Source: Ureibacillus sp. FSL W7-1570
GTDB lineage: Bacteria > Bacillota > Bacilli > Bacillales_A > Planococcaceae
NCBI RefSeq assembly: GCF_038593265.1
Contig: NZ_CP151979.1
Span: 496,001 to 560,000 of the forward strand
Length of the DNA stretch: 64,000 nucleotides
Direction of reading: 5' to 3'
The notes beneath the pieces were generated by a model that was not told the origin of the DNA, did not search any database, and saw only the letters and a list, made by a program, of their open reading frames with translations. The first letter of the stretch is position 1, and each line of letters starts with the position of its first letter. Both the position numbers and the translations under genes were made by a program. Shown here in pieces: positions 1 through 64,000 of the stretch.

Positions 1-69
1 AAAAATAGAAGAAAATCATGATTGACTATTATGGTTAAAAGACTTAGACTTGTTAAGTCGTTCTTCCAA

Positions 70-102
70 TGTGGCAGTGGAAAATCCACTGTGTTTTCTT
101 TT
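70..102 (+). terminator. Rho-independent terminator of an upstream gene
   Basis: A 7-bp perfect stem (CAGTGGA at 75-81 pairing with TCCACTG at 85-91) with a 3-nt loop is followed by a T-rich run. It probably ends a transcript whose gene lies before the window. Apart from this hairpin and the duplication at 182-215, I see no gene in bases 1-338. Confidence 0.6.
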
Positions 103-181
103 TGGGAACCTTTTTGTAAAAAATACGTAAATATTTATGGATAAAAGCGGAAGGAAGGTAATATATAATTTTCATAACACA

Positions 182-215
182 TATTCTTTAATTTTAGGTA
201 TTCTTTAATTTTAGG
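182..215. repeat. 17-bp tandem duplication
   Basis: The 17-mer TATTCTTTAATTTTAGG occurs twice head to tail with no mismatch, and the first four bases start a third copy. It lies in AT-rich DNA about 120 bp upstream of the LTA synthase gene. It may be a replication-slippage product; no function is evident. Confidence 0.8.
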
Positions 216-338
216 TATTGCTTTTCATTGATTAATAGTAAAAAAAGGATTAAGATATTATTTGTTTAAATTGGAATATATGAAGATTATGTAAATTTTG
301 TTCTGGGGTTCTTTAAACCATCAAAAGGGGGATATAAC

Positions 339-2234
339 ATGAAGTCATGGAAATGGCCGAAACATTCAATTTTAATCATTGCCATTTTAGCGACTTGGAT
401 TAAAACTGCAATCGTTTATCGAACCAGCTTTGAATTTGATTTGGAAAATGGAATGCAAAAATTCATTTTATTTATAAATCCACTCAGCTTTTTATTATTT
501 GCTTACGGATTATCTTTATTTTTCAAAACGGAAAAAGCCCGGAATCGATGGATTATCGGCACGAGCATCCTGTTAAGCATTGTGTTATTCGGAAACGTTG
601 CCTTTTATCGATTCTTCAACGATTTCATCACGTTGCCGGTGCTATTCCAAACAAGCAACTTTGGGGAATTGGGAACATCCGTTGCTGAAATTCTTAACTT
701 GAAGGATTTATTATATTTCATCGACGTATTAATTATCCTGATCGCCGTGAAATATATACCGAAACTCGGAAGTTCCTATAGTGTGCGTAAAAATGTTCGT
801 CGAGCTTATTTCGTTTTGGCTTTGGCAGTGCTGTTTTTAAATTTGGGACTTGCCGAAACAGAGCGTCCGCAACTATTGACTCGAAGCTTCGACCGCGAAT
901 TGCTTGTGAAAAACATCGGAACTTATAATTACCATTTGTATGATATTTATATTCAATCCAAATCTTCCGCTCAACGCGCTCTTGCCGATGGAAGCGAATT
1001 GGTGGAAGTGGACAACTATGTTCAAGCCAACCAGGCTGCTGTGAACGAAGATATGTTTGGCAAATACAAAGGTCGAAATTTGATTGTGATCCAGCTTGAA
1101 TCATTGCAAAACTTTGTGTTGCAAAATGACATGAATGGTTATGAAGTGACACCGTTCTTGAATTCTTTGATTCACGATAAAGATACGTATTATTTCAGCA
1201 ATTTCTATCATCAAACAGGGCTGGGAAAAACGAGTGATGCCGAGTTCATTTTGGAAAACTCATTGTTCGGGTTGGACCGCGGTGCCGTATTCTTTACACA
1301 CAGCGGAAACACATTCAACTCCATGTCTGAAAAACTCGGGAAAAATGGTTATTACACTAGCGTCATGCACGCCAACAACAAATCCTTCTGGAACCGTGAC
1401 ATGATGTACCAATCATTGAAAATGCAAAAATTCTATGATATTACTTACTATGATGTCAACGATGAAAACTCAGTGAACTGGGGATTAAAAGATATTCCGT
1501 TCTTTGAACAATCTGTGGAATTATTGGCTGAACAACCACAGCCATTCTATACACGGATGATTACTTTAACAAACCACTTCCCATTCACATTGGATGAAGA
1601 AGATAAAATCATTCCTGAATATAATTCAAATTCAGGTACATTGAACCGTTATTTCCAAACAGTTCGTTACATGGATGAAGCATTGAAATCTTTCTTTGAA
1701 GAATTGAAAGAAAAAGGTCTGTACGACAATTCCATCATTGTCATGTATGGCGACCACTATGGTATTTCAGAAAACCATAATAAAGCGATGGCCATGTATT
1801 TGGGCAAAGATGAAATTACGCCATATGATACGGCTTTATTGCAATCTGTTCCGTTGTTTATCCATATTCCTGGATCAGGGGATGGAAAAGTCATCGATAA
1901 AGTCGGAGGCCAAATGGACTTAAGACCAACCATTTTACACTTGTTGGGCATCGATACTTCAAACGACATGCAATTGGGCGCCGATTTGTTCTCTGACGAA
2001 CATGAAGACTTTGTCATCTTCCGTGACGGCCGATTTGTAACAGATAAATACGTATATGCGGATGAAACATGTTTCGATCGTGCAACAGGGGAAGAAACGG
2101 ATATTCAAGGTTGTAAGCCATATATTGAGCGGGCACAGAAAGAACTTGAGTATTCTGACAAGATTATCAATGGCGACTTGTTAAGATTCTATGATGAAGA
2201 AACAGGAAATTTATTATCAGATGCTGTGAAATAA
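339..2234 (+). CDS. yqgS: LTA synthase family protein (membrane sulfatase-fold glycerolphosphate transferase)
   Basis: 631 aa. Proteins of this family polymerise glycerolphosphate from phosphatidylglycerol into lipoteichoic acid on the outer face of the membrane. The first ~175 residues are strongly hydrophobic with about five membrane segments; the rest is an extracellular sulfatase-type domain. The motif HQTGLGKTSDAEF carries the expected nucleophilic Thr at residue 298, and MYGDHYG plus ESL/ENS segments supply the usual metal ligands. An A-L-A|D stretch near residue 210 resembles the signal-peptidase cut seen in LtaS proteins. ATG is preceded by an AAAGGGGG ribosome site. It sits near yqgW and yqgX as does B. 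subtilis yqgS, so I use that name; it could equally be the main LtaS, which synteny alone cannot decide. Confidence 0.88.
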   Translation: MKSWKWPKHSILIIAILATWIKTAIVYRTSFEFDLENGMQKFILFINPLSFLLFAYGLSLFFKTEKARNRWIIGTSILLSIVLFGNVAFYRFFNDFITLPVLFQTSNFGELGTSVAEILNLKDLLYFIDVLIILIAVKYIPKLGSSYSVRKNVRRAYFVLALAVLFLNLGLAETERPQLLTRSFDRELLVKNIGTYNYHLYDIYIQSKSSAQRALADGSELVEVDNYVQANQAAVNEDMFGKYKGRNLIVIQLESLQNFVLQNDMNGYEVTPFLNSLIHDKDTYYFSNFYHQTGLGKTSDAEFILENSLFGLDRGAVFFTHSGNTFNSMSEKLGKNGYYTSVMHANNKSFWNRDMMYQSLKMQKFYDITYYDVNDENSVNWGLKDIPFFEQSVELLAEQPQPFYTRMITLTNHFPFTLDEEDKIIPEYNSNSGTLNRYFQTVRYMDEALKSFFEELKEKGLYDNSIIVMYGDHYGISENHNKAMAMYLGKDEITPYDTALLQSVPLFIHIPGSGDGKVIDKVGGQMDLRPTILHLLGIDTSNDMQLGADLFSDEHEDFVIFRDGRFVTDKYVYADETCFDRATGEETDIQGCKPYIERAQKELEYSDKIINGDLLRFYDEETGNLLSDAVK

Positions 2235-2235
2235 T

Positions 2236-2280
2236 AAAAAGGGATAGCTTGGTACATTCCAGGTTATCCCTTTTTTATTT
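2236..2280 (+). terminator. Terminator after the LTA synthase gene
   Basis: AAGGGATA pairs with TATCCCTT, with the stem extended by GG/CC next to the loop, followed by TTTTTTATTT. It begins directly after the stop codon. Confidence 0.85.
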
Positions 2281-2287
2281 TGGCAAA

Positions 2288-2324
2288 TAAAAAACGAGAT
2301 ACTTTATGTACCTCGTTTTTTATA
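2288..2324 (-). terminator. Terminator of the yqgW-like gene
   Basis: AAAAAACGAG pairs with CTCGTTTTTT around a short loop. The T-run exists in both directions, so it can stop both convergent transcripts, but it lies just downstream of the minus-strand small gene. Confidence 0.7.
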
Positions 2325-2330
2325 CTTTCA

Positions 2331-2507
2331 TTATATTGCTGGTGGATAGCCTTGGTGAACGATAGTCATGATTACAAACCAACCAAAAACTATACCAGAA
2401 GCAAGTCCAAAAATGATAGCGAGTACATTTTTCGCTTTGATTGCGCGGAATGCAGCAACTAATGAAAGAATTGCAATTAAACCAAATAAAACCATTAATA
2501 AGTTCAT
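2331..2507 (-). CDS. yqgW: Small membrane protein, DUF2759 (YqgW-like)
   Basis: 58 aa, starting MNLLMVLFGLIAIL and ending HQGYPPAI. Two hydrophobic helices (about residues 3-20 and 28-50) are separated by a short basic RAIKAKN turn. The minus-strand ATG at 2505-2507 is preceded by AAAGGAG at good spacing. It matches the conserved Bacillales DUF2759 family and lies beside yqgX as in B. subtilis. Its function is unknown; the sequence supports only an integral membrane protein. Confidence 0.8.
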   Translation of the reverse strand: MNLLMVLFGLIAILSLVAAFRAIKAKNVLAIIFGLASGIVFGWFVIMTIVHQGYPPAI

Positions 2508-2712
2508 TAAAATATTACACTCCTTTCGACATCCACAGAGTATGTCGGTAAAAGAATATTCCTACTCTATTTTATAGCAACGGTCATAAAATGTCGAGGT
2601 TAAAAAGTGACGTTTATTTGAACAACATAAATTATTTCATCAATGGAATTCAAATGGTTTCGGAATGTTCATTTTTTCCAAACCATTGTATAATACGCTA
2701 GAGGTGATGAAA

Positions 2713-3351
2713 TTGTTGGATGTGAAAATATTGACTGTCGGACCTGTGCAGGCGAATTGCTACATCGTGAGCAATGAAGCGAAAGATTGCATCATTTTTG
2801 ATCCCGGTGAAGAGGGGGATAGAATCATTTCGGCCATACAAGCCCAACAGTTGCGACCAAAGGCGGTCTTTTTGACTCACGCCCATTTTGACCATATTGG
2901 CGCTGTGGATGAAGTAAGGGAAGCTTTCAATATCCCTGTATACATCCATAAAGAAGAAGAGGATTGGTTGATGGATCCAAATAAAAACGGGTCCGGAAAA
3001 TATGCGGCATTGCCAACCTATCGTTTGCAACCGGCTGATGTAATCATCGACAAAGAACAATCGTTTGAAGTGGCCGGCATGAGGTTTTCAGCCGTATTTA
3101 CCCCTGGCCATTCACCAGGAAGCATTTCCTATATTTTTAAGGAAGATGGATTTGCCATTGTGGGCGACACACTGTTTCAAGGAAGCATCGGCCGGACGGA
3201 TCTCCTCGGCGGTTCCATGGAAGTGTTGCTTTCATCCATTCATGAGAAATTGCTTGTGCTGCCTGATGACTTTATTATTTATCCAGGCCATGGCCCTTAT
3301 ACAACACCTGCCCATGAGATGGATTCAAATCCGTTTCTGCATGGATTTTAA
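2713..3351 (+). CDS. yqgX: Metallo-beta-lactamase-fold hydrolase (glyoxalase II-like, YqgX)
   Basis: About 212 aa. The zinc signature T-H-A-H-F-D-H is at residues 55-61. Later ligands are seen in TPGHSPGS, IVGDTLF and YPGHGP. This is the single-domain hydrolase group related to hydroxyacylglutathione hydrolase and to B. subtilis YqgX; its actual substrate (a thioester in bacillithiol-type metabolism, for example) is inference. Start choice: GAGGTG at 2701-2706 best serves a TTG at 2713. An ATG at 2707 is too close to it, and an earlier ATG at 2665 lacks a ribosome site and adds non-conserved residues. Confidence 0.85.
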   Translation: MLDVKILTVGPVQANCYIVSNEAKDCIIFDPGEEGDRIISAIQAQQLRPKAVFLTHAHFDHIGAVDEVREAFNIPVYIHKEEEDWLMDPNKNGSGKYAALPTYRLQPADVIIDKEQSFEVAGMRFSAVFTPGHSPGSISYIFKEDGFAIVGDTLFQGSIGRTDLLGGSMEVLLSSIHEKLLVLPDDFIIYPGHGPYTTPAHEMDSNPFLHGF

Positions 3352-3364
3352 TTTGGGCAAAATA

Positions 3365-3397
3365 AAAAAGCATCGGATATCTCCGATGCTTTTTTGC
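3365..3397. terminator. Bidirectional terminator between yqgX and yqgY
   Basis: AAAAAAGCATCGGA and TCCGATGCTTTTTT form a near-perfect 14-bp stem with a 4-nt loop and T-runs in both directions, between convergent genes. Confidence 0.9.
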
Positions 3398-3406
3398 TGT
3401 CCATTA

Positions 3407-3649
3407 TTAATGTCCCGCACCAGGTACGTGTATAAATGTCGTGTAATAAGTGAAACCAGCAAAGAATATTGTCAAATATGCTCCGAAAATGTACATGTAC
3501 ATGCGTTCTGAAAGGTTTAAGAAGCCTAATAATAAGAATAATACCGAATTACCAACAAATAATAGCGAAACCTCGACCATATCGCCAAGGTAGAACATTA
3601 CGGCGAAAATACCTGTCCAGAATGCTAAAACTTTATACATATTAGCCAT
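3407..3649 (-). CDS. yqgY: Conserved small membrane protein, DUF2626 (YqgY)
   Basis: 80 aa with three hydrophobic segments, ending FIHVPGAGH. It matches the DUF2626 family (YqgY), a conserved Bacillaceae membrane protein with no assigned function. I start at the ATG giving MANMYKVLAFW because AAAGGAGG stands 7-8 bases before it; an upstream ATG ten codons earlier would place the ribosome site inside the protein. It converges on yqgX, as in B. subtilis. Confidence 0.85.
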   Translation of the reverse strand: MANMYKVLAFWTGIFAVMFYLGDMVEVSLLFVGNSVLFLLLGFLNLSERMYMYIFGAYLTIFFAGFTYYTTFIHVPGAGH

Positions 3650-3692
3650 GTCGATTCCCTCCTTTTTGTAGCGACACAATATTTCAATGTTT

Positions 3693-3722
3693 ATTATAAA
3701 TGATAATTGACAATATTGTAAA
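3693..3722 (-). promoter_or_regulatory. Candidate sigma-A promoter for yqgY
   Basis: Read on the minus strand, TTTACA is followed after 18 bases by a perfect TATAAT, about 45 bases before the yqgY start. No other regulatory site is evident between 3650 and 3763. Confidence 0.5.
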
Positions 3723-3763
3723 CTGAATACTTCAATAGATTTGTGACAATCAAGTGTAAAATT

Positions 3764-4465
3764 TTACAACGCTATATTTGGCACATTGATTTCATACTTG
3801 CAAAACTCGCAATCATGAATCATGCTTTCAAATTGAACAAAACTGTTTTCTTCAAATAACGCATCGATTTGCCCTTTAATATAGGATTTATGAAGATCGC
3901 ATATAATATCGCTATGTTCTGTGAGCTGGCTTCTGAAAGGGCAATTGTAGATTGTCAAAATGACTTTTTTTCCTTTTTCAGTATCCACGATTTTCGGAAT
4001 GTACCCGACAAGTAAAGCCGCTTCGGACAACATTTCCACTCTGTCTTCAAAATTGATTGGCGAATTCATTTTTACAAGACGGGACCGCATTTCGCTGTAT
4101 CCATCTTCATAACTGATTTTCTTCGCTTTTTCCAACCCTTCTTGGCCAAATTCATAAACAAGTTCAATCGCCCATTTGATCAAATGTTTGTCTTCCCGTT
4201 TTGGAAAACTCAAGTCGACTCCTTGTTCAGACACTTTGTAAATACGGCCGGGTCTTCCGCCTTTCCCTGATTTTAGAAAATCAGCGGTGATCAGGTTGAT
4301 TTCCGCGAGTTTTGTTAAATGCAATCTTGCCACGTTCGGGTGGATGTTGAATTTATCTGCAATATCTTGAACGGTAAAAAATCTTTTTTGTTGCAACATG
4401 TATTCATATATTTGGAAACGAGTTTCATCTGCCAAAGTACTCGCAATTTTTAATGGATGCAACAT
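3764..4465 (-). CDS. Winged-helix (ArsR-like) transcriptional regulator with C-terminal cysteine cluster
   Basis: 233 aa. Residues ~5-80 form an ArsR/MarR-like winged helix: LADETRFQIYEYML, then the recognition-helix region VQDIADKFNIHPNVARLHL, then a basic wing GKGGRPGRIYKVS. The C-terminal half holds cysteines at 175, 189, 219 and 222 (NCPF, IICD, DCEFCKY). That layout resembles SufR-type regulators that bind an iron-sulfur cluster through C-terminal cysteines, although the spacing is not identical. It is transcribed divergently from comGA, so it could control the comG operon, itself or distant genes; none of this is shown by sequence. It is not an orthologue of mgsR or yqhB, which lie near here in B. 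subtilis. Confidence 0.75.
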   Translation of the reverse strand: MLHPLKIASTLADETRFQIYEYMLQQKRFFTVQDIADKFNIHPNVARLHLTKLAEINLITADFLKSGKGGRPGRIYKVSEQGVDLSFPKREDKHLIKWAIELVYEFGQEGLEKAKKISYEDGYSEMRSRLVKMNSPINFEDRVEMLSEAALLVGYIPKIVDTEKGKKVILTIYNCPFRSQLTEHSDIICDLHKSYIKGQIDALFEENSFVQFESMIHDCEFCKYEINVPNIAL

Positions 4466-4637
4466 TCTGTTATCCCACCTTTAGTAATATTATGCTACTA
4501 CAATTGTATCTTTATTTTTAATGAAATGATAGTGAAAATGCATGTCCAATGAGGAAGAGTAGGAAAATATTCAAAATTTGTAATAAAATTTGTCAAAAAC
4601 TTTTCGAAAACAAAGATTTCAGCAGGAAATTGGTCTG

Positions 4638-4690
4638 AAATAAAAATTTTCTGAAAAAGACTTTTCGGAATGGAGTCTTCATTTTATACT
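4638..4690 (+). promoter_or_regulatory. Candidate comG operon promoter region with A/T boxes
   Basis: TATACT at 4685-4690 could be a -10 element; the matching -35 position (TTTTCG) is poor, as expected for an activator-dependent promoter. Just upstream are two AAAA-N5-TTTT-like boxes, each with one mismatch (4638-4650 and 4654-4666), like ComK half-sites. Their 3-bp separation does not match the known ComK spacings of 8, 18 or 31 bp, so ComK control is only a possibility. Confidence 0.3.
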
Positions 4691-4730
4691 ATATTAAAAA
4701 CAGCGGTCACAATTTAGGTGTGGGAAGCAG

Positions 4731-5753
4731 GTGATCTGTTTGGATGTAGAGTCTGTCGTTGAGACAAAATCCAACCAGCTTTTGTTGAAGGCTTTGCATT
4801 TTGGAGCCAGCGACATTTATATTGAACCGGCTCCAAACCAATACATCATTCATTTTCGGAAATATGGAAAGCTGTTCCCTGCAGGCCATTACCCCATCCA
4901 TTTAGGTGAACGAATCATCTCCTATTTCAAATTCAAATCTTCTTTGGATATCAGTGAAAAAAGAAAACCCCAAAGCGGTTCCTTTGAAGAATCGTTGAGT
5001 GACCATTTGTATGCCTTTCGGGTATCCACTTTGCCTTCCGTTTATAAAAGAGAAAGCCTCGTGATTCGATTATTTCTTCAAAATGCCTCATATCCCATTT
5101 CTTCTTTATGTTATTTTCGCCATTCAGCAGAAAACTTATTACGATTGGTTTCAAATCATCAAGGGCTGATTTTGTTTTGCGGGGCGACCGGAACCGGCAA
5201 AACGACCACTCTGTATTCTTTGGCCAAATATTGCAGCGAAACATTGGGCAGGCATGTGATTTCGCTGGAAGATCCGGTGGAAAACAGCCAGTCCCATATG
5301 CTTCAAATTCAGGTGAATGAACGGGCGGGAATTACCTATGCCAGCGGATTGAAAGCGATTCTGCGGCATTCCCCCGATGTGATCCTGATAGGTGAAATCA
5401 GGGATGAAGAGACCGCTCAAATTGCCGTCCGCGCCTCATTGTCGGGTCATTTGGTGTTGTCCACCATCCATGCAAAAGATACGGTGAATTGCATCTACCG
5501 GCTACGGGATTTGAATGTTTCTTTGGAAGAAATTCGGCAAGCCGTGATAGCGATTATTGCGCAATGTTTAATACCAACTCAAGATAGCGATGGCCGAAAA
5601 GCCATATATGAAATTTTGGCCGGTGATTTTTTAAATGAAGCGATTAAAGCCGCCATGGAGGGAAAGGAGTACCGATTGCCTGTTGAACAAACGCTGGAGT
5701 ATCAAATTACGTGGATTGATTCAGGAGAACACCATGCTACATCAAATAGGTAA
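4731..5753 (+). CDS. comGA: Competence pseudopilus assembly ATPase ComGA
   Basis: 340 aa. Traffic ATPase of the GspE/PilB family that drives assembly of the competence pseudopilus at the inner face of the membrane. Walker A GATGTGKTTT starts at residue 151; the Walker B/Asp-box region reads VISLEDPVEN and HSPDVILIGEIRDEETA, followed by the His box LSTIHAKD. Length is close to B. subtilis ComGA (about 356 aa). The start is uncertain: GTG at 4731, or TTG at 4740 served by AGGTGAT. It opens a seven-gene operon with overlapping reading frames. Confidence 0.93.
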   Translation: MICLDVESVVETKSNQLLLKALHFGASDIYIEPAPNQYIIHFRKYGKLFPAGHYPIHLGERIISYFKFKSSLDISEKRKPQSGSFEESLSDHLYAFRVSTLPSVYKRESLVIRLFLQNASYPISSLCYFRHSAENLLRLVSNHQGLILFCGATGTGKTTTLYSLAKYCSETLGRHVISLEDPVENSQSHMLQIQVNERAGITYASGLKAILRHSPDVILIGEIRDEETAQIAVRASLSGHLVLSTIHAKDTVNCIYRLRDLNVSLEEIRQAVIAIIAQCLIPTQDSDGRKAIYEILAGDFLNEAIKAAMEGKEYRLPVEQTLEYQITWIDSGEHHATSNR

Positions 5754-6801
5754 AAGTGTCGATTTCCCTTTTTTCAAAAACAGGAAGGACAAAGTGCGCA
5801 ACGTTCCATCCCTTTTAAAACGGATTGGGACATTAATGAAAGAAGGGTACACCTTTTCGGATGCTTTGTTCATGCTGCTTCCGTATCACGTGGATGATCC
5901 GGAAAAATGGAATGGCATGATGCAGCAACAATTCAACAGTGGTTCACGGGTTTCGGATATATTGAAATATTTTCCCATCCCCAAACATTTTCTGCTATTA
6001 ACAAATATTGCGGAAGAGAAAGGGGAGTTGGCGGAATCGTTGCACCACATCAGCGGACAAATGGAATTTCAGCGGGAGATGGCAAGAAAAGTGGCCAAGC
6101 TGTTGGCATATCCGGTTTTTTTGATAACGATATTGGCAATCGTTTTTGTTATATTTCGGAACTATTTTTTGCCGAATATGCAACAAATTGCAACGTCCAC
6201 CAATTCAGCGGGGATTGCCAGCCTAAAATTGGCCATGGTATTGCTTCATTTTCCGGATTTTCTGATTGCGGCCACAGTTGTCGGCGTGGTGTCAACAATT
6301 GGCATGATTCACTATATACGTAAACGTGATATTGCAGAGCAGTTGAACATGCTGCTTAAAATCCCTGTTGTCAATTATGTTTATAAATTGCATTTGACAA
6401 GACAATTTTCCCATTTGCTTGGAAGTTTATTGTTATCCGGTATTTCTCTTCAACATGCATTGTCGATCCTGGAAGAACAAGAAATGAGCCGGCATGTGTC
6501 TTATGTCGCCGCATTATTGAAACATAGGGTTATTTTCGGCGATTCATTGGGGGAAGCGGTGAAAATCCTCGGATTGTTTACACCCAAGTTTGATGAATTT
6601 ATAAAGCATGGTGAAAGAAGCGGCCACCTGGGACGTGAAATGCTCATTTTCAGCGAATTGCTTGATGGGAAAATCCAATCGATGCTCAAAACTTGCATGG
6701 CAACCATTCAGCCGCTTTTCTTCATACTGATTGCCCTTTGCATTGTTGCGGCTTATATCAGCATGCTGCTTCCGGTATACGACCTGGTGGAAATCATGTG
6801 A
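5734..6801 (+). CDS. comGB: Competence pseudopilus membrane platform protein ComGB
   Basis: 355 aa. GspF/PilC-type polytopic protein that anchors ComGA and the pilins. It has two F-domain repeats (about residues 20-140 and 230-340), each followed by hydrophobic helices; typical motifs are ILKYFPIPKHF, LAYPVFLITIL and, at the end, LPVYDLVE. The start ATG at 5734 lies inside comGA (20-nt overlap) and has CAGGAGAA before it; a longer in-frame extension upstream sits wholly within comGA and is not conserved-looking. Confidence 0.92.
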   Translation: MLHQIGKSVDFPFFKNRKDKVRNVPSLLKRIGTLMKEGYTFSDALFMLLPYHVDDPEKWNGMMQQQFNSGSRVSDILKYFPIPKHFLLLTNIAEEKGELAESLHHISGQMEFQREMARKVAKLLAYPVFLITILAIVFVIFRNYFLPNMQQIATSTNSAGIASLKLAMVLLHFPDFLIAATVVGVVSTIGMIHYIRKRDIAEQLNMLLKIPVVNYVYKLHLTRQFSHLLGSLLLSGISLQHALSILEEQEMSRHVSYVAALLKHRVIFGDSLGEAVKILGLFTPKFDEFIKHGERSGHLGREMLIFSELLDGKIQSMLKTCMATIQPLFFILIALCIVAAYISMLLPVYDLVEIM

Positions 6802-6814
6802 AAGGGGTGCTGGA

Positions 6815-7120
6815 ATGAAAAATCAGAAAGGTTTCACATTGATCGAGATGCTGATCGTGCTGTTTATCATTTCCATCCTGATTTTGATCACTGTTCCAAA
6901 CATCATGAAACACATGAATACGATTGATGACAAAGGTTGCAAGGCGTACGTGCAGATGGTGCAGGGCCAGGTGGAATCTTACCGAATGGAACACAAAACC
7001 ATTCCCACATTGGACGATTTGGTAGAAAAAGAATATTTGAAAGAAGGGATGGAGAAATGTCCAAATGGAATGGATATTGAAATTCAATCGGACGGAACGG
7101 TTAATGTGGCCAAAAATTGA
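6815..7120 (+). CDS. comGC: Major competence pseudopilin ComGC
   Basis: 101 aa. Begins MKNQKGFTLIEMLIVL, the type IV prepilin leader with a cut after Gly6 before FTLIEM by the ComC peptidase, then a single hydrophobic helix. Two cysteines (KGCKAY and EKCPNG) fit the disulfide known for ComGC. A GGGGTGCTGG stretch precedes ATG. It follows comGB by 13 bases. Confidence 0.95.
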   Translation: MKNQKGFTLIEMLIVLFIISILILITVPNIMKHMNTIDDKGCKAYVQMVQGQVESYRMEHKTIPTLDDLVEKEYLKEGMEKCPNGMDIEIQSDGTVNVAKN

Positions 7121-7129
7121 CGGGGAAGA

Positions 7130-7564
7130 ATGGGAATGAAAGATGAGAAAGGCTTTACTTTGCTGGAAATGCTGTTAGTGTTGATGATTGTGTCATTGAT
7201 TGGCATGATCGGTGTGACAATCCCGGTCAAAATGACGGAAAAAATGATTGTGGAACAGTTCTTCCACCAATTGAAACTGGACATCCAAATGGCTCAAATG
7301 TGGGCGCTCGAAAATGAGAAGGGCTGTTATGTTTCTTTTTCATCCTCGAACAGTTACCGGATATATCATCAAATGAATGACGTCCTCATCGAGAGAAAAA
7401 TTCCGGATATGATTTCGATTAATGATTTCAGCAATTTGTCCACTCTATCCATCAATACAAAGGGCGGGGTAAAAAACTTCGGGACGATCACTTTTCAGAC
7501 CCCGTACGGAGAAAAAAGCATCATCATCAACATCGATAAAGGAAGAATCCGTTATGTGGAATGA
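7130..7564 (+). CDS. comGD: Minor competence pseudopilin ComGD
   Basis: 144 aa. Prepilin leader KGFTLLEMLLVLMIVS near the start, followed by a helix and a beta-rich C-terminus, as in ComGD/GspH proteins. Two possible ATGs (7130 and 7136) lie near the GGGGAAG ribosome site; the second gives MKDEKGFTLLEM and better spacing. The gene overlaps comGE by 11 nt. Confidence 0.88.
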   Translation: MGMKDEKGFTLLEMLLVLMIVSLIGMIGVTIPVKMTEKMIVEQFFHQLKLDIQMAQMWALENEKGCYVSFSSSNSYRIYHQMNDVLIERKIPDMISINDFSNLSTLSINTKGGVKNFGTITFQTPYGEKSIIINIDKGRIRYVE

Positions 7565-7889
7565 AAAAGGGGCCTCCCTGATTGAATCGCTGTTTGTCAT
7601 CAGCATCCTCTTTGTTTTGATGGGTTTTCTTCCTTTTGTATATCAGCTCCAACATTCCCTTTACAATAAGACCCTGGAATTGCACGCTTCCGAAGTGGCT
7701 TATGAGGGAGTGCGTATTGCAAAGACAACCGGGATTAGTGAAGGGACAAAATGGATTGATCATGCGGAATTTCGTTGGACTTTCCAAAAAGATACGATTT
7801 GTGTTCATTTCACCAATCTGGATAAGGAACGATTGAAATGCATCGATGCCAATGGAGAGTACGAAACAATAGAAACGGCTTTACACTGA
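7554..7889 (+). CDS. comGE: Minor competence pseudopilin ComGE
   Basis: 111 aa starting MWNEKGASLIESLFVISILFVL, a type IV pilin leader in which the usual F after Gly is Ala (G|ASLIES), as is common for ComGE-like minor pilins. One hydrophobic helix and a short soluble domain follow. Size is close to B. subtilis ComGE (115 aa). Assigned by position between comGD and comGF as much as by sequence. Confidence 0.82.
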   Translation: MWNEKGASLIESLFVISILFVLMGFLPFVYQLQHSLYNKTLELHASEVAYEGVRIAKTTGISEGTKWIDHAEFRWTFQKDTICVHFTNLDKERLKCIDANGEYETIETALH

Positions 7890-8287
7890 TTGAGGCGCTT
7901 TTTCATCTGCTGACTTTCACCCTGCTCGCCCAGCTCATATTGGCCATATATTTATTGATACAACAATGGAACGATACCTTTCTTGCGGACGAACAGATAA
8001 AATGGGAAATTTTTATACAGGATTTTCAACAATATTTGATTGATATCGAGGATGTTTATTGGATGGCAAATTCTTTATACATAGTCGAATCACCATCGAA
8101 AACCCTCAAAATTAACAAGATTTCAGATGTCATCCGGCTGCAAGTAAACGGGCAGGGATATGTGCCGTTGCTCATTGGAATTCAAAATGCCGAGTTTGTC
8201 ATCTCGGACAACCTGTTGACAGTGAAAGTCAGGTTTTTGAATGGAATAGAGAAGGAGAGAACGTTATTTGTCCAATATAAAAAATGA
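7838..8287 (+). CDS. comGF: Minor competence pseudopilin ComGF
   Basis: 149 aa. After a basic N-terminus comes NGFTLIEALFHLLTFTLL, a prepilin leader, then a C-terminal domain with WEIFIQDFQQYL and YWMANSLY-like motifs characteristic of ComGF. It overlaps the end of comGE by 52 nt in another frame. ATG 7838 has AAGGAAC upstream; no later in-frame start stands before the leader. Confidence 0.88.
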   Translation: MHRCQWRVRNNRNGFTLIEALFHLLTFTLLAQLILAIYLLIQQWNDTFLADEQIKWEIFIQDFQQYLIDIEDVYWMANSLYIVESPSKTLKINKISDVIRLQVNGQGYVPLLIGIQNAEFVISDNLLTVKVRFLNGIEKERTLFVQYKK

Positions 8288-8441
8288 AAAAGGAGTTATG
8301 TATCCCATCGCCATCCTGCTGCTATTTTTTGTAATGTCTTTTGTAATGTTTTACAGCACATCCTATTTAACGCAATTTTCAATCATTAATTCATTGGAAA
8401 ACGTCAATGTTCGTGCTACGATTAACTTATTGAATCGATAA
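8268..8441 (+). CDS. comGG: Short ComGG-like minor pseudopilin
   Basis: 57 aa from a TTG start with GAAGGAGAGA at good spacing, overlapping the end of comGF by 20 nt. The start NIKNEKGVMYPIAILLLFF is a pilin-like leader and helix in the comGG position. B. subtilis ComGG is about 124 aa; here a TAA ends the frame right after the N-terminal helix region, and only 30 bases remain before aroK, so the usual C-terminal domain is missing. It may be a naturally minimal version or a decayed gene. Confidence 0.7.
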   Translation: MSNIKNEKGVMYPIAILLLFFVMSFVMFYSTSYLTQFSIINSLENVNVRATINLLNR

Positions 8442-8471
8442 CTGGGAGTTTTGTGTAGAAAGGTGTCAAAA

Positions 8472-8984
8472 ATGAGAAAAATATATTTGGTAGGATTCAT
8501 GGGATGCGGAAAGAGTGCAATTGGACGCCAATTAAGCTATGTATTGCGGATGCCCTTTTATGATATGGATAAAGAGATTGTAAGGCAACAGGGGATGCCG
8601 ATTCCTGAAATTTTTGAAAAATACGGAGAGGAGCATTTTCGGAATCTCGAAACGGAATTTTTGAGAAATTTCCGGGATGAAGCTTGTATTATTGCCACTG
8701 GCGGCGGGGTTGCGATGAGACCGGAAAACCGGGAAATCATGAGAAGGACAGGCCTCGTTTTCTTTCTGGATGCTCCTTTTGAAGATATTTACAACCGGAT
8801 CAAAAATGATAAAAATCGCCCGATCGCCCAACGTTCGACAAAAAAAGAGCTGGAACGACTATTTTATTACAGAAGAAAATTTTATAAAAGAGCAGCCCAT
8901 ATCCGCGTCTTTACGCATAATCGAACAATCCGTCAAGTGGTAAATTACATGGCATTCCAAGTGAACCGTTTGAAAGGCGAATGA
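8472..8984 (+). CDS. aroK: Shikimate kinase
   Basis: 170 aa. Phosphorylates shikimate with ATP in chorismate synthesis. Walker A is GFMGCGKS at residues 8-15. The shikimate-binding Asp is in YDMDKEI, and the G-rich loop is ATGGGVAMRPENR. The lid arginine region reads NRPIAQRS. The ATG at 8472 has AAAGGTG before it. In B. subtilis the comG and gcv operons are not separated by this gene, so its place here is a lineage difference. A weak inverted repeat with TTTTTAT at about 8980-9018 may end the transcript. Confidence 0.93.
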   Translation: MRKIYLVGFMGCGKSAIGRQLSYVLRMPFYDMDKEIVRQQGMPIPEIFEKYGEEHFRNLETEFLRNFRDEACIIATGGGVAMRPENREIMRRTGLVFFLDAPFEDIYNRIKNDKNRPIAQRSTKKELERLFYYRRKFYKRAAHIRVFTHNRTIRQVVNYMAFQVNRLKGE

Positions 8985-9078
8985 ACATAAATTATATTTG
9001 AAAAATGTTCGCTTTTTATACAGGATTTTAAAAAAATGTTGCCTTACATCCTGTTCAATGTTAGGATATTGGCAAAGA

Positions 9079-9084
9079 TATAAT
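9079..9084 (+). promoter_or_regulatory. Candidate -10 element for the gcv operon
   Basis: A perfect TATAAT lies about 35 bases before the glycine riboswitch. No convincing -35 hexamer stands at the right distance, so only the -10 is called. Confidence 0.4.
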
Positions 9085-9114
9085 GATTGTTCAACTTGAT
9101 AATGGCGGATGATT

Positions 9115-9290
9115 GTGCGGGGAGAGAACGTGTTTACGTCGCCGAAGGAGCAAGTAGGGGAACTATGAATCTCTCAGGCAAAAAGACTCGTACGGGACGC
9201 AACTCTGGAGAGCGCTGATTTTTCAGCCACCCAAGGGGAAAGCCTGCTTTTACAGTAGGTGTAACTTTCAGGTGAAAGGACAGAGAATTC
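9115..9290 (+). promoter_or_regulatory. Tandem glycine riboswitch (gcvT RNA)
   Basis: Two consecutive aptamers of the gcvT class are visible. The first runs from GGGGAGAGAACG through GCCGAAGGAGCAAG and ATCTCTCAGGCAAAAAGAC to about 9196. The second runs from AACTCTGGAGAGCGC through AGCCACCCAAGGGGAAAGCC and AACTTTCAGGTGAAAGGACAGAG. The conserved CAGGCAAAA/CAGGTGAAAGGAC blocks are diagnostic. It lies immediately upstream of gcvT; in Bacillus this RNA switches on glycine cleavage genes when glycine binds. Confidence 0.95.
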
Positions 9291-9320
9291 CTAAAACAAG
9301 GGGATTTTCTGTCCTTTTTT
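9277..9320 (+). terminator. Riboswitch expression-platform terminator
   Basis: AAGGACAGA pairs with TCTGTCCTT, flanked by GAATTCC/GGGATT pairing, followed by TTTTTT. The left arm shares the 3' strand of the second aptamer's closing helix, so glycine binding should prevent the terminator and permit transcription (inference from the pairing). Confidence 0.85.
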
Positions 9321-9374
9321 ACCTATATTAATTAATGAGCTTTTAAAGAGGATCCAGTAAAGGGAGGTTTCTTG

Positions 9375-10475
9375 ATGGGAGAATTAAAAAGAACACCATT
9401 ATTTGACGAGTATGCCAAATATGGTGCGAAAACCATTGACTTTGGAGGATGGGAACTGCCTGTCCAATTTTCATCGATCAAAGAAGAACATGAAGCTGTA
9501 AGAAAACGAGCAGGACTATTTGACGTATCCCATATGGGAGAAATCATTGTCGAAGGGAAAGATGCGCTCGGGTTCCTGCAAAAAATATTATCCAATGACA
9601 TCTCAAAAATTCCTGTAGGTGGCGCACAATACAATGTAATGTGCTATGAAAATGGCGGGGTTGTTGATGATTTAATCGTATACAACCTTGGAAATGATCA
9701 GTATCTGCTTGTAGTGAATGCTGCGAATATTGAGAAAGATTTTGAATGGCTGAAAAAGCATGCCCAAGGCGAAGTGGATATTACAAACAAATCCGATGAA
9801 TATGCCATGATTGCTCTTCAAGGGCCGCTTTCAGAAAAAATATTGCAAACATTGACGGAGGAAGAGTTGAAAGAAATAAAACCATTCCATTTCAAAGCTT
9901 CCGCAACGGTTGGCGGCTATCCGGTATTGCTTTCCCGCAGCGGTTATACAGGAGAAGACGGGTTTGAACTATATGGGGAGCCGAAAGCGATTGTGGCACT
10001 GTGGCATAAAATTTTAGGGGCCGGAAAAGAGGATGGACTCATTCCGTGTGGTCTTGGCGCCCGTGACACATTGCGCTTTGAAGCATGTCTGCCGCTTTAT
10101 GGGCAAGAATTATCTGAATCCATCTCACCTCTTGAAGCAGGTATCGGATTTGCGGTGAAACTTCAAAAAGAGTCGGATTTTATCGGCAAGGAAGCGCTAA
10201 TCAAACAAAAGGAACAAGGGCTTTCAAGAAAACTTGTCGGCATTGAAATGATTGAAAAAGGTATTCCTCGCCATGGCTATAAAGTCTTTAAAGGTGACGC
10301 AGAAATCGGCGTTGTAACAACCGGAACACAAGTACCTTCCACAAAACGGAATTTGGGATTAGCCCTGTTGGATAGCCAATATGCTGATTTGGGCACAGAA
10401 GTGGATGTGGAAATCCGGAATAAGAAGGTAAAAGCGCAAGTGGTGCCGAAACCTTTTTATAAACGGGAAAAATAA
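9375..10475 (+). CDS. gcvT: Glycine cleavage system T protein (aminomethyltransferase)
   Basis: 366 aa. Transfers the methylene group from aminomethyl-lipoyl GcvH to tetrahydrofolate, releasing ammonia. Family motifs include [16 protein letters not shown] near the start, [10 protein letters not shown], and [14 protein letters not shown] in the folate-binding middle domain; the C-terminal barrel begins near residue 280. GGGAGG stands 7 bases before the ATG at 9375. First gene of gcvT-gcvPA-gcvPB, under the glycine riboswitch. The H protein is not encoded here. Confidence 0.97.
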
Positions 10476-10492
10476 TTAATGGAGGTCAAAAA

Positions 10493-11839
10493 ATGAAGCA
10501 TCGATATCTTCCAATGACGGAACAGGACAAACAGGAAATGCTCGCTACCATTGGAGTGGAAAGCATTGACGATTTATTTGCGGACATTCCAGAAGAGGTG
10601 CGTTTTAAAGGGCTTTACAATATTAAAGAGGCAGTATCTGAATCTGAATTATTGAAAGAACTGAAAGCATTAGCAGATAAAAATACGAATACGGAATCAG
10701 CTGTTTCATTTTTGGGCGCAGGTGTATACAATCACTATAAACCTGCCATTGTTGATCATGTCATTTCCCGTTCGGAATTCTATACCGCTTATACGCCATA
10801 TCAACCGGAAATTTCACAAGGGGAATTACAGGCAATTTTTGAATTCCAGACAATGATTGCGGAATTGACGGGAATGGATTTGGCCAACTCGTCCATGTAT
10901 GATGGGGGAACGGCTCTTGCAGAGGCGGGAATGCTTGCCGCCGGTTCCACTAGACGGAAAAAACTTTTAGTGTCTGAAGCTATTCATCCGGAATACCGTG
11001 AAGTCGTGAAAACTTATGCCTATGGCCAATCCATTGAAGTGGTGACAGTGCCAACCAAGGATGGCGTCACAGATATTGAAGCGTTGAAAGAATTGATCGA
11101 TGAACAAACAGCCGCGATTATGGTGCAATATCCAAACTTCTTCGGCCAAATTGAAGACATTAAAAAAATTGGCGAAATGGCCCATGAAGCGAAAGGATTA
11201 TTCATTGTATCAGCCAACCCGCTGGCATTAGGCGTTTTAACACCTCCTGGAAAATTGGGTGCGGATATTACGGTTGGAGATGTGCAACCGTTCGGAATTC
11301 CTGAAAGTTTCGGAGGGCCGCATTGCGGTTATTTTGCCACAACGTCAAAATTAATGCGCAAAGTTCCTGGACGTTTGGTCGGACAAACGGTGGACCAGGA
11401 CGGACGGCGCGGTTTCGTGTTGACGTTGCAAGCCCGTGAACAACATATTCGCCGGGAAAAAGCGACTTCAAATATCTGTTCCAACCAAGCCTTGCTTGCC
11501 CTTGCCGCTTCTGTTGCCATGACGGCTTTAGGCAAACGCGGCATCCAAGAGATGGCGAAGCAAAATATTGTAAAAACTCGTTATGCAAAAACGGCATTTG
11601 AGAAAGCAGGATTCACGGTTCCGTTCCAAGGGGCTCATTTTAACGAAATCGTTGTGAAAGTGAATAAGCCGGTGAGTGAGATCAATCAAAAATTATTGGA
11701 AAAAGGCATCATTGGCGGCTATGATTTGGGCCGCGACTATCCGCATCTTGAGAACCATGTACTGATTGCCGTAACAGAATTGCGTACGAAAGAAGAAATT
11801 GACCAACTCGTGCAAGAAATGGGGGCTTACAATGCATAA
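10493..11839 (+). CDS. gcvPA: Glycine dehydrogenase (decarboxylating) subunit 1
   Basis: 448 aa. N-terminal half of the split P protein; with GcvPB it forms the PLP enzyme that decarboxylates glycine and loads H protein. Motifs: [10 protein letters not shown] at the start, [56 protein letters not shown] precedes the ATG. Length matches the Bacillus subunit (448 aa). Confidence 0.97.
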
Positions 11840-13295
11840 CGAAAATCAACCGCTCATTTTTGAATTATCAAAAGAAGGCCGCATCGGTTACAGCTTGCCG
11901 GAATTGGATGTGCCCGAAGTGGAATTATCCGAATTGATTCCGCAAGAATATTTGCGTGAAGAGCCGGCCGAGCTTCCGGAAGTGTCTGAATTGGATATTA
12001 TGCGCCACTACACTGCGCTGTCCCGCCGCAATCATGGTGTGGATTCCGGGTTTTATCCGCTGGGCTCATGCACAATGAAATACAATCCGAAAATAAATGA
12101 AGAAGTTGCCCGTTTCTCCGGATTTGCAAACATTCATCCATTGCAGGATGAATCTACAGTGCAAGGGGCAATGGAATTGATGTATGAACTGCAAACGGCT
12201 TTAAAAGAAATTACCGGCATGGATGAAGTGACATTGCAACCTGCTGCCGGCGCCCATGGTGAATGGACGGCGTTGATGTTGATCCGTGCCTATCATGAAG
12301 CGAATGGGGAAGGGCACCGGAACAAAGTGATTGTACCGGACTCTGCCCATGGTACGAACCCTGCCAGCGCTGCAGTTGCCGGATTCGAAATCATTACGGT
12401 GAAATCCGATGAAAACGGATTGGTCGACTTGGAAGATTTGCGCCGTGTCGTCAGGGAAGATACAGCGGCTCTCATGTTGACAAATCCGAACACGCTCGGT
12501 TTGTTTGAAGAACATATTGTCGAGATTGCCGAAATTGTTCATAGCGTCGGCGGGAAAGTATACTATGATGGAGCCAACTTGAATGCGGTTATGTCCAAAG
12601 CGCGCCCTGGCGATATGGGATTTGACTGCGTTCACTTGAACTTGCATAAAACCTTTACTGGCCCGCACGGTGGGGGAGGTCCAGGCTCCGGTCCGGTTGG
12701 CGTGAAAAAAGATCTAATCCCATTCTTGCCAAAACCGGTGCTTGTGAAAAAAGAAGATGGCACGTTCCATTTCGATTACGACCGTCCGCAATCCATCGGC
12801 CGGGTTAAACCATTCTACGGCAACTTCGGCATCAATGTGCGTGCCTATGCGTATATTCGCTCCATGGGTCCGGAAGGATTAAAATTGGTGACAGAGTATG
12901 CCGTATTAAATGCGAATTACATGATGAGAAGACTTTCGCCATATTTCGACCTGCCATATGATCGCCATTGCAAACATGAATTCGTTCTATCCGGACGCCG
13001 TCAGAAAAAACTGGGTGTCCGCACGTTGGATATTGCGAAACGTCTTCTTGATTTCGGCTACCATCCACCGACAATCTACTTCCCGTTGATTGTGGAAGAA
13101 GGAATGATGATTGAGCCGACGGAAACCGAATCAAAGGAAACGTTGGATGCTTTCTGTGATGCGCTGATTCAAATTGCAAAAGAAGCGGAGGAGAATCCTT
13201 CGATCGTTCAAGAAGCACCGCATACAACGGTTGTAAGCCGCCTGGATGAAACGCAGGCTGCAAGACATCCGGTTTTGCGTTATCAAAAGCAATAA
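11832..13295 (+). CDS. gcvPB: Glycine dehydrogenase (decarboxylating) subunit 2
   Basis: 487 aa. PLP-binding half of the split P protein. The Schiff-base lysine is Lys273 in [20 protein letters not shown]; other signatures are [14 protein letters not shown] and [12 protein letters not shown]. The ATG at 11832 overlaps the gcvPA stop by 8 nt, suggesting translational coupling. The C-terminus after about residue 470 is a variable tail. Confidence 0.97.
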
Positions 13296-13300
13296 TAAAA

Positions 13301-13338
13301 AAATATCCATGAGGGCTTGACCTCATGGATATTTTTAT
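13301..13338 (+). terminator. Terminator of the gcv operon
   Basis: ATATCCATGAGG pairs perfectly with CCTCATGGATAT around a 6-nt loop, followed by TTTTA. The following 85 bases to yqhL are AT-rich without a recognised element. Confidence 0.9.
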
Positions 13339-13424
13339 TGAGAGATTTTGAAAAATAAAAATGGCAAAAAGTTATCATTAAAAATTTTTAAAAGTTAAAC
13401 GAAATAGAAATTAAGTACAAAATT

Positions 13425-13811
13425 TTAATTTTTCGTTTTCACTTTTCCTGTCCAAGTTTTAAAACCGCCTTGAAGTTGATAAAGCTGGTTATAGCCCTTT
13501 TTCTTCAGGAAAAGCGCTGCCCGTGAACTTCTCGTCATATTTTGGCAATATAAATATACAGGAAGATCCGGACGAATTTCTTTGTAACGTTGACGCAATT
13601 GGGTGAAAGGAATGTTGCGTGCTCCCAGGATATGTCCCGATTCGAATTCCTTCGCTTCCCGAACATCAATCAGTTGGGCTTTGCGGTATCCTTTGATGAA
13701 TTCCTCCTGCGTCAAATTTGTGACAGCCTTTTTCAAACGGAATGAGCTGACAACCACATAGATAATGATGACTCCTAGAATGATTGCAATTGTATATAAT
13801 ACTGTCGCCAC
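13425..13811 (-). CDS. yqhL: Membrane-anchored rhodanese-like protein (YqhL)
   Basis: 128 aa. Residues 4-24 form a single N-terminal membrane helix. A rhodanese domain follows, with the substrate-loop cysteine Cys89 in YLYCQNMTRS and the CDC25-like hallmarks LIDVREAKEFESGHILGARNIP. The family transfers sulfane sulfur; the real acceptor is unknown. The gene faces away from lipM, as in B. subtilis. Confidence 0.9.
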   Translation of the reverse strand: MATVLYTIAIILGVIIIYVVVSSFRLKKAVTNLTQEEFIKGYRKAQLIDVREAKEFESGHILGARNIPFTQLRQRYKEIRPDLPVYLYCQNMTRSSRAALFLKKKGYNQLYQLQGGFKTWTGKVKTKN

Positions 13812-13879
13812 TTCAAAATTTCTCCTTTCTATTTACATAGAACATTATAAATAAGAAAGTGGCATTCGTCCATTCAGTT

Positions 13880-13888
13880 TGATACAAT
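13880..13888 (+). promoter_or_regulatory. Candidate extended -10 promoter for lipM
   Basis: TGATACAAT is an extended -10 element (TG-N-TACAAT) ending 25 bases before the lipM ATG. No clear -35 was found. Confidence 0.35.
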
Positions 13889-13913
13889 GAGAAAGTTGTG
13901 AGGTGGGAAACGA

Positions 13914-14744
13914 ATGAAAACGAAATGGTATTTTATTAATTCAGGACCATGCAGTCCGTCTTATAATATGGCATTGGACGAAGCGTTGCTTGATTTTCAC
14001 AGCAAAAATGAAATCCCGCCGGTGATCCGGTTTTATCAATGGAATCCGCCGACACTTTCCATCGGTTATTTCCAAAAAGCGAAGGACATCAATTTGGAAG
14101 CGTTGGAAGAACAGAATATCGGGTTTGTCCGAAGACCGACTGGCGGACGGGCCGTATTGCACGACAGCGAATTGACGTACAGCATCATCGTGACGGAGCA
14201 ATATCCGAACCTGCCTGAAACCGTAACAGAAGCTTACCGTTTTTTGAGCGAAGGTTTGTTGAAAGGGTTCCACAATTTGGGATTGGATGCTTATTTCAGC
14301 ATCCCTGATACGGAAGAAAAACAAGATGCATTGAAAAAGCCGAAAAGTGCCGTTTGTTTCGATGCGCCTAGTTGGTATGAACTTGTTGTGGAAGGGAAAA
14401 AAGTCGCTGGAAGTGCGCAAACTAGACAAAAGGGCGTCGTTTTGCAGCACGGTGCAATTTTATTGGATCTCGATGAAGACAAGCTGTTGTCTCTGTTCAA
14501 TTTCCCTTCCGAAGAGGCAAAAGAGCGGATGCGCAAACAATTGCCGGAAAGAGCCGTTGCAATCAACCGTTTAACAACACGGCGCATCACCATTGAGGAA
14601 TGCATCCATGCCTTCAAAAAAGGTTTTGAAGAAGCTTTGCAAATAGAATTGATCCCATATGAACTGACTGAAGAACAAAAGGGATATGTGAGAAAATTGG
14701 AAGAAGAAAAGTATGCAAATGATGAATGGAATTTTAGAAAGTAA
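13914..14744 (+). CDS. lipM: Octanoyl-[GcvH]:protein N-octanoyltransferase / octanoyltransferase LipM
   Basis: 276 aa. In Bacillus, LipM moves octanoyl groups from acyl carrier protein to GcvH, the first step of lipoate synthesis. The fold is the biotin/lipoate ligase type: [38 protein letters not shown]. The nucleophilic cysteine is Cys148 in [11 protein letters not shown], and the conserved Lys is in [10 protein letters not shown]. Its placement next to the gcv operon makes sense because GcvH is its partner. Confidence 0.94.
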
Positions 14745-14890
14745 TCAAAAATTATCCTTCAAAAAATGTGATTAAAATTTAATATTCCGCTACAAACATA
14801 GAAATTTCTAGGATTCATAGAAATTATTATTTGTCAACCCCTTGAATCGATTTTGGTTATGAGGTAATCTTTTCTAAGTAGCAGAACGAA

Positions 14891-14934
14891 ACAATATATT
14901 GTATGTTCGTTTTGTTGGACATACAATATATTGT
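14891..14934 (+). promoter_or_regulatory. Paired NrdR boxes upstream of nrdJ
   Basis: The 12-mer ACAATATATTGT, itself a perfect palindrome, occurs at 14891-14902 and again at 14923-14934. Centre-to-centre distance is 32 bp, three helical turns, the classical arrangement for the dNTP-sensing repressor NrdR. It precedes a ribonucleotide reductase gene, which makes the assignment strong. The remaining bases 14745-14890 are AT-rich without a recognised gene. Confidence 0.9.
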
Positions 14935-14998
14935 GTTTTATTGTTTTTATATAGGGTAATGATAGTTAAATTATATATGTGCTAAGGGAGGCTGGCAG

Positions 14999-15784
14999 AT
15001 GGTAATGATAGATTCGTATACGACCATCCTCATTGATCAATTGAACAAAGATATTGAACAATTCCCGCAAGTTCACCCGATTACGCCGGACATGCATGTG
15101 ACGCATAAAGGTGTTTCGAGACTTGTCATGATTGACCGATATTCCTTCAAGGATACGGAAAAAAAGACGTTAAAACCAGGCGATTTTGTTGTATTAACCA
15201 TTAAGGAAGATCCAAAATTTCCAGCCCGCGGTTTAGGTTATATCCAATCAATCGATTGGAAAGAAAATAAAGCGGAAATTTTGATTGAAGAAGAGTACCG
15301 AAATGTGCTCGATGATCCGAAAGAACAAGAAACGGGCATCATTGTTCGATCCCTTGATATCATAGAAAAACCCCTTGAAATTTTTTATGAACAAATCGCG
15401 AAACGAAACGCAACCGGTTTGGCTGCCGTTGAGGAAACAGAAGAAAAACGCAGCGAATGGTTCCAAAAATTTTATGAGCAATTGGCTTCTTTAAAATTTG
15501 TGCCAGCTGGACGTGTTCTTTACGGTGCAGGATCCGGAAAACAAGTTACATATTTCAACTGCTATGTGATGCCTTTCGTTCCTGACAGCCGTGAAGGAAT
15601 CAGCGAACATCGCAAAAAAGTTATGGAAATTATGAGCCGGGGCGGCGGTGTCGGTACGAACGGTTCAACACTAAGACCGCGCAACACACTTGCAAGAGGG
15701 GTTAACGGAAGATCGAGCGGTTCTGTATCATGGCTTGATGACATTGCGAAATTGACCCATCTTGTTGAACAAGGTGGATCCCGT
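14999..15784 (+). CDS. nrdJ: Adenosylcobalamin-dependent ribonucleoside-diphosphate reductase, exon 1
   Basis: Exon 1 encodes residues 1-262 of a spliced 854-aa class II ribonucleotide reductase, which makes deoxyribonucleotides using adenosylcobalamin as radical source. The visible end is RSSGSVSWLDDIAKLTHLVE then QGGSR. The reading frame meets a TAA directly after the exon, so unspliced mRNA gives only this inactive fragment. The downstream half resumes at CGTGGAGCC (R-G-A-Q-M-I), restoring the family sequence GGSR-RGAQMIML. AAGGGAGG precedes ATG 14999. Control by NrdR is likely from the two upstream boxes. Confidence 0.92.
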
Positions 15785-16327
15785 TAAGACCATGGCGGGA
15801 TTAAAATCTCGTGAATTGCTGGAACACCCTTAGAGCCTTGCACACCACAACGTAGCTGGCAACGGCAAGCGTGATGGTTTGAAAAGGGCAAGGATTGGGC
15901 AATCAGCAGCGAAGCATCTCTGGAAACGGAGATGAACGTTCAACGACTATTGAAATTTCCTACGGCACTCCATACAATAATAAAAAGTATCTAATACAAG
16001 GTGGTACTTATAACGGGTGCTATGGAAAGAGTAAACCATAATCGACGGCAACGTGGTTATGGGGCACGAGACAAAGAGGAAAAAATCATACGGCTATGCT
16101 AAAAATGTCAATGCAATAACACCAAAACAAGGTTGTTATGAATTATGCATTAGTAGTATCAAGGATCTCAAAGCAATTTATAAAAAACTTTATGAATATG
16201 GAGACCTGAAACTTTATCGCAAATATGAAGAATTTTCCTCTTTGATGATATAGTCTGATCTCATGCGAAAGCATGAGAGGATGGCAGAAATGACCATCCC
16301 CGTTCATGATGAACGAGTAACAACCAG
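15785..16327 (+). ncRNA. Group I self-splicing intron interrupting nrdJ
   Basis: 543 nt. Exon 1 ends in T (15784) and the intron ends in G (16327), as required. P1: exon ATCCCGT pairs with intron GCGGGAT (15795-15801), giving a U-G wobble at the splice site. P10: intron CCATG (15790-15794) pairs with exon 2 CGTGG (16328-16332). Conserved core strings are seen: P AATTGCTGGA (15814), Q AATCAGCAGC (15901), R GTTCAACGACTA (15938-15949), S GATATAGTC (16247-16255); P7 is GACTA/TAGTC. After S come P9-type hairpins, CTCATGC-GAAA-GCATGAG (16260-16277), GGATGG/CCATCC and CGTTCA/TGAACG. Splicing leaves nrdJ in frame. Confidence 0.93.
16053..16253 (+). pseudogene. Decayed LAGLIDADG-type homing endonuclease fragment inside the intron
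   Basis: A 66-codon frame lies between the R and S core elements. Its second half, YELCISSIKDLKAIYKKLY followed by LKLYRKYEEF, resembles the C-terminal end of intron-encoded LAGLIDADG endonucleases (..YLxRKYxxF). The N-terminal catalytic repeats are absent and the start has no ribosome site. Part of a coding-like stretch upstream (15952-16038, EISYGTPYNNKKY) is in another frame and ends in a stop, suggesting deletion and frameshift. Its stop codon overlaps the S element. Assignment rests on remembered motif resemblance only. Confidence 0.5.
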
Positions 16328-18106
16328 CGTGGAGCCCAAATGATTATGCTTGCCGACTGGCATCCGGATATTGTGGAATTCATCATTTCCAAAATGCAAA
16401 ATCCGCGCATTTTGCGTTATTTGATTGAAAACATGGAAGATGAATCCATCATTCGCCATGCAAAAGAAAAATTGAAATTCACGCCATTGACTCCTCTTGA
16501 AGAAGCGATGTACCAAGGAATCGTCAACTACAAAAACATCCCCGGCTTGGGAGGATTCAGCGAGGCGGTCATCAAAGAAGCGGAAGCGAAATTGCGCGAT
16601 GGCGGAACATACAGCGTACACAATCCGGACTTCTTAACAGGAGCGAACATCTCCGTCACAATTACCAATGATTTTATGGAAGCGGTGGAAAAAGACGAAG
16701 AATATCCGCTTCGATTCCCGGATGTGGAAACATATACGCCGGAAGAAATGGCCATCTACAATGAAAAATGGCATAAAATCGGGGACGTGAGAGAGTGGGA
16801 AGCTCTCGGTTACCGGGTGCGCACTTACCGGAAAATCCGCGCGAGAGAGCTTTGGAAACTCATCAACATTTGTGCGACTTATGCAGCTGAGCCTGGCATT
16901 TTCTTCATTGATAATGCAAATGAAATGACGAATGCCCGCGCTTACGGCCAAAAAGTGGTGGCAACAAATCCATGCGGTGAACAGCCACTGGCGCCATATT
17001 CCGTATGTAACTTGGCGGCCATCAATTTGGCGAACTTTGCATTGAAAGACCAAAAAACAGTCGATTTTGAAGCGTTGAAAGAAACGGTGCGTGTCGGCGT
17101 CCGCATGCAAGACAACGTCATCGATGCAACGCCGTATTTCCTTGAAGAAAACCGCAAACAGGCTCTTGGAGAGCGACGTGTCGGTCTGGGTGTAATGGGA
17201 CTCGCTGATTTGCTCATTTACTGTGAAAAAGAATACGGTTCAAAAGAAGGAAATGAGCTGGTTGATAAAGTGTTCGAAACGATTGCAACAACCGCTTATG
17301 AAACCTCCATTGAACTGGCAAAAGAACGTGGCAGCTTCCCATTCTTGGTAGGAGAGACGGAAGAAGAAACAAAACGTTTACGAGAAGCTTTCATCAATAC
17401 AGGCTACATGAAACGCATGCCTGAACATATTCGTCAAGGGGTGCTCGAACACGGCATCCGCAATTCCCACCTGCTTACGGTTGCGCCAACCGGATCAACA
17501 GGTACAATGGTGGGAGTGGCAACCGGTTTGGAACCTTACTTTTCCTTCACTTACTATCGTTCCGGCCGTTTAGGAAAATTCATCGAAGTGAAGGCGGAAA
17601 TCGTCCAAGAATACTTGAGAGCGCATCCTGAAGTAGATGAACACAATTTGCCGCATTGGTTTGTGACGGCAATGGATTTGACACCGGAAGCTCACGCGGA
17701 TGTGCAATGCATCATCCAACGTTGGGTGGATTCGTCCATCTCCAAAACGGTGAACGCGCCAAAAGGATATACGGTGGAACAAGTGCAAAAAGTGTACGAA
17801 CGCCTATACAAAGGTGGAGCCAAAGGCGGAACGGTTTACGTGGATGGCAGCCGTGATTCCCAAGTATTGACATTAAAAGCGGAAATGACGCATGAAGAAC
17901 AGTTAACATTTGAGGAATTGGAAGACGAAAAAATTGAAAAACCGGTTGTGCTAGTTGAAACGATTGCGCCGCTTCAACAAACAAATGTGAATATCGGTTC
18001 GGAAGTGGGCGATACATGCCCTGTCTGCCGTCAAGGTACGGTGGAAGAAATTGGTGGATGCAACACATGTACCGTTTGTGGCGCCCAATTGAAATGTGGA
18101 TTGTAA
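16328..18106 (+). CDS. nrdJ: Adenosylcobalamin-dependent ribonucleoside-diphosphate reductase, exon 2
   Basis: Encodes residues 263-854. Starts R-G-A-Q-M-I-M-L-A-D-W-H-P-D-I, a strongly conserved RNR stretch. Key active-site segment: NPCGEQPLAPYSVCNLAAIN (Cys and Glu of the radical site). VAPTGSTGTMVGVATGLEP is the phosphate-binding region. The C-terminus carries a CPVCRQG...CNTCTVCGAQLKCGL zinc-ribbon/redox cysteine tail as in other NrdJ proteins. The apparent ATG at 16340 is only an internal Met; no ribosome site precedes it. No small subunit is needed, and none is found nearby. Confidence 0.93.
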   Translation, partial: RGAQMIMLADWHPDIVEFIISKMQNPRILRYLIENMEDESIIRHAKEKLKFTPLTPLEEAMYQGIVNYKNIPGLGGFSEAVIKEAEAKLRDGGTYSVHNPDFLTGANISVTITNDFMEAVEKDEEYPLRFPDVETYTPEEMAIYNEKWHKIGDVREWEALGYRVRTYRKIRARELWKLINICATYAAEPGIFFIDNANEMTNARAYGQKVVATNPCGEQPLAPYSVCNLAAINLANFALKDQKTVDFEALKETVRVGVRMQDNVIDATPYFLEENRKQALGERRVGLGVMGLADLLIYCEKEYGSKEGNELVDKVFETIATTAYETSIELAKERGSFPFLVGETEEETKRLREAFINTGYMKRMPEHIRQGVLEHGIRNSHLLTVAPTGSTGTMVGVATGLEPYFSFTYYRSGRLGKFIEVKAEIVQEYLRAHPEVDEHNLPHWFVTAMDLTPEAHADVQCIIQRWVDSSISKTVNAPKGYTVEQVQKVYERLYKGGAKGGTVYVDGSRDSQVLTLKAEMTHEEQLTFEELEDEKIEKPVVLVETIAPLQQTNVNIGSEVGDTCPVCRQGTVEEIGGCNTCTVCGAQLKCGL

Positions 18107-18139
18107 TAACTTGAATCATTAGAAAAAACTCCAAGATAT

Positions 18140-18181
18140 AAATCCCCCTTTAGATTTCAATGGTCTAAAGGGGGATTTTTA
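18140..18181 (+). terminator. Terminator of nrdJ
   Basis: AAATCCCCCTTTAGA pairs perfectly with TCTAAAGGGGGATTT, 9-nt loop, then Ts. Confidence 0.93.
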
Positions 18182-18392
18182 TGTTTAAAAAACAAAAGCA
18201 AAGATGCAACTCCTTATAGAGAGGATTTGCGATTAAACTTTAATGATTCCGGAATAGGAGAGATGGTGGTGTTGAATTCAGAAATCAAAAATGACAATAA
18301 AATATTCCCAAAATGAAACTTTGGTACGTTTTAATCGTAAAAATTGATCATGGAAATAGATGACAATAATCAGTGAATCCGGAGGGGATGTT

Positions 18393-18470
18393 GTGAAAAA
18401 AATTTTATTTGTTGTTTTAGGAATAATGGCCGTTTTAACCTTATTGTGGTTATTAACAACTCCTATATAA
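18393..18470 (+). CDS. 25-residue single-helix membrane peptide
   Basis: GTG start at 18393 with a strong GGAGGGG ribosome site 5 bases upstream. The product begins MKKILFVVLGIMAVL and ends LLTTPI: two lysines, then an unbroken hydrophobic helix. A hairpin terminator follows the stop. This SD-ORF-terminator arrangement supports a real gene. I do not recognise a family; a small membrane regulator or a toxin-like peptide are both possible. The rest of 18182-18750 shows no other convincing gene. Confidence 0.5.
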   Translation: MKKILFVVLGIMAVLTLLWLLTTPI

Positions 18471-18504
18471 AAAGGCAGGAAGAGAACTTCTTTCTGCTTT
18501 TTTT
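18469..18504 (+). terminator. Terminator after the 25-aa peptide
   Basis: AAAAGGCAG...AAG pairs with CTT...CTGCTTTTT with one internal bulge, followed by a T-run. Confidence 0.65.
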
Positions 18505-18750
18505 ATTGAAAACTTCTCCAATCATCACGACTTGGTCCGGTTTTGTAATAGCTTTTACCTGGTTTATCGTTTGCAGGAATCCAAGTGTACTGATTGAGTA
18601 TATTTTTCTTCCTTATCCTCCAATTATTTGCTGATCATAAGGGGTTTTTCGGCAAAAATTTTTTTAAAAAAGTTTTTAATTTTTTCATATCATTTTATTT
18701 CCACAAAAAGTTTATTTGTGATAAAACTAGTTTACAAGGGAGGAAATAAT

Positions 18751-20121
18751 ATGAAAGATTATAAAGAAATCGAACGGCAACTGCTCACCTTTTTATCGAA
18801 AGAACAAGTGACGACCAATGAAACGGTTCGGCAACTCCATGGTCAAGATGAGTCTTACCACACCCCGGCTTTGCCTGACATTGTAGTGTTTCCTCATACG
18901 ACGGAAGAAGTGAGCAAAATTTTAAAAATCGCCAATGCATACGAGGTGCCTGTGACACCTTTTGGGGCAGGTTCCAGTTTGGAAGGACATGTGATTCCGT
19001 ATGAAGGCGGCATTTCCATCGACTTCAATGAAATGAACCAAATACTTGAAATCGATCCGGAGAGCTTCATTGTCCGGGTGCAACCAGGTGTTCGGCGTTT
19101 GCAATTGAATAAGGAATTGAAAAAGTACGGTTTATTTTTCTCCGTGGATCCGGGTGCGGATGCAACATTGGGCGGAATGGCCGCAACGAATGCCAGCGGA
19201 ACAACGGCCGTAAAATACGGGGTCATGCGTGATCAAGTCTTGGATTTGGAAGTGGTGCTGGCAAACGGCGACATCATCCACACAGGCAGCAAAGCGAGAA
19301 AATCCTCTTCCGGCTTACATTTGAATGGTCTCTTTGTGGGCTCGGAAGGAACTTTGGGTTGCATTACGGAACTTACATTAAAAGTGTACGGCATCCCTGA
19401 GTTTGAAGTGGCTGGCCGGGCGGTGTTCAAATCCACTCATGAAGCGGTGCAAGCAGTGACAGCTCTCAAACAGGCAGGCATTCCAATTGGACGGGTGGAA
19501 TTCGTCGATGCGGAATCCATCCAAGTGGTGAATAAACACAGCGAAACCAATTATGTAGAAGCGCCGACTCTATTTTTAGAGTTCCAAGGTAATGAAGCGG
19601 GCCTTCAAAGCGATATCGAATTTGCCAAAGAAGTGTTGAAAGAATATGACTGCGAAGAGATTCAATTTGAAAAGGATACGGCGGCACGGAACACGTTGTG
19701 GCATGCACGGCATAATTTGGCTTATGCTTACAAACATGCCTTTCCTGGCCGCAAGCTCATGACGACGGACGTTTGCGTGCCGATCAATGAACTCGCAAAC
19801 AGCATCGATTACGCCCGTTCTTTATTAAAAGAGTTGAACATTCACGGCGGTTTATTGGGCCATGTGGGCGATGGCAACTATCATGCATGCATTATGATTG
19901 ATCTTGATGATGAAGAAGAAGTAGCCCGGGCGAAACAATTCAATGAATTGATTGTAACGGATGCCATCAAACGCGGCGGTACATGCACGGGGGAACATGG
20001 TGTTGGGGTTGGCAAAAAAATTTATCAGGAGATGGAACATAAAAATGCGTTGCAAGTGATGCGCGCGATCAAACAGGCGCTCGATCCGAAAGGCATTTTG
20101 AATCCAGGAAAACTTTTATAA
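18751..20121 (+). CDS. glcD: FAD-binding (S/R)-2-hydroxyacid oxidase, GlcD/D-lactate dehydrogenase family
   Basis: 456 aa. N-terminal PCMH-type FAD domain (about 35-215): VTPFGAGSSLEGHV, DPGADATLGGMAATNASGTTAVKYG. The C-terminal FAD-oxidase cap has the His-rich metal/substrate signature HGGLLGHVGDGNYH and GTCTGEHGVGVGKK. Oxidises glycolate or D-lactate; which one is not decidable here, and the glycolate oxidase partner genes glcE/glcF are not adjacent. GGGAGGAAA precedes ATG 18751. It is not part of the B. subtilis yqh block. Confidence 0.85.
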   Translation: MKDYKEIERQLLTFLSKEQVTTNETVRQLHGQDESYHTPALPDIVVFPHTTEEVSKILKIANAYEVPVTPFGAGSSLEGHVIPYEGGISIDFNEMNQILEIDPESFIVRVQPGVRRLQLNKELKKYGLFFSVDPGADATLGGMAATNASGTTAVKYGVMRDQVLDLEVVLANGDIIHTGSKARKSSSGLHLNGLFVGSEGTLGCITELTLKVYGIPEFEVAGRAVFKSTHEAVQAVTALKQAGIPIGRVEFVDAESIQVVNKHSETNYVEAPTLFLEFQGNEAGLQSDIEFAKEVLKEYDCEEIQFEKDTAARNTLWHARHNLAYAYKHAFPGRKLMTTDVCVPINELANSIDYARSLLKELNIHGGLLGHVGDGNYHACIMIDLDDEEEVARAKQFNELIVTDAIKRGGTCTGEHGVGVGKKIYQEMEHKNALQVMRAIKQALDPKGILNPGKLL

Positions 20122-20159
20122 AGTTTTTCATCTGATAAGCAGCAAATCACTTGATATAT

Positions 20160-20204
20160 TAAAAGGCTTAGAAGCGGAGGAATTTCAGCTTCTAAGCCTT
20201 TTTT
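20160..20204. terminator. Bidirectional terminator between glcD and yqhQ
   Basis: AAAAGGCTTAGAAGC pairs perfectly with GCTTCTAAGCCTTTT around a 12-nt loop, with T-runs on both sides between convergent genes. Confidence 0.9.
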
Positions 20205-20205
20205 A

Positions 20206-21150
20206 TCAATCATGATGCAACTGCATCGCGATTTCCGGATTTTTTTCAATTTCGTGGAGTTTTTTGAATGAAGCGATGGATACTTCCACCATTTCATCTT
20301 CCGGTTCTTTCGTCGTCAATAACTGCAACCATAATCCAGGGTAGCCCAAATAGCGCAATACCGGAATTTCCCTTAAAGAATTCGTAAATTGCAATACTTC
20401 ATAAGAAACGCCCAAAACGACAGGGATCAACAAGATTCGGATGACCACCCGGAACCATAATGGGTCGACAGGGAAGAACAAATAAATGAACATCCCGATA
20501 ATGACCGTAAATAAAATGAAGCTGGAGCCGCAACGGTAATGCAGTCTAGATTGTTTTTGGACGTTTTCAACCGTCAATTCAAGCCCGTTTTCATAACAAT
20601 TGATGACTTTGTGTTCCGCTCCATGGTATTGGAACACCCGGCGAATAATCGGCGTTAATGAGATCAAATATAAATAAAGGAGAAGCAAAACGAGTTTAAT
20701 GCCCGTTTCCAAAAAGATTTGCGGATATTTTCCCGAAATCCATGGCGAAAACAATTCAGCCAGAAATACTGGAACTAATGTAAAAACAAATTTGCCGAAT
20801 AAAAATGAGAGAACTCCGACAATGGCTACGCCAAAAATCATTTCCAGTTTTGAAAATTCCTGGCCTTCCTGCTCTTCCCCCGGTTCCACATCATAACGGT
20901 CACTGGAGAATTGCAAATGTTTCGAACCGATTCCTGCCGATTCAATGATGGCGATATTCCCCCGAATTAACGGGATTTTTTTCAATTTTTGCATCCAAGG
21001 TTTTGACACTTTTTTCGCATAATAATATTCAATGGATTGATCGTTCCGGCGAATGGCGGAAACGGTATGTTCTTTTCCCCCGAACATGACACCCTCCAAG
21101 AGTGCTTGTCCTCCATAAACAGGTGTTTGATTGCTCAATGCTGACACCAC
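20206..21150 (-). CDS. yqhQ: DUF1385 membrane protein YqhQ
   Basis: 314 aa. The family signature PVYGGQALLEGVMFGGKEHT lies at the N-terminus; later motifs are QYHGAEHKVINCYE and RLHYRCGSSFILFTVI. About four membrane helices lie between residues 115 and 255. Conserved in Bacillota, function unknown. The start is uncertain: a GTG pair or a TTG giving MSNQTPVYGG are all near AGAGAGTGG. Confidence 0.9.
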   Translation of the reverse strand: MVSALSNQTPVYGGQALLEGVMFGGKEHTVSAIRRNDQSIEYYYAKKVSKPWMQKLKKIPLIRGNIAIIESAGIGSKHLQFSSDRYDVEPGEEQEGQEFSKLEMIFGVAIVGVLSFLFGKFVFTLVPVFLAELFSPWISGKYPQIFLETGIKLVLLLLYLYLISLTPIIRRVFQYHGAEHKVINCYENGLELTVENVQKQSRLHYRCGSSFILFTVIIGMFIYLFFPVDPLWFRVVIRILLIPVVLGVSYEVLQFTNSLREIPVLRYLGYPGLWLQLLTTKEPEDEMVEVSIASFKKLHEIEKNPEIAMQLHHD

Positions 21151-21270
21151 TCTCTAACAATATTTCTTCTACTAACTTTTTTATTGTACTAAATTTTCAG
21201 CAAATGTACTACGGTTACGCATATGTTAATTTCATATTGGCAAAAATGTATAAAAAAAGGAGTGGATAAC

Positions 21271-21723
21271 GTGCTGTTTTTAGCATTCATTACAAGTTTA
21301 TTCGGATCGATCTTTCTGACATTGAGTTTAAAGATGTTATCCTTATTCAAATTCATTGAATGGAACCCGATCGGTTTTTCGAAAAAGTATCAACTTTTTG
21401 AAGAAAGCCACCCGTTCATCAGCTGGCTTTTTCTGGCGGTGGTTATTTTCGTCGTCAATTTCATCCTGTATTTGATTATGCAATATGTTCATAATGTGCC
21501 ACCGTTTATCACTTCCCTTGTCATTGGCAGCCTTTTTGCCATCATTGTGGAATGGATCATATACGATTTGCCGGCTGAATTATATTCGTTTAAAAAATTG
21601 TCCATTCCTTTCATTGTAATGGTCGTAATGACAGCAAGGTTTTTATTTGAAACAGCTTCTTTCCACCATCAAGCCCAATTGGAACGAAATAGGTTGCCGT
21701 ACAAGGAGTCTATGATAAAATAA
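21271..21723 (+). CDS. yqhR: Conserved membrane protein YqhR
   Basis: 150 aa from GTG 21271, chosen because AAAAAGGAGTGG stands 5 bases before it; an in-frame ATG 16 codons earlier lacks a site. Four hydrophobic segments are visible (about residues 3-22, 47-70, 80-98 and 115-130), ending ESMIK. It resembles Bacillus YqhR and sits in the same place, between yqhQ and aroQ. No function is known. Confidence 0.8.
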
Positions 21724-21758
21724 AAGTGGGATTTTTCTCTAAAAAAGGGGAAGTGTAC

Positions 21759-22187
21759 ATGAAACTATTAGTGTTAAACGGACCAAATCTGAACCGTTTG
21801 GGCAAAAGGGAGCCTGAAATATACGGAACTGAAACATTGGATGATGTAAAAGAGCGTTGTGTGAAATTGGCAAAAGAATTTGATGCGGAGATCGAGTTCA
21901 AACAGTCCAATCATGAAGGGGATCTGATTGATTGGATTCATGAAGCGGAAGATACAGGCATCGAAGGAATCGTGTTTAACCCGGGCGCTTACTCCCATAC
22001 GAGCATCGCATTGCGGGATGCCATTGCAAGCGTGAAGGTTCCGGTCATTGAAGTTCATATTTCCAATATACATAAAAGGGAAGAATTTCGTCACAAATCC
22101 CTGCTTGCGGCCGAATGTGTCGGCCAAATCTGTGGACTTGGAACATTCGGATATGAACTCGCATTGCGCAAGTTTCTACAAGGATAA
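21759..22187 (+). CDS. aroQ: Type II 3-dehydroquinate dehydratase
   Basis: 142 aa. Converts 3-dehydroquinate to 3-dehydroshikimate. [17 protein letters not shown] contains the catalytic Tyr22 and flexible-lid Arg; [19 protein letters not shown] contains the catalytic His. Start ATG 21759 follows AAAGGGGAAG. Forms an operon with yqhR and pepQ. Confidence 0.95.
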
Positions 22188-22201
22188 GGAAGGATAATGT
22201 T

Positions 22202-23263
22202 ATGAACAGGCTCGAAAAATTGAGAAAAGAACTGGAAAACCATCAAGTGGATGCATTGCTTATCACCAATCCGTACAACCGGCGTTATATGACGGGGTTT
22301 ACCGGAACGAGCGGAGCAGCCATCGTATCTAAAAATGATGCGGTGTTCATTACGGATTTCCGCTATACGGAACAGGCAAAAAAACAAGTGAAAAATTTCC
22401 GCATTATTCAACAGGAAGCTTCCATACTAAAGGAAGTAGCGAAAATTGTGGATGAGTGGAAAATCAAAACATTAGCTTTTGAAAAAGATCACGTCACTTA
22501 CGGAGAATATGAAGCATATCAAAAACAGCTGAATTTGGAACTTGTTCCATTATCCGGTTTAATTGAAAAAATCCGCTTGATTAAGACCGATGAAGAGATT
22601 AAGATTATAAAGGTTGCATGTGAAATTGCCGATGCCGCATTTTCACACATTTTAACATTCATTAAACCTGGCGTAACCGAGCTGGAAGTATCGAATGAGT
22701 TGGAATTTTTCATGCGCAAACAGGGTGCAACATCTTCCTCTTTCGATACCATCGTGGCGAGTGGTCTTCGAAGCGCTTTGCCTCATGGAGTAGCGACGGA
22801 CAAAGTCATTGAGAAAGGTGATTTTGTCACGCTGGATTTCGGTGCCGTATATAATGGATATGTTTCAGACATCACCCGGACCATTGCCGTTGGTCAACCA
22901 AGTGCGAAATTAGTAGAAATGTATAATGTTGTATTGGAAGCACAGTTGCTGGCGCTGGAAAAAATTGGGCCGGGCATGACCGGAATTGAAGCGGACAAAA
23001 TTGCGAGGGATTTCTTGACAGAGAAAGGATATGGCGAAGCTTTCGGCCATTCCACTGGTCATGGAATCGGTTTGGAGGTCCATGAAGGTCCAGCTTTGTC
23101 TTTCCGTTCGGAACAAGTATTGGAGCCGAACATGGTTGTGACCGTTGAACCGGGGGTATATTTGCCTGGCATCGGTGGAGTGCGCATAGAAGACGACATT
23201 GTCATCACCGGGACTGGTAATGAAAGATTGACTCATTCGGACAAAGAACTAATTATTTTATAA
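22202..23263 (+). CDS. pepQ: M24 Xaa-Pro aminopeptidase (YqhT/PepQ-type)
   Basis: 353 aa. N-terminal creatinase-like domain (about 1-125), then a pita-bread catalytic domain. Metal ligands are visible: [18 protein letters not shown] (two Asp), [16 protein letters not shown] (His) and [10 protein letters not shown]...RIEDD (two Glu). Cleaves X-Pro peptides in the cytosol. The gene precedes efp, as in most Bacillales, and is 14 bases after aroQ. Confidence 0.93.
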
Positions 23264-23279
23264 TGATGGAGGAATATTC

Positions 23280-23840
23280 ATGATTTCAGTGAACGATTTT
23301 CGTACAGGATTAACAATCATTGTAGATGGAGAATTATACCGTGTACTTGACTTCCAACACGTAAAACCTGGTAAAGGTGCCGCTTTTGTTCGCTCCAAAT
23401 TGCGCAACTTACGTAATGGTAACGTAGTGGAAAAAACATTCCGCGCTGGTGAAAAAGTGGAAAAAGCGATGATTGAAAACCGCAAAATGCAATATCTATA
23501 TGCCAATGGGGATGCCCATGTATTCATGGATATGGAGTCCTATGAGCAAATTGAATTAAATGCAAAACAAATCGATTATGAATTAAAATTCTTGAAAGAA
23601 AACATGGAAGTGTTCATTATGACTTATCAAGGTGAAGTCCTTGGGGTTGAACTTCCAAATACAGTTGAATTAAAAGTGGTTGAAACAGAACCGGGCATCA
23701 AAGGCGACACTGCTTCAGGCGGTTCTAAACCTGCGACTCTTGAAACGGGTCTTGTGGTGCAAGTGCCATTCTTCGTGGACGAAGGCGATATTTTAGTGAT
23801 CAACACTTCTGATGGCTCTTATGTATCCCGTGCCAACTAA
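23280..23840 (+). CDS. efp: Translation elongation factor P
   Basis: 186 aa. Rescues ribosomes stalled at polyproline. Three beta-barrel domains; the modified residue is Lys32 in [14 protein letters not shown], the site of 5-aminopentanol attachment in Bacillus. C-terminal signature [27 protein letters not shown] precedes ATG. Confidence 0.97.
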
Positions 23841-23859
23841 TTGGAATTCAATCTTCTGA

Positions 23860-23888
23860 ATGGACGCGTTGTTTGCGTCCTTTTTTTA
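23860..23888 (+). terminator. First terminator after efp
   Basis: GGACGC pairs with GCGTCC around a 7-nt loop, followed by TTTTTTTA. Confidence 0.85.
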
Positions 23889-23904
23889 TAAATGGGTGAA
23901 CGAT

Positions 23905-23937
23905 TTTTGGACGTGTTAAATGCACGTCCATTTTTTT
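23905..23937 (+). terminator. Second terminator after efp
   Basis: GGACGTG pairs with CACGTCC around a 7-nt loop, followed by ATTTTTTT. It shares the GGACG/CGTCC core of the first hairpin, so it may be a duplicate. Confidence 0.8.
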
Positions 23938-23946
23938 ATGTTCATT

Positions 23947-23976
23947 GGTCTATTTGATTGAACAAGCTCATATATT
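23947..23976 (+). promoter_or_regulatory. Candidate sigma-E promoter for the spoIIIA genes
   Basis: GGTCTATT, 14 bases, CATATATT resembles the mother-cell sigma-E consensus (ATATT-type -35, 14-15 bp, CATACAxT). It ends 21 bases before spoIIIAC and just before the AAGGAGGAG ribosome site. In B. subtilis the whole spoIIIA operon is sigma-E dependent. Confidence 0.5.
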
Positions 23977-23997
23977 GCTTTCACAAGGAGGAGTCAA

Positions 23998-24201
23998 ATG
24001 GAATTACAGGATGTATTAAGGGTGGCAGGAGTAGGACTCATCATCGCACTGTTGCATGTTTTTTTTGACCAGGTAGGGAAGAAGGAATTTACATTCTATA
24101 TATTTTTCATCGCATATTTATATATGGCTGCAGAACTGATCAGATTCTTACGGCTTTTCTTTGGCGAAATCATGTTATTCTTCCAGTGGTTGACAAATTG
24201 A
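23998..24201 (+). CDS. spoIIIAC: Stage III sporulation protein AC
   Basis: 67 aa, two membrane helices, starting MELQDVLRVAGVGLIIALLH, the characteristic V.GVG...LH signature of SpoIIIAC (68 aa in B. subtilis). Part of the mother-cell side of the channel between mother cell and forespore. AAGGAGGAG precedes ATG. It is the first gene of the operon here; AA and AB, normally before it, are missing. Confidence 0.93.
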   Translation: MELQDVLRVAGVGLIIALLHVFFDQVGKKEFTFYIFFIAYLYMAAELIRFLRLFFGEIMLFFQWLTN

Positions 24202-24204
24202 CAT

Positions 24205-24582
24205 ATGACGATTCTCATATATGCCGTAATTCTGCTACTGATTTTGCTACTGATCAAAGAAACGGTTCCGAAACTTCATTCGCTCGTTGCCATCATTTTC
24301 TTTTTTATCATCTTGCATTTTCTAATATCCAAATCTGTACTTCCATTAATTGGACAAATCCTGTCATATGTGAATTCAGTGCCCTACGTTCCTCAACTCG
24401 TCTATTCCGCCTTGTTTTATCAATTAGGGATCTTTTTTAAAATGCTCTTTGATGAACAAGAGCATGAGACGATGGGGGAATTTGTGATGTTTTCGGTCCG
24501 GATCGTACTGCTCACATATTGGGTCAGTGAATTTGCCAAAGTGTTGTCAAGCTTTTCCTCAATATTAGATAAGCTTCAATAA
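24205..24582 (+). CDS. spoIIIAD: Stage III sporulation protein AD
   Basis: 125 aa (133 in B. subtilis), strongly hydrophobic with about four helices. The motif FKMLFDEQEHETMGEFVMF and the C-terminal LSSFSSILDKL fit SpoIIIAD. It begins 3 bases after spoIIIAC without a clear ribosome site, suggesting coupled translation. Confidence 0.88.
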   Translation: MTILIYAVILLLILLLIKETVPKLHSLVAIIFFFIILHFLISKSVLPLIGQILSYVNSVPYVPQLVYSALFYQLGIFFKMLFDEQEHETMGEFVMFSVRIVLLTYWVSEFAKVLSSFSSILDKLQ

Positions 24583-24593
24583 GGGGCTTTCAC

Positions 24594-25505
24594 ATGGATG
24601 AACTATTAAATATTTTTATCGATCCATTAAAAATTGCAGGTAAATCCATCATACTTGTCATCACTTATACCATCTTATTTCTGATTTTAGAAGCTTTTGT
24701 ACCGCAATTTAAAAAATGGGGAGATACATTATTCATTGTCGTCCTCGTGTTGACACTTGGACAAACTGTGATGGAAGCGTTCAGTTTAATGGGAGATATT
24801 GTGAATATTGCGAGTGACTTCTTTTTGTCAATCACTCCAATTCTTATGTCCATCATCGTTGTGTTGAATGCGGTCTTTTCCTTCATCGCCTGGAGTCCCA
24901 TTGTCGTTGCGATTTTTGATTTTTTGATTGTGTTATGTCAAAAAGTGTTGATTCCAGGAATCGTCATCGCCATGCTGCTTGATTTTTGTACGAGATTTAT
25001 CGGGGAAATGTCTTTCTCCAAAGCTTCCGATTTAATCCGGGGCACGGTCATGACATTGATCACCGCATCGTTATTGTTGATGGTCGCCTTTTTATCCTTT
25101 GCAGGAGTTGCCTTTTTTACAGTGGATAAAGCGATTGCGAGTCCTGTGAAAAAAGTCATAGAACAGACGATTCCAATTGTCGGGTCATTGATTGTGGAAG
25201 GTTTTTCGATATTCCAAAAATATCAATCTGCTGCTACAACTTTCGCTGGATTCAGTGCCATGACGGCCTTTTGGATCGCCGCTTTCTATCCTGCCGGGAA
25301 GCTTTTGATTCACGCGATGACTTTTAAAATTTTGGCTGCCATTGTTGAGCCGTTTTCAGGAGGCAACATCAGCGGGTTTCTCGATGACATTGGAAAGTCG
25401 CTGCTTGTCTTGTGCGCGACAGCGATTCTGTTGGGGATTGCTTTCGTCTTCATGTGGCTCATCTTAATGATCATCTTGCAGCTAGGAGTGGGTAAAAACT
25501 TTTGA
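24594..25505 (+). CDS. spoIIIAE: Stage III sporulation protein AE (short form)
   Basis: 303 aa against about 399 in B. subtilis. Multi-pass membrane protein of the feeding-tube channel. The core is well recognised: ITPILMSIIVVLNAV, KVLIPGIVIAMLLDF, SFAGVAFFTVDKAIASPVKK, PIVGSLIVEGFSIF. The N-terminal signal-like and extracellular region is largely missing, so the protein starts within the first helix (LLNIFIDPLKIAGKSI). Follows spoIIIAD by 11 nt with AAGGGG near the start. Confidence 0.9.
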   Translation: MDELLNIFIDPLKIAGKSIILVITYTILFLILEAFVPQFKKWGDTLFIVVLVLTLGQTVMEAFSLMGDIVNIASDFFLSITPILMSIIVVLNAVFSFIAWSPIVVAIFDFLIVLCQKVLIPGIVIAMLLDFCTRFIGEMSFSKASDLIRGTVMTLITASLLLMVAFLSFAGVAFFTVDKAIASPVKKVIEQTIPIVGSLIVEGFSIFQKYQSAATTFAGFSAMTAFWIAAFYPAGKLLIHAMTFKILAAIVEPFSGGNISGFLDDIGKSLLVLCATAILLGIAFVFMWLILMIILQLGVGKNF

Positions 25506-25639
25506 TCAAAATAATCTCCATTATATTAATCGGAAAATGTTTGCTGTTACTCGCTGAAGAAAGTGAGTTTATGGTTTATGTCAAACTGGCAACCTTCTTA
25601 ATAGTCATCACAACTTTGTTGGAATTTCTGAAGCTGTAA
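25502..25639 (+). CDS. spoIIIAF: SpoIIIAF-like remnant (two-helix membrane peptide)
   Basis: 45 aa from a TTG overlapping the spoIIIAE stop (GGAGTGGG 9-16 bases before). Helix 1 IISIILIGKCLLLLA and helix 2 VYVKLATFLIVITTLL surround a short linker with EESEF. The layout matches the N-terminal two-helix part of SpoIIIAF, about 206 aa in B. subtilis; the whole cytosolic ring-building domain is missing. Placement between AE and AG supports the name; sequence identity alone is weak. Confidence 0.5.
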   Translation: MIKIISIILIGKCLLLLAEESEFMVYVKLATFLIVITTLLEFLKL

Positions 25640-25709
25640 AGCATAGAGCTTGTACTTCGTTCATACAATGTTTTGAGACGTTAGGGAAAGGGGGCGCTAA
25701 GAACGTGAG

Positions 25710-26111
25710 GTGGAAAAGAAATGGACAAAGTTAAACATCATACTGATTCCCATTGCAGTTCTGGCGTTCATTGCGTACATTTCTGTAACGAGTGATGCAT
25801 CCAGCGAGCGATATGATACTGTAACCGCAGAAGGTAGACTTGAACAAGCTTTAAGTGAGATAGAAGGCGTTGGAAAAGTAAAAGTGTATTTTCATTACGA
25901 TGAAAACCCTTCAAATTCGGAGGAGACATTAAGCAACTATTTCCGTTCAAGTAACAATACCAAAACTGTATCAGGATTGCTCATTGTTTCGGAAGGAGCA
26001 AAGGATCCAAAGGTCCAAAGGCAGCTTCTTGAAACGATCAGTAAAGTCATGCAAATGCCTGCCCACAGAATTATGATTGTACCGATGGAAAGTAAAGGAG
26101 ATGAAAAATGA
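25710..26111 (+). CDS. spoIIIAG: Stage III sporulation protein AG (short form)
   Basis: 133 aa against about 229 in B. subtilis. One N-terminal membrane helix (IILIPIAVLAFIAYI), then a ring-building domain: LEQALSEIEGVGKVKVYFHYDEN, and the conserved end SGLLIVSEGAKDPKVQRQLLE...MPAHRIMIVP. The internal insert of the B. subtilis protein is missing. Start GTG 25710 (reading V-E-K-K-W); the ribosome site AAAGGGGG is unusually far (15 bases). Confidence 0.85.
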   Translation: MEKKWTKLNIILIPIAVLAFIAYISVTSDASSERYDTVTAEGRLEQALSEIEGVGKVKVYFHYDENPSNSEETLSNYFRSSNNTKTVSGLLIVSEGAKDPKVQRQLLETISKVMQMPAHRIMIVPMESKGDEK

Positions 26112-26647
26112 AGGTAAAAAGAAGAACTGTATGGCTATTGACATTATTAAGTTTAGCTGCTGTGATTTCAGTGTACTACGTATTTGAACCAAATCGTAAT
26201 GTGGATTTATTGACAATCTTCACTGACGACACCCTTGAAGAAACGACATTAACAAGTGTAGATGAAGAATTAACAACGCCTACAGTATCAGAAAGTCATT
26301 TGTTTGAAGATTTAAGAATGGAAATCGCCAATGAACGGAGCCAATTAAGAGAGCAGTTGACACAAAAAATCGCCTCTGATGATTTAAGTGCGGAGGAGAA
26401 AAATGAAGCCTTTAACGAAATGAACGAACTGATCAAAAAAGAATCCGCGGAAGCGATGCTTGAAATGTTGATTGAATCCCTCGGCTATTCCGATGCATTG
26501 GTGCATGTAAAAGACGATAAAGTGCAAGTGACGGTATTATCCGATGAAATCTCAAAAGCGCAAGCAGATGAAATTATTTATCTCGTTCGACAAAAAGTGG
26601 ATGATATTGACAATGTTTCCGTAAGTGTCCAATCCAATTATTATTAA
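26108..26647 (+). CDS. spoIIIAH: Stage III sporulation protein AH
   Basis: 179 aa (218 in B. subtilis). Membrane anchor WLLTLLSLAAVISVYYVF, then a coiled middle (LRMEIANERSQLREQLTQKIA) and a YscJ/FliF-like ring domain ending ISKAQADEIIYLVRQKVDDIDNVSVSVQ, as in SpoIIIAH, which binds forespore SpoIIQ. Its ATG overlaps the spoIIIAG stop by 4 nt; AAAGGAGATGAAA precedes it. Confidence 0.92.
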   Translation: MKVKRRTVWLLTLLSLAAVISVYYVFEPNRNVDLLTIFTDDTLEETTLTSVDEELTTPTVSESHLFEDLRMEIANERSQLREQLTQKIASDDLSAEEKNEAFNEMNELIKKESAEAMLEMLIESLGYSDALVHVKDDKVQVTVLSDEISKAQADEIIYLVRQKVDDIDNVSVSVQSNYY

Positions 26648-26692
26648 AAGAAAATAATGTTAATAGAATTAATGTTGTATAACAGAAGGTGC

Positions 26693-26729
26693 ACAGTGCT
26701 TCGTTTACGTAACGAAAGCACTGTTTTTT
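26693..26729 (+). terminator. Terminator of the spoIIIA operon
   Basis: CAGTGCTTCGTT pairs with AACGAAAGCACTG (one bulge), then TTTTTT. Confidence 0.88.
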
Positions 26730-26825
26730 GCGCATTTTATAGAAAAATTAAAAATATTGTTTCAAATTTTGTCGAAAGGATATAAAATGTTTATTGTACT
26801 GAAAAAAAAAGAAGGGGTGTCTATC

Positions 26826-27356
26826 TTGTTTAAGGTACAAGAACTTCGTGAGATTATTAAACTAGTTGACTCATCATCTCTTGACGAATTCACTTATGAA
26901 GTAGATGGTGCAAAATTGAAATTAAAGAAAAATAAAGGTGTTGTGACAGAAGTCATCGCTCCACAAGCGCCGGCTGTTGTACAACAAGCTCAAGCTCAAG
27001 CAGCACCACAACCAAAAGAAGAACCAAAAGCTGAAGCAAAAATGGAACCTAAAAAAGAAGAAGAAAAAGCTTCTGCTCCAGCAGCAAAATCAAGCAATTT
27101 AGATGATCCAACTCTTGTTAAAATCACATCTCCAATGGTAGGTACATTCTACCGCGCTCCATCTCCGGATTCACCTCCATATGTTCAAGTAGGTGACAAA
27201 GTAGAGCCGGATACAGTGGTATGTATCGTTGAAGCCATGAAACTATTCAACGAAATCGAAGCCGAAATCAAAGGTGAAATCGTTGAAATTTTAGCGGAAA
27301 ACGAACAACTTGTTGAATTCGGTCAACCACTATTCCTAGTGAAACCTGCTGAGTAA
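26826..27356 (+). CDS. accB: Acetyl-CoA carboxylase biotin carboxyl carrier protein
   Basis: 176 aa. Carrier that shuttles CO2 in the first step of fatty acid synthesis. N-terminal [16 protein letters not shown], a Pro/Ala/Gln/Lys linker (about 55-100), then a biotinyl domain with biotin-Lys in [16 protein letters not shown] at 26826 is chosen because GAAGGGGTG stands upstream and the protein then starts as in other Bacillus AccB; an ATG 23 codons earlier would add an unusual basic tail. Confidence 0.93.
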
Positions 27357-27367
27357 GGGGTGCCCAA

Positions 27368-28744
27368 ATGTTAAAAAAAGTATTAATTGCTAACCGTGGT
27401 GAGATCGCGGTTCGGGTTATTCGCGCTTGTAAAGAATTAGGGATTCAAACAGTAGCTGTTTATTCCGAAGCCGATCGTGACGCTTTACACGTAAAACTTG
27501 CGGATGAAGCATATTGCATCGGTCCAAAACTATCAAAAGATTCTTATTTAAGTTTCCCGGCCATTTTAAGTGTTGCTGAAAAAACAGGTGCCGATGGAAT
27601 TCACCCAGGTTATGGATTCCTTGCTGAAAACGCTGACTTTGCGGAAGCCTGTGAAAATGCGGGAATTAAATTCATCGGACCTTCATCCAAATCCATCCGC
27701 ATCATGGGTATTAAAGACGTTGCCCGTGCGGAAATGCAAAAAGCCGGAGTGCCGCTCGTTCCTGGTACAGGCATTGTGCCTGATATTGAAACAGGTAAAA
27801 AATGGGCAGCTGAAATCGGCTATCCAGTCATTATTAAAGCGACTGCCGGCGGTGGCGGTAAAGGTATCCGCGTTGCCCGTACGGAAGAAGAGCTTGTAAA
27901 AGGTATTGAAATCACTCAAAAAGAAGCGCAAGCAGCTTTCGGAAACCCTGGTGTATATTTGGAAAAATACATCGAGTTCTTCCGTCACTGCGAAATCCAA
28001 GTGTTGGCGGATGCCTATGGAAACGTGATCCATCTTGGTGAACGTGACTGTACGGTACAACGCCGCATGCAAAAATTGGTTGAGGAAGCGCCATCACCTG
28101 CCCTATCTGCGGAAAGACGCGCTGAGATGGGTGAAGCGGCTGTAAAAGCGGCAATTGCCTGCAACTATGAAGGTGCCGGAACAATCGAATTTATTTACGA
28201 TTATAAAGAGGACAAGTTCTACTTCATGGAAATGAATACGCGTATCCAAGTAGAACACCCGGTTACTGAATGGGTTACTGGCGTCGATTTAGTACAACAA
28301 CAATTAAAAATCGCTTCCGGCGAAAAATTGGCATTAAAACAAGAGGATATTCAATTAAAAGGATGGGCAATTGAATGCCGCATCAACGCGGAAAATGCTT
28401 ATAAAAACTTCATGCCATCTGCAGGGACGGTTGAAACTTATATCACTCCTGGCGGCCCTGGAGTTCGCATTGACTCTGCGGTTTATCCTGGATATACAAT
28501 TCCGCCATATTATGATTCAATGGTGGCAAAATTGATCGTGCATGCGGATACACGTGAAGAAGCGATTGCCCGCATGAAACGCGCATTAAGCGAATTTGTT
28601 GTAGAAGGTCCTGGTATCAACACAACAATTCCTTTCCATTTAGCACTTATGGATAACGAAGTATTCAAATCAGGAAAATTCAATACAAAATTCCTTGAAG
28701 AGAACGATGTATTGAATGCTAAAAAAGAAACTGTGAAAAATTAA
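27368..28744 (+). CDS. accC: Acetyl-CoA carboxylase biotin carboxylase subunit
   Basis: 458 aa. Carboxylates biotin on AccB with ATP and bicarbonate. ATP-grasp fold: [17 protein letters not shown] at the start, [14 protein letters not shown] loop, [20 protein letters not shown] catalytic segment. Follows accB by 11 nt with a GGGGTG site. Its natural downstream neighbour yqhY is displaced 3 kb away by an IS and another gene. Confidence 0.97.
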
Positions 28745-28748
28745 TTGA

Positions 28749-30422
28749 TTAGTGGAGGCTGGGACAAAACAGCTTCAATAGAATGAAAAATGGGAATTTG
28801 AGCGAACTCAAATTCCCATTTTTCCATTTATTATCATTAATTCTTATAGATTCATACCTGTTGGCCGTGTATTTTCGTAAATTCACGGCCATTAAAGCGA
28901 TACCTATTTCGTTTTCAACCTTCGATTTTCCTCGTACAGAAAATCGAGTGAAACGCAAATTAGCCTTCAAGAATCCAAAAACTGGTTCTACATCAATTTT
29001 ACGTTGACGGTAAATTGAACCTGCTTTTTCTTCTGAAAGCTTCGCTCTTACATATTCTTTTTGTTGTTCCCATTTTTCATTCACCATGACTTTTCGATTG
29101 TTACCTTCCTTTGCTTTTGTACATGATGAACGGAGTGGGCATCCTGAACAGTTTTCACATTCATAAATTTTGAATTCTCGTTTAAAACCAGTTTTATCTG
29201 TACGTACAGAATGATATCTAAATGTCACGCATTGCTGATTCGGGCAAATATATGTATCACTTACTTCGTCGTACTGCCAATTATCTGGATTAAATTGGTT
29301 TTGTTTATATTTCTTCTTTTGCTCTTTCTCATACATGTTGTACGTAATGAGTGCCTCACGTTTGCGTTTTGAAAGGATATCATCATAGTTTTGTTCACTG
29401 CCATATCCAGAATCTGCAACGATATACTTCGGTAACTTGAAATAATTTTGCTCAATCTCATCTAAAAATGGAATTAGTGTGCGTGTGTCTGTAGGATTTG
29501 AATAAACACCATACGCAAGTGTGTATTGACCTTCTGTCGCGATTTGTACATTATATCCAGCTTTCAATTGACCGTTTTTCATATAATCATCTTTCATTCT
29601 CATGAATGTCGCATCAAGATCAGTCTTGGAATAACTATTCCGCTCACCAAAGATTTCAAAGTCTCGTTGGTACTTCTGTTTGCGTATGATAAAGTCAATC
29701 AACTGTTTATATACTTGCTTTGGAAATTTACGTTCACTTCTTAATACTTTTCGTTCGGAGGCATCTGACGATGCTTCTATCTTTTGGTCATATTCGGTAA
29801 TGACATCGTCTACCTCTTGAACCATTTGAGAAAGTTCTTCCAATGATAACTCTTCATTACTTTCGCGTTCAATTTCAGGGATGATTTCTTTCTCTAACAG
29901 TTCGTTGTAAAGTAGATTCGATTTTTCAATTAAGCTTTTGTTGTATTTTTCAATTGACTTTTTCCATACGAAAGTAAATTTATTGGCATTCGCTTCAATC
30001 TTAGTACCGTCTATGAAAATAGCTTCCTGTTCAATCAATTTTTCCTCAACTAATTGGCAACGGAATTGAACAAAGCATTGTCGAATTAACTCTTTTACTT
30101 GTGGTTGTACACGGAAACGGTTAATTGTACGATAACTCGGTTCGTAGCCTTGGGCTAACCACATCATGCGAATACTGTCTTTTAATAACGCTTCAATCTT
30201 CCGACCCGAAAAGACTGATTGCGAATAAGCACACAAAATAATTTTTAACATCATTCGTGGATGGTAAGCTGGGCAACCTGTATTTCGAAGAAATGGTTCG
30301 AATGCTTGATGAGAAATACTTTCAACTAAATGATGGATATGAAAAGCAATATCATTTTTTTGTAATTTTACTTCTAAATCTAAAGGCAAAATTAATTGAT
30401 TCATGTTATAATCTTTAAACAT
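28749..30422 (-). CDS. IS1182 family transposase
   Basis: 557 aa. N-terminal DUF772-like part (SQSVFSGRKIEALLKDSIRMMWLAQG), then a DDE catalytic fold: first Asp is Asp138 in AIFIDGTKIEANANKF, second in IVADSGYGSEQNYD, Glu in VEPVFGFLKANLRFTRFSVRG. A cysteine cluster CPNQQC...CENCSGCPLRSSC looks like a zinc site. The frame looks intact. Oddity: there is no stop codon inside the element; the frame runs through the inverted repeat (..FCPSLH) and uses a TAA 4-6 bases outside it. Confidence 0.92.
   Translation of the reverse strand: MFKDYNMNQLILPLDLEVKLQKNDIAFHIHHLVESISHQAFEPFLRNTGCPAYHPRMMLKIILCAYSQSVFSGRKIEALLKDSIRMMWLAQGYEPSYRTINRFRVQPQVKELIRQCFVQFRCQLVEEKLIEQEAIFIDGTKIEANANKFTFVWKKSIEKYNKSLIEKSNLLYNELLEKEIIPEIERESNEELSLEELSQMVQEVDDVITEYDQKIEASSDASERKVLRSERKFPKQVYKQLIDFIIRKQKYQRDFEIFGERNSYSKTDLDATFMRMKDDYMKNGQLKAGYNVQIATEGQYTLAYGVYSNPTDTRTLIPFLDEIEQNYFKLPKYIVADSGYGSEQNYDDILSKRKREALITYNMYEKEQKKKYKQNQFNPDNWQYDEVSDTYICPNQQCVTFRYHSVRTDKTGFKREFKIYECENCSGCPLRSSCTKAKEGNNRKVMVNEKWEQQKEYVRAKLSEEKAGSIYRQRKIDVEPVFGFLKANLRFTRFSVRGKSKVENEIGIALMAVNLRKYTANRYESIRINDNKWKNGNLSSLKFPFFILLKLFCPSLH
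28784..28826. terminator. Hairpin inside the left IS end
   Basis: AAAAATGGGAATTTGAG pairs perfectly over 17 bp with CTCAAATTCCCATTTTT around a CGAA loop. T-runs face both ways. It lies in the 3' end of the transposase gene and faces readthrough from accC. Confidence 0.75.
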
Positions 30423-30502
30423 AAGGACACTTCTTTCTGTTTGGTTTAGTCTGGTAACTTAATTTTAACAGAAGATGTCCTTATTTTTTTATTTTAAAAT
30501 AT

Positions 30503-30548
30503 TAAAGCCTGTGAAATTTCATTTTTTAAAATTTCACAGGCTTTTTTC
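30503..30548. terminator. Hairpin inside the right IS end
   Basis: AAAGCCTGTGAAATTT pairs perfectly over 16 bp with AAATTTCACAGGCTTT around a 9-nt loop, followed by TT. It lies upstream of the transposase start and would shield the transposase from outside transcripts. Confidence 0.75.
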
Positions 30549-30777
30549 ATTTCAGAGGTGGGTTTTGTCCCAGCCTCTTTTTATTATTTGAAATATTATT
30601 TCGACAAAATTCTTCGTTTATTATCCCCACAATCCCGAGTATTCCGGTTCCGCCCGCGTAAATGATTTGGATTCCCTCGCCATCATGCATGATTTTCGAT
30701 TCCTTGTTCAAGATTTTCTATTAGGTTTTTCCCTTTTTTTCGTACTATACTTAGTTTAGTGAGAAAGGAGTGGAAAC

Positions 30778-31767
30778 ATGCTGCCAAAACTATCTGTCCT
30801 TGATTTGGCCCCCGTATTGGAAGGGGAAACGCCGGCCGATGCATTTCGCCATAGTCGCGATTTGATTCAGGTTGCGGAAAAAAGCGGATATCATCGTTAT
30901 TGGGTTGCGGAGCATCATAATATGGAAGGGATTGCCAGTTCTGCAACGGCCGTACTGATCTGTTATTTGGCAAGCGCAACGAATAAAATACGCGTCGGTG
31001 CCGGGGGGATCATGTTACCCAACCATGCGCCGTTAGTCATTGCAGAACAATTCGGAACATTGGAATCCATGTTTCCCGGAAGAATTGATTTGGGGTTGGG
31101 CCGGGCACCCGGAACGGACATGTTGACCGCAAGAGCATTAAGAAGGGATGAAGCGGGTGCCTACCAATTTGATCAGTTGGTCGATGAGCTCATGAGCTAT
31201 TTCGACGATGAACATCGTGCAGTCATCGCCGTTCCGGGCAAAGGAATACAAATTCCCGTTTGGCTATTGGGATCAAGTTTGTACAGTGCAAGACTTGCAG
31301 GAATTTTAGGTCTTCCTTTCGCCTTTGCCAGCCACTTTGCCCCGGATCTATTGGACGATGCCATCGATACATATCATCGCCACTTTACACCTTCCGAACA
31401 TTTGGAATCTCCATATACCATGGTCAGCATCAATGCATTTGTAGGAGAATCTGATGAAGAAGGGGAATTTTTGGCAAGCACCCTATATCAACAATTTTTA
31501 GGCATAATCCGGGGGAAAAGAGGGAAAACGCCGCCTCCAACGGATATGGAAAGCTTATGGAGCGAGGATGAGAAAAAACATGTAATGCAAACATTGAAGT
31601 ATACCTTTGCCGGATCCAAAGAAACCGTATTTCGTCAAATAGGGGAATTTTTATCCCAGCGGAACAAACCCGTTGACGAAATCATGGTGAACAGTTCGAT
31701 ATACGACCAGGGAAAAAGAAGAAAATCTTATGAGCTGCTCGCCCAAATTTTCAAAGAACATTCATAG
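30778..31767 (+). CDS. LLM-class flavin-dependent oxidoreductase (luciferase-like)
   Basis: 329 aa. TIM-barrel monooxygenase of the bacterial luciferase superfamily (MsnO8 subgroup), using reduced flavin. Motifs: [15 protein letters not shown] at the start, [56 protein letters not shown]. The substrate is unknown. AGAAAGGAGTGG precedes ATG. It stands alone between the IS and yqhY and is not part of the conserved yqh order. The 200 bases before it (30578-30777) contain no convincing gene. Confidence 0.88.
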
Positions 31768-31887
31768 AATCTTTCGGAATTCCTTTGTTTAAGTACAGGA
31801 GAATAAAAAAATTTTGTATAATAATAAATACATCGGTTTATGAAACTTGCATGGACAGTTTTGAAATGAAAAGAGAGGATGAAGAAG

Positions 31888-32301
31888 ATGGCTGAGAAGA
31901 CTGCAAAAGCGTTTGTACAACCAGCTCCTTCCGGAAAAGAGGAACTTGGAACGATTGAGGTTGCCCCTGAAGTGATCGAAGTAATTGCAGGTATTGCGAC
32001 AAATGAAGTGGAAGGCGTTGCATCAACCCGCGGAAATTTCGCTTCCGGAGTCGCTGAACGCTTTGGAAAAAAAGTGCATTCCAAAGGTGTGAAAGCAACG
32101 ATTACGGATGAAGGTGAAATCATTATCGACGTCTATTGCTCGGTGAAATTCGGCTTTTCGATTCCAAAAGTGGCAAAAGATATTCAAACAGCCATTCGCC
32201 AAGCAATTTATAATATGACATCCATTGAAACAAGCGAAGTCAATGTGCACATCACTGCCATTCAATTCGAAAGCAATGCCGATGAGGAATCTTCCTTATA
32301 G
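31888..32301 (+). CDS. yqhY: Asp23/Gls24 family protein YqhY
   Basis: 137 aa. Family signature GTIEVAPEVIEVIAGIATNEVEGVAS and the C-terminal DIQTAIRQAIYNMTSIETSEVNVH. In B. subtilis, YqhY is encoded with accBC and linked genetically to fatty-acid synthesis. ATG 31888 lies 9 bases after GAGAGG; an ATG three codons earlier is too close. Here the gene is cut off from accBC by the IS and an oxidoreductase gene. Confidence 0.92.
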   Translation: MAEKTAKAFVQPAPSGKEELGTIEVAPEVIEVIAGIATNEVEGVASTRGNFASGVAERFGKKVHSKGVKATITDEGEIIIDVYCSVKFGFSIPKVAKDIQTAIRQAIYNMTSIETSEVNVHITAIQFESNADEESSL

Positions 32302-32312
32302 AATCAATATCA

Positions 32313-32358
32313 AACAACATCAAGGATGACCGGTTTTGGAATCCTTTGATGTTTTTTT
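32313..32358 (+). terminator. Terminator after yqhY
   Basis: ACATCAAGGAT pairs with ATCCTTTGATGT (one bulge), followed by TTTTTTT. Confidence 0.85.
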
Positions 32359-32474
32359 ATTGTCTTTTTTGAATGATTTCCGCCAATGGAAGTAAAATTT
32401 CCGCTGTTGAAAGGATTATGGAAGTTCATCGAGAATAAATTAGTAAATGAAAGAGGGAAATGCGGAAGGAGTAG

Positions 32475-33971
<1,497 letters not shown>

Positions 33972-34029
33972 TATCTCTCCGAATAAAGCTCAAACTATGA
34001 AAGAAAACATTTGAGAGGAGAGAGAGACG

Positions 34030-34170
34030 ATGAAAAAACCGATCCATGAAAGACTCACCGAGAAAAACAACGGGCTGACGAAAACCCAGGAAGTGCTTTA
34101 CAGAAGGGATTTTAAACAGGCAAAAGAGACGGCGAAAAATATAGAAAATGAAAACAAAATCAATATGTAA
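34030..34170 (+). CDS. Hypothetical 46-aa charged protein
   Basis: Starts MKKPIHERLTEKNNGLTKTQ and ends ENENKINM. A very good ribosome site (GAGAGGAGAGAGAG) precedes ATG and a terminator hairpin follows. The protein is hydrophilic, helical-looking and rich in Lys, Glu and Asn; no membrane segment. I do not recognise the family. It follows glpK by 58 bases and could be cotranscribed. Confidence 0.55.
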   Translation: MKKPIHERLTEKNNGLTKTQEVLYRRDFKQAKETAKNIENENKINM

Positions 34171-34176
34171 TGTTGA

Positions 34177-34214
34177 TGAAGCTCCATTTGTCGTTAGAGA
34201 CGGATGGAGCTTTA
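34177..34214 (+). terminator. Terminator of the glpK transcript
   Basis: AAGCTCCAT pairs with ATGGAGCTT; the T-run is short (TTTAAA). 34215-34374 holds two TATAAT hexamers (34270 and 34336) that may drive nusB, with no clear -35 for either. Confidence 0.7.
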
Positions 34215-34374
34215 AACTTCCAAATAATAAAATTTCAAAACCTGTTGAGCCCTTTTTTTGAAGTAATGTTATAATAGAAAATGTTGTATTTATAAGAAAT
34301 TACGATTTGCTAATGTATTTTTTGCAAACAATAGTTATAATATGTACGAATGTTAGAAATAAAGGAGTTATTTT

Positions 34375-34764
34375 ATGAAGCGGCACGAAATTCGTGAGAA
34401 AGCGTTGCAAGTTTTATTTCAATTGGATAATACGGATTTGACATTGGAAGAAGCCATCAGCCATGTTTTTGAAGAAAATCAGGAATTGGATCCTTTTTTC
34501 AAAAAGCTGGTTTTTGGGGTTCATGAAAATCTGCGAGAACTTGATGAAAAGCTGAAGGAAAAATTGGAGAATTGGTCGTTATATCGTTTGCCAAAAATCG
34601 AACGGACCGTTTTACGGATGGCATTATTTGAATTGTTATATATGGATGAAACACCTCCAGCGGTTGTGCTGGATGAAGCCATTGAACTTGCGAAAACCTT
34701 TGGGGAAGAAAAATCAAGCAAATTTGTCAATGGTGTGCTCTCTAAATTTGTAGAACAATCATGA
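34375..34764 (+). CDS. nusB: Transcription antitermination factor NusB
   Basis: 129 aa, all-helical. Binds boxA RNA of rRNA leaders with NusE. Motifs: RHEIREKALQVLFQLD at the start, then LPKIERTVLRMALFELLY and PAVVLDEAIELAKTFGEEKSSKFVNGVL. AAAGGAG precedes ATG. First gene of the nusB-folD-xseAB-ispA cluster. Confidence 0.95.
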   Translation: MKRHEIREKALQVLFQLDNTDLTLEEAISHVFEENQELDPFFKKLVFGVHENLRELDEKLKEKLENWSLYRLPKIERTVLRMALFELLYMDETPPAVVLDEAIELAKTFGEEKSSKFVNGVLSKFVEQS

Positions 34765-34830
34765 GATAAACATAAAAATTTTCTTGCTGAAATGACGAAA
34801 GCATATATCGATTTTGGGGAGGAAAATAGA

Positions 34831-35685
34831 ATGGCTCAACTAATCAACGGGAAAGAAATCGGAGAAAAAATACGTAAAGAGATTGCAGAACAGGTGTCTC
34901 AGTTGAAAGAGAAGGGAGTAACACCAGGATTGGCAGTGATTTTGGTCGGCGAAGACCCTGCATCCCAAACTTATGTCCGCAACAAACACCGTTCTTGTGA
35001 AGCGATCGGCATTTATTCTGAAGTCATTAAATTGCCTGAAAGTACAACGGAAGATGAATTGTTGGAAAAAATCCATGCATTAAATGAACGTCAAGATATC
35101 CACGGGATTTTAGTGCAATTGCCATTGCCAAAACATATCAATGAAGACAATGTCATCGCCGCAATTTCACCGGAAAAGGATGTGGACGGTTTTTCACCGA
35201 TCAGTGTTGGGAAAATGATGTTGGGACAAGACACTTTCTTGCCATGCACGCCTTTTGGGGTAATGAAGCTGTTAGAATATTCAGGAATTGATATTGCCGG
35301 AAAACATGCGGTGGTTGTCGGACGCAGCCACATCGTCGGCAAACCGATGGGACAATTGCTTTTGCAAAAAGATGCAACGGTTACTTATACCCATTCAAAA
35401 ACGAAAGACTTGCCTTCTATAACAAAACAAGCGGACATTTTGGTTGCCGCTGTCGGCCGTCCAAAATTTATTACGAAAGACCATGTGAAACCAGGGGCAG
35501 TGGTGATCGACGTGGGAATCAACCGCGATGAAAACAACAAATTGGTTGGAGATGTGGATTTTGAAGCGGTGGAACCGATTTGTTCCTATATCACGCCTGT
35601 ACCTGGCGGAGTAGGGCCAATGACCATTACAATGTTATTGTATAATACTGTAAAATCAGCTGAAAAAACATTAGGCGACAAATAA
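34831..35685 (+). CDS. folD: Bifunctional methylenetetrahydrofolate dehydrogenase/cyclohydrolase
   Basis: 284 aa. Interconverts 5,10-methylene-, methenyl- and 10-formyl-THF. Signatures: LVGEDPASQTYVRNKHRSC with the catalytic Lys in the YVxxKxK-like segment, PEKDVDGFSP, and the NADP loop VVGRSHIVGKPMG; end PGGVGPMTITMLLYNT. ATG 34831 follows GGGGAGGAAAATAGA; an earlier in-frame ATG lacks a site. Confidence 0.96.
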   Translation: MAQLINGKEIGEKIRKEIAEQVSQLKEKGVTPGLAVILVGEDPASQTYVRNKHRSCEAIGIYSEVIKLPESTTEDELLEKIHALNERQDIHGILVQLPLPKHINEDNVIAAISPEKDVDGFSPISVGKMMLGQDTFLPCTPFGVMKLLEYSGIDIAGKHAVVVGRSHIVGKPMGQLLLQKDATVTYTHSKTKDLPSITKQADILVAAVGRPKFITKDHVKPGAVVIDVGINRDENNKLVGDVDFEAVEPICSYITPVPGGVGPMTITMLLYNTVKSAEKTLGDK

Positions 35686-35790
35686 CGACGAAACAGGTAC
35701 AATAAATGTGAAGCTGTTTTTCTAGGAAAACAGCTTTTCTAATGGTTGCATTGTTTGTACTATAACAGCTGGACAGAGGAGAGATTCTTG

Positions 35791-37146
35791 ATGCCATCTT
35801 CCTATTTGACGGTGAAAGCTTTAACGAAATATATCAAAAGAAAATTCGATGCAGATCCGCATTTGCGGGATGTTTATGTGAAAGGCGAATTATCGAATGT
35901 CAAAATACATCCATCCGGACATATTTATTTTACGCTGAAAGATGATGCCGCACGGATCAACGCGCTCATGTTTCGTTCCCAGGCAAGTCTATTAAAGTTT
36001 AAACCGGAAGATGGCATGCAAGTGTTTATACGCGGAGATGTCAATGTTTACGAAGCCCAGGGTTCCTATCAATTGTACGTGCAATCGATGGAACCGGATG
36101 GTATTGGAAGCCTTTTCATCGCCTTTAACCAATTAAAAGAAAAACTATATAAAGAAGGGTTGTTTGACCCGAAATTCAAACAGCCGATTCCGAAATTCCC
36201 AAAGACCATCGGAGTTTGTACAGCCACATCGGGAGCAGCGATACGCGATATTTGTACAACGATCAAAAGAAGATATCCCCTGGCGGAAATCATCATTTAT
36301 CCAACCCTCGTTCAGGGGATTGGTGCGGCGGAATCCATTGCGAAGAATATTCAGCTGGCGAACAGCCATGGATTTGCGGATATTTTGATTGTCGGCCGTG
36401 GTGGAGGTTCCATCGAAGATTTATGGGCCTTTAATGAGGAGATTGTCGCCAGGGCCATTTTTGAAAGCCGGATTCCGATCATCAGTGCGGTCGGCCATGA
36501 AACGGATACGACGATTGCGGATTATGTGGCGGATCTTCGTGCCCCGACACCAACAGCCGCTGCGGAGCTGGCTGTTCCGAACATTCAAGAGCTGTATCAA
36601 AGGATTTTGAGCTATCAATCCCAAATGCATCAAATTGTCAGAAGCAGAGTCGTTTATGAGCGGAACCGGCTGACGAAGTTGCAACAATCCTATCCTTTAT
36701 CCCATCCGGAGAGATTATATCGGCCATTTACGGAACGGCTGATTCAGGCGGATCTGAATTTGCAAAGGGCCAGCCAAATGTATTTGATGAAAAAGAAAAA
36801 TGAATTATCCCAGATGGAAGGCGCGCTAAAAGTCCATTCACCGCAAAATTCCATCGTCTATTATAAAAAGCAGGTGGAACAGCTTTCCAATATACTGACC
36901 CGGACGGTTTTTCAAGTATTGAACCGGAAAAAGGACAATTTCTTATTTACGGTTAGAACCCTTCAGGCTTTAAATCCATTGACAATTATGGAGAGAGGGT
37001 TTAGCGTAACATACAAAGACGGAAGGGTCGTTAAATCGATCTCTCAAGTAAAGATGGAAGATCATGTTTCAATTCAATTCCATGACGGGTTCGTGGAAGC
37101 CAAAGTGATGGAAATTCGAAAAAAAGTTGGTGAAAATAATGACTAA
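35791..37146 (+). CDS. xseA: Exodeoxyribonuclease VII large subunit
   Basis: 451 aa. N-terminal OB fold (about 5-100: [44 protein letters not shown]), then the nuclease domain with [21 protein letters not shown] and [28 protein letters not shown], and a long coiled region. Start ATG 35791 follows AGAGGAGAGATTCTTG. Overlaps xseB. Confidence 0.96.
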
Positions 37147-37366
37147 ACAGACTTTTGCTGAGGCAATGACTGAATTAGAAGAGATTGTGCGAAAATTAGA
37201 ACAGGGAGATGTGCCTTTGGAAGAAGCGATTGATTTATACAAAAAGGGCATGGAGTTATCGAAATTTTGTCATGAAAAATTGCAAAATGCGGAGGAACAA
37301 TTGATTTCAATTGTGAATGAAAACGGTGACAAAAAGCCTTTCGAACCAACAAATGGAGAGGAATAA
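37139..37366 (+). CDS. xseB: Exodeoxyribonuclease VII small subunit
   Basis: 75 aa with the typical [32 protein letters not shown] helical hairpin. ATG 37139 overlaps the xseA stop by 8 nt, indicating coupled translation. Confidence 0.95.
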
Positions 37367-37370
37367 TCTG

Positions 37371-38255
37371 ATGAGCAATCGATTAAAAGATTTTATCAAT
37401 GAACATCTGGAGAATATTAACCGCGAGATCGTCTATCAAGTGGAGCGGCTCGAAGCACCGCAAGCTTTGAAAGATTCTATGTTATACTCATTAAAAGCGG
37501 GAGGAAAAAGAATACGTCCCCTGTTTGTCGTAGCGGTTTCCGAAATGTTTCAGAACAAACAGAAGGAAGTCTATACGGTCGGGGCAGCCGTGGAAATGAT
37601 TCATACATATTCCCTGATCCATGACGATCTTCCAAGCATGGATAATGATGAATTAAGACGCGGCAAACCGACAAATCATGTCGTATTTGGCGAAGCTATG
37701 GCCACTCTAGCAGGAGATGCATTAAATACGCTGGCATTTGGCGTTTTGGCGCGGATGGAAAATGTTTCTCCCGAGAAAAAGGTGGAACTGATCAATTTAT
37801 TAAGCATTGCAAGCGGTGCGGAAGGCATGGTGGGTGGACAAGTTTTGGATATGGACGGGGAGAACCGCCGACTGAAATTATCGGAACTTGAACACGTCCA
37901 TCGGAATAAAACGGGTGCCATTCTGAGATTCAGCATCGAATCGGGAGCGGTGTTGTCCGATGCAACAATGGATGCGAGAAAAGCGTTAATAGAATATGCA
38001 CATCATATCGGCCTCGCCTTCCAGATTCAGGATGATATTCTTGATGTGGAAGGCACATCCGAACAGTTGGGAAAAACGGCCGGAAAGGATGAGGAAAGCA
38101 ACAAAAGCACATATCCGGCATTGCTAACATTGGAAGGTGCGAAACAGAAATTGCAGGAACATTATCAGTCCGCATTGAAGGCTTTGGACAACCTATCAGA
38201 AGATACGACTCTACTTAAAGAATTCGCAAATTATATTGTTTCACGGAATAATTAG
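37371..38255 (+). CDS. ispA: Farnesyl diphosphate synthase (polyprenyl synthetase)
   Basis: 294 aa. Condenses IPP with DMAPP/GPP to FPP in the cytosol. First Asp-rich motif LIHDDLPSMDNDELRRG, second IQDDILDVEG; GKRIRPLF near the N-terminus. The ATG lies 4 bases after the xseB stop with GGAGAGGAA upstream. Adjacent to dxs, as in Bacillus. Confidence 0.95.
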   Translation: MSNRLKDFINEHLENINREIVYQVERLEAPQALKDSMLYSLKAGGKRIRPLFVVAVSEMFQNKQKEVYTVGAAVEMIHTYSLIHDDLPSMDNDELRRGKPTNHVVFGEAMATLAGDALNTLAFGVLARMENVSPEKKVELINLLSIASGAEGMVGGQVLDMDGENRRLKLSELEHVHRNKTGAILRFSIESGAVLSDATMDARKALIEYAHHIGLAFQIQDDILDVEGTSEQLGKTAGKDEESNKSTYPALLTLEGAKQKLQEHYQSALKALDNLSEDTTLLKEFANYIVSRNN

Positions 38256-38271
38256 AAGAAATTCAATTTGC

Positions 38272-38300
38272 TTTTGCCTGTGAATTTGCCTTGCTATAAT
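38272..38300 (+). promoter_or_regulatory. Candidate promoter for dxs
   Basis: Perfect TATAAT at 38295-38300; TTTTGC stands 17 bases upstream as a partial -35. It lies 48 bases before the dxs start, so dxs may have its own promoter besides the upstream operon. Confidence 0.4.
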
Positions 38301-38347
38301 GATGGAAACTTCCAAAGTGAATAAACTGAAGAAAAGGTGTGTGAGAG

Positions 38348-40255
38348 ATGGATTTAACGAAAATTACCGGTCCATCCTTTTTAAAAAAGCTGAATAAACA
38401 GCAATTGGAAGAACTTGCCCAAGATATCCGGGATTTTTTAATCGAAAAATGCTCAAAAACCGGTGGACATATTGGACCAAATTTAGGTGTTGTAGAATTG
38501 ACCATTGCTTTGCATCGTTCTTTTAACAGTCCTTTTGATAAATTTTTATGGGATGTGGGGCACCAGGCTTATGTGCACAAAATATTGACAGGGCGTGCCG
38601 GTCAATTTGATACCCTTCGTCAATATAAAGGGTTGAGCGGTTTCCCGAAACGGGCGGAAAGCGTCCACGATGAATGGGAAACGGGCCATAGCTCCACTTC
38701 CCTCTCCGCGGCAATGGGGATGGCCATCGCACGGGATATAAAAAAGGAAAATAATTATATTGTACCGATCATCGGCGACGGTGCTTTGACTGGCGGGATG
38801 GCGCTTGAGGCATTGAACCATATTGGACATGAAAAAAGAAGAATGATCGTCATTCTGAATGACAATGAAATGTCCATCGCGCCCAATGTAGGTGCATTGC
38901 ACAATATTTTGGGCCGCCTGAGAACGGCGAAGGAATATTCCAAAGCGAAAGAAGAATTGGAATCATTGATGAAACGGGTGCCGGTGTTTGGAGGAAAACT
39001 GGCCCAAGCTGCTGACCGCGTGAAAGACAGCTTAAAATATTTGGTGATTTCCGGCGTATTCTTTGAGGAAATGGGCTTTAAATATTTAGGACCGATTGAT
39101 GGCCACGACTTCGACGCTTTGGAAAAAACGTTGGAGTATGCAAAAAAAGTGGAAGATCGTCCGGTTCTCGTCCATGTGGTGACAAAAAAAGGAAAAGGAT
39201 ATAAACCTGCGGAAGAAGACCGGATTGGTACTTGGCATGGTACAGGTCCTTATAAAATTGAAACCGGAGCTTTTGTAAAAAACAATGCAAAAGGTCCTTC
39301 CTGGTCCAGCTTGGTTTCCGAAACGGTCCGGAAATTAATGAAAGAGGATAAGCGGATTGTTGCCATTACACCTGCAATGCCAGTGGGTTCAAAAATGGAA
39401 GGCATACAAAAAGATTTCCCTGAACGATTCTTCGATGTAGGGATTGCGGAACAGCATGCCGCAACAATGGCGGCAGGACTGGCAACGCAAAATATGAAAC
39501 CGTTTTTGGCGATTTATTCAACTTTCTTGCAACGGGCTTATGATCAAGTTCTGCACGATATTGCGAGACAAAAATTGAACGTTTTCATCGGCATTGACCG
39601 TGCCGGGCTTGTCGGTGCGGACGGGGATACCCATCAAGGGGTCTTTGATATTGCCTTCCTGCGCCACATCCCGAATTTGGTCATCATGATGCCGAAAGAT
39701 GAAAATGAAGGACAACATATGGTCAAAACGGCGGCTGAATATAACGACGGTCCGATTGTACTTCGCTACCCTCGCGGAAATGGTCTTGGAGTGCCGCTCG
39801 ATGAAGAACTGCACTCGATTCCAATCGGTACATGGGAAGTGCTCAGAGATGGAAAAGATGCGGTGATCTTAACTTTCGGTACGACGATTCCAATGGCAAT
39901 GGAGGCGGCAGAGGAACTTGCGAAACGGAATATCCATGTAAAAGTGGTCAATGCCCGTTTCATTAAGCCGTTGGACGATGAAATGTTGCATGAAATCATG
40001 AGCAAAAATATGCCAATCTTGACCATTGAAGAAGGGGTATTAAAAGGCGGTTTTGGAAGCGCCATTTTGGAATTCGCCAGCGACAATAAATATAACCATA
40101 TTGAAATCGAACGGATGGGCATTCCGGATCGTTTTGTCGATCACGGCAGTGTAGATTTATTGTTGGAAGAATTGCACATCACGAAAGAAGAAACAATTGC
40201 CCGCATTGAATCATTAGTGAAAAATCAAAAACGATTAGGTAAAAAAACCGTATGA
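38348..40255 (+). CDS. dxs: 1-deoxy-D-xylulose-5-phosphate synthase
   Basis: 635 aa. Thiamine diphosphate enzyme, first step of the MEP isoprenoid route. Motifs: [46 protein letters not shown]...[14 protein letters not shown] (TPP-Mg), [18 protein letters not shown], and the C-terminal transketolase domain. AAGGTGTGTGAG precedes ATG. Its end overlaps the tlyA start (ATGA). Confidence 0.97.
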
Positions 40256-41070
40256 CGAAAACGCCGAAAGAACGGGCGGATGTTCTGCTCGTGGAACGGG
40301 GATTGTTTGAAACCCGGGAAAAAGCAAAAAGGGCAATTATGGCGGGCATTGTTTATTCAAAAGAAGTGCGGATCGATAAGCCGGGGGAAAAAATCCCGGT
40401 GGATGCGCCGTTGGAAGTCAAAGGTGAACAGTTAAAATACGTAAGCCGCGGCGGATTAAAATTGGAGAAAGCTTTAAAGGAATTCGATTTAAACGTGGAA
40501 GGGAAATTGGTGTTGGACATCGGCGCTTCCACCGGCGGCTTTACCGACTGTGCCCTCCAAAACGGGGCAAAACATTGCTATGCGTTGGATGTCGGTTCCA
40601 ATCAGTTGGCTTGGAAGTTGCGCAAGGATGAACGGGTCACTGTGATGGAAAAAACGAATTTCCGTTATTCCAAGCCTGAGGATTTTACAAAAGGATTGCC
40701 GGAATTTGCGACAATTGACGTATCCTTTATTTCCCTTTCACTCATCTTGCCGGTTTTATTTAATATTCTGATTCCAAATGGGGATGTGGTGGCCCTTGTA
40801 AAACCGCAATTTGAGGCAGGCAAAGAAAAAGTGGGCAAGAAAGGGATTGTCCGCGATCCGAAAACCCATCTGGAAGTGTTGGAAAACACGGCGAAGATGG
40901 CAACGGAGGTCGGTTTTATTGTAAAAAATGCGACCTACTCTCCGATTACCGGTGGGGAAGGAAATATTGAATTTTTATTCCATCTGCATAAACCACAGGA
41001 AGGACAGGAAGCGACTCCATTTACCGATTTTAAGAAGGTTGTGGAATCGGCCCATCAAGAACTTGATTAA
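40252..41070 (+). CDS. yqxC: TlyA family RNA (cytidine-2'-O)-methyltransferase (YqxC)
   Basis: 272 aa. N-terminal S4 RNA-binding domain (about 5-65: [20 protein letters not shown]), then an FtsJ-like methyltransferase with SAM loop [18 protein letters not shown] and [15 protein letters not shown]. The family methylates 16S/23S rRNA in actinobacteria and also resembles hemolysins; here the rRNA methylase role is the likely one. 4-nt overlap with dxs. Confidence 0.93.
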
Positions 41071-41078
41071 GAAAAATC

Positions 41079-41108
41079 AGGGAATGGCAAAGGTCATTCC
41101 CTATTTTT
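41079..41108 (+). terminator. Terminator after yqxC
   Basis: AGGGAATG pairs with CATTCCCT around an 8-nt loop, followed by ATTTTTA. Confidence 0.8.
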
Positions 41109-41110
41109 AC

Positions 41111-41161
41111 TTGATGAATAATAACTTATAATGATAGTATAAATATACATTTATATTCATT
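41111..41161 (+). promoter_or_regulatory. Candidate ARG boxes upstream of ahrC
   Basis: Reverse complement of 41144-41161 is AATGAATATAAATGTATA, close to the AhrC/ArgR operator AATGAATAATTATTCATT. A second, weaker copy (TGATGAATAATAACTTAT) starts at 41112. Their position just before ahrC suggests autoregulation by arginine; also AT-rich chance matches are possible. Confidence 0.4.
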
Positions 41162-41175
41162 AAGAGGTGCTATAC

Positions 41176-41625
41176 ATGAGTAAAGGTCAAAGGCATATGA
41201 AAATTCGGGAAATCATTGCGAATAATGAAATCGAAACACAGGATGAACTGGTGGCCGCTTTAAAGGAAGCAGGTTTCAATGTGACTCAGGCAACGGTTTC
41301 AAGAGATATTAAAGAACTTCATTTGGTGAAGGTTCCACTTCCGGACGGACGTTATAAATACAGTTTACCTGCAGATCAACGTTTCAACCCGCTGCAAAAA
41401 CTGCAAAGAGCGCTGACAGACTCTTTTGTCAGCATTGATGGAGTGGACCATTTTTTAATGCTGAAAACACTTCCGGGAAATGGGAATGCTGTCGCAGTAT
41501 TGATCGATCATTTGGAATGGCCTGAAGTATTGGGCACACTATCCGGGGATGACACGATTTTGATCATTGTGCGGGAAACGGGTTATCGGGAAATAATTAA
41601 AAAACGAATTTTAGATTTACTGTAA
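41176..41625 (+). CDS. ahrC: Arginine repressor AhrC/ArgR
   Basis: 149 aa, same length as B. subtilis AhrC. N-terminal winged helix: NKGQRH-like start [21 protein letters not shown], then [20 protein letters not shown]-terminal arginine-binding/hexamer domain with [17 protein letters not shown] and [26 protein letters not shown] precedes ATG 41176. Confidence 0.96.
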
Positions 41626-41640
41626 TTCGAGGTGGTCCGT

Positions 41641-43359
41641 TTGTTAAAAGAGCTGAATATACGAAATTTCGCCATTATCGAAGAACTATCCGTAAATTTC
41701 GAAAATGGGCTGACAGTCTTGACTGGTGAAACAGGTGCGGGGAAATCGATCATCATCGATGCCGTCCATTTGCTCTGCGGCGGCCGGGCAAGCCAGGAAT
41801 TTGTCCGCCATGGCGCAAAGAAAGCGGAATTGACGGGACTCTTCTTTGTAGCAGACCGGCATCCCGCATTTGATAAATTGATGGAAGCGGGCATTGATCA
41901 AGAGGACGGGATAATCATTTTGCGTCGGGATATTAATGAAAATGGAAAAAGCATCTGCCGGGTGAACGGAAAACTTGTGCCTCTATCCGTTTTGCGGGAG
42001 ATCGGTTCCACTTTGGTGGATATTCATGGCCAACATGAAAACCAGGAATTGATGGACGAGAAGCGCCATATTGATTTGCTCGATCAATTTGCAGAAAAAC
42101 AATTGCGGCCGATCAAACAAAAATATCAGCAAATGTATGATAAATACCGGTCATTAAAAAGAGAAGTGGATGCAATCAATATCAATGAACAGCAAATCGC
42201 CCAACGCATCGATTTATATCAATTCCAAATCCAGGAATTAGAAGAGGCCAAATTGTCCGTCAAGGAAGAAGAAGAATTGCTCGAAGAACGAAAGCGATTG
42301 CAAAACTTCCATAAAATTTACGAACATGCCGTCCAAGCTTATGAAGCGATTTCAGGCGAAATGAAAGGACTGGATTGCATCGGTGAAGCGATGGGGGCAT
42401 TGGAAGATATTGTTCCGCTGGACGAGCAATTCAATGATTCCTTTGAAGCTGTATCCTCTTCCTTTTATTCGCTCCAAGACGCTTCTTACCAAATCAAAAA
42501 TATCATCGACGAGCTCGAATTTGATCCCGAGCGTTTGAATGAAGTGGAATCGCGGCTTGCCCAATATCAAATGCTGAAAAGAAAATATGGAAGCACAGTG
42601 GAAGAGATTATTACATATTATGAGAAAATTAAGGAAGAATTAAACACCCTTTTGAATCGGGATGAAGCCATCCAGCAAAAAGAGCAGCAGTTGAGAAAAA
42701 TGGAAGCGGAATTGGAACATTTATGCGATGAATTGACGAAAGTGCGAAAAAAATGTGCGGCCACATTAAGTGAAGCCATCATGAACGAACTTCGGGATTT
42801 ACATATGGAGAAGGCAAAATTTATCGTTCAGTTTGAGCGTTTAAATAATTTCGACAGTAATGGGAAAGACTATATATCATTCTATATATCCACCAATGTT
42901 GGCGAACCGCCGAAATCTTTGCCAAAAATTGCTTCTGGCGGCGAGCTGTCAAGAATCATGCTTGCATTAAAAACCATTTTTTCGTCGAAATCCCAAATTA
43001 CATCCATCATTTTTGATGAAGTGGATACTGGTGTGAGCGGTCGGGTAGCACAAGCGATCGCTGAAAAAATTTCAAATATCTCATTGAATTCCCAAGTTTT
43101 ATGTATTTCCCATTTGCCACAAGTCGCCGCAATGGCGGACCAACATTATTTAATATTGAAACAAGTGGAAAAAAACCGGACCTATACAACGGTCAAAAAA
43201 ATTGAAGATGAAAAACGGGTGGAAGAAATCAGCCGCATGATGAGCGGCGCAGAGATTACCGAATTGACCCTCCAACATGCCCGGGAATTATTAAAATTGG
43301 CCAATGAAAAGAAAAACGAAATCCGTAAATCCGCATCAAAAAATCCAATATCCACCTGA
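41641..43359 (+). CDS. recN: DNA repair protein RecN
   Basis: 572 aa. SMC-like ATPase in double-strand break repair. Walker A VLTGETGAGKSIIID near residue 28, long coiled coil (about 150-350), ABC signature SGGELSRIMLALKTIF and Walker B IIFDEVDTGVSG, followed by CISHLPQVAAMADQHY. TTG 41641 is chosen from GAGGTGG six bases upstream. Confidence 0.96.
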   Translation: MLKELNIRNFAIIEELSVNFENGLTVLTGETGAGKSIIIDAVHLLCGGRASQEFVRHGAKKAELTGLFFVADRHPAFDKLMEAGIDQEDGIIILRRDINENGKSICRVNGKLVPLSVLREIGSTLVDIHGQHENQELMDEKRHIDLLDQFAEKQLRPIKQKYQQMYDKYRSLKREVDAININEQQIAQRIDLYQFQIQELEEAKLSVKEEEELLEERKRLQNFHKIYEHAVQAYEAISGEMKGLDCIGEAMGALEDIVPLDEQFNDSFEAVSSSFYSLQDASYQIKNIIDELEFDPERLNEVESRLAQYQMLKRKYGSTVEEIITYYEKIKEELNTLLNRDEAIQQKEQQLRKMEAELEHLCDELTKVRKKCAATLSEAIMNELRDLHMEKAKFIVQFERLNNFDSNGKDYISFYISTNVGEPPKSLPKIASGGELSRIMLALKTIFSSKSQITSIIFDEVDTGVSGRVAQAIAEKISNISLNSQVLCISHLPQVAAMADQHYLILKQVEKNRTYTTVKKIEDEKRVEEISRMMSGAEITELTLQHARELLKLANEKKNEIRKSASKNPIST

Positions 43360-43487
43360 AAATGACGAAAAAAGCGGGAATGCTGCATTTGCAAATTTTG
43401 AAAGTACCTATGCGACAAATATTTACCTCACATTATTAAAAGGGCAGCTACACATAGTAATGTTACAAACATTTTAGGAGGTGGATT

Positions 43488-44438
43488 ATGAAATGCCGTT
43501 TGCGTAATTTGCTGGCGTATCTTGTGCTCATCATCGCCCTTTTATCACCTTCTGCTGTAGCCGAAGCGAAAAAATTGATACCGATGGGCGAATCGATCGG
43601 AATTCAGTTGGAGCTGCCTTTTATATATGTCGCTCATGATGTATTGTTACCGAATGGTCAATGGTTGAAAAAAGGGGATATGATAACGGAAGTCAATGGA
43701 AAGCAGGTTGATTCCATCGAAGAGTTGAAGGAATCGTTTACAGAAGGGGAAATCACTCTTTCCATTGAAAAAGGGTCGAATCAAAAAAGAAGCATTACGT
43801 TGACCAATGAACAGGCCAATAATATTCTCCCCTTTTTAAAGGATGAAACGGACGGCATTGGCACATTGACCTTTTTGGATCCCGAGTCGAAAGAATATGG
43901 GGCATTGGGGCATCAAATCATTGACGGGGTTTTAAACAGACCACCTGAATTTACAGATGGTTCTATTTTTTTAGCCTCCATTGAGCAAATAAAAAAGTCC
44001 AGTCCCGGGAATCCCGGATATAAAATATCTGTCATCAATACGGATGATATCCGGTTGGGGGATATTTCCTCCAATGACATATACGGCATTTTTGGACATT
44101 GGGAATCTGACATAAAACAAAATATGCGTAAACCGATTGAAATTATGCATGATGATGAAATTCAATTGGGGAAGGCGGAACTTCTTACGGCCATTGAAGG
44201 TTCAAAAGTCGAATCATTTGCAATTGAAATCGTGAAAATCGAAGACAACTTTTTGCAATTTAAAATAACGGACGAGAAACTGTTATCAAAAACCGGCGGC
44301 ATTCTACAAGGAATGAGCGGAAGCCCGATTATACAGAAAGGCAAATTTGTCGGCGCTGTAACGCATATGTTTGTCGAACAACCGGACCGTGGTGCGGCCA
44401 TCACCCTATCTGAAATGTTAAAAAAGAAGCCGGACTGA
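43488..44438 (+). CDS. spoIVB: SpoIVB serine peptidase
   Basis: 316 aa, about 425 in B. subtilis. Forespore-secreted protease that activates pro-sigma-K processing across the septum. N-terminal signal/anchor (NLLAYLVLIIALLSPSAVAEA), PDZ domain (LPNGQWLKKGDMITEVNGKQVDS), S55 peptidase domain with His in YGALGHQIID and the catalytic Ser in QGMSGSPIIQKGK. GGAGGTGGATT precedes ATG. Position between recN and spo0A is conserved. Confidence 0.95.
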   Translation: MKCRLRNLLAYLVLIIALLSPSAVAEAKKLIPMGESIGIQLELPFIYVAHDVLLPNGQWLKKGDMITEVNGKQVDSIEELKESFTEGEITLSIEKGSNQKRSITLTNEQANNILPFLKDETDGIGTLTFLDPESKEYGALGHQIIDGVLNRPPEFTDGSIFLASIEQIKKSSPGNPGYKISVINTDDIRLGDISSNDIYGIFGHWESDIKQNMRKPIEIMHDDEIQLGKAELLTAIEGSKVESFAIEIVKIEDNFLQFKITDEKLLSKTGGILQGMSGSPIIQKGKFVGAVTHMFVEQPDRGAAITLSEMLKKKPD

Positions 44439-44443
44439 TATGA

Positions 44444-44480
44444 AAAGACTATACCGATGGAGTCGGTGTAGTCTTTTTTT
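44444..44480 (+). terminator. Terminator of spoIVB
   Basis: AAGACTATACCGA pairs with TCGGTGTAGTCTT (one G-T/T-G wobble), followed by TTTTTT. Confidence 0.88.
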
Positions 44481-44601
44481 GATTTTTTAATTAATAAATT
44501 GTATTTCGATAATTTTACTTGGCTCAGAATTTGTCAAATCCAATTGAAACATTACGACCACATGCTTATTTTTCTTGATATGAAAGGTTTTTCTAAAAAA
44601 A

Positions 44602-44609
44602 TGTCGAAA
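44602..44609 (+). promoter_or_regulatory. Candidate 0A box upstream of spo0A
   Basis: TGTCGAAA, the core of the Spo0A binding consensus (TGNCGAA), lies 97 bases before the spo0A start. Autoregulation through 0A boxes is known in B. subtilis. The rest of 44481-44706 is AT-rich without a gene. Confidence 0.55.
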
Positions 44610-44706
44610 AGAATATTGTCAAGTAAACGAAAACTATGACATATTTATTGTAATATAAAATGGAAAATGGTTTTTGGGAAAAGGTTATTAAGGGGGAATT
44701 GGTTCA

Positions 44707-45498
44707 ATGTCAAAAATTAAAGTGGCAATTGCCGATGATAATCGAGATTTAGTGAAAACAATGGAACAATACTTCGAAAATCATTCGGATATTGAAATAG
44801 TTGCTACTGCTTCTAATGGAAAATTGTGTCTGAATATGTTAGAAGAATGCAAACCGGATATATTGTTGCTGGATATCATCATGCCTCATTTGGATGGGTT
44901 GGGCGTGCTTCAGGAGATGCATAAGGACGATCGTTTCCGTGATACACAAGTCATCATGTTGACGGCATTTGGACAAGAAGATGTGATGAAACAGGCCGTT
45001 ACATACGGAGCTTCCTACTTCATGTTAAAACCGTTCGAATTTGATCAACTTGTTCAGAAAATTATGCATTGTGCAGGTCAAAAAAGGGAATCCATCAAAA
45101 GACATAGCGTACTGCAGCCTGAAACAAGCAGTAAAGTCAATCAGCGTCAATTGGATACAACCATCACATCCATTATCAAGGAAATTGGAGTTCCTGCACA
45201 TATCAAGGGGTATGCATATTTGAGGGAAGCCATTCAAATGGTATATCACGATATAGATTTGCTCGGTTCTGTGACAAAAATTTTGTATCCTGAAATTGCG
45301 AAGAAGTTTGGCACTACACCTTCCCGGGTGGAGAGGGCAATCCGCCATGCAATTGAAGTGGCATGGAACCGAGGAAATTACGAATCGATTTCACAAATGT
45401 TCGGATACACAGTGCATCATTTGAAATCAAAACCGACGAACAGCGAATTCATCGCCATGATTGCGGACAAAATCCGCATTGAGCTTGTGGCGTCATAA
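44707..45498 (+). CDS. spo0A: Sporulation master regulator Spo0A
   Basis: 263 aa. Response regulator of the sporulation phosphorelay. Receiver domain (1-125) with phosphorylation site Asp56 in [13 protein letters not shown] and acidic pocket ADDNRD. C-terminal DNA-binding effector domain (about 145-263): [38 protein letters not shown] with [12 protein letters not shown] as recognition helix. AAGGGGGAA precedes ATG. Confidence 0.97.
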
Positions 45499-45611
45499 CG
45501 AAAGTTTTGATCAAGGTTTTGGATGTCTTTGCATCCGACTAAAGAAAGATTTTCAATGTACGGATTTATAGTAAATTTTTTATATTTATATAATAGAATC
45601 ATTCCTTTTTA

Positions 45612-45645
45612 ACGGGTCACCTCTTTATGGGGTGACTTTTTATTT
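45612..45645 (+). terminator. Terminator after spo0A
   Basis: GGGTCACC pairs with GGTGAC around an 8-nt loop (GTCACC/GGTGAC core), followed by TTTTTATTTTT. Confidence 0.85.
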
Positions 45646-45715
45646 TTCAAAGGATAATAAAGAAAAAATGAGAAATTTATATTATACTAGAATCAAGGAA
45701 TAGAGGTGAATATTG

Positions 45716-47281
45716 GTGCGAATTTTTTCCAATGATTATTTCGAACTAATTTTGGAAAATGAAAAAGTGTTCATAAAAACGTTTAAAAAAGGATTCCCGC
45801 TGAAAGAACTTGATGAAATTGTTCGGGCCATTAATCGTCTAAAACTAACAAATTTTGTAAATTTAAAGAATGCTCTGGAAGAAGAAACTCCGGTACCGGT
45901 CGAAATTGGCCTTTGGCTGCCTCCGTTGGAAATCGATGTTTCGAAAGATAAAATGACGGCCCAACTGATAGTGCACGAATCAACAATATTGGAAAATGAA
46001 GTTCTTTTTTATAAGGAACTGAATGACTTATTGGAAAAAAAGAAAATCGTTCACGGGATCAAGCCGGTTGATATACATACAATAAGAATCGGGAAACCGA
46101 CAGTTGTGGCTGAAGGGACGGCGCCGATCAAAGGCGAAGATGCCAAGGTGACCTATTTGCAACTGCCCGAGAGGAAACCGGTAATCCGTGAAGATGGGCG
46201 GGCCGATTACTTTGATATGAATTTCATTTTTGAAATCAATGAAAATGATTGGTTGGGGGAAAAAATTCCACCAAAACCCGGCATTGACGGGAAAAATATT
46301 TTTGGCGAAGAAGTTCCTGCTCCACCGGGAATGGACAAGCCATTGAAATATGATCGAAAGTCGGCTTACGAAAGGGAAGAAGACGGAAAGATCGTCATTC
46401 GCGCTTTAAGCAAAGGTGTCGTTGAAGAAAGGCAAGGCATATTGATTATTAATAATCATTTGCCGATCAATGGGGATGTGGGATTGGAAACGGGAAATAT
46501 CGATTTTGACGGTTCGATCACCATTTCCGGCACCATCCAAAAAGGTTTTACGGTCATTGCCACCGGAGACATTTCCATTGAGGGGTTGGAAGGAGTGACG
46601 GGGGCAAAACTCATCCAATCGCGAGAGGGAGATATTTATATCAAAGGAGGCATCTTCGGCTTAGGCCAAACGACGGTAAAAGCGGGTGGCAGCATCTACG
46701 TCAAGCATGTCAATGAAGCCAATTTATTTGCAAAGAAGGAAATTGTCATCGGGTTTTATTCGTTGAACTCTTTTTTGCAAGCGGATTCAATTTTATTGGA
46801 CGAACGCAAAGGGAAAATTATTGGAGGAAAAGCGATTGCGCGGAACAAAATTGTGACGGCCATATCCGGAAACCGGGTTGAACGGCGTACCGAGTTGATC
46901 ATACAGTCACTCGACCGTCAAGAAGGCTATAAAACCATCCAACAAAAAGCGGCATTATTAAAATCGATGCAGGAAGAAATTTTAAAGTTATCGGAAAAAG
47001 TCGAAAAGCTTTCGGCGCTCAGGGACAGAATGAACCCGGCCCAATTACAATCCGTCAAGGAATTGAAAGAAGTGTTGGAAGACAAGAAGCAGCAGATGAT
47101 CCAAATTGATCATGAAATCCAGGAACTGATGGAAAACCTGAAGTCGATGGGCAAAGGGGAAATTATTGTAAGGAAAGAAGCGTATCCGGGTACTTTTATT
47201 CAAATCGGCAATAAATCATCATTGTTAACGAATTTGACAAAAGGGCGGTTTGTCCTGGAATTGGGCGAACTGAATGTATAA
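45716..47281 (+). CDS. DUF342/FapA-family protein
   Basis: 521 aa. Contains the FapA core (about 90-370: ENDWLGEKIPPKPGIDGKNIFGEEVP, NGDVGLETGNIDFDGSITISGTIQKGFTVIATGDISIEG), a right-handed beta-helix-like bactofilin/MinC type fold, followed by a coiled coil (about 405-470, LLKSMQEEILKLSEKVEKLS) and a small end domain. FapA-type proteins regulate or scaffold polar or flagellar structures; B. subtilis YlxH is not the relation, and no flagellar genes are nearby. GTG 45716 lies 6 bases after AGAGGTGA; the adjacent TTG at 45713 is closer to it. Confidence 0.75.
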   Translation: MRIFSNDYFELILENEKVFIKTFKKGFPLKELDEIVRAINRLKLTNFVNLKNALEEETPVPVEIGLWLPPLEIDVSKDKMTAQLIVHESTILENEVLFYKELNDLLEKKKIVHGIKPVDIHTIRIGKPTVVAEGTAPIKGEDAKVTYLQLPERKPVIREDGRADYFDMNFIFEINENDWLGEKIPPKPGIDGKNIFGEEVPAPPGMDKPLKYDRKSAYEREEDGKIVIRALSKGVVEERQGILIINNHLPINGDVGLETGNIDFDGSITISGTIQKGFTVIATGDISIEGLEGVTGAKLIQSREGDIYIKGGIFGLGQTTVKAGGSIYVKHVNEANLFAKKEIVIGFYSLNSFLQADSILLDERKGKIIGGKAIARNKIVTAISGNRVERRTELIIQSLDRQEGYKTIQQKAALLKSMQEEILKLSEKVEKLSALRDRMNPAQLQSVKELKEVLEDKKQQMIQIDHEIQELMENLKSMGKGEIIVRKEAYPGTFIQIGNKSSLLTNLTKGRFVLELGELNV

Positions 47282-47323
47282 AGCGTTCATTGAAGGATGA
47301 TCCTTTCATTGAACGCTTTTTTC
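47280..47323. terminator. Terminator between the DUF342 gene and yqzF
   Basis: AAAGCGTTCATTGAAGGAT pairs with ATCCTTTCATTGAACGCTTT (one bulge), then TTTT. It separates two convergent genes. Confidence 0.88.
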
Positions 47324-47345
47324 TATAATTTCTATAATAAATATT

Positions 47346-47606
47346 TCATTGTTTCATTTCCTTTGTATCCCCATTTTTTTGAAACCTTGGGGCCACTCTT
47401 CCTCTTTTTCGATCTCTATGCAATAAATAGCCGGCGAAAAAGCCGATTCCTATGATGCTGAAAATAAGCCCTGTCAAAAATTGAAGCCATAGCCACGGAA
47501 AAGGGGAAATTAAATTCCCGTACAGCGTATCCCTCATAAATTTGATTCCGGCGCCGGCAATCAATGCGGGGATCAGTAATACGATAAATGCAATTATTCG
47601 GGCCAT
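47346..47606 (-). CDS. yqzF: DUF2627 membrane protein YqzF
   Basis: 86 aa with two membrane helices: ARIIAFIVLLIPALIAGAGIKFMRD, then FPWLWLQFLTGLIFSIIGIGFFAGYLLHRDRKRG. It matches the Bacillus DUF2627/YqzF family. The start MARIIAF is preceded by GAAGGAGG; an in-frame ATG 22 codons earlier is unnecessary. In B. subtilis yqzF also stands just before the bkd genes. Confidence 0.88.
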   Translation of the reverse strand: MARIIAFIVLLIPALIAGAGIKFMRDTLYGNLISPFPWLWLQFLTGLIFSIIGIGFFAGYLLHRDRKRGRVAPRFQKNGDTKEMKQ

Positions 47607-47742
47607 GCCATTTACCTCCTTCGCAATTAATTCAATTGTACATTGTAAAAAAAACATGTCAAGATTCGACAAAGAAATGCCAATATTTCAGGGAATACTT
47701 TCATATAAATTATATTAATAATATATTTTTTCGAAAAGAATG

Positions 47743-47757
47743 AAAAATCAGAAAATT
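47743..47757 (+). promoter_or_regulatory. Candidate CodY box upstream of bcd
   Basis: AAAAATCAGAAAATT differs from the CodY consensus AATTTTCWGAAAATT at three positions, and the right half is perfect. It lies 139 bases before bcd. CodY senses branched-chain amino acids, which fits the operon. I found no sigma-54 TGGCAC-N5-TTGC element, which controls this operon in B. subtilis. The region 47607-47895 has no gene. Confidence 0.3.
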
Positions 47758-47895
47758 GGGAATTCAAGTTTTCTCAATGTTTCTAGTTGATAAATGTAAA
47801 AATAAAAAGTATTGTAAAGTAAAATAGTGTTTTTAAATAGAAAATTTTTAATTAAGTGAGAGAATTCATTCATTTCCGATTAGGAGGGAAAAACG

Positions 47896-48996
47896 ATGGA
47901 AATCTTCAAGTACATGGAAAAATACGATTATGAACAATTGATTTTTTGCCATGATAAAAATTCAGGATTGAAAGCGATCATAGCCATACATGATACAACA
48001 TTGGGTCCTGCTTTGGGCGGGGCACGCATGTGGCCTTACAAATCAGAAGAAGAAGCGATTGAAGATGCTTTGCGCCTTGCAAGAGGCATGACATATAAAA
48101 ATGCGATCAGCGGCTTGAATCTTGGCGGCGGAAAAACGGTCATCATCGGGGATCCGGCAAAGGATAAAAACGAAGAAATGTTCCGTGCTTTGGGCCGTTT
48201 TATTCAAAGTTTGAACGGCCGCTATATTACAGCGGAAGATGTAGGAACAACGGTGGAGGATATGGATCTCATTTATGAAGAAACCGACTACGTTACTGGG
48301 ATTTCACCGACTTATGGTTCATCCGGAAACCCTTCCCCTGTAACTGCTTACGGTGTCTATTTAGGAATGAAAGCCAGTGCGAAGGAAGCATTCGGTGATG
48401 ATAGTTTGAGAGGAAAGCGCATCGCTGTGCAAGGCTTGGGGAATGTTGCTTATCACTTATGTAAGCACTTACATGAAGAAGGGGCAAAGTTGATTGTGAC
48501 AGATATCAATCAAGATCGGGTGAAACGGGCGGTCGATGAATTTGGTGCGGAAGCGGTGGAACCGGAAGACATCTATAAACAAGAGGTGGATATCTTCTCC
48601 CCATGCGCTCTTGGGGCCATCATCAACGACGAAACCATTCCGCAATTGAAAGCGAAAGTCATTGCCGGTTCAGCCAACAATCAGCTGAAAGAATCCCGAC
48701 ATGGCCAAATTCTCCATGAGAAGGGCATCGTTTATGCTCCTGATTATGTCATCAATGCCGGTGGTGTCATCAATGTTGCGGATGAATTATACGGTTATAA
48801 CAGGGAACGGGCGATGAAAAGGGTGGAAATGATCTATGATTCGCTGACGAAAATTTTTAGAATGTCGAAGGAGGAGAACATCCCGACTTATTTGGCCGCC
48901 AACCGCCTGGCGGAAGAACGCATCAGCAGCGTATTTAAGTCAAGAAAGCAATTTATGCAAAGAGAGAAAAACATTTTAAGCAAAAGACAATCTTAA
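47896..48996 (+). CDS. bcd: Leucine/branched-chain amino acid dehydrogenase
   Basis: 366 aa. Oxidatively deaminates leucine, valine and isoleucine with NAD. Glu/Leu/Phe/Val dehydrogenase fold: [20 protein letters not shown], catalytic Lys region [23 protein letters not shown] loop [17 protein letters not shown], end [29 protein letters not shown] precedes ATG. First gene of the branched-chain degradation operon. Confidence 0.95.
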
Positions 48997-49031
48997 TCTA
49001 TTACTCATGAATTTTCATTGGAGGGATGGCA

Positions 49032-50459
49032 TTGGCTCGAGAATATGATTTAGTCGTTATCGGTGGAGGAACTGGGGGATATGTCGCAGCGATAAGGGCG
49101 GCCCAGCTTGGTTTAAAGACGGCCGTTGTGGAAAAAGAAAATCTTGGAGGAACATGCCTTCATAAAGGATGTATCCCGACAAAAACTTTCTTACGAAGTG
49201 CGGAAATGTTTCGGGAAGCGAAAAATGCAAGTCAATTTGGAGTGGAAATTTCAAACATCCATTTCAATCTTCAGCAGTTGCATGATCGGAAAAGAAAAGT
49301 TGTGGAGCAGCTGCATCAAGGAATCAAAGGGTTGATGAAAAAGGGGAAAATCGATTGTTATTACGGAACAGCGAGGCTATTGGGGCCATCCATTTTTTCT
49401 CCTATGGCAGGAGGGACGGTCTCTGTAGAAATGAATGATGGCTCAGAAAACGAAATGTTATTGCCGAAACATATCATCCTTGCAACCGGAGCCAAGCCGC
49501 GTCCTTTCCAAGGAATTGAATTTGACGGCAAGTCCGTGTTGAATTCCAATCAAATGCTGGAAATAGAACATCTTCCAAAATCTTTCCTCATTGTTGGTGG
49601 TGGCGTCATCGGCATTGAATGGGCATCCTGTTTGAACGATTTTGGCGTGGACGTCACAGTGTTGGAATATGGGGAACGCATTTTGCCTCAAGAAGATGTT
49701 TCCATATCGAGGGAAATGACGAAGCAGCTGGAGAAACGAGGCATTAAGATCGTGACGAATGCGGAGGTACTCCCTTCAACAATTGAAAGGAATGAAAAGG
49801 CCGTAAAGCTGAAAGCGAAAGTAAATGGCGAAGAAAAGCAATACGAAGGAGAGAAAATGTTAATTTCAATCGGCCGGATGGGAAATATTGATAATCTGGG
49901 GATTGAAAATACGGAAATTGAAATTGAATCTTCCTTCATCAAAGTCAACGATGTTTATCAGACAAAAGAAAAGCATATTTACGCAATAGGGGATTGTATT
50001 GGTGGCGCGCAGCTTGCCCATGTCGCCACGAGCGAGGCGCTTGCAGCGGTGGAACATATCGCCAATGGGAAGAAGAAAACGGTGAATTATCGAAACATTC
50101 CACGCTGTGTCTATTCCTTCCCGGAAGTCGCAAGCATTGGATTGACGGAAGAAGAGGCAAAATCAATGGATTACGATGTGAAGATAGGGACTTTTCCGTT
50201 CAAAGGGATCGGAAAGGCTGTTGTTCATGGGGAAACAGAAGGGTTTGTGAAAATCATTGCCGACAGCCAAACGGATGATTTGCTTGGCGTGCACATGATT
50301 GGACCTCAAGTGACGAATTTGATTTCGGAAGCCTCATTGGCATTCTTGTTAGACGCAACTCCATGGGAGATGGGGGAAACGATTCACCCGCATCCATCCT
50401 TAAGTGAAGTTTTATATGAAGCGGCCTTAGCGGTGGATGGGAAAGCGATTCACTTTTAA
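49032..50459 (+). CDS. lpdV: Dihydrolipoyl dehydrogenase of the branched-chain keto acid complex
   Basis: 475 aa. Flavoprotein disulfide reductase (E3). FAD motif DLVVIGGGTGGYVAAIRAAQLG, redox pair GGTCLHKGCIPTK, second dinucleotide loop VGGGVIGIEWAS, and active-site His region HPHPSLSEVLYEA. TTG 49032 sits 6-7 bases after GGAGG, and the product then starts AREYDLVV like other LpdV; the ATG at 49026 is too close to the site. Confidence 0.95.
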   Translation: MAREYDLVVIGGGTGGYVAAIRAAQLGLKTAVVEKENLGGTCLHKGCIPTKTFLRSAEMFREAKNASQFGVEISNIHFNLQQLHDRKRKVVEQLHQGIKGLMKKGKIDCYYGTARLLGPSIFSPMAGGTVSVEMNDGSENEMLLPKHIILATGAKPRPFQGIEFDGKSVLNSNQMLEIEHLPKSFLIVGGGVIGIEWASCLNDFGVDVTVLEYGERILPQEDVSISREMTKQLEKRGIKIVTNAEVLPSTIERNEKAVKLKAKVNGEEKQYEGEKMLISIGRMGNIDNLGIENTEIEIESSFIKVNDVYQTKEKHIYAIGDCIGGAQLAHVATSEALAAVEHIANGKKKTVNYRNIPRCVYSFPEVASIGLTEEEAKSMDYDVKIGTFPFKGIGKAVVHGETEGFVKIIADSQTDDLLGVHMIGPQVTNLISEASLAFLLDATPWEMGETIHPHPSLSEVLYEAALAVDGKAIHF

Positions 50460-50488
50460 CTTGTGTTCTAAGAAAGGGGAGAGTTTCA

Positions 50489-51484
50489 ATGACAGATTTA
50501 CATCATGCAGAGCTCGGCTTATCTGACAGCGATGTGTTGAAAATGTACGAAACAATGCTGCTTGCCAGAAGATTGGATGAGCGGATGTGGCTATTAAACC
50601 GCGCAGGAAAAATTCCCTTCGTCATTTCTTGCCAGGGCCACGAAGCGGCTCAGGTTGGAGCGGCATTTGCATTAGATCCGACAAGGGATTATATTGCCCC
50701 GTATTACCGGGATATGGGGGTTGTGTTGCACTTTGGCATGACACCGAGGGAATTGATGCTGTCAGCCTTTGCAAAGGCGGAAGATCCGAATTCAGGCGGC
50801 AGACAGATGCCGGGGCATTTTGGGTATAAAAAGAAACGGATTTTGACGGGTTCCTCGCCGGTTGCAACCCAAGTTCCCCATGCAGTCGGGGTGGCGCTTG
50901 CGGGTCGATTGCAAAATCAACATTATGTTTCCTTTGTGACCTTGGGAGAAGGTTCGACCAACCAGGGAGATTTCCATGAAGGAGCCAACTTTGCCGGCGT
51001 TCATAAATTGCCTGTCATTATAATGGTAGAAAACAATCAATATGCCATTTCAGTGCCGATCGATAAGCAGTTGGGGGGAAATGTGGCTGACAGGGCCCTC
51101 GGTTACGGAATGCATGGAGAATCGGTTGATGGAAAAAATCCTTTAGCCGTTTATAAAGTAATGAAGGAGGCAGTGGACAGGGCGTTACGGGGAGAAGGTC
51201 CGAGCCTGATTGAAGCGGTGACTTACCGCTTGACGAGCCATTCCTCCGATGATGATGACAAATATCGTTCCAGTGAAGAAGTTGCCCAAGGAAAAGCGAA
51301 TGATCCATTGTTGCTATTCGGGAAATACTTAGTGGATGCCAATGTGGCGACAAAAGAAACCCTTGAGGAAATGAACGGCAAGGTGATGGAAATTGTAAAT
51401 GATGCCACAGAATATGCGGAAAAAGCACCGTATGCTCCCCCGGAACATGCGTTGAAATATGTTTATTGGGAAGGGGATGAATAA
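50489..51484 (+). CDS. bkdAA: Branched-chain alpha-keto acid dehydrogenase E1 alpha
   Basis: 331 aa. TPP-dependent decarboxylase subunit. SCQGHEAAQVGAAFALD, YYRDMGVVLHFGM, GSSPVATQVPHAVGVALA, and TPP motif GEGSTNQGDFHEGANFA...ENNQYAISVP. Phosphorylation-loop-like region TSHSSDDDDKYRSSEE. AAGGGGAGAG precedes ATG. Confidence 0.96.
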   Translation: MTDLHHAELGLSDSDVLKMYETMLLARRLDERMWLLNRAGKIPFVISCQGHEAAQVGAAFALDPTRDYIAPYYRDMGVVLHFGMTPRELMLSAFAKAEDPNSGGRQMPGHFGYKKKRILTGSSPVATQVPHAVGVALAGRLQNQHYVSFVTLGEGSTNQGDFHEGANFAGVHKLPVIIMVENNQYAISVPIDKQLGGNVADRALGYGMHGESVDGKNPLAVYKVMKEAVDRALRGEGPSLIEAVTYRLTSHSSDDDDKYRSSEEVAQGKANDPLLLFGKYLVDANVATKETLEEMNGKVMEIVNDATEYAEKAPYAPPEHALKYVYWEGDE

Positions 51485-51486
51485 AG

Positions 51487-52470
51487 ATGGCGGTATTATC
51501 TTTCATTGAAGCGATACACTTGGCGATGAAGGAAGAAATGGAAAGAGATGAGAAAGTTTTCATTTTGGGCGAAGATGTCGGAAAAAAAGGCGGAGTGTTT
51601 AAAGCGACCCAGGGATTGTACGAACAATTTGGTGAATGGCGGGTGTTGGATACTCCCCTTTCTGAGAGTGCCATCGCCGGTGTGGCGATTGGGGCTGCAA
51701 TGGTGGGAATGCGCCCGATTGCGGAAATGCAATTTGCCGATTTCATCCTTCCGGCGGTAAACCAGATTGTATCGGAAGCGGCGAAAATCCGTTATCGTTC
51801 CAATAATGATTGGAATTGCCCGATTGTCGTTCGCGCCCCGTACGGTGGAGGGATCCACGGCGCATTATATCATTCCCAATCTGTGGAAGCATTATTTGCC
51901 AATACACCCGGTCTGAAAATTGTCATCCCTTCGACTCCTTATGACGCAAAAGGATTGCTAAAAGCAAGCATCCGGGATGAAGATCCGGTTTTATTCTTTG
52001 AACATAAGCGGGCCTACCGGTTAATTAAAGGGGAAGTGCCGCTCGATGACTACGTGATTCCGATCGGGAAGGCGGATGTAAAAAGGGAGGGGGACGATAT
52101 TACCGTTATAACGTATGGCCTTTGCGTCAATTATGCCCTCCAGGCAGCCGAACGACTGCAGGATGACGGAATCAGCGTCCATCTTTTGGATTTGCGGACT
52201 GTCTATCCTTTAGATAAGGAAGCGATTATTGAAGCGGCAACCAGAACCGGGAAAGTGCTCCTTGTGACGGAAGACAATAAAGAAGGCAGCGTCATGAGCG
52301 AAGTGGCAGCCATCATTGCGGAACATTGTTTATTTGATTTGGATGCACCTATTATGAGACTCGCTGGGCCGGATGTTCCAGCAATGCCTTATGCACCAAC
52401 CATGGAAAGATATTTCATGATCAGTCCTGAAAAAATCGAACGGGCGATGCGGGAATTGGCCGCTTTTTAA
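51487..52470 (+). CDS. bkdAB: Branched-chain alpha-keto acid dehydrogenase E1 beta
   Basis: 327 aa. Transketolase-like subunit pairing with BkdAA: FILGEDVGKKGGVFKATQGL, DTPLSESAIAGVAIGAAMVG, MQFADFILPAVNQIVSEAAK, GGIHGALYHSQSVEALFANTPGL. Starts 2 bases after the bkdAA stop. Confidence 0.96.
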   Translation: MAVLSFIEAIHLAMKEEMERDEKVFILGEDVGKKGGVFKATQGLYEQFGEWRVLDTPLSESAIAGVAIGAAMVGMRPIAEMQFADFILPAVNQIVSEAAKIRYRSNNDWNCPIVVRAPYGGGIHGALYHSQSVEALFANTPGLKIVIPSTPYDAKGLLKASIRDEDPVLFFEHKRAYRLIKGEVPLDDYVIPIGKADVKREGDDITVITYGLCVNYALQAAERLQDDGISVHLLDLRTVYPLDKEAIIEAATRTGKVLLVTEDNKEGSVMSEVAAIIAEHCLFDLDAPIMRLAGPDVPAMPYAPTMERYFMISPEKIERAMRELAAF

Positions 52471-52485
52471 AGGGGGGGAATCCAT

Positions 52486-53778
52486 ATGTCAGTAGAAAAA
52501 GTCATCATGCCCCAATTGGGGGAAAGTGTTACAGAAGGAACAATTGAAAAATGGCTAGTGAAGCCAGGAGATTTTGTAAAAAAATACGACCCATTGGCGG
52601 AAGTATTGACAGATAAAGTGAATGCGGAAGTGCCTTCCTCATTCACCGGTATTGTGAAAGAACTGATCGGAAACGAAGGGGAAACATATCCTGTCGGAAC
52701 CGTCATCTGTACGATTGAAGTTGTGGAAGAAAAACAATCAAACATCAGCCAGGCCATTCACAATGCGACGATTTCCGATGCAAAAGTGAAAATCAATGAG
52801 CCGGATTATGGCGAACTCATTCCGAAGCAGAAAAACCGTTATTCTCCAGCCGTATTGAAACTGGCGGGCGAATATAACATTGATTTGGAACAAGTGACGG
52901 GAACCGGATTAAACGGCCGCATTACGAGAAAAGATATACTCAAGTTTATCGAGTCCCGGAAAGATGGAAGCCAATTTTCCGTCGCAAAGGAAACGGAAGC
53001 GGCAGCTGCAGAGTCCCATAAAACGATTCCGGCCAAAGCGGAAGCGGCATCAAAACCAATTCAAATTGAAAAGAATGCCGGAGATGTGGAAATTCCTGTC
53101 TCAGCCATTCGACGCTCCATTGCCAATAACATGGTGAGAAGCAAACAGGAAATTCCACACGCCTGGTTGATGATGGAAGTGGACGTGACAAATTTAGTCC
53201 GGTACCGTGACTCCATCAAGCAGCAATTCAAAGAAAAAGAAGGTTTCAATCTTACTTATTTCGCCTTTTTTGTCAATGCCGTTGCACAAGCGTTAAAAGA
53301 GTTTCCGATGCTCAATTCCGTTTGGGCCGGAGATAAAATTATCCAGAAGAAGGATATTAATATTTCCATTGCCGTTGCAACTGAAGATGCCCTTTATGTG
53401 CCGGTCATTAAAAATGCGGACGATAAATCCATCAAAGGAATTGCCAAGGAAATCAATGAACTATCCCAACACGTGCGGAATGGCACATTAAAGAGCGAAC
53501 ATATCCAAGGCGGAACTTTTACGGTCAATAATACAGGGTCTTTCGGTTCTGTCCAATCCATGGGCATTATCAACTATCCGCAAGCCGCCATTTTGCAAGT
53601 GGAAGCCATTGTAAAAAGGCCGGTCATCATCGATAATATGATAGCCATCCGGGATATGGTGAATTTATGCTTATCGATCGACCATCGAATTTTAGATGGA
53701 TACGTTTGTGGCAAATTTCTTAATAGAGTAAAAAATATTCTCGAAAAAACGAATTATTTTGAAAAAACAGTTTATTAA
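52486..53778 (+). CDS. bkdB: Branched-chain alpha-keto acid dehydrogenase E2 (lipoyl acyltransferase)
   Basis: 430 aa. Lipoyl domain (1-75) with lipoyl-Lys in LAEVLTDKVNAEVPSS; peripheral-subunit binding domain (about 117-152: YSPAVLKLAGEYNIDLEQVTGTGLNGRITRKDIL); catalytic domain with the CAT-like active site CLSIDHRILDGYVCG. Spacer segments are Ala/Lys rich. AAAGGGGGGGAA precedes ATG. Confidence 0.96.
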   Translation: MSVEKVIMPQLGESVTEGTIEKWLVKPGDFVKKYDPLAEVLTDKVNAEVPSSFTGIVKELIGNEGETYPVGTVICTIEVVEEKQSNISQAIHNATISDAKVKINEPDYGELIPKQKNRYSPAVLKLAGEYNIDLEQVTGTGLNGRITRKDILKFIESRKDGSQFSVAKETEAAAAESHKTIPAKAEAASKPIQIEKNAGDVEIPVSAIRRSIANNMVRSKQEIPHAWLMMEVDVTNLVRYRDSIKQQFKEKEGFNLTYFAFFVNAVAQALKEFPMLNSVWAGDKIIQKKDINISIAVATEDALYVPVIKNADDKSIKGIAKEINELSQHVRNGTLKSEHIQGGTFTVNNTGSFGSVQSMGIINYPQAAILQVEAIVKRPVIIDNMIAIRDMVNLCLSIDHRILDGYVCGKFLNRVKNILEKTNYFEKTVY

Positions 53779-53785
53779 TAATTCC

Positions 53786-53818
53786 TGGAAGCCTTGCAAA
53801 TCAAGGCTTTCTTTTATT
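53786..53818 (+). terminator. Terminator of the bkd operon
   Basis: GGAAGCCTTG pairs with CAAGGCTTTC around a 5-nt loop (AAGCCTTG/CAAGGCTT perfect core), followed by TTTTATTTTT. Confidence 0.88.
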
Positions 53819-53829
53819 TTTGTACTTTA

Positions 53830-53857
53830 TTGGACAAGGTTTCTAATGTATTATAAG
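53830..53857 (+). promoter_or_regulatory. Candidate promoter for mutA-mutB-meaB
   Basis: TTGGAC (53830-53835), 16 bases, TATAAG (53852-53857). It precedes mutA by 54 bases. Confidence 0.4.
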
Positions 53858-53910
53858 AATTATAAAAATTATAATAAAAGAAAAAAGGGGGAAGCTGTTT
53901 AGCGACAACT

Positions 53911-55602
53911 ATGTCAAACAACATGAATGAAATTGAATTTCCTGCTGTTAGTTATGACGAGTGGAAAGAAACAGCAATAAAGTCATTAAAGGGGAAGCCA
54001 TTTGAATCACTTTTCACGAAGACAATCGAGGGAATCACTTTACAACCGTTGTATACACAAGAAATGTTAATAGAAAAATTGGGGGATGAATTGGAAAAAC
54101 AAGTTTCCACAATCCGTTCTTTAAAAGCATCCGATTCTGTACAAGCGGCTCAAACTATTTACGGGGATAATGAAGAACAATTTTTTGACCGTTTGAAAGA
54201 CAGTGTCAAAAGAGGAAACGGCATCATTACAATCGATAGCAGAGTGCTTGAGTGGAATGATGAAAATTTAAACAAACTTGCGAAATACTTGGTGGAAACT
54301 CCATTTAAATTGCTTGTCGAAAGTGACCGCATTTTAGATGTATTCTCAAAAATTCCTGAAGCGGATCGGGAAAAAGTAAAAGGTTATGTTATTGCAAAAG
54401 ATGCAGTTGAACTTGAAGGTTATCCGAATGTGCGCACATTTGCGGCTGACACGGTTCCATACCATTATGAAGGCGCGCATGTTGTGCAGGAATTGGCTCT
54501 TAGTTTAGCTCAGGCTGCAAAGTATGCGGAGAAGTCTGAATCCTTTGAATCCTTTGCCAATAAATTTTTCGTTCATTTCGCCATTGATACGCACTTTTTC
54601 CAAGAAATCGCAAAATTGAGAGCCTTTAAAGTTTTATGGAAAGCTTTTGCAAAGGCTTACAACGCAGAGGCCGTTCCGGTTCCGGTACTTGCTGAAACGT
54701 CTCTACGCAGTTTCTCAAAATACGATATTTACGTGAATTTATTGCGTGCCGGCAACGAGGCATTTGCCGCATTGATTGGCGGTGCGGATGCAATTACTGT
54801 TTACCCATATGATGTATTGACTAAACCTACGGATCAATCCATCCGTATTGCCAGAAACGTTGTATTGGTGTTAAAAGAAGAATCTTTTGTGGATGATGTA
54901 TTGGATCCTGCAGGCGGTTCTTATTTCATTGAAACATTGACGAGAGAATATGTGGAAAAAGCTTGGGAATTATTCCTTCAAATTCAAGAAGCAGGCGGCA
55001 TCGACGAGTTCGAAAAATCCGGAAAACTTCAATCAGCATTAGAAGAAGTTTACAAAACACGTATCCAACAAGTGGAAACGAGAAAACATTCATTAATTGG
55101 TACAAACATTTATGCAAACCCTGCGGATGAACTGCAAACGGAAACAAATCCGCTTTATGCCGACATTAAGCGACTTGCTGTGCCGTTTGAAACACTCCGT
55201 GAACAATACGCAAAAGCGAATCCAAAAATCGGCATCTTAACTTTCGGAAAATTAAAAGACTTCAAACCTCGTGCCGATTTTGTGGAAGGATTCTTTGCGA
55301 CTGCCGGAGTTGTGCCAGTGGAATCCGGAGAAATCGAATCCATTGAAGAAGCAAAAAATTGGTTGCAACAAACGGATGCTGATTATGTAGTCATCGCCGC
55401 AACAAATGACCAAACAAAAGAAATCGTGCCTGCTTTATTGGAAGGCAAAAAAGAAAGTGTCATTTTGGATGTTGCAGGCAAATTCCCTGAAGAGGAACAA
55501 GAATGGCTATCTAAAGGATTAAACGGATTTATCTATCTCGGCCAAAATATTGTGGAGAAGCTCACTGCACTTCTTGAAAGCTTGAAGGAGGTACAACGAT
55601 GA
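53911..55602 (+). CDS. mutA: Methylmalonyl-CoA mutase small subunit
   Basis: 563 aa. Partner of MutB in the heterodimer converting methylmalonyl-CoA to succinyl-CoA. TIM-barrel half with [15 protein letters not shown] and [21 protein letters not shown]; the C-terminal domain (from about 440, [19 protein letters not shown]) lacks the cobalamin-ligand DxHxxG, which is normal for the small subunit. The ATG at 53911 has its best ribosome site (AAGGGGGA, 53886) about 18 bases away, so start or translation is unusual. Overlaps mutB by 4 nt. Confidence 0.93.
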
Positions 55603-57746
55603 AAGCCAACTTTGAATCAGTGAATATACATGAAATATTGGACAATGAACAACTTCAACCTTCCCATACCTTCACAACAAACGAAGGAATTGAAGTGAAA
55701 GAATTTTATTCTAATGATGACATCAAAGAAGCGAAACATTTGAAAGATTTCCCTGGTATCGCTCCGAATACTCGCGGACCATATCCGACAATGTATGTAG
55801 CCCGTCCTTGGACAGTCCGCCAATATGCCGGATTCTCTACAGCGGAAGAATCCAATGCTTTCTATCGCAGAAATCTGGCGATGGGGCAAAAAGGTCTATC
55901 TGTTGCCTTTGACTTGCCTACTCACCGCGGTTACGACTCCGATCATCCCCGCGTAAAAGGGGACGTTGGGAAAGCGGGCGTTGCAATCGACTCCGTTGAA
56001 GATATGAAAATTTTATTTGACGGTATTCCATTGGATCAAATGTCCGTTTCCATGACAATGAACGGGGCGGTTATTCCGATTATGGCCTTCTACATTGTAG
56101 CGGCCGAAGAGCAGGGAGTCACACCGGAAAAACTTGCCGGTACAATCCAAAACGACATTTTGAAAGAGTATATGGTGCGTAATACGTACATATATCCTCC
56201 TGAAATGTCAATGAAAATCATTGCGGATATTTTCGAGTATACTAGTAAATTTATGCCAAAATTCAACTCAATATCCATTTCCGGATATCATATCCAAGAA
56301 GCCGGGGCTACAGCAGATATCGAGTTGGCTTACACGTTGGCAGACGGACTTGAATATGTTCGAACTGGTTTAAAAGCTGGCATTGATATCGATTCCTTCG
56401 CACCAAGACTATCTTTCTTCTGGGGAATCGGTATGAACTACTTCATGGAAGTGGCGAAAATGCGTGCCGCTCGCCGCATTTGGGCCCAAATGATGAGCAC
56501 ATTCAATCCGAAAAATCCAAAAAGTTTGGCACTTAGAACTCACTCCCAAACTTCCGGCTGGTCTTTGACAGAACAAGATCCATTCAACAACGTGACACGT
56601 ACGTTGATTGAAGCCAATGCTGCGGCAATGGGCCATACGCAAAGCTTGCATACAAACGCCCTTGATGAAGCGATTGCGTTGCCAACAGACTTCTCAGCCC
56701 GCATTGCCCGCAATACGCAATTATTCTTGCAAGAAGAAACATTGATGACAAAAGTCATCGATCCATGGGGCGGTTCTTACTATGTTGAAAAATTGACAGA
56801 TGAGTTGACAAAACGCGCTTGGGAATTAATTAAAGAAATCGAAGACCTTGGCGGCATGGCAAAAGCCATCGAAACAGGCTTACCAAAAATGAAAGTGGAA
56901 GAATCTGCCGCCAAACGCCAAGCAAAAATCGATTCAAAAGTGGAAACGATCGTCGGCGTGAACAAATATACGCTAGACTACGAAGAACCAATCGATATTT
57001 TGGATATCGATAATACCCTTGTACGTCAAAAACAAATTGAACGTATTAATAAAATTAAGGCAGAAAGAAATGAAGAAGAAGTGCAAAGACATCTTGAGCG
57101 CCTAACAAAAGCGGCTGCCACAGGAGAAGAAAATCTGCTTGCGGTTGCTGTAGATGCAGCAAGAGCCCGTGCGACACTTGGAGAAATTTCCGACGCCATC
57201 GAAAAAGTGTGCGGAAGACACCAAGCGGTGATCCGCTCTATTTCCGGCGTATATTCATCCAACTTCTCCGACAATGAGTTGATTGAACAAGTAAAACAAA
57301 TGACGGAAGAATTCTTGGAAAATGAAGGCCGTCGTCCACGGATCCTGATTGCCAAAATGGGACAAGACGGACATGACCGCGGTGCGAAAGTCGTTGCAAC
57401 AGGTTATGCGGATCTTGGTTTCGATGTGGATATTTCTCCATTATTCCTGACTCCGCAAGAAGCGGCCCAAATGGCGGTGGAAAATGACGTTCATTGCGTA
57501 GGTGTGTCTTCATTGGCAGCAGGTCACAAAACATTAGTGCCGGAATTGATAGAGGAATTGAAAAAATTGGGCAGAGAAGACATCATCGTCGTTGTCGGCG
57601 GAGTAATCCCTGCACAAGATTATGAATTCCTGTATGAAAATGGCGTATCTGCGATTTTCGGACCAGGTACAGTGATTCCTGTCGCTGCCATTAAGATCAT
57701 TGGAGAAATTTATCGACGCTTAGGATATGAGGAAGTGTCCGAATGA
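55599..57746 (+). CDS. mutB: Methylmalonyl-CoA mutase large subunit (adenosylcobalamin-dependent)
   Basis: 715 aa. Catalytic half: [83 protein letters not shown]12-binding domain has the base-off ligand motif GQDGHDRG at 588-595 with His592 as lower axial ligand. AAGGAGG precedes ATG; overlaps mutA and meaB by 4 nt each. Confidence 0.97.
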
Positions 57747-58831
57747 TGGAGGAAAAGAACGCTGAAGAGACTGCTTTGAATGTCATGAAAGGCGTTGAAA
57801 GCAAACATGACGGGATGACTTATGTCGCCCCAAAAAAGTTTCGTAAAAAGCAAAAACAGCAAATTGATATACAACAATTAGCGGGTGAAGTGCGCGAAGC
57901 AAAGCGCACTTCTCTTTCCAAAGCGATCACATTGATCGAAAGCTCCAATCCGGAACATAAAATTATGGCCCAACAACTGTTGCAAGAGCTGCTCCCCTAT
58001 ACAGGCAATAGTGTACGGATCGGCATCACCGGCGTTCCAGGAGCAGGAAAAAGCACTTTTATTGAAGCTTTCGGCACAATGCTCTGCAACATGGGAAAAA
58101 GGGTCGCAGTCCTTGCCATTGACCCGAGTTCCAGCATCTCCGGCGGAAGCGTTTTAGGGGATAAAACGCGGATGGAAAATTTGAGCCGGCATGAAAATGC
58201 TTTCGTTCGCCCATCTCCAAGCGCCGGCACTCTTGGCGGTGTGCATAAGAAAACGAGAGAAACGATGCTGCTATGCGAAGCGGCAGGATATGACGTGATC
58301 CTCATTGAAACGGTCGGAGTAGGGCAAAGTGAGACCTATGTGCGCGGAATGGTGGACTTTTTCCTTCTGCTTGTTTTGACCGGAGCAGGGGACGAACTGC
58401 AAGGAATGAAAAAAGGGATTATGGAATTGGCGGATGGAATTGTTGTCCATAAAGCGGATGGAGACAATGTGGAGAAAGCGAAAAATACGGTTCGGGAATA
58501 CCGGAAAATTTTGCATTTCTTGCAACCATCCACTCCTGGTTGGGAATCCCAGGCCCTTGCTGTCTCTTCCTATGAAAAAACCGGATTAAAAGAAGTTTGG
58601 GAAATGATATTATCCTTCGAAAAACAAATGAAGGAATCCGGTTATTGGTATACGAGAAGAAGGGAACAGACTAGCGATTGGTTCTATTCCATGATTCATG
58701 ACCATTTAATCGATTCGTTTTTCGGAAAGAAAGAAAACAAAGAATTGGTCAAGCAATTGGAAGAAGAAATTTTGCAAGGAAAACTGACGGTTACTCAAGG
58801 AATTCATCAATTATTTCCGGATTTTGGGTGA
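57743..58831 (+). CDS. meaB: Methylmalonyl-CoA mutase-associated GTPase MeaB
   Basis: 362 aa. G3E GTPase that protects and reloads mutase with cofactor (ArgK/MeaB family). Walker [19 protein letters not shown] near residue 97, [24 protein letters not shown], base-recognition VVHKADGDN. Overlap with mutB supports co-translation. Confidence 0.95.
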
Positions 58832-58941
58832 TATTAAACCGTAATCCATGGAAAGATCATTTCAGTTCTTCCTTTTCTTATTTGCAATGACCTCTTTAGT
58901 CCTCTATGCTAAAATGTATAGTTGAAAGGAGAATGAATGAC

Positions 58942-59379
58942 ATGATGGATTACGATTTATTTATGCAGGAAATTATCAGAACAGCCCGTGCGGAAATAGA
59001 GAGTGCGGGATATGAGCAATTAAGAACGCCTGAAGAGGTGGAAAAAGCCTTTGCACGTCCTGGAACAACCCTTGTCATGATCAACTCTGTATGCGGTTGC
59101 GCGGGTGGCATCGCCCGTCCAGCGGCAGCAAATGCAATTCATTACGATAAACGCCCTGATCATCTAGTGACCGTTTTCGCGGGACAAGATAAAGAAGCGA
59201 CAGCAGCGGCACGTGCGCATTTCGGTGAAGAGCATATCCCTTCATCCCCGGCTTTTGTTCTATTAAAAGACGGCAAAGTGGTGGCGGATATCGGCCGTCA
59301 TGAGATTGAAGGGCATGATGTAATGTCTGTCATTACCAATTTGCAGGCTTATTTTGAGGAATATTGCGACGAAGTCTAA
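58942..59379 (+). CDS. brxB: Bacilliredoxin BrxB (YqiW family)
   Basis: 145 aa, same length as B. subtilis BrxB. Removes bacillithiol from oxidised proteins. Redox motif Cys51-Gly-Cys53 in [15 protein letters not shown]; other hallmarks [21 protein letters not shown] and [13 protein letters not shown] 58942 lies after AAAGGAGAATGAATGAC; an ATG three codons earlier is too close to the site. Confidence 0.95.
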
Positions 59380-59388
59380 TGTAACAAT

Positions 59389-59441
59389 TAAAGAATCCGC
59401 ATACTAAATGTTCTTAATAATAGTATTGCGGATTCTGCATT
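59389..59441 (+). terminator. Terminator after brxB
   Basis: AGAATCCGCA pairs with TGCGGATTCT, and ACTA/TAGT extends the stem after a 1-nt offset; GCATTTTG and TTTTT follow. Confidence 0.75.
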
Positions 59442-59568
59442 TTGTAATTTTTCTTGAAAAAGCGTCCTCTATTTTCAGAAATCATATAATTTTATTATTT
59501 TACGGAAAATTTTTAAATAGATCTGTTGTGATACAGTATAAAGATGGTTGAGGAAAATTTTTTTGAAA

Positions 59569-59601
59569 TAAAAAATAGCGATTACTGACTTGTAATCGCT
59601 A
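59569..59601 (-). terminator. Terminator of prli42
   Basis: On the minus strand AGCGATTACA pairs with GTAATCGCT around a short loop and is followed by ATTTTTTATTT. 59442-59568 has no gene. Confidence 0.75.
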
Positions 59602-59608
59602 CCGGTTA

Positions 59609-59701
59609 TTAGAAAAATGACAATCCGAATGCCAATGTTGAGAGTAACATAATTGCAATCATCGCATATACGACCACTTTTTGAATTTTTTTATTGCTCA
59701 T
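59609..59701 (-). CDS. prli42: Stressosome-associated membrane peptide Prli42
   Basis: 30 aa, too small for usual gene finding: starts MSNKKIQKVVVYAMIAI and ends STLAFGLSFF. Charged N-terminus then one membrane helix, the pattern of Prli42, the miniprotein that anchors the stressosome in Listeria. GGAGAGAGCGAGAAA precedes ATG and a terminator follows. Family call rests on remembered sequence pattern (MSNKK..KVVVY.M). Confidence 0.75.
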   Translation of the reverse strand: MSNKKIQKVVVYAMIAIMLLSTLAFGLSFF

Positions 59702-59826
59702 TTTCTCGCTCTCTCCTTTTTTTCATATTTTTAGTTTATCAAATTTGAAAAATTTCTCAAGTACGTAGCGTAATTTTCGCAAATTCGCTACAATAGGTTA
59801 TGTACTATAACAGAAGGGGTGTCATC

Positions 59827-60243
59827 ATGGAAAATATCGATCATATAGGTATAGCCGTCAAAAACCTAGACGAATCAGTGAAATATTATACTGAAGTGTT
59901 AGGTTTAAAACTAGAAAGAATCGAAGAGGTTCCAACACAAAATGTGCGTGTGGCATTCATTGATGCCGGTAACGTCCATATTGAATTGTTGCAACCGTTA
60001 AGCGAAAAAGGAGCAATTTATAATCATATTGAAAAACGCGGCGAAGGAATTCAGCACATTTGTTTCAAAGTTGATAATATTCGCGAAAAAATGGCGGAAT
60101 TAAAAGAAAAGGGAGTACGTCTTCTTTCTGAAGAACCAATTCCAGCTGCCGGTGGGGCAGAAGCATGTTTCATTCATCCAAAAGACAGTTTTGGAGTTTT
60201 ATATGAACTATATGAAAAAAGTGGAAAAGGGGTTAATGAATAA
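59827..60243 (+). CDS. mce: Methylmalonyl-CoA epimerase
   Basis: 138 aa. Interconverts (S)- and (R)-methylmalonyl-CoA. VOC/glyoxalase fold with metal ligands in IDHIGIAVKNLDESVKYY (His), GEGIQHICFKV (His) and VLYELYEK (Glu). AAGGGGTGTCATC precedes ATG 59827. Ends 1 nt into mmdA. Confidence 0.95.
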   Translation: MENIDHIGIAVKNLDESVKYYTEVLGLKLERIEEVPTQNVRVAFIDAGNVHIELLQPLSEKGAIYNHIEKRGEGIQHICFKVDNIREKMAELKEKGVRLLSEEPIPAAGGAEACFIHPKDSFGVLYELYEKSGKGVNE

Positions 60244-61790
60244 TGGACATGTTAGACAAAATTGATGAAATGTATGACCGAAAAAGAGAGATTTATTTAG
60301 GCGGTGGCGACAAACGTATTGCCAAACAGCATGAAAAAGGAAAACTTACTGCCCGCGAACGTATTGAATTATTGCTGGATGAAGGCACATTCGTGGAAAT
60401 TAATCCTTTCATCGAGCACCGTGTAACGGATTTCGGCTTGGGCGAACAAAAAGGACCTGGTGACGGGGTTGTAACAGGTTATGGTAAAGTCAATGGACGC
60501 CCTGTATACTTATTTGCTCAGGATTTCACAGTGTTTGGTGGAGCACTAGGTGAAATGCATGCGAAAAAAATTGCGACAGTGATGGATTTGGCTGCTAAAA
60601 ACGGTGCGCCATTCATCGGTATCAACGACTCTGGTGGTGCCCGCATCCAAGAAGGGGTACTTTCATTGGACGGATATGGTCATATTTTCTATCGCAACTC
60701 CATTTATTCCGGAGTGATTCCGCAAATTTCCGTCATCATGGGTCCTTGTGCTGGTGGGGCAGTATATTCTCCAGCGATTACAGACTTTATTTTAATGGTG
60801 GATAAAACATCCCAAATGTTCATTACAGGACCAAAAGTAATTGAAGCGGTAACAGGAGAAAAAATTTCGTCAGAAGATTTAGGCGGTTCAAAAGTGCATA
60901 ACTCCATCAGCGGTAACGCTCATTTCCGTGCACCATCCGAAGAAGAAGCAATCCAACAAATCAGAAGATTGTTAAGCTACTTACCGCAAAGCTATAAAGA
61001 AAAAGCACCTCGCTTGCCACGTCCGGAAGGCGATGATTGGCGTCCTGAATTAATTGACGTTGTGCCAATCGAACCAACTCGTCCATATGATGTTCGTAAA
61101 GTAATTGAGCAAGTGGTGGATGAAGGTTCCTTCATGGAAGTGCATTCAGAATTTGCGAAAAACATCGTTGTTGGATTTGCACGCATTGGAGGTTATTCAG
61201 TAGGGCTTGTATGTAACCAGCCTAAAGCTTTAGCTGGAGGACTTGATATCGATTCATCCGACAAAGCGTCCAGATTCATTCGCACTTGCGATGCATTCAA
61301 TATTCCAATCATCACATTTGAAGACGTATCCGGATTCTTCCCAGGCGTTAAACAAGAACACGGCGGTATCATCCGTCACGGTGCAAAAATCTTGTACGCT
61401 TACTCTGAAGCGACTGTACCAAAAATTACGGTCATTTTACGTAAAGCATACGGTGGCGCATACGTGGCATTGAACTCCAAATCAATCGGAGCCGACCTAG
61501 TATTTGCTTGGCCAAATGCAGAAATCGCTGTAATGGGTGCTGCTGGTGCGGCAAATATCATTTTTGCAAACGAAATTGCCAATTCCCCAGATCCAGAAAA
61601 AACACGCCAAGAAAAAATTGAAGAATATAAAGAAAAATTCGCAAATCCTTACGTTGCTGCTTCACTTGGAATGGTGGATGACGTCATCGATCCAAGAGAA
61701 ACGCGCATTAAGTTAATTCAAGGATTAGAAATGCTTGAAAATAAAGAAGAATCAAGACCTAAGAAAAAACACGGAAATATTCCGCTATAA
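60243..61790 (+). CDS. mmdA: Acyl-CoA (propionyl-/methylmalonyl-CoA) carboxyltransferase subunit
   Basis: 515 aa. Crotonase-fold carboxyltransferase, about 515 aa as usual. GKLTARERIELLLDEGTFVE, LAAKNGAPFIGINDSGGARIQEG, CAGGAVYSPAITDFILM, FEDVSGFFPGVKQEHGGIIRHGAK, RKAYGGAYVALNSK. Most likely the beta subunit of propionyl-CoA carboxylase (or of a decarboxylase); it could use AccC/AccB-like partners encoded elsewhere, as no biotin carboxylase is adjacent. ATG overlaps the mce stop by 1 nt. Confidence 0.92.
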   Translation: MDMLDKIDEMYDRKREIYLGGGDKRIAKQHEKGKLTARERIELLLDEGTFVEINPFIEHRVTDFGLGEQKGPGDGVVTGYGKVNGRPVYLFAQDFTVFGGALGEMHAKKIATVMDLAAKNGAPFIGINDSGGARIQEGVLSLDGYGHIFYRNSIYSGVIPQISVIMGPCAGGAVYSPAITDFILMVDKTSQMFITGPKVIEAVTGEKISSEDLGGSKVHNSISGNAHFRAPSEEEAIQQIRRLLSYLPQSYKEKAPRLPRPEGDDWRPELIDVVPIEPTRPYDVRKVIEQVVDEGSFMEVHSEFAKNIVVGFARIGGYSVGLVCNQPKALAGGLDIDSSDKASRFIRTCDAFNIPIITFEDVSGFFPGVKQEHGGIIRHGAKILYAYSEATVPKITVILRKAYGGAYVALNSKSIGADLVFAWPNAEIAVMGAAGAANIIFANEIANSPDPEKTRQEKIEEYKEKFANPYVAASLGMVDDVIDPRETRIKLIQGLEMLENKEESRPKKKHGNIPL

Positions 61791-61809
61791 TCCAATGAAT
61801 ACGAACATT

Positions 61810-61846
61810 TGTAGTACAGGCCAATCCCGGTTTGTACTACTTTTTT
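61810..61846 (+). terminator. Terminator of mce-mmdA
   Basis: GTAGTACA pairs with TGTACTAC (61811-61840), followed by TTTTTT. Confidence 0.85.
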
Positions 61847-62017
61847 CTAAAAATTTTAAATAGGCTATCTATTTTGATACAAAAGAAAGCAAAAATCTTA
61901 ATTTTGTAATGGCTGAAAGAAAAAATGAGTTGTCAAATTTTTAATTCTATTTAGAAAGATATAGAAATTTTTGAATCTATATGCTACAATACTATTAAAT
62001 TTCAACAATTGAATATT

Positions 62018-62173
62018 CCATACGGTGCTAATGAAAATTAGCTTAATAGGGAAACTAGTGAAAATCTAGTGCGGTCCCGCCACTGTGAAGAGGAGCTCAA
62101 AATCAAATGCCACTGTGAAAATGGGAAGGCGATTTTGGAGCGATGAATCTAAGCCAGGAGACCTGCCGTATGG
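62018..62173 (+). promoter_or_regulatory. Cobalamin riboswitch
   Basis: P1 CCATACGG (62018-62025) pairs with CCGTATGG (62166-62173). Between are GGTGCTAATGAAAATTAGC, AATAGGGAAACTAGTG, the conserved GCGGTCCCGCCACTGTG, and the B12 box AAGCCAGGAGACCTGCC. This is the AdoCbl/cobalamin class, located before the cobalt importer genes, which it should shut off when B12 is plentiful. Confidence 0.97.
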
Positions 62174-62256
62174 AGTGGATGGTAGTGTCCTACGAGGATA
62201 GGTACACGAATAGGCATCATACTAGCATTATGCGTATCGTTATGCCTTATTGTGGG

Positions 62257-62284
62257 ACACTGCTAATTTAGCAGTGTTTTTTTA
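62257..62284 (+). terminator. Riboswitch expression-platform terminator
   Basis: ACACTGCTAA pairs with TTAGCAGTGT, followed by TTTTTTTA. It lies 31 bases before cbiM, the position for cobalamin-dependent early termination. Confidence 0.88.
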
Positions 62285-62314
62285 TTATTCATATATTTTT
62301 TTAGGAGGGTTTTT

Positions 62315-63064
62315 ATGAACATTTCGTTTAAAAAGCCAATTTATTTTTTAGCATTATTGTTGTTGGTTCCTAAGCCTGCCTTTGCTATGCACATCATGGA
62401 AGGTTTTTTGCCGGCAGAATGGGCTGTCTTTTGGTGGCTCGTAACATTACCTTTTCTAATAATAGGGTTAAAGAATATAAGCAATCTTATAAAGGTTCAT
62501 TCTGAGACAAAATTATTGCTGGGTTTATCCGGAGCATTCGCATTCGTTTTATCCGCTTTAAAAATTCCTTCCGTTACAGGGAGTTGTTCTCATCCTACCG
62601 GGGTGGGTTTAGGAACGATTTTATTTGGACCTTTTGTAATGAGTGTTCTAGGTAGTATTGTTTTGCTGTTTCAATCATTGCTATTGGCGCATGGGGGGTT
62701 AACGACGCTTGGTGCCAATGCATTTTCTATGGCTGTTGCCGGTCCTTTTATTGCATATGGAGTATTTAAGGGGGCGCAAAAGATCGGTCTAACGTTTACA
62801 TTTGCAGTCTTTTTGGCTGCCTCATTAGCTGATTTAGGCACTTACGTTATTACATCTATTCAACTTGCACTTGCTTTTCCCTCTGAAGTGGGTGGTATAT
62901 TTGCTTCATTTGTCAAATTCGCTAGCGTCTTTGCAATTACTCAAATTCCTTTAGCGATTGTAGAAGGGTTGCTTTCAGTCATGGTGATGAATTTCTTGGT
63001 GAAATATAACGTAAATGAATTAAAGTTGCTTCAAGTGTTAAACAAAACTCAGGAGGCGAAATAG
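62315..63064 (+). CDS. cbiM: Cobalt ECF transporter substrate-specific component CbiM
   Basis: 249 aa. Integral membrane component that binds Co2+ for import. After a signal-like stretch ([15 protein letters not shown]) comes the invariant MHIMEGFLP whose new N-terminus binds the metal, then about six helices including [33 protein letters not shown] precedes ATG. Regulated by the cobalamin riboswitch. Confidence 0.96.
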
Positions 63065-63358
63065 ATGTTAAAAAATAACGCATTTATCTTATTTATTACG
63101 ATAGCTTTGATTTGCATTCCGCTGATTTTCAATGGAAATGCAGAATACGGCGGTGCAGACGGGGAAGCGGAAGAATTGATCACAGAGCTGAACGAATCCT
63201 ATAAACCTTGGTTTTCTAGTATATGGGAACCTCCTAGTGGTGAAATCGAAAGTTTATTATTCGTCTTGCAAGGAGCTGCCGGTGCTGGGTTTATCGGTTA
63301 TTTTATAGGATATATGAGAGGCCGGAATAGGGGCGGAAATGCTGAGATACCGAAATGA
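63065..63358 (+). CDS. cbiN: Cobalt ECF transporter auxiliary subunit CbiN
   Basis: 97 aa. Two membrane helices (FILFITIALICIPLIF and FVLQGAAGAGFIGYFIGYM) around an extracellular loop with AEYGGADGEAEELITELNESYKPWF, the CbiN hallmark. Starts directly after the cbiM stop. Confidence 0.95.
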   Translation: MLKNNAFILFITIALICIPLIFNGNAEYGGADGEAEELITELNESYKPWFSSIWEPPSGEIESLLFVLQGAAGAGFIGYFIGYMRGRNRGGNAEIPK

Positions 63359-64000
63359 GAATGCTGGAATTTTACGCTTATCATTCACCATTAAGAAACA
63401 TACATCCGATTGAAAAAATAGTATTTGCATTGATTCCTTTAATACTTAATATCCTGTTTCAAAATATATACACGTCTTTATTCATATTTTTCATCATGGT
63501 TGTGATTACCATAATTTTTGGCAAAATTCCTGTTCGTATATATTGGAAGTTATTGTTAATTCCTGTCGCTTTTTTATTATCAAGTATACTGGTTATTTTA
63601 CTTAGCTTTACCGAAAGCCCTTTAGAAGGAGCAATTTTTCAATCCATCATTGGTCCCGTTGTTATTTCAATCATGAAGGAAAGTATTGAAAAGGCCTTGA
63701 CTTTATTTTCTGTTTCCTTATCGAGTATCAGTTGCTTGTACTTCTTAATCTTAACGACAACCATTCAGGATGTTCTGTTTGGTTTACAGTGCTTGAAAGT
63801 TCCGCAGGTTTTGTTGGATTTAATCGCATTAATCTATCGATTTATATTTTTATTTCTGGATTCAAGCAGGACAATATTTCTTGCACAAAAAGCAAGGTTG
63901 GGACATGGTTCATTTATCAAAACGATCAAGTCGATTGGACTTATTATTAGCGCTTTATTTGTTAAGGTATTCCATGAAATGAAAGATTTAAACAACGCAG
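63355..64000 (+). CDS. cbiQ: Cobalt ECF transporter T component CbiQ (3' end beyond the window)
   Basis: 215 codons are present and open to the window end. ATG overlaps the cbiN stop (ATGA). Begins MRMLEFYAYHSPLRNIHPIEK, then several membrane helices. The coupling-helix motif AQKARLGHGSF corresponds to the Ala-Arg-Gly region that contacts the ATPase (CbiO). The C-terminus and the following ATPase gene are not seen. Confidence 0.9.
   Translation, partial: MRMLEFYAYHSPLRNIHPIEKIVFALIPLILNILFQNIYTSLFIFFIMVVITIIFGKIPVRIYWKLLLIPVAFLLSSILVILLSFTESPLEGAIFQSIIGPVVISIMKESIEKALTLFSVSLSSISCLYFLILTTTIQDVLFGLQCLKVPQVLLDLIALIYRFIFLFLDSSRTIFLAQKARLGHGSFIKTIKSIGLIISALFVKVFHEMKDLNNA

Follow-up and report, generated by a model that had tools for sequence, protein, structure and literature searches.

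A group I intron with the debris of a LAGLIDADG endonuclease gene in nrdJ, the B12-dependent ribonucleotide reductase gene of Ureibacillus sp. FSL W7-1570

The window, the whole 64,000-nt stretch of the Ureibacillus sp. FSL W7-1570 genome that was analysed (NZ_CP151979.1, positions 496,001 to 560,000; positions below are those of the window unless indicated), contains on the forward strand a ribonucleotide reductase (RNR) gene in two pieces. Exon 1 (14999–15784) comprises codons 1–262, ends in GGSR and aligns with positions 5–263 of NCBIfam NF005991, the equivalog profile of the B12-dependent RNR, and exon 2 (16328–18106) starts with RGAQMIML and aligns with positions 264–858, the two matches meeting with neither gap nor overlap. 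The bit scores are 1189.4 for exon 2 and 494.5 for exon 1, relative to a cut-off of 854 which is set for the whole protein. On these profile matches the interrupted gene is identified as that of the class II (B12-dependent) ribonucleotide reductase NrdJ. The intervening 543 nt (15785–16327, forward strand) open with an in-frame TAA (15785–15787) as the first intron codon, directly after the exon 1 end CCCGT, and close with G16327. Excision of 15785–16327 gives a single NrdJ of 854 aa with the junction GGSR/RGAQMIML, which the first-pass annotation had anticipated from joining 15784 to 16328. The insertion point is the conserved GGSRRGAQM motif, the empty site having the sequence GGATCCCGTCGTGGAGC. 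In annotation, nrdJ is here one joined gene, not two fragments.

The insert had been proposed to be a group I intron, and the Rfam covariance search that the proposal called for returned RF00028 (Intron_gpI) at 70.8 bits (cut-off 50, E 5.8e-16) with the full model, 1–253, matched. This is the single RF00028 match across the complete 3.28-Mb genome. Two marks of group I membership are present, the U15784-G15795 wobble pair in P1 at the 5' splice site and the terminal G16327, and the suggested comparison of nrdJ homologues recovered genes both with and without the insert, which favours an intron. Combined with the restored NrdJ frame, the covariance match confirms, at the level of sequence, that 15785–16327 is a group I intron in nrdJ with both splice sites as proposed. 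It is exceedingly improbable that the insert is another element, such as a group II intron, IStron, intein or transposon, that only resembles a group I intron. Nothing specific speaks for this, apart from IStrons also including a group I part (PMC4227781), whereas no reverse transcriptase, transposase or intein frame was detected within the 543 nt, the in-frame stop with which the insert starts excludes an intein, and the group I core displays covariation.

The group I fold was modelled on the window sequence, all helices lying on the forward strand. The internal guide (15790–15801) pairs with both exons, forming P1 with the end of exon 1 (15778–15784, ATCCCGT, with 15795–15801, GCGGGAT; 7 bp including U15784-G15795) and P10 with the start of exon 2 (15790–15794, CCATG, with 16328–16332, CGTGG). 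P1 is exactly as first described, with its terminal U-G, whereas the P10 that had been called exact does form 5 bp but includes one U-G pair and is not strictly so. P3 pairs 15807–15813 (TCTCGTG) with 16065–16071 (CACGAGA), followed by the P4-P5 domain (15816–15909), with P4 at 15816–15821 and 15904–15909 and a P5 extension at 15836–15841 and 15888–15893, and by the P6a hairpin (15915–15934) with a GAAA-type loop. P7 is formed by 15945–15949 (GACTA) and 16251–16255 (TAGTC). A P7.2-like helix (16036–16041 with 16057–16062) is placed between the P7 5' strand and the P3 3' strand, as in subgroup IA introns, and the subgroup is probably IA. P8 (16072–16083 with 16233–16244, spanning 16072–16244) is 12 bp long and encloses an endonuclease remnant in its loop. 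P9 (16260–16277), P9.1 (16279–16299) and P9.2 (16301–16315) precede the final G before exon 2. The core helices and P9 hairpins, like P7, were found where the first-pass annotation had placed them, and the core is backed by the following alignment.

Conservation of the fold was assessed in an alignment of 24 distinct introns inserted at the identical site, from which the endonuclease stretch was removed and for which helices were defined from the window sequence. P3, P4 and P7 are paired in 100% of cells in the 24 introns (168/168 for P3, 120/120 for an invariant P7), and P1 (166/168), P3, P4, the P5 extension, P6a (186/192), P7, P7.2, P9 and P9.1 (the last two at 99%) all lie at 97–100%, with P8 at 90%. 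Pairing is weaker in P10 (70%), P5 (71%) and P9.2 (41%), low scores which arise in part because the 3' ends of the Lysinibacillus introns align poorly. Overall, 91% of pair cells are standard, compared with 82% in shuffles (maximum 84%). Compensatory double changes occur at 32 base pairs, although kinship among the aligned rows can inflate such counts; they include two pairs in P3, three in P6a and four in each of P9 and P9.1, and compensatory changes are also seen at 6/6 pairs of the P5 extension, 5/6 of the P7.2-like helix and 7/12 of P8. Double changes at this many pairs are hard to explain otherwise than by a conserved structure.

Established group I chemistry predicts that splicing would begin with an exogenous guanosine, held at P7, cleaving the RNA behind U15784. 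Exon 1, once released, would next attack behind G16327, and the two exons would be ligated. A ribosome would be halted at the initial TAA of the intron before reaching the ribozyme, and in-frame stops at 5' splice sites have been interpreted as ribosome stalling in a review (PMC3984707).

The P8 insertion includes a 66-aa ORF with no above-cut-off Pfam match and none in NCBIfam or PADLOC. As it aligns with intact endonuclease copies and lacks a profile match, it was rejected as a genuine gene, and by alignment it is identified as debris of a LAGLIDADG homing endonuclease. Two remnants are discernible, both on the forward strand. The N-terminal remnant (16022–16102, MERVNHNRRQRGYGARDKEEKII...) can be aligned to the intact endonuclease genes of same-site introns and overlaps P7.2, the P3 3' strand and P8; the C-terminal remnant (16095–16253) lies in another frame, corresponds to the last 50-odd codons of the endonuclease gene and matches intact genes in tblastn at up to 64% identity (E 4e-20). 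Approximately 0.6 kb, including both LAGLIDADG motifs, is deleted between the two, the intron being 543 nt in the window versus ∼1169 nt in genome G191. No intact two-motif LAGLIDADG endonuclease is present in the window intron, in which the longest frame is 72 aa. Intact full-length copies are found in Lysinibacillus and other Bacillales, within introns at this site. Within the family, 15 of the 19 introns at the window's site (window counted) hold an open frame of 257–333 aa with both LAGLIDADG motifs, those without being the window, G208, G230 and G257, and the endonucleases of two examples tested matched Pfam PF14528. The element would have arrived through endonuclease-driven homing, its LAGLIDADG gene later being destroyed by deletion, which would leave an immobile passenger that must still be spliced. 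The best full-length relative, the Bacillus coagulans intron (77%), has likewise lost its endonuclease gene.

RNR genes are familiar hosts of group I introns, of which more than 100 had been curated there by 2009 (PMC2795772). Those of bacterial nrdE and nrdF have been reviewed (PMC3984707), and the review cites Meng 2007 for a bacterial RNR gene with such an intron. A description of the GGSR/RGAQM insertion site in nrdJ was not found in the openly licensed papers searched; the same site is nevertheless occupied in many sequenced genomes. Among 25 genomes of the genus, nrdJ is uninterrupted at the window's site in most, and this site, here site a, is filled in 0/24 other members. A survey of the family detected an NrdJ match in 222 of 261 genomes, about 57 of which, window included, are interrupted near GGSR/RGAQM. 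Four insertion sites were assigned by hand from the junctions, with boundaries taken from sequence, and all fall within a 30-nt stretch of nrdJ. Besides the window, 18 species from two genera of the family have site a (GGSR/RGAQM) filled; site b, one codon farther downstream, is filled in 7, site c (GGSRRG/AQM) in 25 and site d (LAD/WHPD) in 6, with an apparent second intron at site d in 6 genomes of genus g18. A check of 80 named records showed site a to be occupied as well in Geobacillus thermodenitrificans, Anoxybacillus ayderensis, A. flavithermus, Metabacillus niabensis, Lysinibacillus xylanilyticus, L. sphaericus and a B. coagulans MAG. Related introns with LAGLIDADG genes directly follow EQGGSR in three genomes of the class whose NrdJ is more distant (∼40% identity). 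The window intron is an ordinary member of a widespread family which repeatedly invades the same spot in nrdJ.

Several interruptions in the genus were set apart from this intron. The inserts of G022 and G002 were rejected as the same intron, being located 6 nt downstream (GGSRRG/AQM); that of G022 contains a different endonuclease-like ORF. The nrdJ break of G014 was rejected as an intron: a G run immediately ahead of the intron site lacks one base, and this loss, either real or a sequencing error, shifts the nrdJ frame. In G001 and G002, nrdJ is additionally broken around codons 480 and 652, and some of these breaks give group I matches.

Same-site introns of Lysinibacillus, g18, Geobacillus, Anoxybacillus, Metabacillus and B. 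coagulans share the insertion site, guide sequence, core and P9.1 of the window intron, and many have the endonuclease family of the window remnant in P8; most Lysinibacillus and g18 copies, however, retain a full LAGLIDADG gene of which the window copy has only the ends. The best tree of intron cores places the window intron with those of B. coagulans, Geobacillus and Anoxybacillus (support 88/86), a position that is not strongly supported. A clade of the window and Lysinibacillus introns alone was rejected (p-AU 0.002), while neither a clade of all family introns (p-AU 0.10) nor one of the window with g18 alone (p-AU 0.12) was. These last two results leave some room for old vertical inheritance with loss from the rest of the genus, as does the lack of a near-copy among known introns (best ∼77% over full length). 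Such a history is possible but the less probable one, given that site a is filled in none of the 24 other genus members, that the window intron falls with Bacillaceae/Anoxybacillaceae introns on the best tree and that the Lysinibacillus grouping fails. Horizontal arrival of the nrdJ intron is likely on this comparative evidence. Window-by-window exon identity revealed no long co-conversion tract beside the intron; the last ten codons of exon 1 differ from those of G020 at a single position, in the splice-site codon, which is CGT in the window and CGC in G020. A single clade of site-b introns is rejected (p-AU 0.017), and those of G070 and G067 are sisters of Lysinibacillus site-a introns, which suggests that introns can shift by one codon, as though from site a downstream to site b.

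More distant likenesses extend to phages. Group I introns of Bacillus nrdE, nrdF and recA and of phages Twort and SPbeta (PMC3984707, PMC3653736) likewise interrupt RNR or DNA-metabolism genes, often at conserved motifs, and some of the bacterial ones are phage-like; these introns lie in class Ib nrdE/nrdF or in recA, in contrast to the class II nrdJ of the window. Introns in lysin genes of Staphylococcus phages (Sextaecvirus, for example PP212901.1) are 79–82% identical to the 5' core (intron nt 7–165), a likeness which agrees with the phage link drawn in the review (PMC3984707). They differ in host gene and in encoding an HNH endonuclease, rather than the LAGLIDADG type of the window's family, and no similarity was found between them and the 3' part of the window intron. 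Flagellin genes of Bacillus-type bacteria also contain group I introns; those of G006 and G004, in the same genus as the window, have a related core (79–80% over ∼150 nt) in another gene and site, and a related group I intron was observed in nrdE of G024.

The first-pass annotation had made the essential dNTP supply dependent on splicing unless another reductase exists. As stated, splicing as the sole dNTP route is rejected, as the complete genome encodes an intact, intron-free nrdHIEF cluster, in which nrdE is TIGR04170 and nrdH, nrdI and nrdF were named from order and sequence, not by profile search. Immediately ahead of nrdHIEF is a cobalamin riboswitch (141.9 bits; locus L044 2689–2874; genome contig C1 about 465688–465873). 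In a survey of the class I RNR region in 20 other genus members, a cobalamin riboswitch was present at the class I RNR in 18/18 nrdJ-bearing members, comprising 17 nrdE loci and that of G020, and nrdJ was not found in G003 and G015, the riboswitch being absent from G003, whose genome is 99% complete, and present in G015, whose assembly is fragmented. The G020 class I large subunit (746 aa), also behind a cobalamin riboswitch, is unlike most NrdE of the genus.

A second, complete class Ib RNR could allow nrdJ to persist as a pseudogene around an intron that no longer splices, dNTPs being supplied by nrdHIEF, and decay of the homing endonuclease would fit with this. We consider it very unlikely. 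Every modelled core helix is intact, as are the exons over 854 aa, and the nearest intron-free orthologue is 98% identical in protein over the whole length while DNA identity is ∼83–97% across windows, indicating that both nrdJ exons are under purifying selection. In addition, a riboswitch at the class I RNR in all nrdJ-bearing genus members examined makes most sense with a working NrdJ. We are highly confident in the alternative, a phage/Bacillales-type group I intron which would have arrived by homing between nrdJ codons 262 and 263, lost its LAGLIDADG gene and kept its ability to splice.

Two exact ACAATATATTGT palindromes (14891 and 14923; 14891–14934, forward strand), 32 bp apart, lie upstream of nrdJ, and paired AT-rich palindromes at the same spacing are also observed upstream of nrdHIEF (L044 2681–2724), overlapping the riboswitch start. 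Both pairs resemble, and may be, tandem NrdR boxes. Elsewhere in the window, a tandem glycine riboswitch (9109–9285) precedes a gcvT-like gene at 9372, and a second cobalamin riboswitch (62006–62184) precedes ORFs resembling the cobalt-transport genes cbiM/N/Q.

We infer that, with B12 available, synthesis passes from NrdEF to NrdJ. In that case NrdJ, and with it splicing, may be most important at high B12, because nrdHIEF follows a cobalamin riboswitch. A stronger proposal, that nearly all dNTP synthesis in B12-rich cells proceeds via nrdJ and so requires a GTP-dependent ribozyme, making splicing a conditional bottleneck or regulatory checkpoint, is speculative and rather improbable. Because an intron-split, B12-dependent RNR is here backed up by one behind a B12 riboswitch, changing the B12 supply offers a way to test what splicing costs. 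In the family, a 30-nt stretch of nrdJ is a group I intron hot spot, with four sites and approximately a quarter of the family's nrdJ genes affected, and its introns, whose endonuclease genes are seen at several stages from intact to decayed, provide a natural series for the study of homing and of small shifts in insertion site.
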